Source: an uncultured Chlorobiaceae bacterium
Lineage (GTDB): Bacteria; Bacteroidota; Chlorobiia; Chlorobiales; Chlorobiaceae
Reading direction: 5' to 3'
Length of the DNA: 35,606 nt
Assembly (NCBI GenBank): GCA_903939765.1
Contig: CAJAIK010000084.1
Location: 1 to 35,606, forward strand
The notes under the pieces were generated by a model. It worked only from the letters and a program-made list of their open reading frames with translations, searched no databases and was not told where the DNA came from. The translations under genes and the position numbers were made by a program. This document shows, piece by piece, positions 1 through 35,606 of the stretch (positions are counted from its first letter, which is position 1; each line of letters starts with the position of its first letter).

Positions 1-176
1 CCAACAACGCCTTTTGACTTGCCATGTCCCCTCAAATCGACAAGCAGGACATTGAAGTGACGGATAAACTCTTTTATCTGCAAAAACCATATTGAAGAAC
101 TGCCACCAGCCCCGTGAACAAAAACAACCCAGGGAGCCTGTGGGTTATCCAACTCGTATGTCTTGTAATGAAGCAT
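1..176 (-). CDS. Alpha/beta hydrolase, N-terminal part, cut by the window edge
   Basis: Reading the minus strand from an ATG at 174-176 gives an open frame to the left edge, with an in-frame stop just upstream of that ATG. The translation contains WVVFVHGAGGSSSIW (oxyanion-hole HG region) followed by VLLVDLRGHGKS, which is the strand-turn pattern of alpha/beta hydrolases. The nucleophile elbow and the rest of the catalytic triad lie beyond the window, so the substrate cannot be judged. It lies downstream of hisC and the methyltransferase on the same strand, with 63 bp between, and may be part of the same transcript. The family call is good; the function is unknown. Confidence 0.75.
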   Translation of the reverse strand, partial: MLHYKTYELDNPQAPWVVFVHGAGGSSSIWFLQIKEFIRHFNVLLVDLRGHGKSKGVV

Positions 177-239
177 CGAAGAACGCGGTTATAAACATTT
201 AGCCTTCAAGTAAACAAAACAAATACAAAAAACAAAAAG

Positions 240-782
240 TTACATGGCTCTTCTATAAATTTGCACCAACTCAAACAAAACAATCCCGGCAGCGACCGCA
301 ACATTCAATGAATGTTTTGTGCCGTACTGGGGAATTTCAAGCACCTCATCACATAACTGGAGCAGCTCCTCTTCAAGACCATCAACCTCGTTCCCAACGA
401 TAAGGCAGATGGGAAAATCAGAGGGAGTGAGGTCCGCACAGGGGTGACTCCCTTCGGCAATTTCAAGTCCGCAGATTCTCACACCGTTGTGCTTCATGCT
501 TTTCAGGGCCTCCCGCGGATCGGCATGATACTCCCAGGCAACCGTATCCTGGGCTCCCAGTGCCGTTTTGTCAATCTCTTTTCTCGGCGGGGTTGCCGTA
601 TAACCGGAAAGAATGATTTTTTCGATCCCTGCGCCGTCAGCCGTGCGAAACATTGAACCAACATTCCACATGCTGCGGATATTGTGAAGCATCAGAATAA
701 TCGGATGCTTCGGCGAGCCGCAATAGTGCTCAACAGTCAGCCGATCCATCTCTGTGCCATGCAACTTTCTGAACTGCGACAT
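240..782 (-). CDS. TrmH/SpoU-family RNA 2'-O-methyltransferase
   Basis: This 180-residue protein has the three SPOUT (SpoU) motifs in order. They are NIRSMWNVGSMFRTADGAG near residues 34-52 (motif 1, catalytic Arg), ICLIVGNEVDGL near 125-136 (motif 2) and QYGTKHSLNVAVAAGIVLFE near 152-171 (motif 3, SAM trefoil knot). The family transfers methyl groups from SAM to ribose 2'-OH in tRNA or rRNA. The protein is short and lacks the extra N-terminal substrate-binding domain of RlmB-type enzymes, so the target RNA is undetermined. Its start lies 3 bp after the hisC stop, which implies translational coupling in one minus-strand operon. Confidence 0.88.
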   Translation of the reverse strand: MSQFRKLHGTEMDRLTVEHYCGSPKHPIILMLHNIRSMWNVGSMFRTADGAGIEKIILSGYTATPPRKEIDKTALGAQDTVAWEYHADPREALKSMKHNGVRICGLEIAEGSHPCADLTPSDFPICLIVGNEVDGLEEELLQLCDEVLEIPQYGTKHSLNVAVAAGIVLFELVQIYRRAM

Positions 783-785
783 AAC

Positions 786-1853
786 CTACAGTGAGCTGAG
801 TTTTTCAATAAGGCGCTGATTTTCATCAACGAGGCCGACATTGAATCGCAGGCAGTTCTCCATGAGGTGGTAACCAGAGACATTTCTCACCAGAATACCC
901 TGACTCTGGAGCTTTTGGAACAGCTCCCCCGCATTGCCAACCCTGATAATCAAAAAATTGGTGTCACTCAGAAATGGCTCAACTCCATCAAGATGAAGGA
1001 GAGCTGCATAGAGCTTTTCTCGTTCATGAAGGATATAGGAGACCGCATCAGTCACGAGAGAGTAATTCGCCAGCACCTTTGTGAGCGTTATTTCGGCAAG
1101 CCTGCTCGATGCAAAAGGAATTTTCGGCTTGGCGATTTCGGCCATCAGCAATGGATTTGCAATCGCAAAACCGATACGGATTCCAGCCAGTGCAAGAGCT
1201 TTGGACATTGTGCGAAGCACAACAAGATTCGGAAGTTCGTCGATCAGTTCAAGAACGGATCGCTGCCGGGAAAACTCAATGTAAGCCTCGTCAACCAGCA
1301 CGATGGCGTCAGTCGATTGTGCAATCCTGCGAACCTCATCAAAAGTGAGCGACTTGCCTGTTGGATTGTTCGGTGTGGAGAGAACAATAAAATCAACAGC
1401 CTCATCATGCGCTGTACGAAGAATGGCCTCTATATCAAAATCAAGATCCGCACGCATGGGGACAAAAACAATCTCCGACTGCAGAAGCAGTGCTATTTTT
1501 TCGTAAAGTGAAAACGAGGGATCGGGAATCAGTACCTTCCTGCCAGGACCGAGACAGGCAAGAAATATGGTATAGAGCATCTCATTTGATCCGTTGCTCA
1601 TCATCACTGAATCGGGCGATATGCCAAGAAAATCAGCATAGGCCTGCATCCCCCGGTAAGGAAGAATATCCGGATAGCGATTCCATGACTCCCTGATAAA
1701 CTCTCCAATAATTTCCTCCTTGAGCCACATCGGCACATCAAAGGGACTTTCGTTTTGATTCAGCTTTATTTCAGCCTGCTGCCCACCCTCAACACGGTAG
1801 GCTGCAATATTTTTCAATGCTGGATTAAGCAGGTGCCCAATATCTCTCTTCAT
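786..1853 (-). CDS. hisC: Histidinol-phosphate aminotransferase
   Basis: HisC converts imidazole-acetol phosphate plus glutamate to histidinol phosphate in histidine biosynthesis, in the cytosol. The 355-residue length is normal for the family. Fold-type I PLP-enzyme hallmarks are visible: LNQNESPFDVP near residue 31, STPNNPTG at 159-166, LVDEAY with PLP-contacting Asp188, and RTMSKALALAGIRIGF with the Schiff-base Lys218. The N-terminal NENP-like segment favours HisC over aspartate aminotransferases. It is the first gene of a pair with the TrmH-type gene, 3 bp apart. No other his genes are adjacent, so the pathway is dispersed, as is usual in this phylum. Confidence 0.92.
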   Translation of the reverse strand: MKRDIGHLLNPALKNIAAYRVEGGQQAEIKLNQNESPFDVPMWLKEEIIGEFIRESWNRYPDILPYRGMQAYADFLGISPDSVMMSNGSNEMLYTIFLACLGPGRKVLIPDPSFSLYEKIALLLQSEIVFVPMRADLDFDIEAILRTAHDEAVDFIVLSTPNNPTGKSLTFDEVRRIAQSTDAIVLVDEAYIEFSRQRSVLELIDELPNLVVLRTMSKALALAGIRIGFAIANPLLMAEIAKPKIPFASSRLAEITLTKVLANYSLVTDAVSYILHEREKLYAALLHLDGVEPFLSDTNFLIIRVGNAGELFQKLQSQGILVRNVSGYHLMENCLRFNVGLVDENQRLIEKLSSL

Positions 1854-2040
1854 GCTGCATTTCTCTGTTTATTGCGGTAACGCGTTCAAAACAGCAGGAT
1901 GAACCGCAAAACACGGCACCTGCACTCTTTTCTTTAAAAAACATCTTTTTCAAACAATTCAATGAAAATAATCAGGACAATCCTCATTTTTTTTATAAAT
2001 TAAAACAGGACAAAAAAAATCCAATTATAATGGAGGAGAG

Positions 2041-2475
2041 ATGAAAAGAATAAAAAAATCGGCTCTTGATCTTCTTGATGATGTTTATTCTCTTGCCTAC
2101 TGGATGACAGGAAGCGAAGAGCTCTCTCAGGAGCTTGTTTACAGTACTTATTATTCTGCGAATACCGGAACTGAGGAGATAGAGTTGCTGAGAACGTTCA
2201 GGGAGTGCTATGTAGCCCGGTTCGGCCAACAGACCGATTTCTGTACACCTGACAAGCCCTGCAAAAGCAACCTTCAAATTGTCGATTCACTCATGCAGTG
2301 GGCTACCGATATAAAGCTCTCCGTTCTGTTGAGCGAAATATCGGGCATGAAACACCGCCAGATTTCCGAGATTGTGGGTAAGCCTGTCGAAACCGTCAGG
2401 CTGTGGCTCTTATGGGGAAGGAAGCTTTTGTCAAAAACAAATCCTGTCAATATGGGTCATCTTAAAGCAAGTTAG
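2041..2475 (+). CDS. ECF-sigma-like HTH protein (degenerate sigma-70 family)
   Basis: This 144-residue protein starts at an ATG 2 nt after a strong purine-rich block (GGAGGAG, 2032-2038). The N-terminal DLLDDVYSLAYWMTGSEELSQELVYSTY resembles region 2 of ECF sigma factors, where a D-x-x-Q segment is normal but is only partly kept here. The C-terminal LLSEISGMKHRQISEIVGKPVETVRLWLLWGRKLL has the layout of region 4.2, a helix-turn-helix for -35 recognition. The middle part is short. I see no anti-sigma partner beside it; the next gene is a hybrid sensor kinase 320 bp downstream. It could be a functional ECF factor or a degenerate relative acting only as an HTH protein. Confidence 0.6.
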   Translation: MKRIKKSALDLLDDVYSLAYWMTGSEELSQELVYSTYYSANTGTEEIELLRTFRECYVARFGQQTDFCTPDKPCKSNLQIVDSLMQWATDIKLSVLLSEISGMKHRQISEIVGKPVETVRLWLLWGRKLLSKTNPVNMGHLKAS

Positions 2476-2797
2476 CCTTATAGAGAACGTTACCGTAAAA
2501 AAAATCAGAAATAGGGCCGTGTTGTGATTTCCGGGCATCTTCTTCAGAAAATATTGCACCATTGGCATCACCCTTCTTCGGTCGCACATCAAACGAAATC
2601 ATCTTACTTCGCAAAAAAGCCAATTACCGGTAAATTGCGGAGTAAAATGATTGCATAACATGCTCAATTCGTTATACTACGGCATAGAGTCCTGTATATG
2701 TCACACATTGGCTCAACATGGACCTGTTGTTTGGAGTACGGCTGTGACTCACGATAAGATTTGTGTAAGCAATGTCTAAAGTCATGATCGGACCCTC
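2476..2797 (+). other. Intergenic region with a putative promoter, otherwise empty
   Basis: About 320 bp separate the sigma-like gene from the kinase. No ORF with a convincing ribosome-binding site and no RNA gene is visible. It contains one sigma-70-like promoter candidate, listed separately, and AT-rich sequence around 2590-2680. A transcript from that promoter would have an untranslated leader of roughly 110 nt, in which I see no recognisable riboswitch. Confidence 0.5.
2651..2678 (+). promoter_or_regulatory. Putative sigma-70-type promoter upstream of the sensor kinase
   Basis: TTGCAT (2651-2656) and TATACT (2673-2678) are separated by 16 bp and read toward the kinase gene at 2798. The match is by eye only. 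Chlorobiaceae promoter consensus may differ, so this is tentative. Confidence 0.4.
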
Positions 2798-5614
2798 ATG
2801 AATAGCATGTGCAATACCGACAGAAAAACGAAGCGCGAAATGGGTAAAGAGCAATGCCAGAAAACTACGCCCGCATGGTTTGACTCTTTTCCTGAAATGG
2901 TCTTCGTCATGAACCGGGAGGGGGTAATTCTTGACGCCAACGAGGCCTTTGCTGCCCGGTTTGATAAAATACCGCAAGAGTGTGTTGGCGCCAATGTATA
3001 CAATCTTCTCCCATCTGAAATTTCATCTTACCGGCGGGAAAAGGCCGAAACGGTGTTTCACTCAAAAAGAGAGCTCTCCTGGGAGGATGAAAGGAACAAT
3101 CGGATTTTGCGCCATACTATCTATCCCACTCTCTCGAGGGACGCTGAGGTCACTCGACTTTTGATCATCTGTCAAGATGTGACTGATCTGAAGTTGAGTG
3201 AGCTGACACTGAAAAATGATTATGCCATCAGTAAAGCCATTATTGAATCTATTCCGGGAGCATTTTACATCCTTGATGCCAAAGGTCGATATGTCGGATG
3301 GAACAGCTATCAGCGTGACACCATTGTCGGAAAAAGTGAACACGAGATGGGCTGCTTTAAGGCAATTGAGACCATTCATCCGGATGATCGAGCGCTGATC
3401 TCAGAAAAAGTCCTGAACGCTTTTACTTTTGGCAATGAAGAGGTCGTTGAAACACGCGTTCTTCTTCGGGGAGGGCCTGAATTTCGCTGGTTCCTCATCA
3501 CCGGAAATCGGATCATAATCAATGGCACCCCATTCCTTATCGGGATGGGCATCGACATTACCAAGCGCAAACAGGACGAAGAGGCATTACAGCAAAACGA
3601 GGAGCGATTCAGGAAGCTCTTTGAAAGCCACTCCGCAATCCAGCTCATTTTTGATCCTGATACGGGCCATATTGTTAATGCCAATCAGGCCGCTGAGGAG
3701 TTTTATGGCTGGTCGGTTGAAGTACTCAAACAGATGCGCATTAATGAAATCAATACGATCCCTCCGGAAAAGGTAAAACAAATCCTGAGAAAATGGGTAT
3801 CATCACAACAACTCTCTTTTACCTTTCGTCACCGCAGAGCGGACAGTTCCATCCGTGATGTAGAGGTATTTGCCAATAAAGTTGACATCAATGGCAAAGC
3901 TCTTGTCTACTGCATTATCCATGACATCAATCAGCGGAAGCACCTTGAAAGGCTCTCTCTGTTTCGCATCCGCCTGTTCGAAATGGCCGCGACCCATTCG
4001 GTGGAAGCGTTACTGCAGGCTACCATCAACGAAGCTGAACAGTTGACAGGAAGCACCATCGGCTTCTGTAACCTTTTTGGCAATAACCACCTCCCCTCGA
4101 CAATACAAGTCATGTCAACCAACATGCAAAAAAGCTTGCTTGAGGCCGCAACTGGCGCACCACATCCATCGCTGAATGAAACCGGGTTATGGGGTGAAGC
4201 CATAGAAAAGAGGGATGCCATAATCAACAATAATTATAAAGCAATTGAGGATGGAAAAAAACCACCGAGTTTCCATTCTTTGATCATGCGGACACTGGTA
4301 GTTCCTCTTATGCAAGGTGAGACGGTTGTGGCAACTCTTGGGGTTGTAAACAAGCCCTCCAATTACGATGAGGATGATCGACATTGGGTAAAAATGGTTG
4401 CAGAGATTGCATGGGATATTATTGCCAAAAAGCTTGCCGATGAAGAACTCGAAAAACTGCAATCCCAGCTTCAGCACTTCCAGAAAATGGAGGTGGTAGG
4501 CCAGCTTGCTGGCGGTATTGCCCATGACTTCAACAACATGCTTGGGGTTATTATTGGATATACCGACATGTTAATGGAGGAATGTGATCCTGAACTGCCG
4601 ATCTATGACAGTCTGGAGATCATCCACAAAGCGGCCTCCCACTCTGCCGATCTGACCAGTCAGCTTCTCGCATTCGCCCGCAAGCAGACCGTACAGTCAA
4701 AGATTCTTCAAATAAACACCATTATCGAAGAGATGCTGCCGATGTTGAGGCGGTTAATCGGCGAAAAAATCACGCTGGTCTGGGTAGCCGAAACAAAGCT
4801 CATGCAGGTCAGGATTGATCCCTCGCAAATCAACCAGATTCTGGCCAACCTTTGTATTAATGCCCGTGACGCCATAACCGGCACCGGCTGCATCACCATT
4901 GAAACCAACATGGTACACATTGATACCATCAATGGTGCTTTCAGCCCGCATTGCCTCATGCCCGGTGACTATGCGGCACTTACCGTCAGCGACAATGGCT
5001 GCGGCATTACAAAAAAGGATCTGCCCCATATTTTTGAACCATTTTTTACCACCAAAGAGGTGGGGAAAGGTACCGGCATGGGACTTTCAACCGTCTATGG
5101 TATCGTGAAACAAAACAACGGCTCCCTCGAATGCGAAAGCAAATCGGGAGAAGGCAGCCTGTTCAGAATCTTGCTACCCCTTTTTAAAAAGTCTGCTGTT
5201 CAAACTGAACCTGGACTGCAGCAGACTGAAGCGGAGAAAAACACTGGCAGAGCAACAATACTGGTCGTCGAAGATGAACCCGATATTCTGAAACTCTGCC
5301 GATTTATACTTGAGAGCAGAGGATACCGTGTGCTCACTGCCCTGACAACCAGTGAAGCGCTCAACATTGCAATGGTGAACGATGGTCCGATAAACCTGCT
5401 CCTTACCGATGTGGTTATGCCCGAAATGAATGGCAATGAACTCTCAAAAAAGCTGCGAACAATACGTCCGAATCTCAAAACAATTTTTATGTCGGGTTAT
5501 ACAACAGAGATTATTTCTCATAATCAAATAGACGATGATGAGGCACACTTCATACAGAAGCCTTTTTCTGCAAAGACACTCATGAATGCGGTGTATGGGT
5601 TACTGAACCCTTAA
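2798..5614 (+). CDS. PAS-PAS-PAS-GAF hybrid sensor histidine kinase with receiver domain
   Basis: This is a 938-residue soluble signalling protein with no transmembrane segment. Three PAS domains occupy about residues 25-130, 145-260 and 270-385; the second and third end in PAC-like DITKRKQ and DINQRKH segments. A GAF domain spans about 393-545. The dimerisation/phosphoacceptor helix has GGIAHDFNN with His576. The ATPase domain shows NLCINARDAI (N box), DNGCGI (G1), FEPFFTTK (F box) and GTGMGLS (G2). The C-terminal receiver (about 819-938) has EDEP, phosphoacceptor Asp871 in LLLTDVVMP, and Lys921. It probably senses a cytosolic small-molecule or redox cue and phosphorylates its own receiver. 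No output-domain gene is adjacent. The ATG at 2798 has only a weak Shine-Dalgarno; Met15 is an alternative. Confidence 0.88.
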   Translation: MNSMCNTDRKTKREMGKEQCQKTTPAWFDSFPEMVFVMNREGVILDANEAFAARFDKIPQECVGANVYNLLPSEISSYRREKAETVFHSKRELSWEDERNNRILRHTIYPTLSRDAEVTRLLIICQDVTDLKLSELTLKNDYAISKAIIESIPGAFYILDAKGRYVGWNSYQRDTIVGKSEHEMGCFKAIETIHPDDRALISEKVLNAFTFGNEEVVETRVLLRGGPEFRWFLITGNRIIINGTPFLIGMGIDITKRKQDEEALQQNEERFRKLFESHSAIQLIFDPDTGHIVNANQAAEEFYGWSVEVLKQMRINEINTIPPEKVKQILRKWVSSQQLSFTFRHRRADSSIRDVEVFANKVDINGKALVYCIIHDINQRKHLERLSLFRIRLFEMAATHSVEALLQATINEAEQLTGSTIGFCNLFGNNHLPSTIQVMSTNMQKSLLEAATGAPHPSLNETGLWGEAIEKRDAIINNNYKAIEDGKKPPSFHSLIMRTLVVPLMQGETVVATLGVVNKPSNYDEDDRHWVKMVAEIAWDIIAKKLADEELEKLQSQLQHFQKMEVVGQLAGGIAHDFNNMLGVIIGYTDMLMEECDPELPIYDSLEIIHKAASHSADLTSQLLAFARKQTVQSKILQINTIIEEMLPMLRRLIGEKITLVWVAETKLMQVRIDPSQINQILANLCINARDAITGTGCITIETNMVHIDTINGAFSPHCLMPGDYAALTVSDNGCGITKKDLPHIFEPFFTTKEVGKGTGMGLSTVYGIVKQNNGSLECESKSGEGSLFRILLPLFKKSAVQTEPGLQQTEAEKNTGRATILVVEDEPDILKLCRFILESRGYRVLTALTTSEALNIAMVNDGPINLLLTDVVMPEMNGNELSKKLRTIRPNLKTIFMSGYTTEIISHNQIDDDEAHFIQKPFSAKTLMNAVYGLLNP

Positions 5615-5639
5615 GCGGATGACTCGCTTTTGTTTTTTT
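5613..5639 (+). terminator. Weak intrinsic terminator after the sensor kinase
   Basis: A short stem AAGCG/CGCTT with an intervening GATGACT is followed by a T-rich tract (TTGTTTTTTT) immediately after the kinase stop codon. The stem is only 5-6 bp, so termination may be inefficient. Confidence 0.4.
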
Positions 5640-5693
5640 ACCGGCCTCCTGTATATTTGAGGAGCCTTAACTTCAATCTATACTTGTTTCTTT

Positions 5694-6698
5694 ATGATCA
5701 TTATCACCGGCGGTGCGGGATTTATCGGCAGTGCCATGCTTTGGGAGCTCAACAAGAATGGTGAAGAGGATGTCATTGTCGTTGATGATCTCGGATCCAC
5801 CGCAACCGAAAAATGGCGTAACATTTCCGGACTCCGGTTTTCTGATGTTATCTCAATAAAGCTTTTTGCTGAGCTGCTTGAACGGAACGCGCTGGAAGGG
5901 ATTTCGGCCATTATCCATATGGGGGCGAACAGTTCAACAACAGAAACTGATGCCGACCACTTGCTCGTCAACAATTTTGGCTACTCAAAAAAAATTGCAT
6001 CGTTCTGCATGAAGCGTGACGTCCGGCTTATCTATGCATCAAGCGCCGCAACCTATGGTGACGGATCGAACGGCTACAATGATACCATTGAAGAACTCTC
6101 CGCACTCCGTCCCCTGAATATGTACGGATACTCCAAGCAACTTTTCGACTGCTGGGCACTGAAGCACCACCTCCTCGACCATGCTGCTGGCCTGAAATTC
6201 TTCAATGTCTACGGCCCGAACGAGTATCACAAGGGAGATATGAGCAGTGTCGTCTACAAAGCGTTCCATCAGATCGGCGAAAAAGGATCGTTGAATCTCT
6301 TTCAGTCGCACAGACCCGACTACCGTGACGGCGAACAGTTGAGGGATTTTGTCTACGTCAGGGACTGTACCAGAATTATGGCATGGATGATTGAAAACCC
6401 TTCAGTGGCAGGAATCTTCAATGTAGGCTGCGGAACACCGAGAAGTTTCAATGAGCTTGCTGCGGCGACCTTCTCGGCGCTCAACCGTCAGGCTGTCATC
6501 AACTACATCCCCATGCCGGAAACCCTGCGTGACAAATACCAGTATTACACCTGTGCCGATATTACAAAGCTCCGGCAGGCAGGATTCAATGAAACACTCA
6601 CACCAATTGAGGATGGTGTAAAAGAGTATGTGCAGCACTACCTCTCCATGGAAAATCCATATTTCGATTACAGGGAGCCCGCCTCTCAGATTGCCTGA
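5694..6698 (+). CDS. hldD: ADP-L-glycero-D-manno-heptose 6-epimerase
   Basis: HldD (RfaD) is an NADP-dependent extended SDR enzyme. It epimerises ADP-D-glycero-D-manno-heptose to the L-glycero form that supplies the lipopolysaccharide inner core. The 334-residue length is slightly longer than the classical 310. Visible motifs are the Rossmann GGAGFIG (6-12), the catalytic Ser cluster SSAATYGDG (116-124) and YxxxK at Tyr144-Lys148. The family-specific NVYGPNEYHKGDMSSV follows near 171. The gene stands alone between the kinase and the ferredoxins, with no other heptose-pathway gene in the window. Its presence indicates a Gram-negative envelope with heptose-containing LPS. Confidence 0.9.
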   Translation: MIIITGGAGFIGSAMLWELNKNGEEDVIVVDDLGSTATEKWRNISGLRFSDVISIKLFAELLERNALEGISAIIHMGANSSTTETDADHLLVNNFGYSKKIASFCMKRDVRLIYASSAATYGDGSNGYNDTIEELSALRPLNMYGYSKQLFDCWALKHHLLDHAAGLKFFNVYGPNEYHKGDMSSVVYKAFHQIGEKGSLNLFQSHRPDYRDGEQLRDFVYVRDCTRIMAWMIENPSVAGIFNVGCGTPRSFNELAAATFSALNRQAVINYIPMPETLRDKYQYYTCADITKLRQAGFNETLTPIEDGVKEYVQHYLSMENPYFDYREPASQIA

Positions 6699-6718
6699 AG
6701 TTTATAGAACATGCCGGG

Positions 6719-6745
6719 TTGAAAAATTGAGCTAATTTTTATAAT
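6719..6745 (+). promoter_or_regulatory. Putative promoter of the first ferredoxin gene
   Basis: TTGAAA (6719-6724) and TATAAT (6740-6745) are separated by 15 bp just after the hldD stop. The -10 matches the consensus, but the spacer is short and the ATG is only 15 bp downstream. The leader would therefore be very short. Tentative. Confidence 0.35.
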
Positions 6746-6760
6746 GTAAACGGGAAAAAA

Positions 6761-6949
6761 ATGGCACATCGAATCACCGATACGTGCACCTATTGCGGAG
6801 CATGTGAACCAGAATGTCCGGTCAATGCAATTTCTGCCGGTAACGACACTTATGTTATTGATGAATCTGCCTGTATTGACTGCATCGGCTGGCATAATGA
6901 GGCTGCCTGCGTTGAGGTCTGCCCGGTTGACTGTATCATCAAGGTCTGA
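6761..6949 (+). CDS. 2[4Fe-4S] ferredoxin, Chlorobium type (copy 1)
   Basis: This 62-residue protein carries two cysteine clusters. The first is CTYCGACEPECPVN (C-x2-C-x2-C-x3-C-P). The second is CIDCIGWHNEAACVEVCPVDC, with an eight-residue insertion between its second and third cysteines. That insertion is characteristic of Chlorobium and Alvin-type bacterial ferredoxins. In green sulfur bacteria such ferredoxins accept low-potential electrons from the type I reaction centre. They pass them to NAD(P)H formation and to the reductive TCA cycle (2-oxoglutarate and pyruvate:ferredoxin oxidoreductases). It is followed 149 bp later by a close paralogue, so the pair is a tandem duplication. Confidence 0.93.
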   Translation: MAHRITDTCTYCGACEPECPVNAISAGNDTYVIDESACIDCIGWHNEAACVEVCPVDCIIKV

Positions 6950-7098
6950 GCATGGCTCTGCCTGGAGTTGTGCCGCTCAAAATAAAGCGCTAAGTAGTGC
7001 TCCGTTTTTTTGAGCTAAAAAAAAATCTTATATTGGGTAAAGTTCATCCGAATCGTTCTTTCCTTTTTTTTTACAACCATTTAAGCGAGGAAGTCACT

Positions 7099-7287
7099 AT
7101 GGCACTTTACATTACTGAAGAATGTACCTACTGCGGAGCCTGCGAACCAGAATGTCCGGTCAATGCAATTTCTGCTGGCGATGATTTGTATCAGATCGAC
7201 GCAAACACCTGCACCGAATGCGTAGGATACGCTGACGCTCCGGGCTGTGCTGCTGTCTGCCCTGCAGAATGCATTGTTCAGGCTTAA
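7099..7287 (+). CDS. 2[4Fe-4S] ferredoxin, Chlorobium type (copy 2)
   Basis: This 62-residue paralogue of the preceding ferredoxin shares the identical core CTYCGACEPECPVNAISAG and the same spacing in its second cluster (CTECVGYADAPGCAAVCPAEC). I place the start at the ATG at 7099, preceded by a good GCGAGG at 7085-7090. A longer in-frame extension upstream would add about 34 residues that match nothing in the family. The second halves of the two copies differ, so their redox potential or partners may differ. A strong intrinsic terminator follows 13 bp after the stop, so this copy closes the transcript. Confidence 0.93.
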   Translation: MALYITEECTYCGACEPECPVNAISAGDDLYQIDANTCTECVGYADAPGCAAVCPAECIVQA

Positions 7288-7300
7288 GAAAAAATCACAA

Positions 7301-7336
7301 TAAAAAAGCGGAACGGTAGTTGCCGTCCGCTTTTTT
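7301..7336. terminator. Bidirectional intrinsic terminator between ferredoxin 2 and the Dabb gene
   Basis: A hairpin pairs AAAAAAGCGGAACGG with CCGTCCGCTTTTTT, with one bulged A and a 6-nt loop. It is flanked by A and T tracts on both sides, so it can act on either strand between the two convergent genes. Confidence 0.85.
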
Positions 7337-7340
7337 ATTA

Positions 7341-7643
7341 TTACACATCATAATCAGCAATCCGGCGCTCTGAACTTGCCGTACCGATAAAGGGCTTCAA
7401 TGCTGCATGTTCCGGGTTTTCCTGATAGGCTTCGAGAGCCTGACGATCGATAAATTCACTGTACAACACAACATCACAGGAACTGTCGGTTCTGCTGAAA
7501 TCAAATCCTACCTCAAGCGCAATCATACCGGGAATTCTTCCCCTCAACGACGTAAGCTTTTCCTTGATAAGGGTTGCATTGGTTTGCGAGTCATTCCCAT
7601 GCGCCACCTCTTTCAGGCGCCACATGACGATATGTTTGATCAT
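7341..7643 (-). CDS. Dabb (stress-responsive A/B barrel) domain protein
   Basis: This 100-residue single-domain protein begins MIKHIVMWRLKEVA, the first beta strand with the family's conserved histidine. It continues with LTSLRGRIPGMIALEVGFDFS and the SSCDVVLYSEF strand, and ends with YQENPEHAALKPFIG. This is the dimeric alpha/beta ferredoxin-like barrel of the Dabb family (stress-responsive A/B barrel). Biochemical roles in the family are mostly unknown, so none is assigned. It lies 45 bp after the D,D-carboxypeptidase stop on the same strand and may be the last gene of that transcript. Confidence 0.85.
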   Translation of the reverse strand: MIKHIVMWRLKEVAHGNDSQTNATLIKEKLTSLRGRIPGMIALEVGFDFSRTDSSCDVVLYSEFIDRQALEAYQENPEHAALKPFIGTASSERRIADYDV

Positions 7644-7688
7644 TATTCAATTTTATTTTAACCGGTTATTACTGCCAAAAAAAATTCT

Positions 7689-8942
7689 TCATGACAAACG
7701 GCTTTTATTTATAATCACTTGAGGAGAAACAATCGCTACTCTCCGTCTGTTTTTCCTGACTGGCTTTGATAAAACAACGTCATGATTTTTCACTCTGTGA
7801 CCGCGTTTCAGCCCGGCAAGCTGATGACTGTTTGAACTCCCGCGGTATTTCAATCCGGCAACTATAGATCGCTTCGACTTTCCGCTGGCTCTCAACTCGG
7901 CAACTGCATGATGCGTCCCCCTTCTGATGCCTCTCAACTCGACAACGGCATTATGTTGCGACCGCCTGCTGCTTCGGAGTCCGGCAAGCATATTTCTCGT
8001 CGACTTGCGCACTGACGTTGGCCTGCTGTACACTCTCCTGTCAACCCTGTCGACGGATGCTGCAACCGTCGCATTGCCTGAGTCGCCCCGAAATATCCGG
8101 GAGAACCACTCTGCATTTGGCTGAGTTGATGAAAACGCTGTATCAAAAATGTTTGCCGCAACATTCCACCGGTCTGTTTTTGCATTCAGCATCACAAGGA
8201 GAATATCCCGATTATCCTTGATAGCCCTCGCAATCAGACACCCCCCTGCCCTGCAGGTGTAACCGGTTTTGATGCCAACAGCATAGGGATATTTATCGAG
8301 AAGCTTGTTGTGGGTTCTCAGGCAATAGAGCTTGCGGGTCGTCTGCTCCATAAAAACAGCCTCTTCAAGCCTCGCGACCTGATTGAAAACAGGATTTTTC
8401 ACGGCATATTCTGTCAGACGCAAAAGATCCTCTGCGGTAGAGATGTTGCCAGCATAGATACCATTGTCAAAACCTGCCGGATTGGTAAATCTTGAATTTT
8501 TCATGCCGATCCGCTGAGCCCTGTAGTTCATGGCTGCAACAAACGAATCAACATTGCCGGAAAGATGTATGGCTATGGCAAATGCAGCATCATTGCTTGA
8601 ATTAACCAATGCCGCCTTGACCAGATCGATCAGTTTAATTCTATCCCCCTGGTTAAACCCTGCTTTTGAGGGCTCAACCATGGTCGCCTCTTTGGTAATC
8701 ACAACATCCTCTTCAAGCCTTCCGCTTTCAATGGCCATGATGCAGGTGAGTATCTTTGTCAGGCTTGCCGGAGAGACCGCTCTCTCAATATCCTTGGCCA
8801 TCAAGGGTACGGAACGACCTCTCTCCTTGACGATAAATGAGCTTATGGGAACCTCATCTCTTGTCTGCGAGTGCAGGGAGAAGGGTGTTATCGTGGCTGC
8901 TGTGATTACAAAAGCAACAAAAAGCTTAACGTATTGGAACAT
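7689..8942 (-). CDS. D-alanyl-D-alanine carboxypeptidase (PBP5/DacF type) with cationic repeat tail
   Basis: This periplasmic peptidase S11 enzyme trims the terminal D-Ala of peptidoglycan stem peptides. All three active-site motifs are present: SLTK (SxxK) near residue 58, SSN (SxN) near 113 and KTG in GIKTGYT near 222. I choose the ATG at 8940-8942. It starts a signal peptide (MFQYVKLFVAFVITAATITPFS) and is preceded by AAGGAAG. The frame stays open 70 codons upstream, but that part looks non-secretory. Instead of the usual PBP5 C-terminal domain and amphipathic anchor, the last 100 or so residues are Lys/Arg/Ser-rich tandem repeats (see separate entry). The total is 417 residues. Confidence 0.85.
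   Translation of the reverse strand: MFQYVKLFVAFVITAATITPFSLHSQTRDEVPISSFIVKERGRSVPLMAKDIERAVSPASLTKILTCIMAIESGRLEEDVVITKEATMVEPSKAGFNQGDRIKLIDLVKAALVNSSNDAAFAIAIHLSGNVDSFVAAMNYRAQRIGMKNSRFTNPAGFDNGIYAGNISTAEDLLRLTEYAVKNPVFNQVARLEEAVFMEQTTRKLYCLRTHNKLLDKYPYAVGIKTGYTCRAGGCLIARAIKDNRDILLVMLNAKTDRWNVAANIFDTAFSSTQPNAEWFSRIFRGDSGNATVAASVDRVDRRVYSRPTSVRKSTRNMLAGLRSSRRSQHNAVVELRGIRRGTHHAVAELRASGKSKRSIVAGLKYRGSSNSHQLAGLKRGHRVKNHDVVLSKPVRKNRRRVAIVSPQVIINKSRLS
7743..7994 (-). repeat. Degenerate 14-15-residue tandem repeats in the carboxypeptidase tail
   Basis: Five to six units share the core A/V-x-L-A/E-G/L-L-R/K followed by basic and Ser/His residues: NMLAGLRSSRRSQH, AVVELRGIRRGTHH, AVAELRASGKSKRS, IVAGLKYRGSSNSH and LAGLKRGHRVKNHD. 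At DNA level, the core CTCAACTCGGCAAC recurs about every 42-45 nt on the plus strand. A strongly cationic tail could bind peptidoglycan, teichoic-like polymers or LPS; this is an inference. Confidence 0.75.
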
Positions 8943-9152
8943 TGGAAAAAAGAGCTTCCTTGATTTGTTGTATGGCTGTTTCCGGGAGCGAAAAATCGCT
9001 GACATCAGAATTATGTCTGGCATTGGTCTTGTCTGATAAACTATGCTTTTATTATGGCTCTTCGAACTATGAAGGGAAGGAGAAACTGTTTTCCCCTCAT
9101 TGTACATATTTTCAGGACATAAAACGAATTCATGAAATTCATAATTCCCCAT

Positions 9153-9779
9153 TTAACGATTTGATATCGAAAGTTTTATGGCAAGGCCAACAAAAACTGC
9201 GGCAGCAATCCTGTTGACTATTCTCTGTGCAAGGGCTGAGTTGCGGAACCTTTCGCCAACTCCACCCGCAAGAACACTGATAAAACCAAAAACAAGCAGG
9301 GTTGCCATGATAAAAACTGCCCCAAGCAGAAAGAACTGAACCATCATCGAACCCCGACGCGGATCGACAAACTGTGGCAGAAAAGCCATGAAAAAGAATG
9401 AAACTTTGGGATTGGTCAAATTCATGACAATCCCCCGCCGGTAAAGACGACCTCTGGAAAGAGAGGGTAGACGATCCGTCTCACTGGTTGAAACGCCTGC
9501 CCTGATAGCCTGCCACGCAAGGTAAAGAAGATATACAGCACCCGAAAGCTTCAGGATCGTAAACGCAAGCGCCGAAGAGTGGACGATGGCAGCAAGACCC
9601 AAGGCAACGGCGACCGTATGACCAATAAGCCCTGTAGCAAGACCGAGTGTTACAAAAATACCCGCCATCCGTCCATTCTGGGTCGATTGAGCCAAAACAA
9701 AAAGATTGTCGGGGCCGGGAGAGAGAGCAAGAAGAGCTGATGTTGTAAAAAACGCCATCAGCAACGGAGTGTTGATCAT
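9153..9779 (-). CDS. LysE/RhtB-family amino-acid exporter
   Basis: This inner-membrane protein of about 208 residues has six predicted hydrophobic segments. The N-terminal ALSPGPDNLFVLAQS is the LysE/RhtB signature, and MNLTNPKVSFFFMAFLPQF is the second conserved block. Members export amino acids or derivatives (lysine, threonine, homoserine lactone) using the proton gradient; the substrate here cannot be deduced. I choose the ATG at 9777-9779, with GAAAGAG upstream. This gives the family's usual length, while the frame extends 20 codons further without support. It lies between a small membrane protein and the carboxypeptidase, all on the minus strand. Confidence 0.87.
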   Translation of the reverse strand: MINTPLLMAFFTTSALLALSPGPDNLFVLAQSTQNGRMAGIFVTLGLATGLIGHTVAVALGLAAIVHSSALAFTILKLSGAVYLLYLAWQAIRAGVSTSETDRLPSLSRGRLYRRGIVMNLTNPKVSFFFMAFLPQFVDPRRGSMMVQFFLLGAVFIMATLLVFGFISVLAGGVGERFRNSALAQRIVNRIAAAVFVGLAIKLSISNR

Positions 9780-9835
9780 AAAGCTCTTTCGTTTTTGATA
9801 GAAGATGTACAATAACGCATCAAACTTTTGCACCC

Positions 9836-10300
9836 TCACGCGGGCTTGGTTGTCTGCCGTGACTGGGAAGAAAGTTTGCCGCCATAATGGCCGAGCAGCG
9901 TCACAACTGGCAACATGGAAAAAAGAAGCGCCAGATAGAGCCAGTGTTCAATACCTTGATGGCTCATCACATCAGGAATAGTGAGCCGGAGAACAACCGC
10001 AGAGGCACACAAAAGAAAAAGCAGAACCGAGAGCCTTATTTTTTTTATGAAAATTGGCGCTTTGGCTGCACGATATTTCTTTTTCCAATCATGAATGCCT
10101 GAAAAAAAGGAGACCGGAATGGCAAGCATGACGATAACAATCAAGTGTTCAACGGTATGTTCAAAATAAATGTTCCCGGTTGAAATGGTCAAGAGCAGAT
10201 AGAGTACTCCCACTGGAATAAGCCCGTTACTGAAGTGGGCTGCAATGGCGTGAAAGAGAAAGGTCTTTTTCATTTCATTGAATAAACGACGACCAACCAT
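9836..10300 (-). CDS. Small four-helix membrane protein, function unknown
   Basis: This protein of about 154 residues has four hydrophobic segments: HFSNGLIPVGVLYLLLTI, HTVEHLIVIVMLAIPVSFF, LSVLLFLLCASAVVLRL and WLYLALLFSMLPVVTLLGH. Several membrane-facing histidines (FHAIAAHF, EHTVEHL, GIEHW, LGHYGG) recall DUF2231- or cytochrome-b561-like haem or metal proteins. I cannot confirm a family. The start is set at the ATG at 10298-10300, which has AAGGGGAG about 9 nt upstream. Its stop lies 57 bp before the LysE start on the same strand, so cotranscription is likely. Confidence 0.7.
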   Translation of the reverse strand: MVGRRLFNEMKKTFLFHAIAAHFSNGLIPVGVLYLLLTISTGNIYFEHTVEHLIVIVMLAIPVSFFSGIHDWKKKYRAAKAPIFIKKIRLSVLLFLLCASAVVLRLTIPDVMSHQGIEHWLYLALLFSMLPVVTLLGHYGGKLSSQSRQTTKPA

Positions 10301-10435
10301 AAGAGATATCTCCCCTTTACGATGATGATGTGCCAACAAGAGAGGATTTTCCCGGATATTAAAAACGTAAGATCAAATCCTTACCTACAGTTTAAAAAAA
10401 TTCTTCAGGATATTATGCGATAACAGTGCACTTTT

Positions 10436-11515
10436 ATGGCCGATGATTCATTTCTTCAGTTTTACCTGTTATTTTCCAAGCTGTCAGCATTTCTCAAACC
10501 AAAGTCTGTACGTGTGAGTGATTTTCATCCCATCAAAAGCTCAAAGCCTCATCAGCAGGATCATGGAGAGTTCACGACACCCTTGAGTGTCCGGAAACTG
10601 GTTCATGGCCGGCCTATGCCGGTTGAGAACATCTCCAAACTTGCGCTGATCATCCGCTTCCTTAAACCGGTCACCTGGATTCCGGTGATGTGGAGCTTTA
10701 TCTGCGGAGCGGTGGCAAGCGGCAGTTTTGGATGGAGGGAGGTTGCTGGCATGAAATTTTTTCTCGCCATGCTGCTGACCGGCCCCCTGGCAAGTGGAAC
10801 CTGCCAGATGCTCAACGACTATTTTGACCGGGATCTCGATGAAATCAACGAACCGAACCGCCCCATTCCCGGCGGAGCCATCTCGCTCAAAAATGCCACC
10901 ATCCTGATTGCTCTCTGGTCGATTCTTTCCGTTATCACCGGCTATCTGATTCATCCGCTTATCGGCTTTTACGTTGTCATCGGCATTGTCAATGCGCACC
11001 TCTACAGCGCAAACCCCATCAAACTCAAAAAAAGGCTCTGGGCGGGCAATATCATTGTTGCCGTCTCCTACCTCATCATACCGTGGATAGCCGGAGAGAT
11101 TGCCTATCATCCCGCCTTTACCCTCTCATCGCTTCAGCCTTCGCTGATTGTCGCCGCGCTTTTCACCCTCTCCAGCACCGGCACCATGACCATCAACGAC
11201 TTCAAATCAATCGAAGGTGACCGGCAAGTCGGCATCAGAACCCTTCCTGTTGCCTTCGGGGAAACCAAAGCCGCACTGCTTGCCGCCGTGCTCATCAATC
11301 TTGGTCAGCTCCTTGCATCAAGCTACCTCTTCATAATCGGCCAGAGCACGTATGGCATCATTGTCGGTGCCCTCGTCATTCCGCAATTTTTTCTGCAGTT
11401 TGCCCTGGTGAAATCACCAGCAACGATGGACGTCCGCTATAACGCCATTGCGCAAAACTTTCTGGTTGCTGGAATGCTGGTCTGCGCCTTTGCCATCAGA
11501 GCCGCAAGGCCATGA
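10436..11515 (+). CDS. bchG: (Bacterio)chlorophyll synthase, UbiA prenyltransferase family
   Basis: This integral-membrane prenyltransferase esterifies (bacterio)chlorophyllide with geranylgeranyl/phytyl (or farnesyl) diphosphate. The first Asp-rich motif NDYFDRDLDEINEPNRPIPGG is diagnostic of the ChlG/BchG branch. The second, NDFKSIEGDRQVG, and the N-terminal KPVTWIPVMWSFICGA agree with that. About eight hydrophobic helices follow a soluble N-terminal extension of some 70 residues that is longer than typical. Green sulfur bacteria carry three paralogues (BchG for BChl a, BchK for BChl c/d/e, ChlG for Chl a). Sequence inspection alone does not say which this is, so the symbol is provisional. 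It strongly supports a phototrophic Chlorobi host. Confidence 0.85.
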   Translation: MADDSFLQFYLLFSKLSAFLKPKSVRVSDFHPIKSSKPHQQDHGEFTTPLSVRKLVHGRPMPVENISKLALIIRFLKPVTWIPVMWSFICGAVASGSFGWREVAGMKFFLAMLLTGPLASGTCQMLNDYFDRDLDEINEPNRPIPGGAISLKNATILIALWSILSVITGYLIHPLIGFYVVIGIVNAHLYSANPIKLKKRLWAGNIIVAVSYLIIPWIAGEIAYHPAFTLSSLQPSLIVAALFTLSSTGTMTINDFKSIEGDRQVGIRTLPVAFGETKAALLAAVLINLGQLLASSYLFIIGQSTYGIIVGALVIPQFFLQFALVKSPATMDVRYNAIAQNFLVAGMLVCAFAIRAARP

Positions 11516-11571
11516 GATTCAGTTACAAAAAAAATCAAGCACTTTTCAGGAAATAATCCTCTTTACTTCTT

Positions 11572-12216
11572 ATGCGCTTCTGCTACCAGCCTGAAATATC
11601 GGTGATATTACCCACCTTCAACCGGTCACCACTTTTGATGAATGCGGTTCAGAGCGTCATGAATCAAGATTTTGAAAACTGGGAGCTTCTCATTGTTGAT
11701 GACGGAAGTAGTGATAATACATTTGAAATAATTAATCCCTTGCTCCACAAGCATGAGAATATCAGATACCTGAAACACGGAAACAAAAAGCTCAATATGA
11801 GCAGAAATGCGGGTATTCAGGCATCATTTGGCAAGTACGTCACCTTTATCGACAGTGATGACCAATATCTCCGTAATCACTTGTCAAGCCGATACCTCTA
11901 CATGCAGGAAAATCAGGATATCGACATAATCGTTGGAGGTGTATTTACCGATCATGATATTTTTGTAAGGGATTGCTATGATTTAAAACAGTTGATAAAC
12001 GTTCAGGATTGCGTTGTTGGCGCAACACTTTTTGGCAAAAGAACTTCGTTTATTGCGTTGGAAGGTTTTAAAAATCTTGATTACGCCAGCGAAACTGAAC
12101 TATGGAAAAGAGCGGAATCAATTTTTAACATCAAAAAAATTCAGGACCCCAAAACGTACATTTACATCTCAACCGAAGGCAGCATTACGAATAAGATGCT
12201 TGAAACAAACAAATGA
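11572..12216 (+). CDS. Family 2 glycosyltransferase
   Basis: This 214-residue GT-A fold protein has the N-terminal nucleotide-sugar-binding block ISVILPTFNRSPLL (residues 9-22) and LLIVDDGSSDNT (39-50). The acidic DSDD motif at 94-97 coordinates the divalent metal. At 214 residues it is the catalytic core with little C-terminal extension and no membrane segment. The acceptor, perhaps a cell-surface polysaccharide, cannot be inferred. It follows the chlorophyll synthase by 57 bp but is AT-richer than its neighbours, which could indicate a separate origin. No strong ribosome-binding site precedes the ATG. Confidence 0.82.
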   Translation: MRFCYQPEISVILPTFNRSPLLMNAVQSVMNQDFENWELLIVDDGSSDNTFEIINPLLHKHENIRYLKHGNKKLNMSRNAGIQASFGKYVTFIDSDDQYLRNHLSSRYLYMQENQDIDIIVGGVFTDHDIFVRDCYDLKQLINVQDCVVGATLFGKRTSFIALEGFKNLDYASETELWKRAESIFNIKKIQDPKTYIYISTEGSITNKMLETNK

Positions 12217-12271
12217 ATAACGGAAAGCTCATGAAAAATAAATTTTGTTCATACCCGAAACCCTGCACACC

Positions 12272-12811
12272 ATGATCTCATCCGTAACCGTCTATTGCAG
12301 TTCAAGCAACATGGCGCCCCGCGACTATTTCAGTGCCGCCGCCGATCTTGGTCGTGAATTTGCGGAAAGGGGTATCGGACTGGTCTTTGGCGGCGGTCGG
12401 GTCGGACTGATGGGCAGCATTGCCGATGCCGTTATGGAAAACGGAGGAACGGTCAGAGGAGTCATTCCACGATTTCTTGAAGAGCGGGAGGTCGCCCATT
12501 ACGGCCTGAGTGAACTGCTTGTGGTTGAAACCATGCACGAACGAAAAATGAAACTTGCCGAATGGGGAGAGGCCTATCTTGTTCTTCCCGGCGGATTCGG
12601 TACCCTCGATGAGCTGATTGAAGTGATCACCTGGAAACATCTTGGCCACCATCACAAACCCATCATACTGCTCAACCTCAACGGCTTCTGGAACCCGCTG
12701 CTCCTCTTTTTTGAGCGTATTGCCGCCGAAAATATGGTAAGCGAAGAACACGGCAAATACTACTCGGTCTGCGACACCATTCCGGAAGTGTTCAGGATTT
12801 TGCAGGGATAG
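12272..12811 (+). CDS. LOG family protein (cytokinin riboside 5'-monophosphate phosphoribohydrolase type)
   Basis: This protein of about 179 residues has GLVFGGGRVGLMG near residue 38 and the LOG signature PGGFGTLDELIEVITW near 106-121, with catalytic Arg/Glu contributions. Enzymes of this family hydrolyse nucleoside 5'-monophosphates to base plus ribose 5-phosphate. In bacteria the physiological substrate is usually uncertain (AMP or cytokinin nucleotides). I use the ATG at 12272 because MISSVTVYCSSSN is the conserved first strand; nine upstream in-frame codons are unlikely to be used. It stands alone, converging on msrA. Confidence 0.88.
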   Translation: MISSVTVYCSSSNMAPRDYFSAAADLGREFAERGIGLVFGGGRVGLMGSIADAVMENGGTVRGVIPRFLEEREVAHYGLSELLVVETMHERKMKLAEWGEAYLVLPGGFGTLDELIEVITWKHLGHHHKPIILLNLNGFWNPLLLFFERIAAENMVSEEHGKYYSVCDTIPEVFRILQG

Positions 12812-12883
12812 TCGAGCCTCGGCAAAGCAGACTCTCTCTGAAAAAGAGGCCGTATCGCAACAGGTTGTTGCTCAGGCTTCCCT

Positions 12884-13480
12884 CTAAAACCGCTTCTGAT
12901 AGATATGGCAGTAGGGCTGATGACCGTTCCGTTCGTAATAGTCCTGATGGTACTCCTCCGCGACCCAGAAGGGCCCGGCTTTTTCAAGAGTGGTCACAAC
13001 CTTGTATCCTTTTGCCTTCAGCTCGCCGATAAGCTTTTCGGCCACCTTCTTCTGCTCATCATCGGTATAAAAAACAGCAGACCGGTACTGCGTACCAATA
13101 TCAGGCCCCTGCCGGTTAAGTTCGGTCGGGTCGTGAATCTCAAAAAAGAGTTTTGCAAGCGTTTCATAGCTGACCTGTACCGGATCGAACTCAACCTCTA
13201 CCGCTTCAGCATGTCCGGTTTTCCCGGTGCAAACCTGTTTGTAGGTCGGATGGTCTATCATCCCGCCCGTATACCCCGATTTGGCTGAAAGCACACCTTC
13301 CAATCTATTGAAATGGTACTCAACACCCCAGAAGCATCCTCCAGCAAAAATCGCCTTTTGCGTCACGATACTCATACTATTCTTTTTTTGAAGAGTTGGA
13401 AGAGAATTCCCCGTCATGGACGACGGGCCCTTGCCCGCACATCCGCAGAAAAAAAGAAGCTGTATGAGGAAAAAAGCCAT
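12884..13480 (-). CDS. msrA: Peptide-methionine (S)-S-oxide reductase, putative lipoprotein
   Basis: MsrA repairs S-sulfoxides of methionine in oxidised proteins. The catalytic GGCFWG motif is present in IFAGGCFWGVEYHF. The conserved substrate-pocket segments GYTGG, GHAEAVEVEFDP and GTQYRSAVFY follow, and the protein ends HIYQKRF. Started at the ATG at 13478-13480 (GGAG 4 nt upstream), it begins MAFFLIQLLFFCGCAGKG. That is a short hydrophobic signal with a lipobox-like FCGC, suggesting export and lipidation. A GTG 18 codons upstream is an alternative. No MsrB domain is fused. An exported MsrA would protect the envelope in an organism that meets oxygen only occasionally; this is an inference. 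Confidence 0.88.
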   Translation of the reverse strand: MAFFLIQLLFFCGCAGKGPSSMTGNSLPTLQKKNSMSIVTQKAIFAGGCFWGVEYHFNRLEGVLSAKSGYTGGMIDHPTYKQVCTGKTGHAEAVEVEFDPVQVSYETLAKLFFEIHDPTELNRQGPDIGTQYRSAVFYTDDEQKKVAEKLIGELKAKGYKVVTTLEKAGPFWVAEEYHQDYYERNGHQPYCHIYQKRF

Positions 13481-13540
13481 AAAGCTCCACAACGGCCCCC
13501 CTGAAGCACGTTTCACGATCCTGGCAGCCAGCACGTCAGT

Positions 13541-13741
13541 TCAGTCGACCGGCGGCATTTCCGAAGGATTGGGGCGCTTCGGAGGTGGGGCCAAAGCACC
13601 TACCGTTTTGGCAACAACCGTGCCTGCGGCAAAAAGACCAATTCCAACCACGGCAATACCGGTCAGACCGTGAAGAATGGGCACCGCGATCGGTGCAAGA
13701 AGAACTGCTGGGGCGGCTACGCCAATTGCTTGTTTAATCAT
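13541..13741 (-). CDS. Small hydrophobic protein, unknown function
   Basis: This 66-residue protein has one long or two short hydrophobic stretches (VAAPAVLLAPIAVPILHGLTG and IAVVGIGLFAAGTVVAKTVG) and a proline-rich C-terminus (APPPKRPNPSEMPP). The ATG at 13739-13741 has AGGGA 3 nt upstream. It lies 60 bp upstream of msrA on the same strand. I recognise no family; it could be a small inner-membrane protein. Confidence 0.6.
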   Translation of the reverse strand: MIKQAIGVAAPAVLLAPIAVPILHGLTGIAVVGIGLFAAGTVVAKTVGALAPPPKRPNPSEMPPVD

Positions 13742-13908
13742 CGTTCCCTGAATATTAAAGATCTGCGCTATTTATCTTTCAATTTAACAAATCACCTGTT
13801 TCAAAAAAAGGAGGCCGGGCAAATCATTTTCCCCGATCCAGAAAAAAAAACGGGCACAAGCGTTGCAAAACTGGCTCGTAACTCCTATACTGTGGCTGAC
13901 TTGTTTAC

Positions 13909-13982
13909 GGACAATTAGCTCAGTTGGTTAGAGCGTTCGCCTCACACGCGAGAGGTCAAAGGTTCGAGTCCTTTATTGTCCA
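13909..13982 (+). tRNA. tRNA-Val (CAC)
   Basis: A full cloverleaf is visible. The acceptor GGACAAT pairs with ATTGTCC, the D arm reads AGCTCAGTTGGTTAGAGC, and the anticodon stem TCGC/GCGA encloses the loop CTCACAC with anticodon CAC. The T arm AAAGGTTCGAGTCCTTT has the TTCGAGT loop. The discriminator is A at 13982. The genomic sequence continues CCC, so the 3'-CCA is not fully encoded. There is no truncated copy nearby, and the prophage starts about 0.9 kb away, so this tRNA is not its attachment site. Confidence 0.95.
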
Positions 13983-14061
13983 CCCTGCTGTTTTATAACC
14001 ACTTGCCGCTGCACGACTCCACACAGAAAACAGCCTCCGCACAAATACCGATACCATCACC

Positions 14062-14820
14062 TCAAAACTCCTCGATATACAGCTCCCCCGGTTCATCCGG
14101 TTGATGCCGCGTGTATCCGAAATCATGCAGCCACTCCGATACATGAGCAACCATCTCAGGCTTGCCAGAGACAAAAAAGTTAGTCCGCTCAGGATCGGGC
14201 GAGATATTGAACTCATTCTGCAAAACATCATTTCTTAACAGATCCTCAATACATAACTTGTAACCATCCCAACGATCGTCAGCATCAGTAAGTGTTGGTA
14301 CATAAAAAAAGTTGGCAAAGCTCTTTTCCAGAAAGGTTAATTCGCTGTAATATCCAAGATCCCAGCGATGAGCCGCACCCTGTATCACCACCATTTTGCT
14401 TTCGGGCCGTTCAACAATATGTGAACGCAAAAAACTGATATAAGGGGCAATCCCTGTCCCTGTTGCAACCATGACAATATCACTGCCGTCAGGTGTTTCA
14501 TCAAGACGGAAAATACCCGTGATCTTGGTACCCACGTAAAGCCGGTCACCAACATTGAGGTTGAAAAGCCTCGAAGTCAACTGACCGGATTTGACCTGTG
14601 AAATGTAGAACTCAAGCTGACTGGTCTCGGTCTTGGCTGAGGCGATGGAGTAAGGCCGCTTGATAAGCTGCTCCTCCCCGGCGGGAATATGCTCCGGCTC
14701 TGAATTGGAAGAGCGCTTCTCGAATCCATAAAGACCAAGCAGCAAACTCTGTCCCGCTTCAAACTCCTCCCGTGCCTCATCGGTATCAAGCCGGAAAATC
14801 ATCAAATCCGGAGTGATCAT
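14062..14820 (-). CDS. Ferredoxin/flavodoxin-NADP+ reductase (Fpr-like)
   Basis: This 252-residue flavoprotein of the plant-type FNR superfamily has an N-terminal FAD barrel with the RPYSIASA motif (RxYS; FAD isoalloxazine binding). The NADP domain has MVATGTGIAPYISFLRS (the GTGxAP motif). The C-terminus ends in the aromatic-containing YIEEF. Such enzymes exchange electrons between NADPH and ferredoxin or flavodoxin. The better-known green sulfur FNR is thioredoxin-reductase-like, so this would be a second type; its direction in vivo is unclear. It is the last host gene before the prophage. The insertion lies at least 60 bp upstream of its start, possibly within its promoter region. Confidence 0.83.
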   Translation of the reverse strand: MITPDLMIFRLDTDEAREEFEAGQSLLLGLYGFEKRSSNSEPEHIPAGEEQLIKRPYSIASAKTETSQLEFYISQVKSGQLTSRLFNLNVGDRLYVGTKITGIFRLDETPDGSDIVMVATGTGIAPYISFLRSHIVERPESKMVVIQGAAHRWDLGYYSELTFLEKSFANFFYVPTLTDADDRWDGYKLCIEDLLRNDVLQNEFNISPDPERTNFFVSGKPEMVAHVSEWLHDFGYTRHQPDEPGELYIEEF

Positions 14821-14886
14821 AATTTTACCGACGACCGTTATAAAGGAACCGGAAGTTTGGGGAATATTGGTTTTGGGTGATGGGCT

Positions 14887-15002
14887 TGTATCTCTTTAAT
14901 AAATAATACGATAGAAAAGAAAGAGAGAAAAAGCTTTGTTGCGAAATTTGCCGGTTTTTTTCCGGTTACTTCGGGTTTTTGACAGGGAGTTTGCGAAATT
15001 TG
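14887..15002 (+). other. Prophage left end with MuA-binding-site-like repeats
   Basis: The 12-mer TTGCGAAATTTG occurs twice in direct orientation (14939-14950 and 14991-15002), 52 bp apart. A weaker ATACGATAG is at 14907-14915. The core RCGAAA agrees with the known Mu A-protein end-site consensus as I recall it. The second copy ends 11 bp before the repressor stop codon. By analogy these would be L1-L3 sites; this is inferred from similarity and position. Confidence 0.55.
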
Positions 15003-15012
15003 GGGCGGAAGT

Positions 15013-15765
15013 TCAGTAAACTTGCCGGATTATGTAGAGGATGGTGCCGAGAATTTTGACGTCGTCGGTTTCTTTGAGTAGCAAGGAGTCGTAATGGCTG
15101 TTTTCGGGTGAGAGGATGACGGCTCCTTTTTGAATGAGGATGCGTTTTACTGTTTGGGCTCCGTTGATGCTTGCTATGACGATGCAGCGGTGTTTTACGG
15201 GTGCTTTGTTGTCTGCTATGAGGATGTCTCCGGTTTCGATCCCTGCCCCTATCATACTGTCGCCGTTTGCGCGTACTGCCCAGGTGCTTTCGGGGTGGCG
15301 CGTGATCTCTTTGGGGACGGTAATGTATTTTTCGATGTCAGACGTTGCGCTACACGGGTCGCCAGCGGCTACGGCGTGCATAAACAGCGGTATCTGAATG
15401 GTTTCGCTACCTTTCTCCCTTTTCTTTGCGTCTATTTCAAGGGTTTCAACCCGCTTTAAAACGTCGTTTAAACGGTCGTTTTGTGGCTGTTGAACGGGCG
15501 TTTCGTCCTGCTTTTTATCGTTTTCCTCTTCTTTACCACCATCCTGCGTTGCATACATCTCCCCTTCGCCGCTTTTTGCCCATTCAGGGTTTAAGCCGTA
15601 GCAAATCAAATTGATTATAACTCTACTTGGGTCTGATTTCCCGGTCAAATACCTGTTTATGTTTTGCTGATGAATGCCTAAAACATTTGCAAGATAGGTT
15701 TTACTCCATCCTTTGGAATCAGCAAAAGCCTTGATCCTTGCCCCTATTTCAGCGTTTTCAGTCAA
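15013..15765 (-). CDS. Prophage repressor: HTH plus LexA/S24-type autoprotease
   Basis: In this 250-residue protein, residues 5-66 form an HTH_3/CI-type DNA-binding domain (SKTYLANVLGIHQQNINRYLTGK). Residues 70-120 are a charged linker. Residues 124-250 are a peptidase S24 domain with a cleavable Ala134-Gly135, nucleophile Ser170 in GDSM and general-base Lys207. The Ser-Lys spacing of 37 equals that in LexA. It should hold lysogeny and be inactivated through RecA-stimulated self-cleavage. That differs from Mu itself, whose repressor is ClpXP-regulated. The start is TTG (15763-15765), with AGGGTG 6 nt upstream. It sits at the left end on the minus strand, opposite to A and B. Confidence 0.88.
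   Translation of the reverse strand: MTENAEIGARIKAFADSKGWSKTYLANVLGIHQQNINRYLTGKSDPSRVIINLICYGLNPEWAKSGEGEMYATQDGGKEEENDKKQDETPVQQPQNDRLNDVLKRVETLEIDAKKREKGSETIQIPLFMHAVAAGDPCSATSDIEKYITVPKEITRHPESTWAVRANGDSMIGAGIETGDILIADNKAPVKHRCIVIASINGAQTVKRILIQKGAVILSPENSHYDSLLLKETDDVKILGTILYIIRQVY
15601..15618. promoter_or_regulatory. Operator-like palindrome inside the repressor gene
   Basis: AATCAA-A-TTGATT (centre 15610) is a perfect 6-bp inverted repeat with a 1-nt centre, inside the 5' part of the repressor coding sequence. It matches the promoter-proximal operators. It lies 189 bp from the next site, compatible with DNA looping or autoregulation. Confidence 0.5.
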
Positions 15766-15791
15766 TTATGCACCCTGCCGGTTTATTTGTT

Positions 15792-15806
15792 AAATCAAAT
15801 TGAGCT
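15792..15806. promoter_or_regulatory. Operator-like site, upstream copy
   Basis: AAATCAAATTGAGC (centre 15799) has one full half-site and one degraded half-site of the palindrome found at 15824-15840. The centre-to-centre distance is 33 bp, about three helical turns. It lies between the two divergent genes. Confidence 0.5.
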
Positions 15807-15815
15807 GATTTTTAT

Positions 15816-15844
15816 TTGATGATTAAATCAAATTGATTTATATT
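15816..15844 (+). promoter_or_regulatory. Early promoter (Pe) overlapped by a palindromic operator
   Basis: TTGATG (-35, 15816-15821) and TATATT (-10, 15839-15844) are spaced 17 bp and read into the early operon. The spacer contains most of a 17-nt palindrome, TAAATCAA-A-TTGATTTA (15824-15840, 8-bp arms). Repressor bound there would exclude RNA polymerase. This is the strongest regulatory site in the window. Confidence 0.65.
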
Positions 15845-15893
15845 ACTTGTGAAAGATTAAGGAAAATAAACGCAACAACAAAACAGAAACACC

Positions 15894-16133
15894 ATGAGAT
15901 ACTTTTATCATCACAAAGGAGAAGATGACGTTTACCTGACATCAACGGCAAGGCGCTACGGGACTCTAACTCTTGATCTTGAAAAGGTTACAGCTCTCCA
16001 ATTCTCCGGAAACAGAATTTACATCTTCTTATCTGATGGGGCAGTGCTTGAGCATTGGTCAGAGACCATAAAAGACGATTACGAGCAAATCTCAACAGAT
16101 ATGATGGAGTTAAGGCCGGTCGTATCAGACTAA
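15894..16133 (+). CDS. First early-operon protein, unknown (Ner position)
   Basis: This 79-residue protein is in the position Mu uses for Ner, but no helix-turn-helix is evident. The sequence alternates beta-like stretches (VYLTSTARRYGTLTLDLEKV, NRIYIFLSDGAVLEHW) and ends in acidic residues. It is read from the early promoter about 50 bp upstream. Its last nine bases overlap a convergent minus-strand ORF. I do not recognise the family; a regulatory or anti-host role would be a guess. Confidence 0.65.
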   Translation: MRYFYHHKGEDDVYLTSTARRYGTLTLDLEKVTALQFSGNRIYIFLSDGAVLEHWSETIKDDYEQISTDMMELRPVVSD

Positions 16134-16316
16134 TCCTTTCAGGTGAAGCGCAGTCAAGATGGCGCTACGGTGTTTATCGATGTACACAATGGCATCCTTC
16201 ACGCAGTACTCAAAAGGTATAGTCTGGTCTGATCGATTCTCTTTGATTCTGATTTGTTCAGCAATAACAAGGGTTTGGGCGACAAGGATGTTTTCGAGGA
16301 TGCGTTTTTCTTCCAT
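16125..16316 (-). CDS. Small antisense-oriented protein, unknown
   Basis: Starting at the ATG at 16314-16316, the minus strand encodes 63 residues (MEEKRILENILVAQTLVIAE onward) with an amphipathic, well-balanced composition. The plus-strand frames over the same stretch look random. The frame is open farther upstream, but that extension is low-complexity Leu/His. No good Shine-Dalgarno precedes the ATG. If real, it is a minus-strand gene embedded in the plus-strand early operon, convergent with the first early gene and divergent from the next. Moderate to low certainty. Confidence 0.45.
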   Translation of the reverse strand: MEEKRILENILVAQTLVIAEQIRIKENRSDQTIPFEYCVKDAIVYIDKHRSAILTALHLKGLV

Positions 16317-16367
16317 TGTGAGTCTGGTTTGGTGCACAAGTGAACGGAAAGTGAAAATAATAAAAAG

Positions 16368-16616
16368 ATGAGTGAAGTACAGAGAATAAATCTTCGGGTG
16401 AAGCCTTATCGGGGTATCTGGCACCGTATTGCTCTTGAGGAGATGGTACGGCGTGCCCAGTCGGGAAAGCCTGAGGTGATCAGCCCTCACCGGGTGCGTA
16501 TGGGGGTGAAAACAGGGGTTAAGCACTGGATGATGAAGTTCAACGAGACAAAAGAGTTGATGGAAAAGGAGTATGAGTTGATCAATCAACAGTGCAAGAA
16601 GAACCTTCAAGGTTAA
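16368..16616 (+). CDS. Small basic early protein, unknown
   Basis: This 82-residue protein of mixed basic/amphipathic character contains WHRIALEEMVRRAQSGKPEVISPHRVRMGVKTGVKHWMMKF. It ends 4 bp before the transposase start, so it is translationally linked to A. The position suggests an accessory of early regulation or transposition; there is no recognisable domain. The ribosome-binding region is A-rich and weak. Confidence 0.65.
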   Translation: MSEVQRINLRVKPYRGIWHRIALEEMVRRAQSGKPEVISPHRVRMGVKTGVKHWMMKFNETKELMEKEYELINQQCKKNLQG

Positions 16617-16620
16617 CCCG

Positions 16621-18885
16621 ATGAGCAACATTATTCATTTCCCTGGCAGTCTGAAAATCACACCCAAAGGTGCGAACCAAGGTGCGAACCAAGGTGCGAA
16701 CGACAGAGGTAGTGTTCGTACCTTGGTCAACTGTCAAGAACTTAAACATTTACAAGGTTTAGAGGCGTTCATAAGTGTTCAGGATGGTGCGAACTTGCTT
16801 GGGGTGTCATTTCGGGCTGTACAGAAGAATTGTAAGGCAGGAAAATACGTCACGAAACTGGTTCACGGTAATGGCGGAATGCAGTACCGGATTGCGCTTT
16901 CTTCGCTGCCTGTTGATGCTCAAATGCGGTGGCGGAAGGAGCACGGTTTTGTGGCTGAGGAGATGGAAAAAACGGCTGAATCGAACTGCAAACCGTTTGA
17001 TGAAATGAGTGAGCAGCAGAGGCAAACAGCTCTTGATCGGTATGATGTGGTGATGCATTACAAGGAGGCTATTTCGCGGGCGAAACATGGGATGATATTG
17101 GAGGCAAAAGAGGCTTTTATCAGCCGGTATGCGGCTGGTGAGTGGCCGATTTTGCTTGAACGGATTGGAACTGCGACGTGGAAAACGATTGACCGGTGGA
17201 TCCAGACCTTGAAAGACAATAATGGTTTACCGTCGAGCCTGGCACCGAATTACCGGTACACGAGAGATGGCGCGGCGGTGGTTGGCATCTCGATGGAGCA
17301 GGGTGAAATGATCCTGGCTTACTACCTGCATGGTAACCAGCCAAAAATATCAGAGGTGGTGCGGAAGGTGAACCGGAAGCTTTACGATCGCGGTATGGAG
17401 CAGGTAACTGAAAGCCGTGTGCGCCGATTCCTGAAGGAGTACCATGTCAATAATGAGGCGTCGGTGGTGATGGCGCGTGAGGGTGAAAAGGCTTACAACG
17501 ACAAGTGTGCTCCATACATATCCCGGAACAACAAGCTGATTTTGCCAGGTGAAATTATGGTCTCGGATGGCCATAAGATTGCATTCCCGATTCAGCATCC
17601 GGTGACTGGCCAGCCAATGCGGATGATGCTGATCAGCCATCAGGATCAAGCGAGTCGGGCCATCCTTGGCTGGGAGATTATGCCAAGCGAAAACACGGCG
17701 GCTATCGCATCATCATTCAGGCGCAGTATGCTTTGGCTGGGCAATATCCTCACTGGGGATGACGCGATCGCGTTTGTTCCCCGGTCGCTGAAGATCGATA
17801 ACGGCAAGGCGTTTAAATCGCACTACTTCACGGGATTGAAAGGCAGTACGATGGTCGATGTCGGCGGTATTGGCCTTTATGATCAGCTCAAGCCAATGGG
17901 TTTCAAGGGCGTCTCCTACTCGCGGGTGTATAACGGACAGGAGAAGACGATTGAGCGGTTCTGGGGGAACTTTGCGGAGATGGAACGGTCGATGCCGAAC
18001 TATACCGGTACGTCGATTGCGATGAAGCCGGCGCATTTGCGCAGAGGTGAGTTTATGCACCGTGAGATCGCTGAAAAGTTGCAGTTGAATACTGCGCCAA
18101 CGATTGCCGAGGCTCATTACCTGGTTGCTTTGTGGATGCATGATAACAACTTGCGCCATACCAGTAAAAGCAGCCAGCTTGAAGGGAAAAGTCCTTATGA
18201 GGCACTGGAAGCGGGGTTGGTTTTGCTGCGGGAAAAGGAGAAGGAGACGATGCAGGAACGGCTGATTTCGCGGGATGAACTGACGTTCCTGATGATGCCG
18301 CAGATCACCAGGACATTGAAGCGGAACGGGATTTCGTTGTTTGGACGGCAGTATCTGTCACCCGAGTTGCACGATTTGGCCAAGGGGCAGCGGGAGCTGG
18401 TGGTGCGGTACGATTTTGACCGGCTGGACGGGGTCGCGGTGTACCATCCGAACGGTGAGTTCTTGTGTTTTGCGCAGGAGTTTTGCCCGAACGGTGGGAT
18501 TCATCCAGCGGCAAAACTGCTGGGGACGCCTAAAGATGTTGAGGCGTACAGAGTGGCGGCAAGCATCAAGAACAGTTTGCACCGGTCAACGAGGCGGAAA
18601 GCTAAAACCGGTCTTTTGAGCGCTGCTGAAAAGGGGTTCAGCCAGCTTGTGCAGGGTGAGGTGATGCCTGATGTGGTGCGTCAGCAGGTTAAGGCGGCTG
18701 AGGAACAGGCTCAAAAGGAGGCTGCGTCGGCAAAAAAGACGGGTACGGATGCGATGGAGATTCCGGAGGAGTGGTTGCTGGTTGATCCGGAACCAGCGGG
18801 GCGTGAGCAGCCGGAATTCTCGTATAAGGATATCCTGCAGATACAGATTGAAGATGAGGAAAAAAGAAGAGGGTTTTACCACTAA
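16621..18885 (+). CDS. A: Mu A-type DDE transposase
   Basis: This 754-residue protein is the recombinase that excises and joins prophage ends for integration and replicative transposition. A winged-helix/HTH region (ISVQDGANLLGVSFRAVQKNCKAG, 51-74) corresponds to the Mu A N-terminal end- and enhancer-binding domains. The RNase-H-like core shows Asp316 in MVSDGHK, Asp393 in KIDNGKAF and Glu445 in KTIERFWGNF, with spacing 77 and 52 (Mu A: 67 and 56). A beta-barrel domain and a charged C-terminal tail (about 660-754), expected to contact protein B, follow. The N-terminus has a GANQGANQGAND repeat absent from classical Mu A. B follows after a 61-bp gap containing a hairpin. Confidence 0.93.
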   Translation: MSNIIHFPGSLKITPKGANQGANQGANDRGSVRTLVNCQELKHLQGLEAFISVQDGANLLGVSFRAVQKNCKAGKYVTKLVHGNGGMQYRIALSSLPVDAQMRWRKEHGFVAEEMEKTAESNCKPFDEMSEQQRQTALDRYDVVMHYKEAISRAKHGMILEAKEAFISRYAAGEWPILLERIGTATWKTIDRWIQTLKDNNGLPSSLAPNYRYTRDGAAVVGISMEQGEMILAYYLHGNQPKISEVVRKVNRKLYDRGMEQVTESRVRRFLKEYHVNNEASVVMAREGEKAYNDKCAPYISRNNKLILPGEIMVSDGHKIAFPIQHPVTGQPMRMMLISHQDQASRAILGWEIMPSENTAAIASSFRRSMLWLGNILTGDDAIAFVPRSLKIDNGKAFKSHYFTGLKGSTMVDVGGIGLYDQLKPMGFKGVSYSRVYNGQEKTIERFWGNFAEMERSMPNYTGTSIAMKPAHLRRGEFMHREIAEKLQLNTAPTIAEAHYLVALWMHDNNLRHTSKSSQLEGKSPYEALEAGLVLLREKEKETMQERLISRDELTFLMMPQITRTLKRNGISLFGRQYLSPELHDLAKGQRELVVRYDFDRLDGVAVYHPNGEFLCFAQEFCPNGGIHPAAKLLGTPKDVEAYRVAASIKNSLHRSTRRKAKTGLLSAAEKGFSQLVQGEVMPDVVRQQVKAAEEQAQKEAASAKKTGTDAMEIPEEWLLVDPEPAGREQPEFSYKDILQIQIEDEEKRRGFYH
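16669..16703 (+). repeat. 12-bp tandem repeat at the 5' end of gene A
   Basis: GGTGCGAACCAA is repeated twice and followed by a partial third copy. It encodes GANQ units in frame, so gain or loss of a unit keeps the frame. GGTGCGAAC also recurs at about 16784. Confidence 0.85.
16689..16726 (+). other. Predicted 13-bp hairpin in the 5' part of A mRNA
   Basis: CCAAGGTGCGAAC (16689-16701) can pair with GTTCGTACCTTGG (16714-16726) over 13 bp, with one G-U pair and a 12-nt loop. The same partner can pair alternatively with the earlier repeat copy at 16677-16689. It could modulate translation of A or bind protein at DNA level; this is an inference. Confidence 0.55.
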
Positions 18886-18919
18886 AAAAGCTCAAAGCCC
18901 GTTACGAGCGGGCTTTGAG
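18884..18919 (-). terminator. Intrinsic terminator facing left, between A and B
   Basis: The 11-bp stem CTCAAAGCCCG/CGGGCTTTGAG has a 7-nt loop. On the minus strand it is followed by CTTTTTTAG, a proper T tract. On the plus strand no T tract follows, so it should block antisense transcription rather than the early operon. Confidence 0.7.
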
Positions 18920-18946
18920 GAAAGAACAACTTAACAAAACAGTGCC

Positions 18947-19903
18947 ATGGAAGATAAAACATTACAAAGGACGTTGCAAGAGCCTGATCGGTTGTGTGAG
19001 CAGCTCCGGGAGGTGATGGAGGCTGAAGGGTTGAGCCAAAACGCGACATCGTTGCAGATCGGGGTCAGTGCAGGGTTGTTATCAGCCTGGTTTGCCCGGA
19101 AGTACAAGGGTTCGGAGGAGGCAATGGCTGAGAAGGTTGCCGGGTTTCTTGCAAGGCGTAAAGAGGTGCGGACGATGGCGGTGCAGGAAGAGGAGCGGTT
19201 CCCGATCACGGTTGAAACCGAGGTGTATCTGGCTGTCACGAAGGCTATCCGCAACTGCCATCTGAAGGGGAAAATCGGTGTGGTGACGGCTCATTCGGGG
19301 TCAGGAAAAACCCGTGCTGCACGGGAGTATGTCGCCAAGAATGCGGGGTCGATGCTGATTGAGTGCCACCATTCGTTTCCCGCCAGGATGGTGCTTGGAG
19401 CTATTGCTCAGTCGTGCGGGGTTGAGGCTCGCGGGTCTATCCATGAGTTGCTGGTGTCGATTTGTGACCGTCTGCGCGGATCCGGCCGAGTGCTGGTGCT
19501 GGATGAGGCGGAACATTTAAAGCCGCAGGTGCTTGATGTGGTGCGCCGGATCAATGATTGGGCGGGCATCGGCATCGTCTACGTCGGGTTGCCGAGGTTT
19601 ATGGGGCAGTTGCAGTCTCTCCGGAGGGATTTTGAGTACATCTGGAACCGGGTGCGGGTGCGTGCCGGCATCGAGCGCGGTCGGGTAAGGGAGATTGGTG
19701 ATGCACGGATGCTGCTTGAAAGCGTGCTCCCACTGGTTGGCGAGGGTGTTCCGGAGTCGTTTTACCAGTATTGCGGCGGTGATATCCGCAAACTTGAAGA
19801 GCTCTTTTTCGCTGTACTGGCGGTGTCGCGCCGGTCGGCGCAGGAGGTATCCGAAAGAATGGTGAAAGTGACGGCGCAACAATTATCCATGGAGGCGATA
19901 TGA
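18947..19903 (+). CDS. B: Mu B-type transposition target ATPase
   Basis: This 318-residue protein has an N-terminal HTH (LSQNATSLQIGVSAGLLSAWF, 29-49) and an AAA+ ATPase domain. The Walker A motif is AHSGSGKT (115-122) and the Walker B motif is VLVLDEAEH (182-190). A C-terminal helical domain ends the protein. In Mu, B polymerises on target DNA, delivers it to the A transpososome and provides target immunity. The layout here is identical, so the same role is inferred. Its stop overlaps the next start by 4 bp (ATGA). Confidence 0.9.
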   Translation: MEDKTLQRTLQEPDRLCEQLREVMEAEGLSQNATSLQIGVSAGLLSAWFARKYKGSEEAMAEKVAGFLARRKEVRTMAVQEEERFPITVETEVYLAVTKAIRNCHLKGKIGVVTAHSGSGKTRAAREYVAKNAGSMLIECHHSFPARMVLGAIAQSCGVEARGSIHELLVSICDRLRGSGRVLVLDEAEHLKPQVLDVVRRINDWAGIGIVYVGLPRFMGQLQSLRRDFEYIWNRVRVRAGIERGRVREIGDARMLLESVLPLVGEGVPESFYQYCGGDIRKLEELFFAVLAVSRRSAQEVSERMVKVTAQQLSMEAI

Positions 19904-20373
19904 TAGGAGCTATCGTTGACGGAAAGCTGGTCTGGGTTGAAACGCTCAATGATCAGGAGAAGAAAAAGACGCGGGCTATTGATCAGCACCCGAGCGATTG
20001 TACGGGTTGCATTACGGCGAAGGGGCCCTGCAAGGCTGGTGAACTGGGTGCTGCTGTGCGGGATAATAAGGAGTTGGTGGAGCTGAAGGGTGTGCGGAAG
20101 GATGGTCCGGTGTATTGCCCATCGTGCGGGTCTCGGGTGCATTTTTTGAGGACGGTTGCCGGGAAGATGATGCCTTGTGAGATGGATTTGCGGCGAGGTG
20201 ATGGCAAGATGACGCTCACCGATCACGATGGGGTGACCCATAGAAAAGCTCCGGATACGGTGTTCGGGTATGAGTCGCACTTTGCGTTTTGCCGTGGGGC
20301 GAAGGAGCATCGCCGGACAACGACTTGCCGGTCGGATGGTATGGAGAGAAGCCCGAAAGGAGGTGCAAAATGA
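19900..20373 (+). CDS. Cysteine-rich putative zinc-binding early protein
   Basis: This 157-residue protein has cysteines at 34, 37 (CTGC), 44, 73, 76 (CPSC), 93, 131 and 143, arranged like one or two zinc ribbons or knuckles. The segment VYCPSCGSRVHFLRT is a typical zinc-ribbon half. It starts inside the end of B (ATGA overlap), so it is coupled to it. I do not recognise the family. A nucleic-acid-binding or regulatory role fits the metal sites and the position but is not shown. Confidence 0.7.
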   Translation: MIGAIVDGKLVWVETLNDQEKKKTRAIDQHPSDCTGCITAKGPCKAGELGAAVRDNKELVELKGVRKDGPVYCPSCGSRVHFLRTVAGKMMPCEMDLRRGDGKMTLTDHDGVTHRKAPDTVFGYESHFAFCRGAKEHRRTTTCRSDGMERSPKGGAK

Positions 20374-20576
20374 ATGCCGGAGAGTTGAGATTTGGAGTGC
20401 TGGCACCTAAGCTGTCGGAGCAAATTGAGGGACTGCCGCTTTGGTATGATAATGCTGATAGAGCAATATCAATGCTGTATATCGGGGAGATTATCACCAA
20501 TACAGAAGCGATAAGCGCCCGGAAGAAGCTTGTCAATAAGATTGAGTCATGGTTGAAAACAAGGGAGGGCAAATGA
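20370..20576 (+). CDS. Small early protein, unknown
   Basis: This 68-residue protein starts at the ATG at 20370. The start is preceded by an excellent AAAGGAGGTG and overlaps the preceding stop. The sequence is mixed alpha-helical (LSEQIEGLPLWYDNADRAIS, ITNTEAISARKKLVNKIESWL) with no known motif. It is one of a chain of ATGA-overlapping genes, so it is surely translated from the early transcript. Confidence 0.7.
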   Translation: MNAGELRFGVLAPKLSEQIEGLPLWYDNADRAISMLYIGEIITNTEAISARKKLVNKIESWLKTREGK

Positions 20577-20761
20577 AGCTGCAAACAAGAGTCAAGACGG
20601 CGGTTAAAGTGCTGGTTGATGAATTGATGGTGTCGTTTCCCATAGATGTTTACGAGGCGCAGCGAGTGCTGTCGGAGTTGTTGCAAAGCCAGGAGATGAT
20701 CAGGGAGATTCGGGCGAAGGTTGAAATCAAATTTATGGAGGAGGTTGAAAATGAGGGATGA
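20573..20761 (+). CDS. Small helical early protein, unknown
   Basis: This 62-residue, probably all-helical protein (VKTAVKVLVDELMVSFPIDVY and a Glu-rich C-terminus) starts at the ATG at 20573 with GGAGGGC upstream, overlapping the previous stop. No motif is recognised. Its tail overlaps the next gene's start by 11 bp. Confidence 0.65.
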   Translation: MKLQTRVKTAVKVLVDELMVSFPIDVYEAQRVLSELLQSQEMIREIRAKVEIKFMEEVENEG

Positions 20762-20906
20762 AGAGGAAGAGTGGAGCCTACTGGATAATTGGTTTGGATG
20801 TTTGTTATTGCTGGTGCTTGGGTATTCGGTACTGGCTTTTGTTTGGGTGCGGGATAGAGTGATCGTGGTCTCAAAAACAATTACTGGAGGGCGGCATAGT
20901 GAGTAA
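20751..20906 (+). CDS. Single-pass small membrane protein
   Basis: This 51-residue protein has an acidic N-terminus (MRDEEEEW), one hydrophobic segment (WFGCLLLLVLGYSVLAFVWV, about 13-32) and a basic C-terminus. That predicts one inner-membrane helix. The ATG at 20751 has GGAGG upstream inside the preceding gene. Function unknown; early phage membrane peptides can affect superinfection, but nothing here proves that. Confidence 0.65.
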   Translation: MRDEEEEWSLLDNWFGCLLLLVLGYSVLAFVWVRDRVIVVSKTITGGRHSE

Positions 20907-21105
20907 TAGTGAAAAGTTTCAGCAGGCGGAGATTAAGATTCAAGCACTAAAACTGAGGGTGGAGTCGCTGGAGAGGAATATGGCCAGACTGCTTCAGTCG
21001 TCTGAAGAGTCAACGGATGCCATACAGTCGATCTCGTCGAGTCTGGACTGTTTGGCGAGGTCGCTGACGATTATTGCCAAAAATCAAACTGCGGAGGTGT
21101 TATGA
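20899..21105 (+). CDS. Small coiled-coil protein
   Basis: This 68-residue protein starts with GTG at 20899 (GGAGGG upstream) and overlaps the previous gene by 8 bp. Heptad patterning is clear in FQQAEIKIQALKLRVESLERNMARLL, followed by a second helix rich in Ser (SIQSISSSLDCLARSL order approximate). It is likely an oligomerising partner of another early protein. No family recognised. Confidence 0.65.
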   Translation: MSNSEKFQQAEIKIQALKLRVESLERNMARLLQSSEESTDAIQSISSSLDCLARSLTIIAKNQTAEVL

Positions 21106-21356
21106 GTGTGGCTGCAGAGGTTGTGCGGATTGTTGTTATGCTCTCGGTGGGAGCCGGGATGATGGCTTTGTATCCGCAAGTAAACCGAGTGATTGCCCGA
21201 GCTATCAAGATAGGGCGAGAGTGGAAGGTTAGTATAAGGTTATGGTTTGGATCAATGGTGTTGTGTGCTGGATTGTGGGTAATCAAGTTTGGTTGCCGAA
21301 TTGCTGAAGTGCAGGTATTAATGCAGTTTCCGGGAGTGAGTGATGAACAGGCGTAA
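21102..21356 (+). CDS. Small two-helix membrane protein
   Basis: This 84-residue protein has two hydrophobic segments (VVRIVVMLSVGAGMMALYP and WFGSMVLCAGLWVIKFG) separated by a basic loop (RVIARAIKIGREWK). It probably spans the membrane twice. It begins within the end of the previous gene (ATGA-type overlap), and the next gene begins 14 bp before its stop. Function unknown. Confidence 0.65.
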   Translation: MSVAAEVVRIVVMLSVGAGMMALYPQVNRVIARAIKIGREWKVSIRLWFGSMVLCAGLWVIKFGCRIAEVQVLMQFPGVSDEQA

Positions 21357-21897
21357 GCGGGAACCACAGGCGACGACGATGATTGTGCAGGTGATGCCGT
21401 CTGTGGCGGCGGGGGTGGAAATTGATTTGAGTGACAAGGAGCCGGTGGTTGGTGTGTCGTACTCGCCGAAGCGGAGGAAGTGGCGGGCGTATATCCATGT
21501 GGGGAAGCGCCAGGTTTTTCACCGGTATTGTGAGACGAAGAGTGAGGCGATTGAAGCTCACCGGAAGGCGATGGTGGTGCATCAGCGGTTGAGTGTGCAG
21601 ACAAGCGGAGGGCCTCGGTTTGAACGGAAGATCAAGGCTCCGGGGTATCGGAATCTTGATCGGACGCTGGAGCATTTGGCGGAGGAGGCGGCGGAGGTGA
21701 TTCACATGAAGAGCAAGGTGATCCGGTTCGGGCTGCAGGGGAAGCATAACGGGCTTACGGGGCAGCGTCGGCTTGGGTGTGAGATTGGTAATATGCTGGC
21801 GATGGTGGAGCTGCTGGTGCTGGATGGGGCGGTGTTGGCGAAGGATATTGAGGATGGGATGCAGGAGAAGGTGGAGAAGTTGACGCGGGTGTACTGA
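21343..21897 (+). CDS. AP2-like DNA-binding domain fused to a MazG-like domain
   Basis: This 184-residue protein starts at the ATG at 21343, with GGGAG 6 nt upstream. Residues about 35-80 (VGVSYSPKRRKWRAYIHVGK...HRYCETKSEAIEAHRKA) match the AP2/ERF-like DNA-binding fold seen in phage HNH endonucleases. That fold has a conserved G-V-x-x-x-K-x-x-W-x-A-x-I pattern and a final helix. Residues about 103-184 resemble an all-alpha MazG-like NTP pyrophosphohydrolase: EEAAEVI at 114-120 (ExxE), then CEIGNMLAM, where the usual second-motif Asp is Asn150. The second site may therefore be altered or inactive. I am not aware of this combination as standard. Confidence 0.6.
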   Translation: MNRRKREPQATTMIVQVMPSVAAGVEIDLSDKEPVVGVSYSPKRRKWRAYIHVGKRQVFHRYCETKSEAIEAHRKAMVVHQRLSVQTSGGPRFERKIKAPGYRNLDRTLEHLAEEAAEVIHMKSKVIRFGLQGKHNGLTGQRRLGCEIGNMLAMVELLVLDGAVLAKDIEDGMQEKVEKLTRVY

Positions 21898-21909
21898 TTG
21901 GTGGTGGTT

Positions 21910-21973
21910 GAAGAAGATCGGTGATTCCCGGTTGTGACATGGCCGGGAGGGGGTTCGATTCCCTCCTTCTTTA
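21910..21973 (+). ncRNA. D-armless tRNA-like element
   Basis: Four helices fit a tRNA frame lacking a D arm. The 7-bp acceptor pairs GAAGAAG (21910-21916) with CTTCTTT (21966-21972, one G-U). A 9-nt linker follows. A 6-bp stem TCCCGG/CCGGGA (21926-21931 and 21943-21948) has an 11-nt loop TTGTGACATGG. The 5-bp T stem GGGGG/CCCTC carries the canonical TTCGATT loop. The discriminator position is A21973, followed by CGA rather than CCA. The loop contains TTGTGAC, the form of a His (GTG) anticodon loop. It occupies the only gap in an otherwise tightly packed operon. It could be a degenerate tRNA or a tRNA mimic. Confidence 0.55.
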
Positions 21974-22010
21974 CGACAAAGAATAGTTTTTGGAATAAAA
22001 TTTGACGGAA

Positions 22011-22280
22011 ATGGCAAAATCTGAAGAGGAAATTTTGAAAGAAGACAGAGATCTACTTCGTCACGCAACTGGATCAGAGCCTGGGAGATACCCAAAAAGA
22101 ATTTGGGGCTATCGGAATCGCTTTATATCAGATCCGGGATGCGACACATTTCAGGGATGTATGCGAAATGTACAAAGAGGTTGGATGTTTTTTCGGGAGC
22201 CCGATTATTTCACGGTATCGAGGCTTGGGTGTGAGCAGATCGGGATGCATAAGGCGGCTATAAAACGAGCAATAGTATAA
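22011..22280 (+). CDS. Small phage protein, unknown
   Basis: This protein of about 89 residues has ATG 22011; a TTG three codons upstream is possible. The central WGYRNRFISDPGCDTFQGCMRNVQRGWM resembles a recurring small-protein pattern of temperate phages (YRNHF...C..M...GLM), recalled from general familiarity and without known function. It is followed 3 bp later by the next gene in the same early or middle operon. Confidence 0.65.
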   Translation: MAKSEEEILKEDRDLLRHATGSEPGRYPKRIWGYRNRFISDPGCDTFQGCMRNVQRGWMFFREPDYFTVSRLGCEQIGMHKAAIKRAIV

Positions 22281-22283
22281 GAA

Positions 22284-22709
22284 ATGGCAATATCAGCAGA
22301 ACAGTGGGAGGTTATCAATACGAAGCTGCAGAACCAATTTGCGTCAGTGCATTTTGCTCTTGATGGACGAAAGATCACTGTGCAATGGAGGCGATCATCG
22401 CGGACAAGGATACAGTATTCTTTGTTTGTCTTTATTGACGAGAAAATCAGGATATCTACCGGATGGCCGTCGCATGGTGATTATGACAGTTTTGTTGAAA
22501 AGGTCTGGAGGAAAAAGACTCGTACCACATCACTGTTTAAAAAACAAGATCTCGACGGAAAAAGTAAGCGCCAGATTGCGATTATAAACAAGTTAAAGAA
22601 AGAGTATCCGGATAGGGTTCTGGTGTGGTATGAGCCTTGTTTTTGCACTCCCGGATTGCTGATCAGGCAGTACAAAAAGCTTGAGGGGTTGGAGGTCATT
22701 GAGCTATGA
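22284..22709 (+). CDS. Phage protein, unknown
   Basis: This 141-residue protein begins MAISAEQWEVINTKLQNQF. Beta-rich segments follow (VHFALDGRKITVQWRRS, IQYSLFVFIDEKIRIS), then a basic patch (KKTRTTSLFKKQDLDGKSKRQ). It looks like a compact DNA- or protein-binding domain of the kind common in Mu-like early regions, with no assigned function. It overlaps the next start by 4 bp. Confidence 0.68.
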   Translation: MAISAEQWEVINTKLQNQFASVHFALDGRKITVQWRRSSRTRIQYSLFVFIDEKIRISTGWPSHGDYDSFVEKVWRKKTRTTSLFKKQDLDGKSKRQIAIINKLKKEYPDRVLVWYEPCFCTPGLLIRQYKKLEGLEVIEL

Positions 22710-22951
22710 ACATTGTTGTAACGCTGTGGGATGGAAGGTTTGATGTGACTTATGAATGTGCCGGGGCAAAAAAATGCAAGCATTGCTTGTGTGAAATTAT
22801 GCCTGCTCAAGATGATGAGGCTTGCTACTATCGGGATTCCGGATCTTCTTGCGGGCTCCTTAAAGCACAGGTTGCAGCGTTGGAAGCAGTGAAACGCCAA
22901 ATATCCGCCGAATTGAAAGACAAAAAAAATGAGGAGGAGAACAATGGCTGA
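22706..22951 (+). CDS. Small cysteine-containing phage protein
   Basis: This 81-residue protein has CKHCLC near 24-29 and further cysteines in ACYYRDSGSSCG, possibly forming a metal site. The C-terminus is a charged helix (AALEAVKRQISAELKDKKNEEE). It overlaps genes on both sides by 4-8 bp, so it is part of the same operon. Function unknown. Confidence 0.65.
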   Translation: MNIVVTLWDGRFDVTYECAGAKKCKHCLCEIMPAQDDEACYYRDSGSSCGLLKAQVAALEAVKRQISAELKDKKNEEENNG

Positions 22952-23405
22952 TGCTCAAAAAGTGAAGCCGGTGTTGCCGCCGATGATCGTCAGGCGGATC
23001 AAGACGCTGCAGGGGTTGTCGGGGATTTCGGAGGAGAATTACCGGGCACTGTTGTGGGGGTATGGGGTGGAGAGCTGCACGGAGTTGACTATTACGCAGG
23101 GGCATGCGGTGGCAAAGTGTTTGCAGGGGATGGTTGACCGGATACCGGAGCATCAGCAGTTTCGGCAGCCGTACCGGGATTTGAAGGGGCGGTCGGCGTT
23201 GATGGCAACTGCGCGGCAGCTCCGGATGCTTGAGGCGATGTGGATGGATGTTACGCGGCAGACGTCACGGCGTGAGGCTTTGGCGGCTTATGGGGCTTGG
23301 CTTGATAAGCGGTTTAGCATCCGGAGTGTGGAGTGGATTGAGCGGGATCATGTGGGGAGGGTCAAGTTTGCGCTGGAGCAGATGCGGGCGCAGGCGGAGA
23401 GGTAG
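22944..23405 (+). CDS. GemA-type regulatory protein (Mu gp16, DUF1018)
   Basis: This protein of about 153 residues starts at the ATG at 22944, with GAGGAGGAG upstream. The N-terminal IVRRIKTLQGLSGISEENYRALLWGYGVESCTELT and the C-terminal QLRMLEAMWMDVTRQTSRREALAAYGAWLDKRF...WIERDHVGRVKFALEQM match the GemA/gp16 architecture. That is a modulator of host and phage gene expression in Mu. It is the last plus-strand gene before a strong bidirectional terminator, and closes the early operon as in Mu. Confidence 0.8.
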   Translation: MADAQKVKPVLPPMIVRRIKTLQGLSGISEENYRALLWGYGVESCTELTITQGHAVAKCLQGMVDRIPEHQQFRQPYRDLKGRSALMATARQLRMLEAMWMDVTRQTSRREALAAYGAWLDKRFSIRSVEWIERDHVGRVKFALEQMRAQAER

Positions 23406-23456
23406 ACTATGGTTTTTTGATGGCTGGTAAATGGCTGTCCCTTAAGCAAGATTCAT

Positions 23457-23495
23457 AACGAAAAAGCCCCGACTCGTCACCGGTGCTTTTTCGTT
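23457..23495. terminator. Bidirectional intrinsic terminator ending the early operon and the minus-strand head operon
   Basis: AACGAAAAAGC (23457-23467) pairs with GCTTTTTCGTT (23485-23495) over 11 bp, with a further CCG/CGG inner pairing. T tracts are available in both directions. It sits between the convergent GemA-like gene and the Mor/C-like gene. Confidence 0.8.
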
Positions 23496-23529
23496 TATTT
23501 AACAGGGGTTAAATAGTCGTTTAACGGCT

Positions 23530-23805
23530 TTAAAAGAGGCTGATCTGTGTTGGTTTGCGGGGTAGATTGAGGCGCTTCTGGACTTGCCGGACGGTGATGT
23601 CCAGATCTTTGGCTATTTGGCGGAGGTCTTTTTTGCCGAAATTATCGGCGATGTAGTTTTGTTTGGCGTCTTCGCGCCTGGGGAAACGTGGGATGTAGGG
23701 TTGTTCTCCCTGGAACTCTTTCCACACGGCGACGGCGATATCTTCACCGGCGATCTTAGCGATGAATGTGACGATTTCGGGCGTTTGTTTGCGTGGAGCA
23801 GGCAT
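23530..23805 (-). CDS. Mor/C-family transcription activator
   Basis: This 91-residue protein has the family layout. A helical N-terminal dimerisation part (EIVTFIAKIAGEDIAVAVWKEF) is followed by the beta-strand linker PYIPRFPRREDAKQN. A C-terminal helix-turn-helix (YIADNFGKKDLRQIAKDLDITVRQVQKRL) completes it. In Mu, Mor drives the middle promoter and C the late promoters. Only one such gene is visible here, on the minus strand as the last gene of the head block instead of ahead of it. It therefore could activate the divergent promoters near 29.9 kb, including the operon that contains it. Family call firm by pattern; the target is inferred. Confidence 0.75.
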   Translation of the reverse strand: MPAPRKQTPEIVTFIAKIAGEDIAVAVWKEFQGEQPYIPRFPRREDAKQNYIADNFGKKDLRQIAKDLDITVRQVQKRLNLPRKPTQISLF

Positions 23806-23877
23806 CAGGGCGCGTTATGGTGTGTGGGTGATGTATTACCATACGGTTTGTTTTTTGACTGTGCAAATTTTACGCGG

Positions 23878-24330
23878 TTATTTTTTGAGGGCTGTGATGA
23901 CGATGTCGAGGATTTCTGGTTTGTCTTCGTCCTGGACTCCCCAGATGGGGCGTGCGGGAAAGTTGGCTTTTTTGCGGCCGTCCTCAAATTGGTGGTATTT
24001 GAGGTAGCTTTGGCTGGTGAGGTAGAGTTGGCCTCCGCTGACTTCGTAGTCGAGAGATTGCCGGAGCTGGCCACCGGCTACGAGGATGTGGCTTTCTTTT
24101 TTGTATTTGCGGAGTTTTTCCGCTTTTGTGCTTTCTGCGAGGGGTTTGTAGGCGACAGGTCGCCCTCCTGCGTCGATGGTTTTTTTTGCGCTGAGTGCCA
24201 TTTGGGTGCCGATTTGGCTGAGTACGCTGTGATCGCGCAGGGTTGCCTGGATTTTTCGGGGGAAGTTGGCGATTTCGCGGCGTGCGGTATCGAGGCCTTC
24301 TATTTTAATTTCGATGATTTGGTTGCTCAT
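23878..24330 (-). CDS. Virion morphogenesis protein, Mu gpG-like
   Basis: This 150-residue protein contains DTARREIANFPRKIQATLRDHSVLSQIGTQMALSAKKTID. It later has the conserved LVAGGQLRQSLDYEVSGGQLYLTSQSYLKYHQFEDG and the ending FPARPIWGVQDEDKPEILDIV. These match Phage_tail_S / gpG (PF05069-type) proteins. In Mu-like phages it acts at the head-tail joining stage. It starts within the end of the upstream 221-residue gene (4-bp overlap) in the minus-strand head operon. Confidence 0.82.
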   Translation of the reverse strand: MSNQIIEIKIEGLDTARREIANFPRKIQATLRDHSVLSQIGTQMALSAKKTIDAGGRPVAYKPLAESTKAEKLRKYKKESHILVAGGQLRQSLDYEVSGGQLYLTSQSYLKYHQFEDGRKKANFPARPIWGVQDEDKPEILDIVITALKK

Positions 24331-24992
24331 TTGAACAGCTCCTGCATGTTGTCGAAGTGTGCTCTGGTTTGCTGCATTGCTTCTTCGGGCGTTAGGTCTT
24401 GTTCCCTGATGGCGCGTTGCTTGTTGACTGGAAGGAGCAGGAATGCCCGGCGTTTAAGGTTCTGGCTCATGTCGTCCCAGAATCCCCATTCAGCGGCCTG
24501 GCGGATTTCCGTATCGAGGAGCTGGACGGCGGGGATGCGGAACTTGAGTTGCTCGGCGGCCAGTCGTTTGCTTGTTATTGCGGTATGGACGGCGCTGTAG
24601 GCTTGCCAGGCTTCGTCGTGCGAGGGCAGGGGCTGGTAGCGGTTGCCGCTGGCGAAGGTGGTGCGCTTGCAGTGTGTAATCCAGTCTGGCAGTTCGGCTT
24701 TTGTTATGCCTCCTTGTTGCAGGGTGAGTGCGATGCCTGCATAGGGCGGGTCACCGGTATACTTTTTGCCTTTGATGCTTTCGACTTCTTGCAGTGCAGC
24801 AAGGATCTCTGAGCTTGTTGCTTTGGTTAGGTGGCGAGAGGCTTCCAACAGGGTGTCTTTCTCGGTTTTTTTGCCGAGGGTTTCGACGGCGATATACCGG
24901 AATTGTTCGGCCTTGATTTTGTGCATCAGGGCGGTCATTTGGGCTTGTTGTGCGCTCCGGTTGCGGAGGGTTTTGGTGATGTCGTGACTCAT
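24327..24992 (-). CDS. Unknown protein between gpF and gpG
   Basis: This 221-residue, mostly helical protein opens MSHDITKTLRNRSAQQAQMTAL. It later has ALQEVESIKGKKYTGDPPYAGI, AVQLLDTEIRQAAEWGFW and ALHL-free charged helices. It overlaps the gpF stop and the gpG start by 4 bp each, so expression is coupled. No equivalent stands at this position in Mu. I recognise no domain; an accessory head-morphogenesis role is inferred from position only. Confidence 0.65.
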   Translation of the reverse strand: MSHDITKTLRNRSAQQAQMTALMHKIKAEQFRYIAVETLGKKTEKDTLLEASRHLTKATSSEILAALQEVESIKGKKYTGDPPYAGIALTLQQGGITKAELPDWITHCKRTTFASGNRYQPLPSHDEAWQAYSAVHTAITSKRLAAEQLKFRIPAVQLLDTEIRQAAEWGFWDDMSQNLKRRAFLLLPVNKQRAIREQDLTPEEAMQQTRAHFDNMQELFK

Positions 24993-25870
24993 GGGGTTAC
25001 GGTTTTTTCTGTTGTTGCAGTCTCTTTTGCGAGATCGACAAGTTTTTGTTTGATAAGCTCTCTGGTGGCTTTGCTCATGGCGCTCAGTTTGTGGTTGAGC
25101 CAGTCGGCGTAGTTGCCTACTTTGTCGCCAATGAATTCGGCGTTGGCGAGTTGGCTGCGCATTTCGGGGGTGACGGTGTCGGGTCCGGTAATGCCTCTCT
25201 TTTCCGCTTCCAGGCGGCTGACCGGAATAGCGGTGCAGCGGCAGTTGAAGCCGACTGGCGGGTAGTATTGGCTGTCGGAGGTTTTGAAGATTTTGCCGTC
25301 GAGGGCTCGGTGGCTGGCACGGACGCGTTCGTCGTGTGCGGTGCTGTACTGCCAGTATGGGTATCGGTCGGAGACTTCCTGGAGTTTTGCAAACTGGCCG
25401 GCTCCGAATGCCATGGAGGTTTCGTTGCGGTAGATGCGCTCTGCCTGAAAGCTGTTGAGCCTTGTGACGCCTTGTTTGTCGAAGACTTCGTTGGCGGTTT
25501 TGCGCCAGTCGCGGAGGCTTTTGCCTTCGGCAAGGGATTGTGCCAGGCTTTCTTTTACGGCATCGGCGAGTTCTGCGTCGGTGATGACGGCGCTGCAGAA
25601 TCCTTTGAGTCGGTGGAATGCTGCGGCGTCTTTGTTGCCGAATTTGAAAAGGCCTTTTTTGATGGGGTCGGCAGCGGAGAAGGTTGTGCCTTCGTGCTGC
25701 TGGATCCAGTCGTTGACGCTCGCAGCGCCTTTGCTCCAGGCGTCGTTTAATGCTTGTTCAAGGGCTGTTGACCAGGCGTTTATAAAGTCTTCATCAGGCT
25801 GTGGGTTGAGGATCCTGTTTGTTTCGTTTTTATCTCCAGGGAGCCCGCGATACCCTTCGCCCGTCAGTGC
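24989..25870 (-). CDS. Head morphogenesis protein, Mu gpF/SPP1 gp7 type, without a conventional start
   Basis: This minor head protein is injected or located at the portal in Mu/SPP1. The frame runs from the A9 run at 25871-25879 to a stop at 24989, about 293 codons, the usual gpF size. The body includes LKGFCSAVITDAELADAVKESLAQSLAEGKSL and the core SFQAERIYRNETSMAFGAGQF. A DERVRASHRALDGK motif and PPVGFNCRCTAIPVS (cysteine and histidine cluster typical of the domain) follow. The first in-frame ATG/GTG/TTG is the ATG at 25414, which would delete about 150 family-typical residues. I infer entry by -1 frameshift from the portal gene; CTG at 25865-25867 or a sequencing error in A9 are alternatives. 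Confidence 0.78.
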   Translation of the reverse strand, partial: ALTGEGYRGLPGDKNETNRILNPQPDEDFINAWSTALEQALNDAWSKGAASVNDWIQQHEGTTFSAADPIKKGLFKFGNKDAAAFHRLKGFCSAVITDAELADAVKESLAQSLAEGKSLRDWRKTANEVFDKQGVTRLNSFQAERIYRNETSMAFGAGQFAKLQEVSDRYPYWQYSTAHDERVRASHRALDGKIFKTSDSQYYPPVGFNCRCTAIPVSRLEAEKRGITGPDTVTPEMRSQLANAEFIGDKVGNYADWLNHKLSAMSKATRELIKQKLVDLAKETATTEKTVTP

Positions 25871-27150
25871 TTTTTTTTTAAACCTTCGGCTGCGCTGAGG
25901 AGGGGGTCGATATCGTATCCGTTCGAGAATACGGTGACGGGGTTTGGTGTTGCGGGTGTGGCATCGTCGAAATCACCCTCTTCGTATCCACGCCGTGCAA
26001 GGAGTTTGAGCCCCACTTTTTTCCCTGTGGATTGAGCATAGATTTTATCGATCTCAGCCTGCTCTTTTGTCGTTTGTGCCGGTTTTGACAGTACGAAGCT
26101 CAGCTCTTCGTCATCGCTGCCGGGCAATTTATTGAGTTCTTTTGTCCACCGAATTACGGTGTTAAAAAGTTCTTCGGCCAGAGTTTTGGAGCTTTTTATT
26201 GCCCCATCCCGAATTTCTGATCCTGTCTGGCTGCTGGCGCGTGCTCCGACGTCTCCGAGCTGCATAGAGAGGTCTGATCCCATCCAGAGTTTGTTAATTT
26301 TGGTGACGGCGAGGCTATCAAAAGCGGTGAAGACGTCACTGCTGCTTTTGCGGCCACGGTTTTCTTTTTGTTCGGCCCGAACTCCTTCGAAAAGCACGGC
26401 GACACTCCGACGTCGCAGGACTGATAGTGCCGTCTGGACTTTGTTGATATAGTTCTGGTTGGCATCCTGGGATACGTATGCTATCCAGTGGTCGCGTCCG
26501 TCGTCTTCTAAAAATTGCAGCAGCCACTCGAAGTTGTTGTTGAGCCCTTGCACGAGCCAGTAGACGATTTCGAGGAGCCCCAAGCCGTAGGGGTTTTTGT
26601 AGCTGTGTCCGTGGCGGATGAGGATGAATTTCCGGGGGTATTTTTCATCAAGCAGAATACCGTCTTTATTTTCTTTTGTGATGAGCCTGAGGTTGCCTGC
26701 CTGGTCGAAAAGGAACCATTCACGGGGTTTTTCGGTGATGGTAATCGGTATGACGGTGTTACCATCTTTAGCCCACATGACTTCAAAAACAGTGTATCCG
26801 AATTCCCTTGCGCTGACGGCGTTGCTGCAGATTTCAGGGATATTTGGCAGACTTTTGAAGAGCGATTTGAACCATGCGGCTCTCGGGCCGTCTTCTTGTG
26901 CCTGGCTTACATCCCACTGGAGCGCTTTGACACCGTCGTGGATGTTGAGTGATGCGGCGGAAACGTCTGGCTGGAGCAGTGTCTTTTCGAATTCAATGAT
27001 CTGTTTGCTGATGGTTTTGAGCACCCGGCTTGGGTGTGGCATCAGATCAGCAAGGTTGGCGATTGCCTCGACGATTTCGCGTGTGGCGATGTCGTTGTGC
27101 AGGTTGGCGATGTTGCTTTTTATGGGGTTGCCGTTGCGATCGAGTATCAT
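25864..27150 (-). CDS. Portal protein, Mu gp29 type (DUF935)
   Basis: This 428-residue protein begins MILDRNGNPI, as in gp29-like proteins. Hallmarks are REFGYTVFEVMWAKDG, KFILIRHGHSYKNPYGLGLLEIVYW and the helical stretch NNNFEWLLQFLEDDG. The central VAVLFEGVRAEQKE...SDVFTAFDS portion is also typical. It forms the dodecameric DNA gate of the capsid and docks the terminase. It overlaps the terminase stop by 4 bp and terminates 4 nt after an A9 run beyond which gpF continues in the -1 frame. The standard product ends GLKKKH; a portal-gpF fusion of about 720 residues would result from frameshifting. Confidence 0.88.
   Translation of the reverse strand: MILDRNGNPIKSNIANLHNDIATREIVEAIANLADLMPHPSRVLKTISKQIIEFEKTLLQPDVSAASLNIHDGVKALQWDVSQAQEDGPRAAWFKSLFKSLPNIPEICSNAVSAREFGYTVFEVMWAKDGNTVIPITITEKPREWFLFDQAGNLRLITKENKDGILLDEKYPRKFILIRHGHSYKNPYGLGLLEIVYWLVQGLNNNFEWLLQFLEDDGRDHWIAYVSQDANQNYINKVQTALSVLRRRSVAVLFEGVRAEQKENRGRKSSSDVFTAFDSLAVTKINKLWMGSDLSMQLGDVGARASSQTGSEIRDGAIKSSKTLAEELFNTVIRWTKELNKLPGSDDEELSFVLSKPAQTTKEQAEIDKIYAQSTGKKVGLKLLARRGYEEGDFDDATPATPNPVTVFSNGYDIDPLLSAAEGLKKKH
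25871..25879 (-). other. A9 slippery run joining portal and gpF frames
   Basis: On the coding (minus) strand the sequence reads GGT TTA AAA AAA AAG CAC TGA in the portal frame. Nine consecutive A residues lie 4 nt before the portal stop codon. A one-base backward shift on A AAA AAA enters the gpF frame (AAA GCA CTG ACG), which is open for about 290 codons. Homopolymeric A9 also promotes RNA-polymerase slippage. Confidence 0.7.
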
Positions 27151-28727
27151 TGTAAAAAGCTCCTGTAGAGGTTGAGATCGTGGTATTGGTGTTCTGGTAT
27201 GAGTATTCCGCCAGGAGTCATTTTTGTAGCCGTGTTTGCTGCGGCAATGAGGGTATCAAGGCTTGGTGCATTGCCGCTTGCGGCGTGTATGGCTAAACTG
27301 GCGGCGGTGTAGTAGTCGCCGTGGCTGTTGGGGTCGAGTTCGTTTTCTTTTGCGACGTAGCGGATGTTGCCGGCATCTGTGCGCTCTTTTTGGATGCTGT
27401 GGAAGTCGTCTCGGACAATGTCGTTGACGGGTAACTTGAGCGTTTTGTCGATCAGTTTCCGATAGACTGCATACGCAATGGTTTCTTTGAGTACCAGTGA
27501 GAAGTCAATCTTTTCGACGACAAATTCTCCGAATCCGGGTTTTCCGTCTCCGCCTTTTTGGAGCCGCTCGACGGTTTCACGGCCCATTCCGCGATTGTCA
27601 ACACATGCGCGGACAAACCGGTTGATCCGAATCAGTATACGGGCGCAATCCTGCTGTACGGCGAAGGGCATATTTTCGAGCGCGCAGATTGCCCGCACAA
27701 AGGTGATGCCGGCGATTTCTTCAGTCAGGGTGAGGACGGTGTAGTTGACGTCTCGCCCGATATCCATACCGAGATAAAACCTTCCGTATCCGAGTATGGA
27801 GGCTTTGAAGGCGATGGACTCAAACCATTTTTTGGCCTCTTCTGATTGGCCTTCACCGCTGAATTTTTTGATCTCTGCGTAGAGGATATCTTCGATTTCG
27901 CAACTGATTAAAAGATCGTAGCTGAAGAAGGCGCCTTCTTCATCTTCTGCGATGCAGCAGTATTCTTGCGCCCAGCGTTTTGGCCCTTCTTCGCGTTCGA
28001 GGTTTTGGAGCCATTCCTGCTTTTCTGCTTTGGAGAATTGGCGTTTATAGATTTTATCGAGCAGTCCTTCAGCGACTGCGCGTTGAATTGGGATGCTGAT
28101 AAGGTTCCAGTCGGGGCCGTATTTCCCTGCCCGGAACTTTTTTATCATTTTGTTGAACTCGCTGCTGACTCCTTTATGCGTGCTGCAAAAAGTGAAGGGA
28201 AAGCGCCATTGCCTGGACGGCAGGATAGCATCGAGCATTTCTGCTTGTTGCTTATGGATGGCGAACTCGTCAGCCACCTTATAGCCTCGCCATCCTCTCA
28301 TGGCATCGGCGTTGCTGGAAAGTGCGGTTACTTCAAGCTTGTTCTGAAAGCGGACGTTGTAGGTGTGCACTTGTTCTTCTTCTTTGGTGCTGCTGTTGAA
28401 GACTTTGACCTCGTCTTCATAAGTAGCGTCTACGGTACTTTTTATCAGGCGAGTGAGCTTTGCCCATGCAGCACAGTCGGTAATAAACTGTTTTGCAAGG
28501 ATGCGAGTCTTTGTTGCAAAAAATGTCGGGTAGCGTCCCTCCTGCCCTGTCCATTTTTGCGCCTTGTAGGCGATGGCCCAGGAGAGTCCGGTCTGCCGTC
28601 CTTTTTCAACGAGTTGAGCGATGTGCTCATCGCGTATAACTTCGAGTTGGTATGCGAAGAAGACCTTTTCTTCGACTACCTCGGAGTGCGCTGCGAGTGC
28701 CTCTGGATGTATAGGTTTATCCTGCAA
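27147..28727 (-). CDS. Terminase large subunit, Mu gp28 type
   Basis: This 526-residue packaging motor has an N-terminal ATPase with a divergent Walker A GRQTGLS (43-49, as in gp28-like proteins) and Walker B KVADEFA. The conserved coupling segment FCSTHKGVSSEF follows. The C-terminal RuvC-like nuclease domain shows LGMDIGRDVNYTVLT (metal-binding Asp) and ACVDNRGMGRETVE. It packages headful DNA starting in flanking host sequence in Mu-type phages. It overlaps the small-subunit gene by 11 bp and the portal gene by 4 bp, the standard order on the minus strand. Confidence 0.9.
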   Translation of the reverse strand: MQDKPIHPEALAAHSEVVEEKVFFAYQLEVIRDEHIAQLVEKGRQTGLSWAIAYKAQKWTGQEGRYPTFFATKTRILAKQFITDCAAWAKLTRLIKSTVDATYEDEVKVFNSSTKEEEQVHTYNVRFQNKLEVTALSSNADAMRGWRGYKVADEFAIHKQQAEMLDAILPSRQWRFPFTFCSTHKGVSSEFNKMIKKFRAGKYGPDWNLISIPIQRAVAEGLLDKIYKRQFSKAEKQEWLQNLEREEGPKRWAQEYCCIAEDEEGAFFSYDLLISCEIEDILYAEIKKFSGEGQSEEAKKWFESIAFKASILGYGRFYLGMDIGRDVNYTVLTLTEEIAGITFVRAICALENMPFAVQQDCARILIRINRFVRACVDNRGMGRETVERLQKGGDGKPGFGEFVVEKIDFSLVLKETIAYAVYRKLIDKTLKLPVNDIVRDDFHSIQKERTDAGNIRYVAKENELDPNSHGDYYTAASLAIHAASGNAPSLDTLIAAANTATKMTPGGILIPEHQYHDLNLYRSFLQ

Positions 28728-29154
28728 GACCGAGTTGTTGAAGGGTTTTCTGCATCTCTTCCATTACCGTTTCGTACCGTGTAGCGGCTCGGGCTTTTTC
28801 TTCGGCGCCACTTGATCCGGAGGGCAGTGCATTTTCTTCGTAGGCTTTGAGCTTGACCAACGATGGGGCCATACCTTTAATAAAATTAAGTTGTGCCGGG
28901 TTTGGGTCTTTGCCTTCCTCGATGGCTTCGCAGGCCCGGTCGATAAGAAGACCGAGCATTTTGTGGAGTTTGTCGTGTGACTTTGTCTGTACTTCCGCGA
29001 AGGCTTCCCGTCGTTCAACCCATTCGCCTTCTTTTGCCCACTCTCGCAGGGTGCGGTCGCTGACGGGTAATTGCTGAGCGATGGCCTCAAAAGTGAGGCG
29101 TTCTTGTACGTAGAGGCGCTGAGCGTCTGGATAGTATTCCGGCTTTTTTGCCAT
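28717..29154 (-). CDS. Terminase small subunit-like HTH protein (DUF1804 type)
   Basis: This 145-residue protein has an N-terminal MAKKPEYYPDAQRLYVQERLTFEAIAQQLPVSDRTLREWAKEGEW, a homeodomain-like HTH with the YYPxAxRLYV lead typical of DUF1804. Its C-terminal helical part (KLHKMLGLLIDRACEAIEEGKDPNPAQLNFIKG) would oligomerise. It recognises viral DNA for packaging. It overlaps the terminase large gene by 11 bp and abuts the upstream gene (stop/start overlap at 29154), confirming a coupled operon. Confidence 0.82.
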   Translation of the reverse strand: MAKKPEYYPDAQRLYVQERLTFEAIAQQLPVSDRTLREWAKEGEWVERREAFAEVQTKSHDKLHKMLGLLIDRACEAIEEGKDPNPAQLNFIKGMAPSLVKLKAYEENALPSGSSGAEEKARAATRYETVMEEMQKTLQQLGLAG

Positions 29155-29408
29155 CAGTCGTAGAGTTCGGCGTTGAGTTCGTCCGCCAAGGCTTTTGCTT
29201 CGCGGAGATGTGTTGTGGTGGCGTGCAGGTCTTGTGCGGCCTGCAGGATCGTGACGGTGTCGCGTTTTGCGAGATCGGGCAGGATCGTGCTGGTTTTCAT
29301 CTCAATCATGAGATTTGAGATTGCTGCCTGTGCTTCCAGCGTTTTGATCTTCTGGCGGAGCTGTTCAAGCTGGCCGAGTTTGAGTTGTCGTGATGTGCTG
29401 CTGCTCAT
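29154..29408 (-). CDS. Small coiled-coil protein at the Mu gp26 position
   Basis: This protein of about 84 residues has ATG 29406-29408. It has a long coiled coil (LKLGQLEQLRQKIKTLEAQAAISNLMIEMK) and a second helix (AAQDLHATTTHLREAKALADELN). The longer in-frame start 12 codons upstream is less likely. It overlaps both neighbours by a few bases within the head operon. In Mu, small proteins of unknown role (gp25/gp26) occupy this place upstream of terminase. No function claimed. Confidence 0.65.
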   Translation of the reverse strand: MSSSTSRQLKLGQLEQLRQKIKTLEAQAAISNLMIEMKTSTILPDLAKRDTVTILQAAQDLHATTTHLREAKALADELNAELYD

Positions 29409-29854
29409 GAGCGTTTGAAATCCTCTTTTATGTGATAGATGCACCGGTCTTTGTCGTGACCATCATGCTTTGCGAATAGGTCGTGGAATGCCTGGTCATA
29501 ACTAGTTTGCATGGTTTTAATCCGTTCGACCAGGCGTGTGATTGCCTGAATTTGTTCCCGGCTGTCGTTCATCACGCTTGTGAGGATTGTGTAGTTTTTC
29601 TCAATCAAGCTGGTGAGCATCTCTTTATCGTTCTGGCCCTTCTTTTCCCAGATCTCTTTGTCGCTCTGGTTTTTCTTTTCGCGTAAAGTGATTTCGGCAC
29701 TCCACCGGTCTTTTTCGGATTTTATCCAGGATTGTTGACTGCGGCTGTAAATAACGAGCGCTGCAAGGAGCAAGCACGAGATTCCGAGCTGGAGGACGTT
29801 TGGGGTAAAGATTTCCGGCATTTTTGCGGGTTGTGGTGACTGATGCTGGTTCAC
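29405..29854 (-). CDS. Membrane-anchored coiled-coil protein, first gene of the minus-strand head operon
   Basis: This protein of about 149 residues starts with GTG at 29854; Met12 is an alternative. It has one transmembrane segment (VLQLGISCLLLAALVIYS, about 19-36). A long charged coiled coil follows (WIKSEKDRWSAEITLREKKNQ to RLVERIKTM), and the end carries His/Cys (DGHDKDRCIYHI). The topology (N-in, one helix, coiled coil) resembles Rz-type spanins or gp25-like DUF2730 proteins. It heads the head operon, away from the lysis genes, so gp25-like is more probable. Confidence 0.6.
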   Translation of the reverse strand: MNQHQSPQPAKMPEIFTPNVLQLGISCLLLAALVIYSRSQQSWIKSEKDRWSAEITLREKKNQSDKEIWEKKGQNDKEMLTSLIEKNYTILTSVMNDSREQIQAITRLVERIKTMQTSYDQAFHDLFAKHDGHDKDRCIYHIKEDFKRS

Positions 29855-30027
29855 TGCCTGTGGCCGGTGGAGTTTCTTGTAAAATAGTGGTTAAGCAGGA
29901 TTGTTTCTTTTGAGTCTAATTCACTGAACTGAAAGTGTTTAGTTGAGGGTAGCCTGTGTGGTATGTTTTGGTTTTAAGAGATGCTTGATCTCCCTTTTGA
30001 GGGACCTTATCAACGAGAAGCCAAATC
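29855..30027. promoter_or_regulatory. Divergent control region between the two head operons
   Basis: The 173 bp between the minus-strand operon and the protease gene must carry both late promoters. There is no clear -35 box, as expected for activator-dependent Mu-type late promoters. A near-dyad CACTGAACTGAAAGTG is visible (about 29921-29936). A short hairpin TCCCT/AGGGA is in the protease leader (about 29991-30004). The Mor/C-like protein is the obvious candidate activator. Assignment by position. Confidence 0.5.
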
Positions 30028-31170
30028 ATGCCAAAGTTTAAACGACATAAAATTTTCAAGAGCGGCATACACAAGAATGCCGGTGAACAGGTTTGGCCGC
30101 CGGAGCGGGTGCGTGGGGTACTTGATGCGACTCGGCGGTTATCTCCTGCACTTATACCGTATACGCTGCTGCATCCCGAGAATTCCCTGCCGATCTATGG
30201 ATTCTGCCGTAAAGAGAGTATTGAGGGGCATGAAGTTGCAGGTGGTTATGAGTTGTCTGCCGTCCCGGAAAAGTTTGCCGAGGATGCCATACCGTCTCTT
30301 ATCAAGCAGGGGTTAAATCAGATCAGTATCGGACTCGGTAAGTTTGATGAGCTGGTGCATATCGGGTTTGTCCCGAATCCGGCGGTCAGTGGTCTTGGTA
30401 CTGTCTTTTCCGAATCTGCTGTCCCTTGCTCAAGTGTTGTTGAGGTCGAGTTTGGAGCTGAAGATCTTGACAGGCCAGTCACGACAGCGTTCGGAGTAAG
30501 CTGGGAGTGGCATCTGCGCTCATGGATGCAGGATGCGGGATCCATATTCCGTACGCTCCGTGAACGCGAGATTGCGCAGAACGGCATCGAGGCTGCAGAT
30601 AAGTTTATCCCGGTTTACATGATGGATTTTTTAATGAAGCCGATGCCCGAGGATAAGCTGGACACTCATGGTGATGGCCCTGATGGCGGCCTGAGTCCTG
30701 CGGTGGGATTTGTGGCCAGTAACGATAACAATACAAACAGTACAGATATGGGGATGACTGCAGAAGAGACGGCCGAGTTTAATCGGCTCCGGACAGAAAA
30801 TGAGCAACTGAGAACTGCTGCTACCGATGCGCTGAACCGCGCCGCACAGTTTGAGGCGGAAAAGCGTGTAGCGGAGGTGACAGTGTTCCTTGACAGCGTT
30901 GTTGACAGGGTACCGCCATCTATCCGAGACATCGTTGAAGGAATCCTGCTCGATCTGCAGGGTGTTCAGCCGCGCACGTTTGCGGCCGCAGATGGCACGA
31001 CGACTGAGCGGTCAAGTTTTGAGTCGCTGAAGACGCTGTTGTCAGCCGGGCCTGTGCAGGTTGTTTTTTCGGATGTTGCGACGGGTAAGGTGTCCGGAAG
31101 CGCTGTTGGCAACGTCTCACCTGAAGATTCACTGCGGTCGCAGTATGACGCGGTGAAGAAAAAAGATTAA
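30028..31170 (+). CDS. Prohead protease/scaffold, Mu gpI type
   Basis: This 380-residue protein has an N-terminal protease domain typical of Mu I-family (PF10123-type) proteins. It includes AIPSLIKQGLNQISIGLG and the conserved LVHIGFVPNPAVSGLG. The C-terminal half holds a coiled coil (EETAEFNRLRTENEQLRTAATDALNRAAQFEAEKR, about 246-280) that would serve as the scaffold. In Mu, scaffold gpZ is made from an internal start within I. An internal ATG-GGG-ATG around 30748-30756 just before the coiled coil could do the same. It is the first gene of the plus-strand structural operon. Confidence 0.82.
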   Translation: MPKFKRHKIFKSGIHKNAGEQVWPPERVRGVLDATRRLSPALIPYTLLHPENSLPIYGFCRKESIEGHEVAGGYELSAVPEKFAEDAIPSLIKQGLNQISIGLGKFDELVHIGFVPNPAVSGLGTVFSESAVPCSSVVEVEFGAEDLDRPVTTAFGVSWEWHLRSWMQDAGSIFRTLREREIAQNGIEAADKFIPVYMMDFLMKPMPEDKLDTHGDGPDGGLSPAVGFVASNDNNTNSTDMGMTAEETAEFNRLRTENEQLRTAATDALNRAAQFEAEKRVAEVTVFLDSVVDRVPPSIRDIVEGILLDLQGVQPRTFAAADGTTTERSSFESLKTLLSAGPVQVVFSDVATGKVSGSAVGNVSPEDSLRSQYDAVKKKD

Positions 31171-31203
31171 CCGACGAAGCCCTTAGGGGCCTGTGAGAGG
31201 GAT

Positions 31204-31242
31204 GCTCCGGCGAGATGCGCACTGCGATCGATAACCCGGAGC
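31204..31242 (+). other. Hairpin in the leader of the capsid gene
   Basis: GCTCCGG (31204-31210) pairs with CCGGAGC (31236-31242), enclosing an inner GCGC/GCG pairing, 35 nt before the capsid ATG. There is no T tract, so it is not a terminator. It may stabilise or process the mRNA to raise capsid expression; this is an inference. Confidence 0.45.
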
Positions 31243-31276
31243 TGGAATTTATCATAACTGTAACCAGGACTACACT

Positions 31277-32251
31277 ATGTTTCTTTACCAGATTTCCGCG
31301 AGTGACCCGGTCACCGCGATGGTTATGACGGAGCTGCGAAAATATGCGCCAGCCCTTGAGTATCTGCATTTTTTCAAGGCTCCAGGTTCCGGCGCTCATG
31401 AGCGTATGGCGGATGATATTGACGGTACGCTGGGGACTCGTACGATTGGCAGCGATTTCGCGACACAGGATTTTACCCCAGGGTACGGGGATTTTGCTCT
31501 GCAGATTCTTGGTAAAAATGTTCGGCTGGACTCGGCTTATGAGGAGAGGGCAACGGATATTCCTTCGGAAATGATGCTCAAGCTCAAAAACTGGGCGCTC
31601 AATGCCGGTCGTAATTTCATGTATTACTTCCTCGATGGCGATTCAACGGCTACGGATGGGGCTACGCCTCCGGTCTCACTGCATCAGTTCAACGGGTTGC
31701 GCAAGATCATTGCTTTGCTTGTTGCGGATGGAGGCTCGGGGCGGATTATCACGCTTGGAAACGGAGCAGGGCTGCAGGTGTCACTTGGCAATTCTGACGC
31801 TGCACGAGTTGCGCAACAGAAGTTTATCGAGGGGATTGACAACCTCATCGAGTCGGTAGACGGTGGTGCGGACTGCTTGATGATGGACGGTCAGCTTTTG
31901 ACTAGGCTGTCTACTGTGGCGCGTGATCAGTGCGCAGTATCGCTCAATGAGTTTGGTGCCAAGATTGGTGATTACAACGGTGTAAAGATTGTGCCAACGG
32001 GGCGTAAACATGACGGCAGCCGGATTATTCCGTTTACCGAGACTGTCGGAGCATCAACCGATTGTACAAGTGTATTTGCTTTCAAGAGTGGAGAAAAGGT
32101 TGATCTGACGGCGATGACGACAGGCGTTGGCCTCAAAGTTTATCCTATGGAAAAAGTTGGGAATTTTTATCAGCACATGGTGCAGCTCCAGATGGATATG
32201 GCGGCAATGACGAAGCGTTGTGTAGCAAAACTGGGTGGAATCAGGCTCTGA
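31277..32251 (+). CDS. Major capsid protein
   Basis: This 324-residue protein sits directly after the protease/scaffold, the position of Mu gpT. The sequence has the look of an HK97-fold capsid subunit. Features are an E-loop-like region rich in Gly/Asp (GTRTIGSDFATQDFTPGYGDFALQILGKNVRLD), a long spine-like helix (MLKLKNWALNAGRNFMYYFLDGD) and a P-domain closing with EKVGNFYQHMVQLQMDMAAMTKRCVAKLGGI. It is not an obvious close relative of Mu gpT by eye. The call rests on context, size and fold-like pattern. Confidence 0.78.
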   Translation: MFLYQISASDPVTAMVMTELRKYAPALEYLHFFKAPGSGAHERMADDIDGTLGTRTIGSDFATQDFTPGYGDFALQILGKNVRLDSAYEERATDIPSEMMLKLKNWALNAGRNFMYYFLDGDSTATDGATPPVSLHQFNGLRKIIALLVADGGSGRIITLGNGAGLQVSLGNSDAARVAQQKFIEGIDNLIESVDGGADCLMMDGQLLTRLSTVARDQCAVSLNEFGAKIGDYNGVKIVPTGRKHDGSRIIPFTETVGASTDCTSVFAFKSGEKVDLTAMTTGVGLKVYPMEKVGNFYQHMVQLQMDMAAMTKRCVAKLGGIRL

Positions 32252-32369
32252 TTGAAAAAGGTTTGTAAAGGGCGTTTGCGGCGTAGGGGTTGAAAGGGGT
32301 GTTGGGATGGGTGTTTATTGAAATTGAACGGGTTTAAACGGCTTTTAAACGGTACTTGAGTGGTTGGTG

Positions 32370-32792
32370 ATGGAGACTATTACGCTGGATGAATTGTCAG
32401 GGGTTATGTCGATGCAGGATATCATCGATATGACTGATGATACAGGGTTGGGAGTTGTTGGTACGGTTGCTCTCGATGAGGCGTATTCGAGCGCTGTCAA
32501 GGATCTGGAGTTGTATGCTGGTCGTTATTATAACTTGCCACTGCCTGCTGTATCGATGGTTAAAGAGTTTCATCGGCAGTTGACAAAGTGCCATCTCTAT
32601 TTTCGCCGGGGAGCGTATCCAAAAGAAGTGATGGATCTGTATAAAAGCCTGGAACGCAAGATGCGAGATTTGGGGCCGTTCTCTTTGGGAATTTCTGGTG
32701 TTGAGCCGGCGAGTGGATTGGAAAATGCGGGTGTTAGTGTTTTTGCTCCGCCACAACGGTTTATGACGGGCTTCATGGGTCTTGATGTATAA
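32370..32792 (+). CDS. Mu gp36-like head-completion protein (DUF1320)
   Basis: This protein of about 140 residues has MQDIIDMTDDTGLGVVGTVALDEAYSSAVKDLELYAGRYYNLPLPAVSMV followed by LTKCHLYFRRGAYPKEVMDLYKSLERKMRDLG. This is the DUF1320/gp36 pattern (acidic start, AxxDAxxxxDxYxxxRYxLPL, then the L-Y-x-x-L helix). Three start codons lie in a row (TTG-GTG-ATG at 32364-32372); I use the ATG. It follows a 118-bp gap after the capsid gene. It probably forms part of the head-tail connector. Confidence 0.8.
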   Translation: METITLDELSGVMSMQDIIDMTDDTGLGVVGTVALDEAYSSAVKDLELYAGRYYNLPLPAVSMVKEFHRQLTKCHLYFRRGAYPKEVMDLYKSLERKMRDLGPFSLGISGVEPASGLENAGVSVFAPPQRFMTGFMGLDV

Positions 32793-32794
32793 GA

Positions 32795-33238
32795 ATGACG
32801 AATCAGGAGTTAAAAGCGAGCCCGAATGCATACGCGATCATCAAGGATTGTGAAGGGTTGTTCTTGGCGTCTTACCGGTGTCCGGCAGGAATTCTTACGA
32901 TTGGATGGGGGCATACGAAAGGGGTTACGGATGGTATGCGGATATCTCTGGATCAGGCGTCGGAGTTTTTGCGTGATGATGTGGCGGTGGTCGAAAAGGG
33001 TATTCGGGCGTTGGTGAAGGTGCCGCTTCGGCAGGGTCAGTTTGATGCCCTCTGTTCATTTGCGTTTAATCTTGGTCTTGGAAGCTTAAAGCGATCGACG
33101 CTGCTTGATAAGCTTAATGATGGGGATGCTGCTGGAGCTGCAAAAGAGTTTGATGTTTGGGTAAGAGCTAAGGGAGTGGTGCTGCCGGGGTTGGTATCTC
33201 GCAGGGCGCGTGAGAGAGCATTGTTTGAGCAAGTGTAA
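32795..33238 (+). CDS. Endolysin, GH24 phage lysozyme
   Basis: This 147-residue muramidase hydrolyses the glycan backbone of peptidoglycan at lysis. Glu20 in IIKDCEGL is the catalytic acid. The spacing E20-C29-T35 (SYRCPAGILTIGWGHT) matches the E-8x-D/C-5x-T triad of GH24 enzymes, with Cys at the Asp position, as known in some members. The C-terminal FDALCSFAFNLG and LVSRRARERALFEQ are conserved. There is no signal or SAR segment, so a holin is needed; the next small hydrophobic genes are candidates. It is read 2 bp after the gp36-like stop. Confidence 0.9.
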   Translation: MTNQELKASPNAYAIIKDCEGLFLASYRCPAGILTIGWGHTKGVTDGMRISLDQASEFLRDDVAVVEKGIRALVKVPLRQGQFDALCSFAFNLGLGSLKRSTLLDKLNDGDAAGAAKEFDVWVRAKGVVLPGLVSRRARERALFEQV

Positions 33239-33267
33239 TTCAGAAAACTGTAAACGGGGGGGGTGTT

Positions 33268-33453
33268 ATGGATGGAGTTCTCGGGAGTCTTGGGCCTGTG
33301 GCGGCGGTGGTTATTCCGGCTGTAGTAATCGCTGGTGCGTCGATTGTTGATGCGTTGGTGCCGACACCGGCGGAAGGTTCTGTGCTGTGGTACGTCAAAA
33401 AAGTGGTGAGCTGGCTGGCCATCAATATTGGTAATGCAAAAAACGCCAAGTGA
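33268..33453 (+). CDS. Small hydrophobic protein, candidate holin
   Basis: This 61-residue protein has an N-terminal hydrophobic stretch (LGPVAAVVIPAVVIAGASIVDALV) and a second weaker one (SVLWYVKKVVSWLAINIG), with a basic tail (NAKNAK). It starts at the ATG at 33268, preceded by a GGGGGGG-rich sequence, 29 bp after the endolysin. It overlaps the next start by one base. Size, topology and location fit a class II holin, but no holin motif is diagnostic. Confidence 0.6.
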   Translation: MDGVLGSLGPVAAVVIPAVVIAGASIVDALVPTPAEGSVLWYVKKVVSWLAINIGNAKNAK

Positions 33454-33668
33454 TGGCTGCCTTGTTGGTAAAACTGCTTGAGGCGCTGCTGGCGGCGGTG
33501 ATGTCGCCGAGGGTTTTGCCGCTGCTTCGGACTGCTGTGCGGTCAATTATGAGTGAGAAAATGGTTAATGCTCCGGGGAGGGGAATGGCTGATGATGAGT
33601 TTGAAGCGAAAATTGCTGAGTCGGGTATGTCTGATGTGCCTCTTCCTGAGCATCATCCAGATGCTTAA
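33453..33668 (+). CDS. Small protein of the lysis cluster, unknown
   Basis: This 71-residue protein has an Ala/Leu-rich amphipathic N-terminus (AALLVKLLEALLAAVMSPRVLPLLRTAV) and an acidic, Pro/His-containing C-terminus. The ATG at 33453 overlaps the preceding TGA by one base; GTG 33450 is also possible. It may be membrane-associated (antiholin or spanin partner). Its last 74 bases overlap a lipoprotein gene in another frame, as seen in Rz/Rz1-type pairs. Confidence 0.55.
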   Translation: MAALLVKLLEALLAAVMSPRVLPLLRTAVRSIMSEKMVNAPGRGMADDEFEAKIAESGMSDVPLPEHHPDA

Positions 33669-33843
33669 CGGGTGCGGGCAGTCGAGGGTTTTGGTTGCGC
33701 CTGGGGAGACTACCGGTGTTGCCCGGCTTGGTAAGACGGTGACGGATTGGCCTGTCTGGCTACCCTCTCCGGATAAAAAGAGCTGGGTGCCAGCGAAGGC
33801 GGATATACCCGAGGGCGCGTGGATTAATTTTGATGCGAAATAG
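33595..33843 (+). CDS. Small lipoprotein overlapping the previous gene
   Basis: This protein of about 82 residues has ATG 33595, with GGGGAGGGG upstream. A basic start (MSLKRKLLSRV), a hydrophobic core (CLMCLFLSIIQML) and the lipobox LNGC predict lipidation near residue 21. The mature part (VLVAPGETTGVARLGKTVTDWPVW, WVPAKADIPEGAW) resembles small phage lipoproteins found next to holins. It could be an outer-membrane Rz1-like spanin, although it lacks the usual Pro-richness. Overlap of 74 bp in a different frame. Confidence 0.65.
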   Translation: MSLKRKLLSRVCLMCLFLSIIQMLNGCGQSRVLVAPGETTGVARLGKTVTDWPVWLPSPDKKSWVPAKADIPEGAWINFDAK

Positions 33844-33845
33844 TA

Positions 33846-34172
33846 ATGGTTATTGAAAACTTGTTTGTTGGGCTTGTGCTTGCGGCTGGTGTGACGTCTG
33901 CGGGTAAACTGGTGGACCTTGGCGCTCTTGGTGCATCGGGTGATTTTGGCCTGCAGGTGGATTGTGCGGCGGCGGTGACGGTGACGTATAAGGCTGCGGC
34001 ATCGGGTGCTGTGCCGGCTGCGGTGTCGGGCGATAATATTTTGGCAGCTCATGACGGGTCTGGCAGCAAGATGTATTGGCCGGCGATACCGCCATATGCC
34101 AAGATTTGGGTTTATGCGACAGCTCCCGCTGCAAGCGGGGCGACGGTGACGGCAACTTTAAATGTGTGGTAA
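33846..34172 (+). CDS. Small beta-rich phage protein, unknown
   Basis: This 108-residue, Gly/Ala/Val/Thr-rich protein is apparently all-beta: GVTSAGKLVDLGALGASGDFGLQVDCAAAVTVTYKAA and KIWVYATAPAASGATVTATLNVW. Such sequences are common for capsid-decoration or fibre-associated domains. It starts 2 bp after the lipoprotein stop and immediately precedes the DGR target gene, so it may be a chaperone or partner of that adhesin. No family assigned. Confidence 0.6.
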   Translation: MVIENLFVGLVLAAGVTSAGKLVDLGALGASGDFGLQVDCAAAVTVTYKAAASGAVPAAVSGDNILAAHDGSGSKMYWPAIPPYAKIWVYATAPAASGATVTATLNVW

Positions 34173-34197
34173 TATGGGGTGGCCGGACAGAAAACTA

Positions 34198-35448
34198 ATG
34201 ATCGATTTAGCAGGACTTACTGCAAGGATATCTGCGATTGAAGGGTCAATCCAGTCGCAAGACTATTTTGGATTTGCTTATAACACGTATTCCGATACGT
34301 TCACACGTCTTGGTAAAGCCCAGGGTATTCCAAATGGAGTTTTCTGCGGTCGATGGGTCTCTCCGATTATCGCTAGTCTGCGGATGGTCAGTTTGCAGGA
34401 TAATGGCACGGTGACAAAAGAAATCAGTTGGCTGGACAAGACGAAATATACCGACGGGACAAGTGTTCCGCTCGGCGGTTCCGACGGGCAGATTATGGTC
34501 GAGTATCTGCCGGCGTATATGAAAATGGGTACGTGGGGTAACTGGTATTATGTGATGCTTAGCCACTTACCTCTTGCTGGATTTACGTTGCACCCGCTTT
34601 TTACTGGTATGTCCGCAGTCTATCAGGCCACATTCGAAGCGTCGGTGTATAACAGTGGTGCTGGAAATAGGCTTTACAGCGTCGCAAAAAGCCCCGCTGA
34701 TGGCCTTGCTGATGTATATCCGGTCACTGAGCGATCGGGTGCGTGGGGTCTGACCGGCACTAACGCTACTCAGATGGATGCGCTTGCTGCTGCCCGTGGA
34801 TCTGGATGGCAAATGCAGGATTTCCTGACAGTACAATATCAGAGGATTTTGTTGCTGTCAATTTTTGCAAGCTACGACATACCGGCTATTGTTGGCGCCG
34901 GACGTATCAATCTATCCGGAGGGACATGGATAAACGGCAGTTATATCGGTAAGTGCGGCTTAGGCCTTGCTGCTTATGACTACTACGGAGCAGTGCAAGT
35001 CGGGACGACCGGAGGTTATGCGACAGATTATTCTTTCGTGCTCGGCGTCGAAAATCCATGGGGGAACGTGTCGGAAAGAGTCACTGCTCTCGTTAGTGAT
35101 CACGACTTTTACTATAAGCCTCAACCGCCGTACGATTATACAAATGTCTCGGGATGGACCAGGCTGCAGACGGTATTAGGGGTAAATATCACTCTCCCTG
35201 CTACTGACGGGTACGGTGGGATCCCATTTTCTGGGTTGGGTATTGTGTTGCCGTCTAATGTTGCGGGCAGCAGCTCAACGAAAATGAGGGATTATTACTA
35301 TCAGGATGCAGGCCTGCGGGTGTTGTTGGTGGGCGGTGCTTCGGCTGACGGAGCGACTGCGGGGCCGTTTTGCTGGTATGCGTATCGCGCGGCTTCGTAT
35401 ACGAGTACGACTTTCGGCGGGCGTCTCTGCTTCAAAAAAGCTGCGTAG
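34198..35448 (+). CDS. DGR target protein: putative phage adhesin with C-type-lectin-like variable C-terminus
   Basis: This protein of about 416 residues starts at ATG 34198 (alternatives 34162 or 34174). A short N-terminal coiled coil (MIDLAGLTARISAIEGSI) could trimerise it. The domain RLGKAQGIPNG...DGTSVPLGGSDGQIMVEYLPAYMK resembles adhesin or tail-fibre modules that precede C-type-lectin folds in Bacteroidetes phages. The C-terminus (DAGLRVLLVGGASADGATAGPFCWYAYRAASYTS...GGRLCF) has the DGR variable-region signature: conserved G/F/W scaffold residues, variable surface residues, and closing GGRLCF. It would bind host receptors at the virion surface. The gene sits straight after the lysis cluster, ahead of where tail genes would be. 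Confidence 0.75.
   Translation: MIDLAGLTARISAIEGSIQSQDYFGFAYNTYSDTFTRLGKAQGIPNGVFCGRWVSPIIASLRMVSLQDNGTVTKEISWLDKTKYTDGTSVPLGGSDGQIMVEYLPAYMKMGTWGNWYYVMLSHLPLAGFTLHPLFTGMSAVYQATFEASVYNSGAGNRLYSVAKSPADGLADVYPVTERSGAWGLTGTNATQMDALAAARGSGWQMQDFLTVQYQRILLLSIFASYDIPAIVGAGRINLSGGTWINGSYIGKCGLGLAAYDYYGAVQVGTTGGYATDYSFVLGVENPWGNVSERVTALVSDHDFYYKPQPPYDYTNVSGWTRLQTVLGVNITLPATDGYGGIPFSGLGIVLPSNVAGSSSTKMRDYYYQDAGLRVLLVGGASADGATAGPFCWYAYRAASYTSTTFGGRLCFKKAA
35312..35448 (+). repeat. DGR variable region (VR)
   Basis: This is the 3' segment of the target gene, from the point where homology to the downstream copy begins to the stop codon. In 35312-35351 it differs from 35507-35546 at seven positions. All seven are A in the downstream copy (six of them changed pairwise or singly to G or C), and no other base differs. 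Codons GCT, TCG, GCT, GAC in VR correspond to AAT, TCG, AAT, AAC downstream, the AAY pattern typical of templates. Confidence 0.75.
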
Positions 35449-35453
35449 CAGCT
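35439..35453 (+). other. Perfect inverted repeat at the end of VR, DGR-type hairpin/cruciform
   Basis: AGCTGC-GTA-GCAGCT has a 6-bp stem and 3-nt loop containing the start of the TAG stop codon. DGR targets characteristically carry a small GC-rich hairpin just downstream of VR that promotes retrohoming. A T9 tract at 35469-35477 follows, so a terminator role is an alternative. Confidence 0.55.
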
Positions 35454-35506
35454 CGGAGTGCGCCGTGATTTTTTTTTGTTCTTTGGGATAAAAGGGACTG
35501 TGGTAT

Positions 35507-35606
35507 GCCTGCAGGTGTTGTTGGTAGGCGGTAATTCGAATAACGGTTGGTTTGTCTGGGCAAACACCTACAATCTGAGGAAAAAATATGATTGGAAATA
35601 GTGCGA
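35507..35606 (+). repeat. Template-repeat-like copy of VR (cut by window edge)
   Basis: The first 40 nt (35507-35546) are 33/40 identical to VR, and all seven mismatches lie at adenines here. After that the nucleotide match breaks, but the reading GG-NSNNG-WFVW still aligns with GG-ASADG...PFCW of the target if a 12-nt gap is allowed. It is adenine-rich. It has no ribosome-binding site and no start for the homologous frame, so it is a non-coding template or remnant. It continues to the right edge. Confidence 0.65.

What the first reader, a model, noticed from the sequence alone, without database searches (positions are those of the whole stretch)
25414..25880. gpF lacks a start codon: portal and gpF probably joined by -1 slippage at A9
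Seen: from the A9 run (25879-25871) to 25414 the gpF frame is open about 150 codons and encodes family-typical sequence, but has no ATG, GTG or TTG. An in-frame TGA lies a short way upstream inside the portal gene. In the portal frame A9 is followed by GCAC then TGA. A -1 shift on A AAA AAA, or one extra A by polymerase slippage, continues into gpF. Consequence: a portal-gpF fusion made at a set ratio, linking the injected minor head protein to the portal. I know programmed frameshifts in phage tail chaperones, but not as standard for this pair.
Basis: partly seen in the sequence, partly recalled or inferred. Interest (0 to 1): 0.78.

Follow-up and report, generated by a model that had tools for sequence, protein, structure and literature searches.

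The report
Frameshift fuses phage portal and gpF
In this Mu-like prophage of a green sulfur bacterium, and in many related phages, the gene for a minor head protein has no start codon of its own and can apparently only be made as an extension of the DNA-portal protein when RNA polymerase or the ribosome slips at a run of nine As, a way to set how many portal subunits carry the extra (sometimes toxin-bearing) domain.

Summary
Confirmed and far wider than the finding. The portal gene (27150-25864, minus) ends GGT TTA AAA AAA AAG CAC TGA; gpF lies in the -1 frame, with no ATG, GTG or TTG before 25414, inside the MuF domain. Protein searches gave 28 distinct junctions in the window's clade, down to about 36% identity: all -1, A9 in 27 and A10 in one; the nine A columns never change while portal third positions average 6 changes. 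Two relatives have a possible start, and one is a natural in-frame fusion. In a second, Bacteroidota-wide family, 42 distinct -1 junctions lack a start and 41 carry an in-phase slippery heptamer (12 of 305 control windows do). Types there differ: A runs are 10-11 long in any phase with no downstream stem; T_TTT_TTC and similar sites are phase-locked, mostly with a stem. So the A-run sites, including this one, most likely work by transcriptional slippage, the others by ribosomal -1 frameshifting. The host's own dnaX has the same A10 arrangement. Several in-frame portal-MuF fusions keep the slip site with the outcome reversed, suggesting that both products are needed. No description of this gene pair was found. 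Product and efficiency are unmeasured.

The parts
25864..27150 (-). portal protein ORF (Mu gp29/DUF935 type), 428 aa, ends ...LKKKH stop
   Evidence: PF06074 E 1.9e-49; phrog_113 portal E 2.7e-40; model resembles portals of JBD30 (8rka) and Mu (9khx)
25871..25879 (-). A9 slippage run (0 frame TTA AAA AAA AAG)
   Evidence: nine A columns with zero changes in 20 relatives
25870..25876 (-). A_AAA_AAG heptamer in portal frame (dnaX-type -1 site, overlaps the A9)
   Evidence: sequence
25864..25866 (-). TGA stop of the unshifted portal, directly after GCAC that follows the run
   Evidence: a stop directly after the run in nearly all relatives
24989..25972 (-). gpF (MuF minor head protein) open frame, -1 relative to portal; translated part presumed to begin in the A run (25879)
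   Evidence: PF04233 E 1.1e-21; phrog_220 E 4.3e-36; no ATG/GTG/TTG before 25414
25973..25975 (-). in-frame TGA closing the gpF frame upstream, inside the portal gene
25226..25561 (-). Phage_Mu_F domain within gpF
25412..25414 (-). first canonical start codon (ATG) of the gpF frame, inside the MuF domain, so an unlikely real start
27147..28727 (-). terminase large subunit, upstream neighbour
   Evidence: PF03237 E 8.6e-8
23878..24330 (-). virion morphogenesis / tail completion (gpG-like), downstream neighbour
   Evidence: PF05069 E 5.8e-14; phrog_26

Best explanation
The portal gene and gpF form one recoding unit. Most expression yields the 428-aa portal, which ends just after A9. A fraction shifts to -1, most likely because RNA polymerase slips on A9 and makes transcripts with one extra A, so that translation runs on into gpF and yields a 720-aa portal-MuF fusion. 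Fused subunits enter the portal ring, so that a limited number of MuF domains is carried inside the head. Shown here: the sequence, its conservation, the absence of a start, and the frame relation across families. Inferred: that slippage happens, its efficiency, and the function. I put -1 recoding at this junction at about 0.9; given that, transcriptional slippage about 0.6, ribosomal -1 slippage on the same run (or both) about 0.4.
For: Same -1 arrangement in 28 clade junctions. Zero changes in nine A columns while portal third positions average 6.2 changes and only 3 of 405 (all TGG) show none. The third base of the codon before the lysines is always A although TTA+CTA are 4.8% of Leu codons, so run length itself is selected. 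The run's phase shifts in L192/L193, L216 and distant L249 while length 9 and the following G stay. Second family: 41 of 42 start-less -1 junctions have an in-phase heptamer, against 12 of 305 control windows; A runs are 10 (16), 11 (1), 6 (1) in all three phases, mean downstream z -0.71 (control -0.39), whereas T runs are 6-8, phase-locked in 15 of 16, z -2.76. Host dnaX has the same A10 -1 split in 25 of 29 genomes read; slippage was proposed for such dnaX genes (PMC3711429). Fused ORFs L332, L395, L400, L405, L420, L008 keep a slip site whose -1 shift would give a short portal. MuF of SPP1 binds the portal at 1-2 copies per capsid (PMC5576092).
Against: No RNA or protein data. Some in-frame fused relatives (L406, L413, L415) show no slip site, so some phages make only a fusion or use another route. 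A6G exists once (L407), and an A9 run also contains two -1 heptamers, so ribosomal slippage is not excluded; some A9 members have a downstream hairpin (L113, L070, L089). L193 has ATGA and L019 a GTG at the junction.
Confidence: 0.87

Rival explanations
1. The fusion is made purely by ribosomal -1 frameshifting at A_AAA_AAG (25876-25870), with no transcriptional slippage.
For: The heptamer is the E. coli dnaX site (PMC3711429). Relatives use non-homopolymer -1 sites at the same junction (T_TTT_TTC, A_AAT_TTT, G_GGA_AAG), several with downstream stems, so ribosomal frameshifting is the likely mechanism there.
Against: It does not explain why A runs are 9-11 long in all but one case, why the A before the lysine codons is fixed, why the phase of the run drifts, or why A-type sites lack a conserved stem.
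Confidence: 0.36
2. gpF is made on its own by termination-reinitiation at CTG 25867 overlapping the stop, or from another non-canonical codon.
For: CTG overlaps TGA (CTGA) in most relatives; L193 has ATGA.
Against: L004/L043 has CTAA and members of the second family have unrelated bases there; ATG at that spot would be the simple solution and occurs once in 28. The A run would then have no reason to be fixed, and in-frame fusions exist.
Confidence: 0.05
3. Sequencing or assembly error, or a decayed gene, in this genome.
For: The window is a contig of a 128-contig draft assembly; homopolymers are error-prone.
Against: Same A9 and frame in many independent metagenome and genome assemblies, and A10 in the sequenced isolate phage Peternella; both frames are under protein-level constraint.
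Confidence: 0.01
4. gpF starts at ATG 25414 and the upstream part of the frame is untranslated.
For: First canonical start of the frame.
Against: It would remove conserved residues (F32, I33, G51, F67, G81, A97, L112, W125) and part of PF04233; the start is not conserved.
Confidence: 0.01

Closest known systems
Transcriptional slippage in dnaX (Thermus thermophilus A9; Chlorobi A7-A10 split dnaX, PMC3711429)
   Same: A9/A10 run, -1 split, short 0-frame product and long shifted product; the host's own dnaX shows it
   Different: Phage head genes; the shifted part is a whole second protein (MuF), not a domain of the same subunit
-1 frameshift in phage tail assembly chaperones (lambda G/GT)
   Same: -1 shift in a phage morphogenesis operon giving a fusion at a ratio; G_GGA_AAG also appears in relatives here
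   Different: Different genes, different virion part, and a homopolymer run in the window
-1 frameshift in the major head protein of phage A2
   Same: Frameshift-extended head protein (cited in PMC5009743 and PMC10885494)
   Different: Capsid protein, not portal; no MuF domain
SPP1 gp6/gp7 (portal and MuF)
   Same: MuF protein bound to portal in 1-2 copies per capsid (PMC5576092, PMC6316719)
   Different: Separate genes and non-covalent binding
In-frame portal-MuF fusions (Porphyromonas phages, L008; phrog_2662)
   Same: One polypeptide with PF06074 then PF04233; a portal PHROG carries a MuF-like C-terminus
   Different: Single open frame; annotated simply as portal
MuF / VIP2 frameshift candidates of PRFect
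   Same: MuF-like genes flagged as possible frameshifts (PMC10885494)
   Different: Listed with VIP2 toxin genes as fusion candidates, not as portal with MuF

Membership tests
Mu-type portal (PF06074) | profile match over most of the domain | tested here: met
   E 1.9e-49, profile 4-322 of 336; fold match to JBD30 and Mu portals
MuF minor head protein (PF04233) | profile match over the domain, gene directly after the portal | tested here: met
   E 1.1e-21, profile 2-112 of 112
Programmed transcriptional slippage gene | conserved homopolymer of 9 or more at the frame change | tested here: met
   A9 in 27 and A10 in one of 28 clade junctions
Programmed transcriptional slippage gene | run length, not codon phase, is what is kept | tested here: met
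   phase 2 in most, phase 0 in L192/L193, L216, L249; all three phases in the second family
Programmed transcriptional slippage gene | transcripts of mixed run length | not testable with these tools
   needs RNA sequencing
Programmed -1 ribosomal frameshift | X_XXY_YYZ heptamer in the 0 frame | tested here: met
   A_AAA_AAG at 25876-25870
Programmed -1 ribosomal frameshift | conserved downstream stem or upstream Shine-Dalgarno-like stimulator (usual, not strictly required) | tested here: not met
   window-clade mean z -0.25 to -0.9, structures differ, SD-like match absent in several members
Phage tail chaperone frameshift (G/GT) | located in the tail module before the tape measure gene | tested here: not met
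   junction is portal/MuF, between terminase and gpG-like genes

The most novel reading that the evidence does not exclude
A previously undescribed, Bacteroidota-wide recoding family in which portal and MuF are joined by a -1 frame change, with two interchangeable mechanisms (transcriptional slippage on A9-A11 runs; ribosomal frameshifting on T_TTT_TTC, A_AAT_TTT or G_GGA_AAG), used to set how many of the portal subunits carry a covalently attached, sometimes toxin-bearing, injected domain.
Probability: 0.65. Interest if true: 0.85.

Novelty: new variant of a known kind. Interest (0 to 1): 0.78.

Why it matters
Portal rings are treated as rings of identical subunits; here a programmed fraction would carry an extra domain, giving a direct answer to how a phage limits MuF to a few copies. 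It offers many natural replicates for comparing transcriptional with ribosomal slippage at one gene junction, with the host dnaX as a parallel. It corrects annotation: in Peternella, Elizabethkingia phage TCUEAP3 and probably fF4 the annotated gpF start is likely wrong, and portal-MuF-toxin polypeptides become recognisable.

Tried and rejected
Sequencing error: rejected by independent assemblies. Reinitiation at CTG: disfavoured by CTAA in L004/L043 and the rarity of ATGA. Conserved RNA structure or SD stimulator in the window clade: looked for, not found. A DNA-pattern scan for A9GNNCTGACNG is biased towards A9, so those loci were counted only after protein searches recovered them. The structure model of gpF was poor (pLDDT 54) and was not used. 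DNA similarity search in phages found nothing. L316, L350 and similar members also have a possible GTG/TTG/ATG before the domain, so they were kept out of the start-less counts. A few loci (such as L355) seem to pair gpF with a wrong upstream ORF and count as noise.

Full report
OBSERVATION. The portal ORF (27150-25864, minus, 428 aa) ends GGT TTA AAA AAA AAG CAC TGA. The gpF frame is -1 to it, is closed upstream by TGA 25975-25973, and is open to 24989; its first ATG/GTG/TTG is ATG 25414. Pfam finds Portal_Mu (1.9e-49) and Phage_Mu_F (1.1e-21; domain 25561-25226). All coordinates in the finding are right.

CLOSE RELATIVES. The host is a Chlorobium relative: two of the same-genus hits correspond to contigs titled Chlorobiaceae. 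In the same genus, portals of about 50% identity end LKKK[HY] stop, and gpF begins in the -1 frame with KKK[AV]LT. Scans of IMG/VR, GTDB contigs and whole genomes by portal or gpF protein gave 28 distinct -1 junctions; 27 have A9, L063 has A10. Only L193 (ATGA) and L019 (GTG at +5) offer a possible start at the junction. In L010, L011 and others the gpF frame is closed just upstream of the run, so no upstream start is possible either. L008 (53% identical portal) has an in-frame fusion of 877 aa with A10 at the same place; Pfam reads it as portal, MuF and an ADP-ribosyltransferase domain. Most more distant Mu-like portals and MuF genes found with the window's proteins have ordinary separate starts.

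SELECTION ON THE RUN. On a tree of 21 portals, third positions change 6.2 times on average and only three of 405 columns, all Trp, are unchanged. The nine A columns have zero changes in 20 sequences, and also in the 15 not found by a DNA pattern. The codon before the lysines is TTA, CTA, GCA or ACA in those sequences; TTA+CTA are only 4.8% of Leu codons in these genes. Just after the run, wobble variability follows the -1 frame. Run length is therefore selected, and the -1 frame is read from the run onward.

PHASE. In L192/L193 and L216, and in the distant L249, the run sits as AAA AAA AAA in the 0 frame rather than xxA AAA AAA AAG, but it is still nine long, followed by G, with gpF at -1. Transcriptional slippage depends on length; a ribosomal A_AAA_AAG site depends on phase.

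A SECOND, WIDER FAMILY. A phylum search found Bacteroidota prophages with the same -1 join at non-A sites. An alignment of four such gpFs collected about 100 loci. Of 61 distinct -1 junctions, 42 have no start and 41 of those carry an in-phase XXXYYYZ heptamer; the control rate is 12 of 305 windows. Nine of the 19 with a start have no heptamer. Types: A run 18 (length 10 in 16, 11 in one, 6 in one; phases 0, 1 and 2; always followed by G; mean downstream z -0.71), T run 16 (length 6-8; phase-locked in 15; followed by C; z -2.76), A_AAT_TTT/C 12 (z -1.51), G_GGA_AAG 3, others 2; control z -0.39. I read the T, AT and GA types as ribosomal -1 sites and the A type as transcriptional slippage. The z-scores used mononucleotide shuffles and are a guide only. 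Members include sequenced phages: Peternella (A10), Elizabethkingia phage TCUEAP3 (T_TTT_TTC; annotated start 278 bases downstream of the portal stop) and fF4 (A9).

REVERSED CASES. About ten loci of this family, and Porphyromonas phage 011a, encode portal and MuF in one frame. Including L008, six of those examined keep a slip site at the junction whose -1 shift would end in a stop and give a short portal (L332, L395, L400, L405, L420, L008), whereas L406, L413 and L415 do not. Keeping the site under both polarities is what one expects if the ratio of two products matters, as with dnaX.

HOST PARALLEL. The host's dnaX is split the same way at A10 (CAA AAA AAA AAG CAC CTG ACA...). Of 29 dnaX genes read in the genus, 25 are A10 split, 3 A10 fused and 1 A9 split. 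Antonov et al. 2013 described this for Chlorobi and suggested transcriptional realignment (PMC3711429); nine is also the length at which selection against A/T runs shows in many genomes (PMC1088944).

FUNCTION. [quoted passage not shown] A low-frequency portal-MuF fusion would give such a stoichiometry covalently. This is inference.

NOVELTY. Text searches, the held part of the 2016 recoding review (no 'portal'), GeneTack (no 'portal') and PRFect (no 'portal') gave no account of a portal-MuF frameshift. Subscription papers and preprints were not searchable. Programmed frameshifts and slippage in phage and IS genes are known kinds, so I class it as a new variant.

LIMITS. No expression data. 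Many loci are metagenomic and related, so counts are not independent. The second family was collected with gpFs that include the -1 region, which may favour such members, although fused and ATG-started ones were also recovered.

Noticed in passing
L120 (own genome G000:C115:167168-168271): Host dnaX is split at A10 with the tau tail in the -1 frame; across 29 dnaX genes of the genus 25 are split A10, 3 fused A10, 1 split A9.
   Followed up: yes
L008:3432-6062; L420:1741-4299: Natural single-ORF portal-MuF proteins with a C-terminal ADP-ribosyltransferase (L008) or PBECR2 nuclease-like (Porphyromonas phage) domain: toxin-type tails tied covalently to the portal.
   Followed up: partly
L419 (Elizabethkingia phage TCUEAP3), L188 (Winogradskyella phage Peternella_1), L421 (phage fF4): Annotated gpF starts lie downstream of the beginning of the open frame; each has a -1 slip site at the portal end (T_TTT_TTC, A10, A9).
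   Followed up: yes
L003:2733-4076, L004:2742-4079, L061:2166-3500: gpF C-terminal tails of about 150 aa, related to each other but absent from the window's gpF, without a Pfam match; resemble swapped tails of MuF proteins.
   Followed up: no
L078:5791-6375 (+), L080:953-1537 (+): A second stretch resembling gpF on the opposite strand of the same contig (E 2.4e-60).
   Followed up: no
L005:1112-1744: In genome G029 the portal is interrupted by further stops while the A9 junction and gpF are intact: possibly a decaying copy.
   Followed up: no

Follow-up and report, generated by a model that had tools for sequence, protein, structure and literature searches.

Most diversity-generating retroelements (DGRs), though not all, include an accessory gene of the bAvd, HRDC or MSL type. 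In these elements the reverse transcriptase (RT) copies the RNA of a template repeat (TR) with errors at adenines, and the cDNA, which starts at the spacer/IMH*, replaces a variable region (VR) located beside an IMH and a hairpin (PMC12875486). Several described systems resemble the locus reported here, which lies in a Mu-like prophage of an uncultured Chlorobiaceae bacterium. The Bacteroides hankyphage is likewise a Mu-like transposable phage with adenine-specific TR/VR mismatches and a tail protein as target, but differs in having an Avd-type small ORF and in that its DGR is intact and experimentally active (PMC6199706, PMC12135933); it is absent from the nine phage records matched by our target protein. 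Bordetella BPP-1 (mtd-avd-TR-brt) shares with the Chlorobium phages the VR at the 3′ end of the target gene, a hairpin just after the IMH, and the TR located before the RT, but its avd gene is between VR and TR, where no bAvd-like gene was found in the Chlorobium phages. The archaeal virus ANMV-1 (KP703175, PMC4372165) differs in host and in having a complete cassette, but its RT is 37% identical to that of our closest relative (L016, see below), and the 'hypothetical protein' ORF directly after the ANMV-1 RT is 37.5% identical to a small OB-like protein of that relative. The inactivated DGRs reported in DiGReF also have an inactivated RT and VR/TR pairs with changes at A only; however, they carry stop codons, frameshifts or insertions with TR and VR intact, whereas here a single deletion appears to have taken most of both the TR and the RT (PMC3521204). 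The literature searched contains no description of a Mu-like Chlorobium DGR phage. The phages described below add a family of DGR-bearing Mu-like phages from green sulfur bacteria, with no close relative among the phage records searched.

Prophage, target gene and repeat pair

The window, by which we mean the whole stretch of 35,606 nucleotides that was analysed, takes up the whole of contig C84 in an assembly of 128 contigs and 2.98 Mb, which contains nothing beyond position 35606. A prophage extends from its repressor at 15013 to the contig end at 35606, and is incomplete, without tail genes. A family search of the window identified a Peptidase_S24 repressor, Mu-transpos_C, MuB-like AAA, GemA, Phage_tail_S, Portal_Mu, Terminase_6N and lysozyme; the combination of a Mu transposase with Mu-type head genes (Mu-transpos_C together with GemA, Portal_Mu and Phage_tail_S) bears out the initial annotation of this region as belonging to a Mu-like prophage in a green sulfur bacterium. 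The same annotation had placed the retroelement at the right edge of the prophage, which is not correct: in L016 the cassette is upstream of the tail tube gene, other tail genes and what is probably the tape measure gene, so the cassette lies inside the phage and the supposed edge is the end of the contig. The OB-like gene and the tape measure gene of L016 were sought in the other contigs of the assembly as a continuation of the prophage and neither was found; the absence of these downstream phage genes shows that sequence from this part of the prophage was indeed lost in assembly or binning.

The DGR target gene (34162–35448, forward strand) is an intact ORF encoding 428 amino acids, with the C-terminal pattern LRVLLVGGxSxxGxxAGPFxW..GGRLCF. 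The protein matches PHROG 5302 'tail protein' (E = 1e-39) and has no match in Pfam or NCBIfam; it is probably a phage tail or host-binding protein, in agreement with what had been claimed for it. We do not claim a C-type-lectin fold for it: the AlphaFold model is poor (pLDDT 44, from a shallow alignment), and comparison of the C-terminal ~110 columns with AdtA of ANMV-1, reported to be Mtd-like, gives an hhalign E value of 5e-4 with a probability of only 33%. Directly before the target gene is a 108-aa ORF (33846–34172) that is kept in L016 (7676–8002) and has no family match.

The two copies that first drew attention to this region were found as reported, at 35312–35351 and 35507–35546, with 33 of 40 nucleotides identical and all seven differences (five A>G and two A>C) at A residues of the downstream copy. 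That copy contains eight A residues, and at the other 32 positions the two copies do not differ. Such a placement of mismatches has a hypergeometric p of 4.3e-7, and in five Markov-1 resamples of the window the best 40-nt match within 1 kb reached no more than 25–27 identities; a chance repeat was rejected on these two grounds. The upstream copy is the start of a VR at 35312–35437 (forward strand), which makes up the final ~126 nt of the target gene and aligns without gaps to the full 126-nt TR of L016. Among the 27 mismatches in this completed alignment 20 are at A residues of the TR (p = 2e-9).

The GC-rich 3′ end of the VR (35416–35433, forward strand) is a putative IMH by its position, and the 3′ ends of VR and TR are conserved in L016. 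Just 3′ of the VR is a stem-loop with a 6-bp stem, AGCTGC-GTA-GCAGCT (35439–35453, forward strand), in agreement with the hairpin at the recipient site of BPP-1 (PMC12875486). The stem is kept in relatives with both arms changed (GGCCGC/GCGGCC, GGCTGC/GCAGCC and GGGCGC/GCGCCC), the sole exception among those tested being L033, in which it was not found; it was also sought 3′ of the TR in three loci and is absent in all three. As judged from its sequence, the recipient side, consisting of VR, putative IMH and covarying stem-loop, is intact.

Intact relatives and the remnant of the donor side

A search with the target protein identified as the closest relative a Mu-like phage in a Chlorobiaceae MAG, Oct13_Bin_1 (JABDHL010000010; L016), together with IMGVR_UViG_3300032722_000079 (L015), which is identical to L016 across the stretch fetched. 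Both resemble the window in the target protein (83% identity), in the gene order of the cassette, in the first 40 nt of the TR (39/40 identical) and in the stem-loop, but contain a complete 126-nt TR and a complete RT of 317 amino acids where the window is missing about 1,078 bp. The order in the intact relatives is the target gene with its VR and stem-loop, the TR, the RT, a 101-aa ORF, an OB-like ORF and then tail genes. The L016 TR and VR differ at 23 positions, 20 of them at A (p = 8e-12). The same order is present in L030, L031, L032, L033, L036 and L067, in each of which 12 to 24 TR/VR mismatches are confined, or almost confined, to A (12/12 in L030, 19/19 in L031, 18/18 in L032 and 24/24 in L067). 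The 101-aa ORF (L016:10491–10793) overlaps the stop codon of the RT gene in these relatives and has no match in Pfam or PHROG.

Within the window, the donor side is represented by the first 40 of ~126 TR nucleotides (35507–35546, forward strand) and by the 3′ end of the RT gene (35540–35601, forward strand; last codons NGWFVWANTYNLRKKYDWK, stop TAG), the latter identified by both tblastn and nucleotide matches. These are joined across a shared 7-mer, ATAACGG (35540–35546, forward strand), such that TR nucleotide 40 is followed by the last 19 codons of the RT. The repeat match noted initially stops after 40 nt because the following 60 nt are the end of the RT gene and cannot be aligned to the VR; the caution that the template might be truncated was therefore well placed. 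The first six codons of the 101-aa ORF (MIGNSA) also remain, overlapping the RT stop at 35588–35606 (forward strand) in the same register as in L016 (MVGYSA, at 10491). When the L016 RT was used as a tblastn query against the window's own genome, the cognate match was confined to residues 298–316, in the window (79% identity, E = 2e-4), and the window RT tail has an 81–82% nucleotide match to the RT ends of L030, L031, L032 and L067.

The fused arrangement is reflected in the last 164 nt of the window, which match two separate places, TR and RT gene end, in L030, L067, L031 and L032, except that in L032 the first piece is the flank before the TR instead of the TR. In L030 and L067 the matched pieces are ~1.07 kb apart and overlap by exactly 7 nt, the ATAACGG sequence; the pieces are shorter in L031 and L032. 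ATAACGG is present in both the TR and the RT tail of the intact loci L016, L030, L031, L033 and L067, and joining the two copies there would remove 1068–1082 bp. The segment of about 1,078 bp that is absent relative to L016 corresponds to TR nucleotides 41–126 with the IMH*, the TR-RT spacer and ~94% of the RT. An RT with the (I/V/L)GxxxSQ motif near the TR is thus found in the relatives (PIGNYSSQ in L016), and not in the window.

The genome contains no second TR of this type. Its other RTs were considered as the cognate enzyme and rejected, being at most 39% identical to the L016 RT and situated at other loci. Since the RT is reduced here to its last 19 codons and the rest of the genome has no cognate enzyme, the window contains a DGR remnant and no complete DGR. 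The fused TR-RT arrangement was sought in 86 genomes of the family and was seen in this genome only, the others having intact arrangements; neither the junction 21-mer nor the exact RT tail was found in IMG/VR.

History and present state of the cassette

That the repeats are the TR and VR of a DGR, as initially proposed, is supported by the restriction of mismatches to A and by the full TR/VR pairs and RT genes at the homologous site in relatives. The alternative is a chance partial repeat or an ordinary paralogous duplication of a gene end, with no DGR involved; the match inside the window is indeed just 40 nt long, but a run of mismatches at A alone and complete cassettes at the same place in close relatives refute this reading, and we regard it as exceedingly improbable. 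The further proposal, that the prophage diversifies its host-binding protein, is not supported for the copy in the window, in which the donor side is missing apart from 40 of ~126 TR nucleotides and the last 19 RT codons. Before this loss the phage RT, by analogy with the DGR family, would have introduced errors at A while copying the TR RNA, with the resulting cDNA taking the place of the VR. A deletion of ~1.08 kb between the two ATAACGG copies would then have joined TR nucleotide 40 to the last 19 RT codons, taking with it the 3′ part of the TR with its IMH*, the spacer on which priming depends, and the catalytic core of the RT; the VR would have been diversified prior to the loss and would now be fixed in cis. 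With IMH*, spacer and RT gone, the cassette is predicted to be unable to diversify the VR in cis at present, and the VR is probably frozen, barring action in trans by a related phage. Because none of the 32 non-A positions differs between VR and the TR remnant, any inactivation would be recent, an argument made before for other inactivated DGRs (PMC3521204).

We think it probable that the window contains the DGR of a Mu-like Chlorobium phage from which the donor half has been lost. It could instead be that the prophage DGR is ordinary and intact, that a chimeric read or an assembly artefact produced the TR-RT fusion, and that the RT and tail genes were lost in assembly or binning. The junction was seen once, only 60 nt short of the contig end, in an apparent metagenome assembly from which the downstream phage genes are missing; all of the intact relatives found have the full cassette, and 7-nt microhomologies are also used by chimeric library molecules. 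However, no contig of the assembly carries the RT body, and the extent of the contig argues for a real junction. Contig ends in this assembly overlap by up to 141 nt, several of them by exactly 140–141 (many small contigs read as N), and these overlaps indicate a de Bruijn assembly with k = 141. Given an intact path, a k = 141 contig should break at 35546 and not run 60 nt past the junction; since the contig ends at 35606, neither at the branch expected at ~35546 nor at the merge expected at ~35680, the graph would have contained no intact allele. We consider a real deletion to be considerably more probable than an artefact, and the artefact to be unlikely, although it has to be taken seriously.

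The loss of the donor half would still permit diversification of the VR as an acceptor, either through a co-resident or superinfecting phage or through one of the host's three other DGRs. The VR, IMH and stem-loop are retained, so a related phage with a complete cassette could perhaps provide the TR RNA and RT for rewriting the VR, and the host genome does encode three further DGR-type RTs. However, these host RTs are just 34–39% identical to the L016 RT, two of them have TR/VR pairs of their own, the genome has no second matching TR, and there is no sign of selection for the deleted state; we consider such continuing diversification very improbable. If the donor-deleted prophage is as we propose, the sequence mark of a DGR need not denote a working diversifier: this copy has shed its template and enzyme but kept the hypermutated gene and the landing site. 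Lysogens of this kind would be natural tests of whether a related phage can rewrite a VR in trans, and of the time for which a frozen receptor-binding variant endures.

An OB-like protein beside the RT and other retroelements

The initial annotation suggested looking for an Avd gene beyond the repeats. Two ORFs follow the RT in relatives, and the window contig ends after the first six codons of the first; neither of these ORFs has a Pfam match. No bAvd-like gene was found by Pfam among the ORFs beside the RT in the intact relatives, although the bAvd model (PF22296) does match contig C97 of the window's own genome (E = 5e-19). The second of the two ORFs encodes a ~97-aa OB-like protein (L016:10793–11083; also present in L030–L036, L039, L041, L043, L067, L068 and L150–L229) without a Pfam or PHROG match. 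An RT is near this gene in 77 of the 80 viral loci encoding it, and in L043 the gene is located between VR and TR. AlphaFold predicts a small beta barrel plus a helix (pLDDT 89). The top structure matches are all weak (none below E = 0.03) and include OB-type domains (RuvBL domain II, HIN and RPA).

It is possible that the OB-like protein is an alternative to Avd. We tentatively suggest, as an idea that is somewhat more doubtful than not, a phage DGR lineage without Avd in which this ~97-aa protein is used instead, perhaps for holding the cDNA or template RNA, with the prophage in the window as a donor-deleted but acceptor-competent member. A DGR survey mentions an unnamed DGR-associated protein without a Pfam entry (PMC10053308), which may be the same as the OB-like protein, whose novelty is thus uncertain. 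These loci direct attention to a conserved RT-linked protein other than Avd.

The genome carrying the window has other retroelements. Contig C97 (5310 bp) has identical first and last 141 nt, and is thus circular or tandem in the assembly; it encodes a 992-aa protein with NACHT-like and FGE-sulfatase-like parts, a DGR-type RT and, across its ends, a bAvd-like ORF, with a probable TR near 4900 and VR near 460 (by eye only). Contigs C87 and C16 contain two more chromosomal DGRs, with FGE-sulfatase-like targets; the DGR of C87 has one TR and two VRs, with 15/15 and 16/16 mismatches at template A. Contig C81 encodes an RT of 310 amino acids that does not look like a DGR enzyme and is retron-like by eye, beside a 306-aa ORF.
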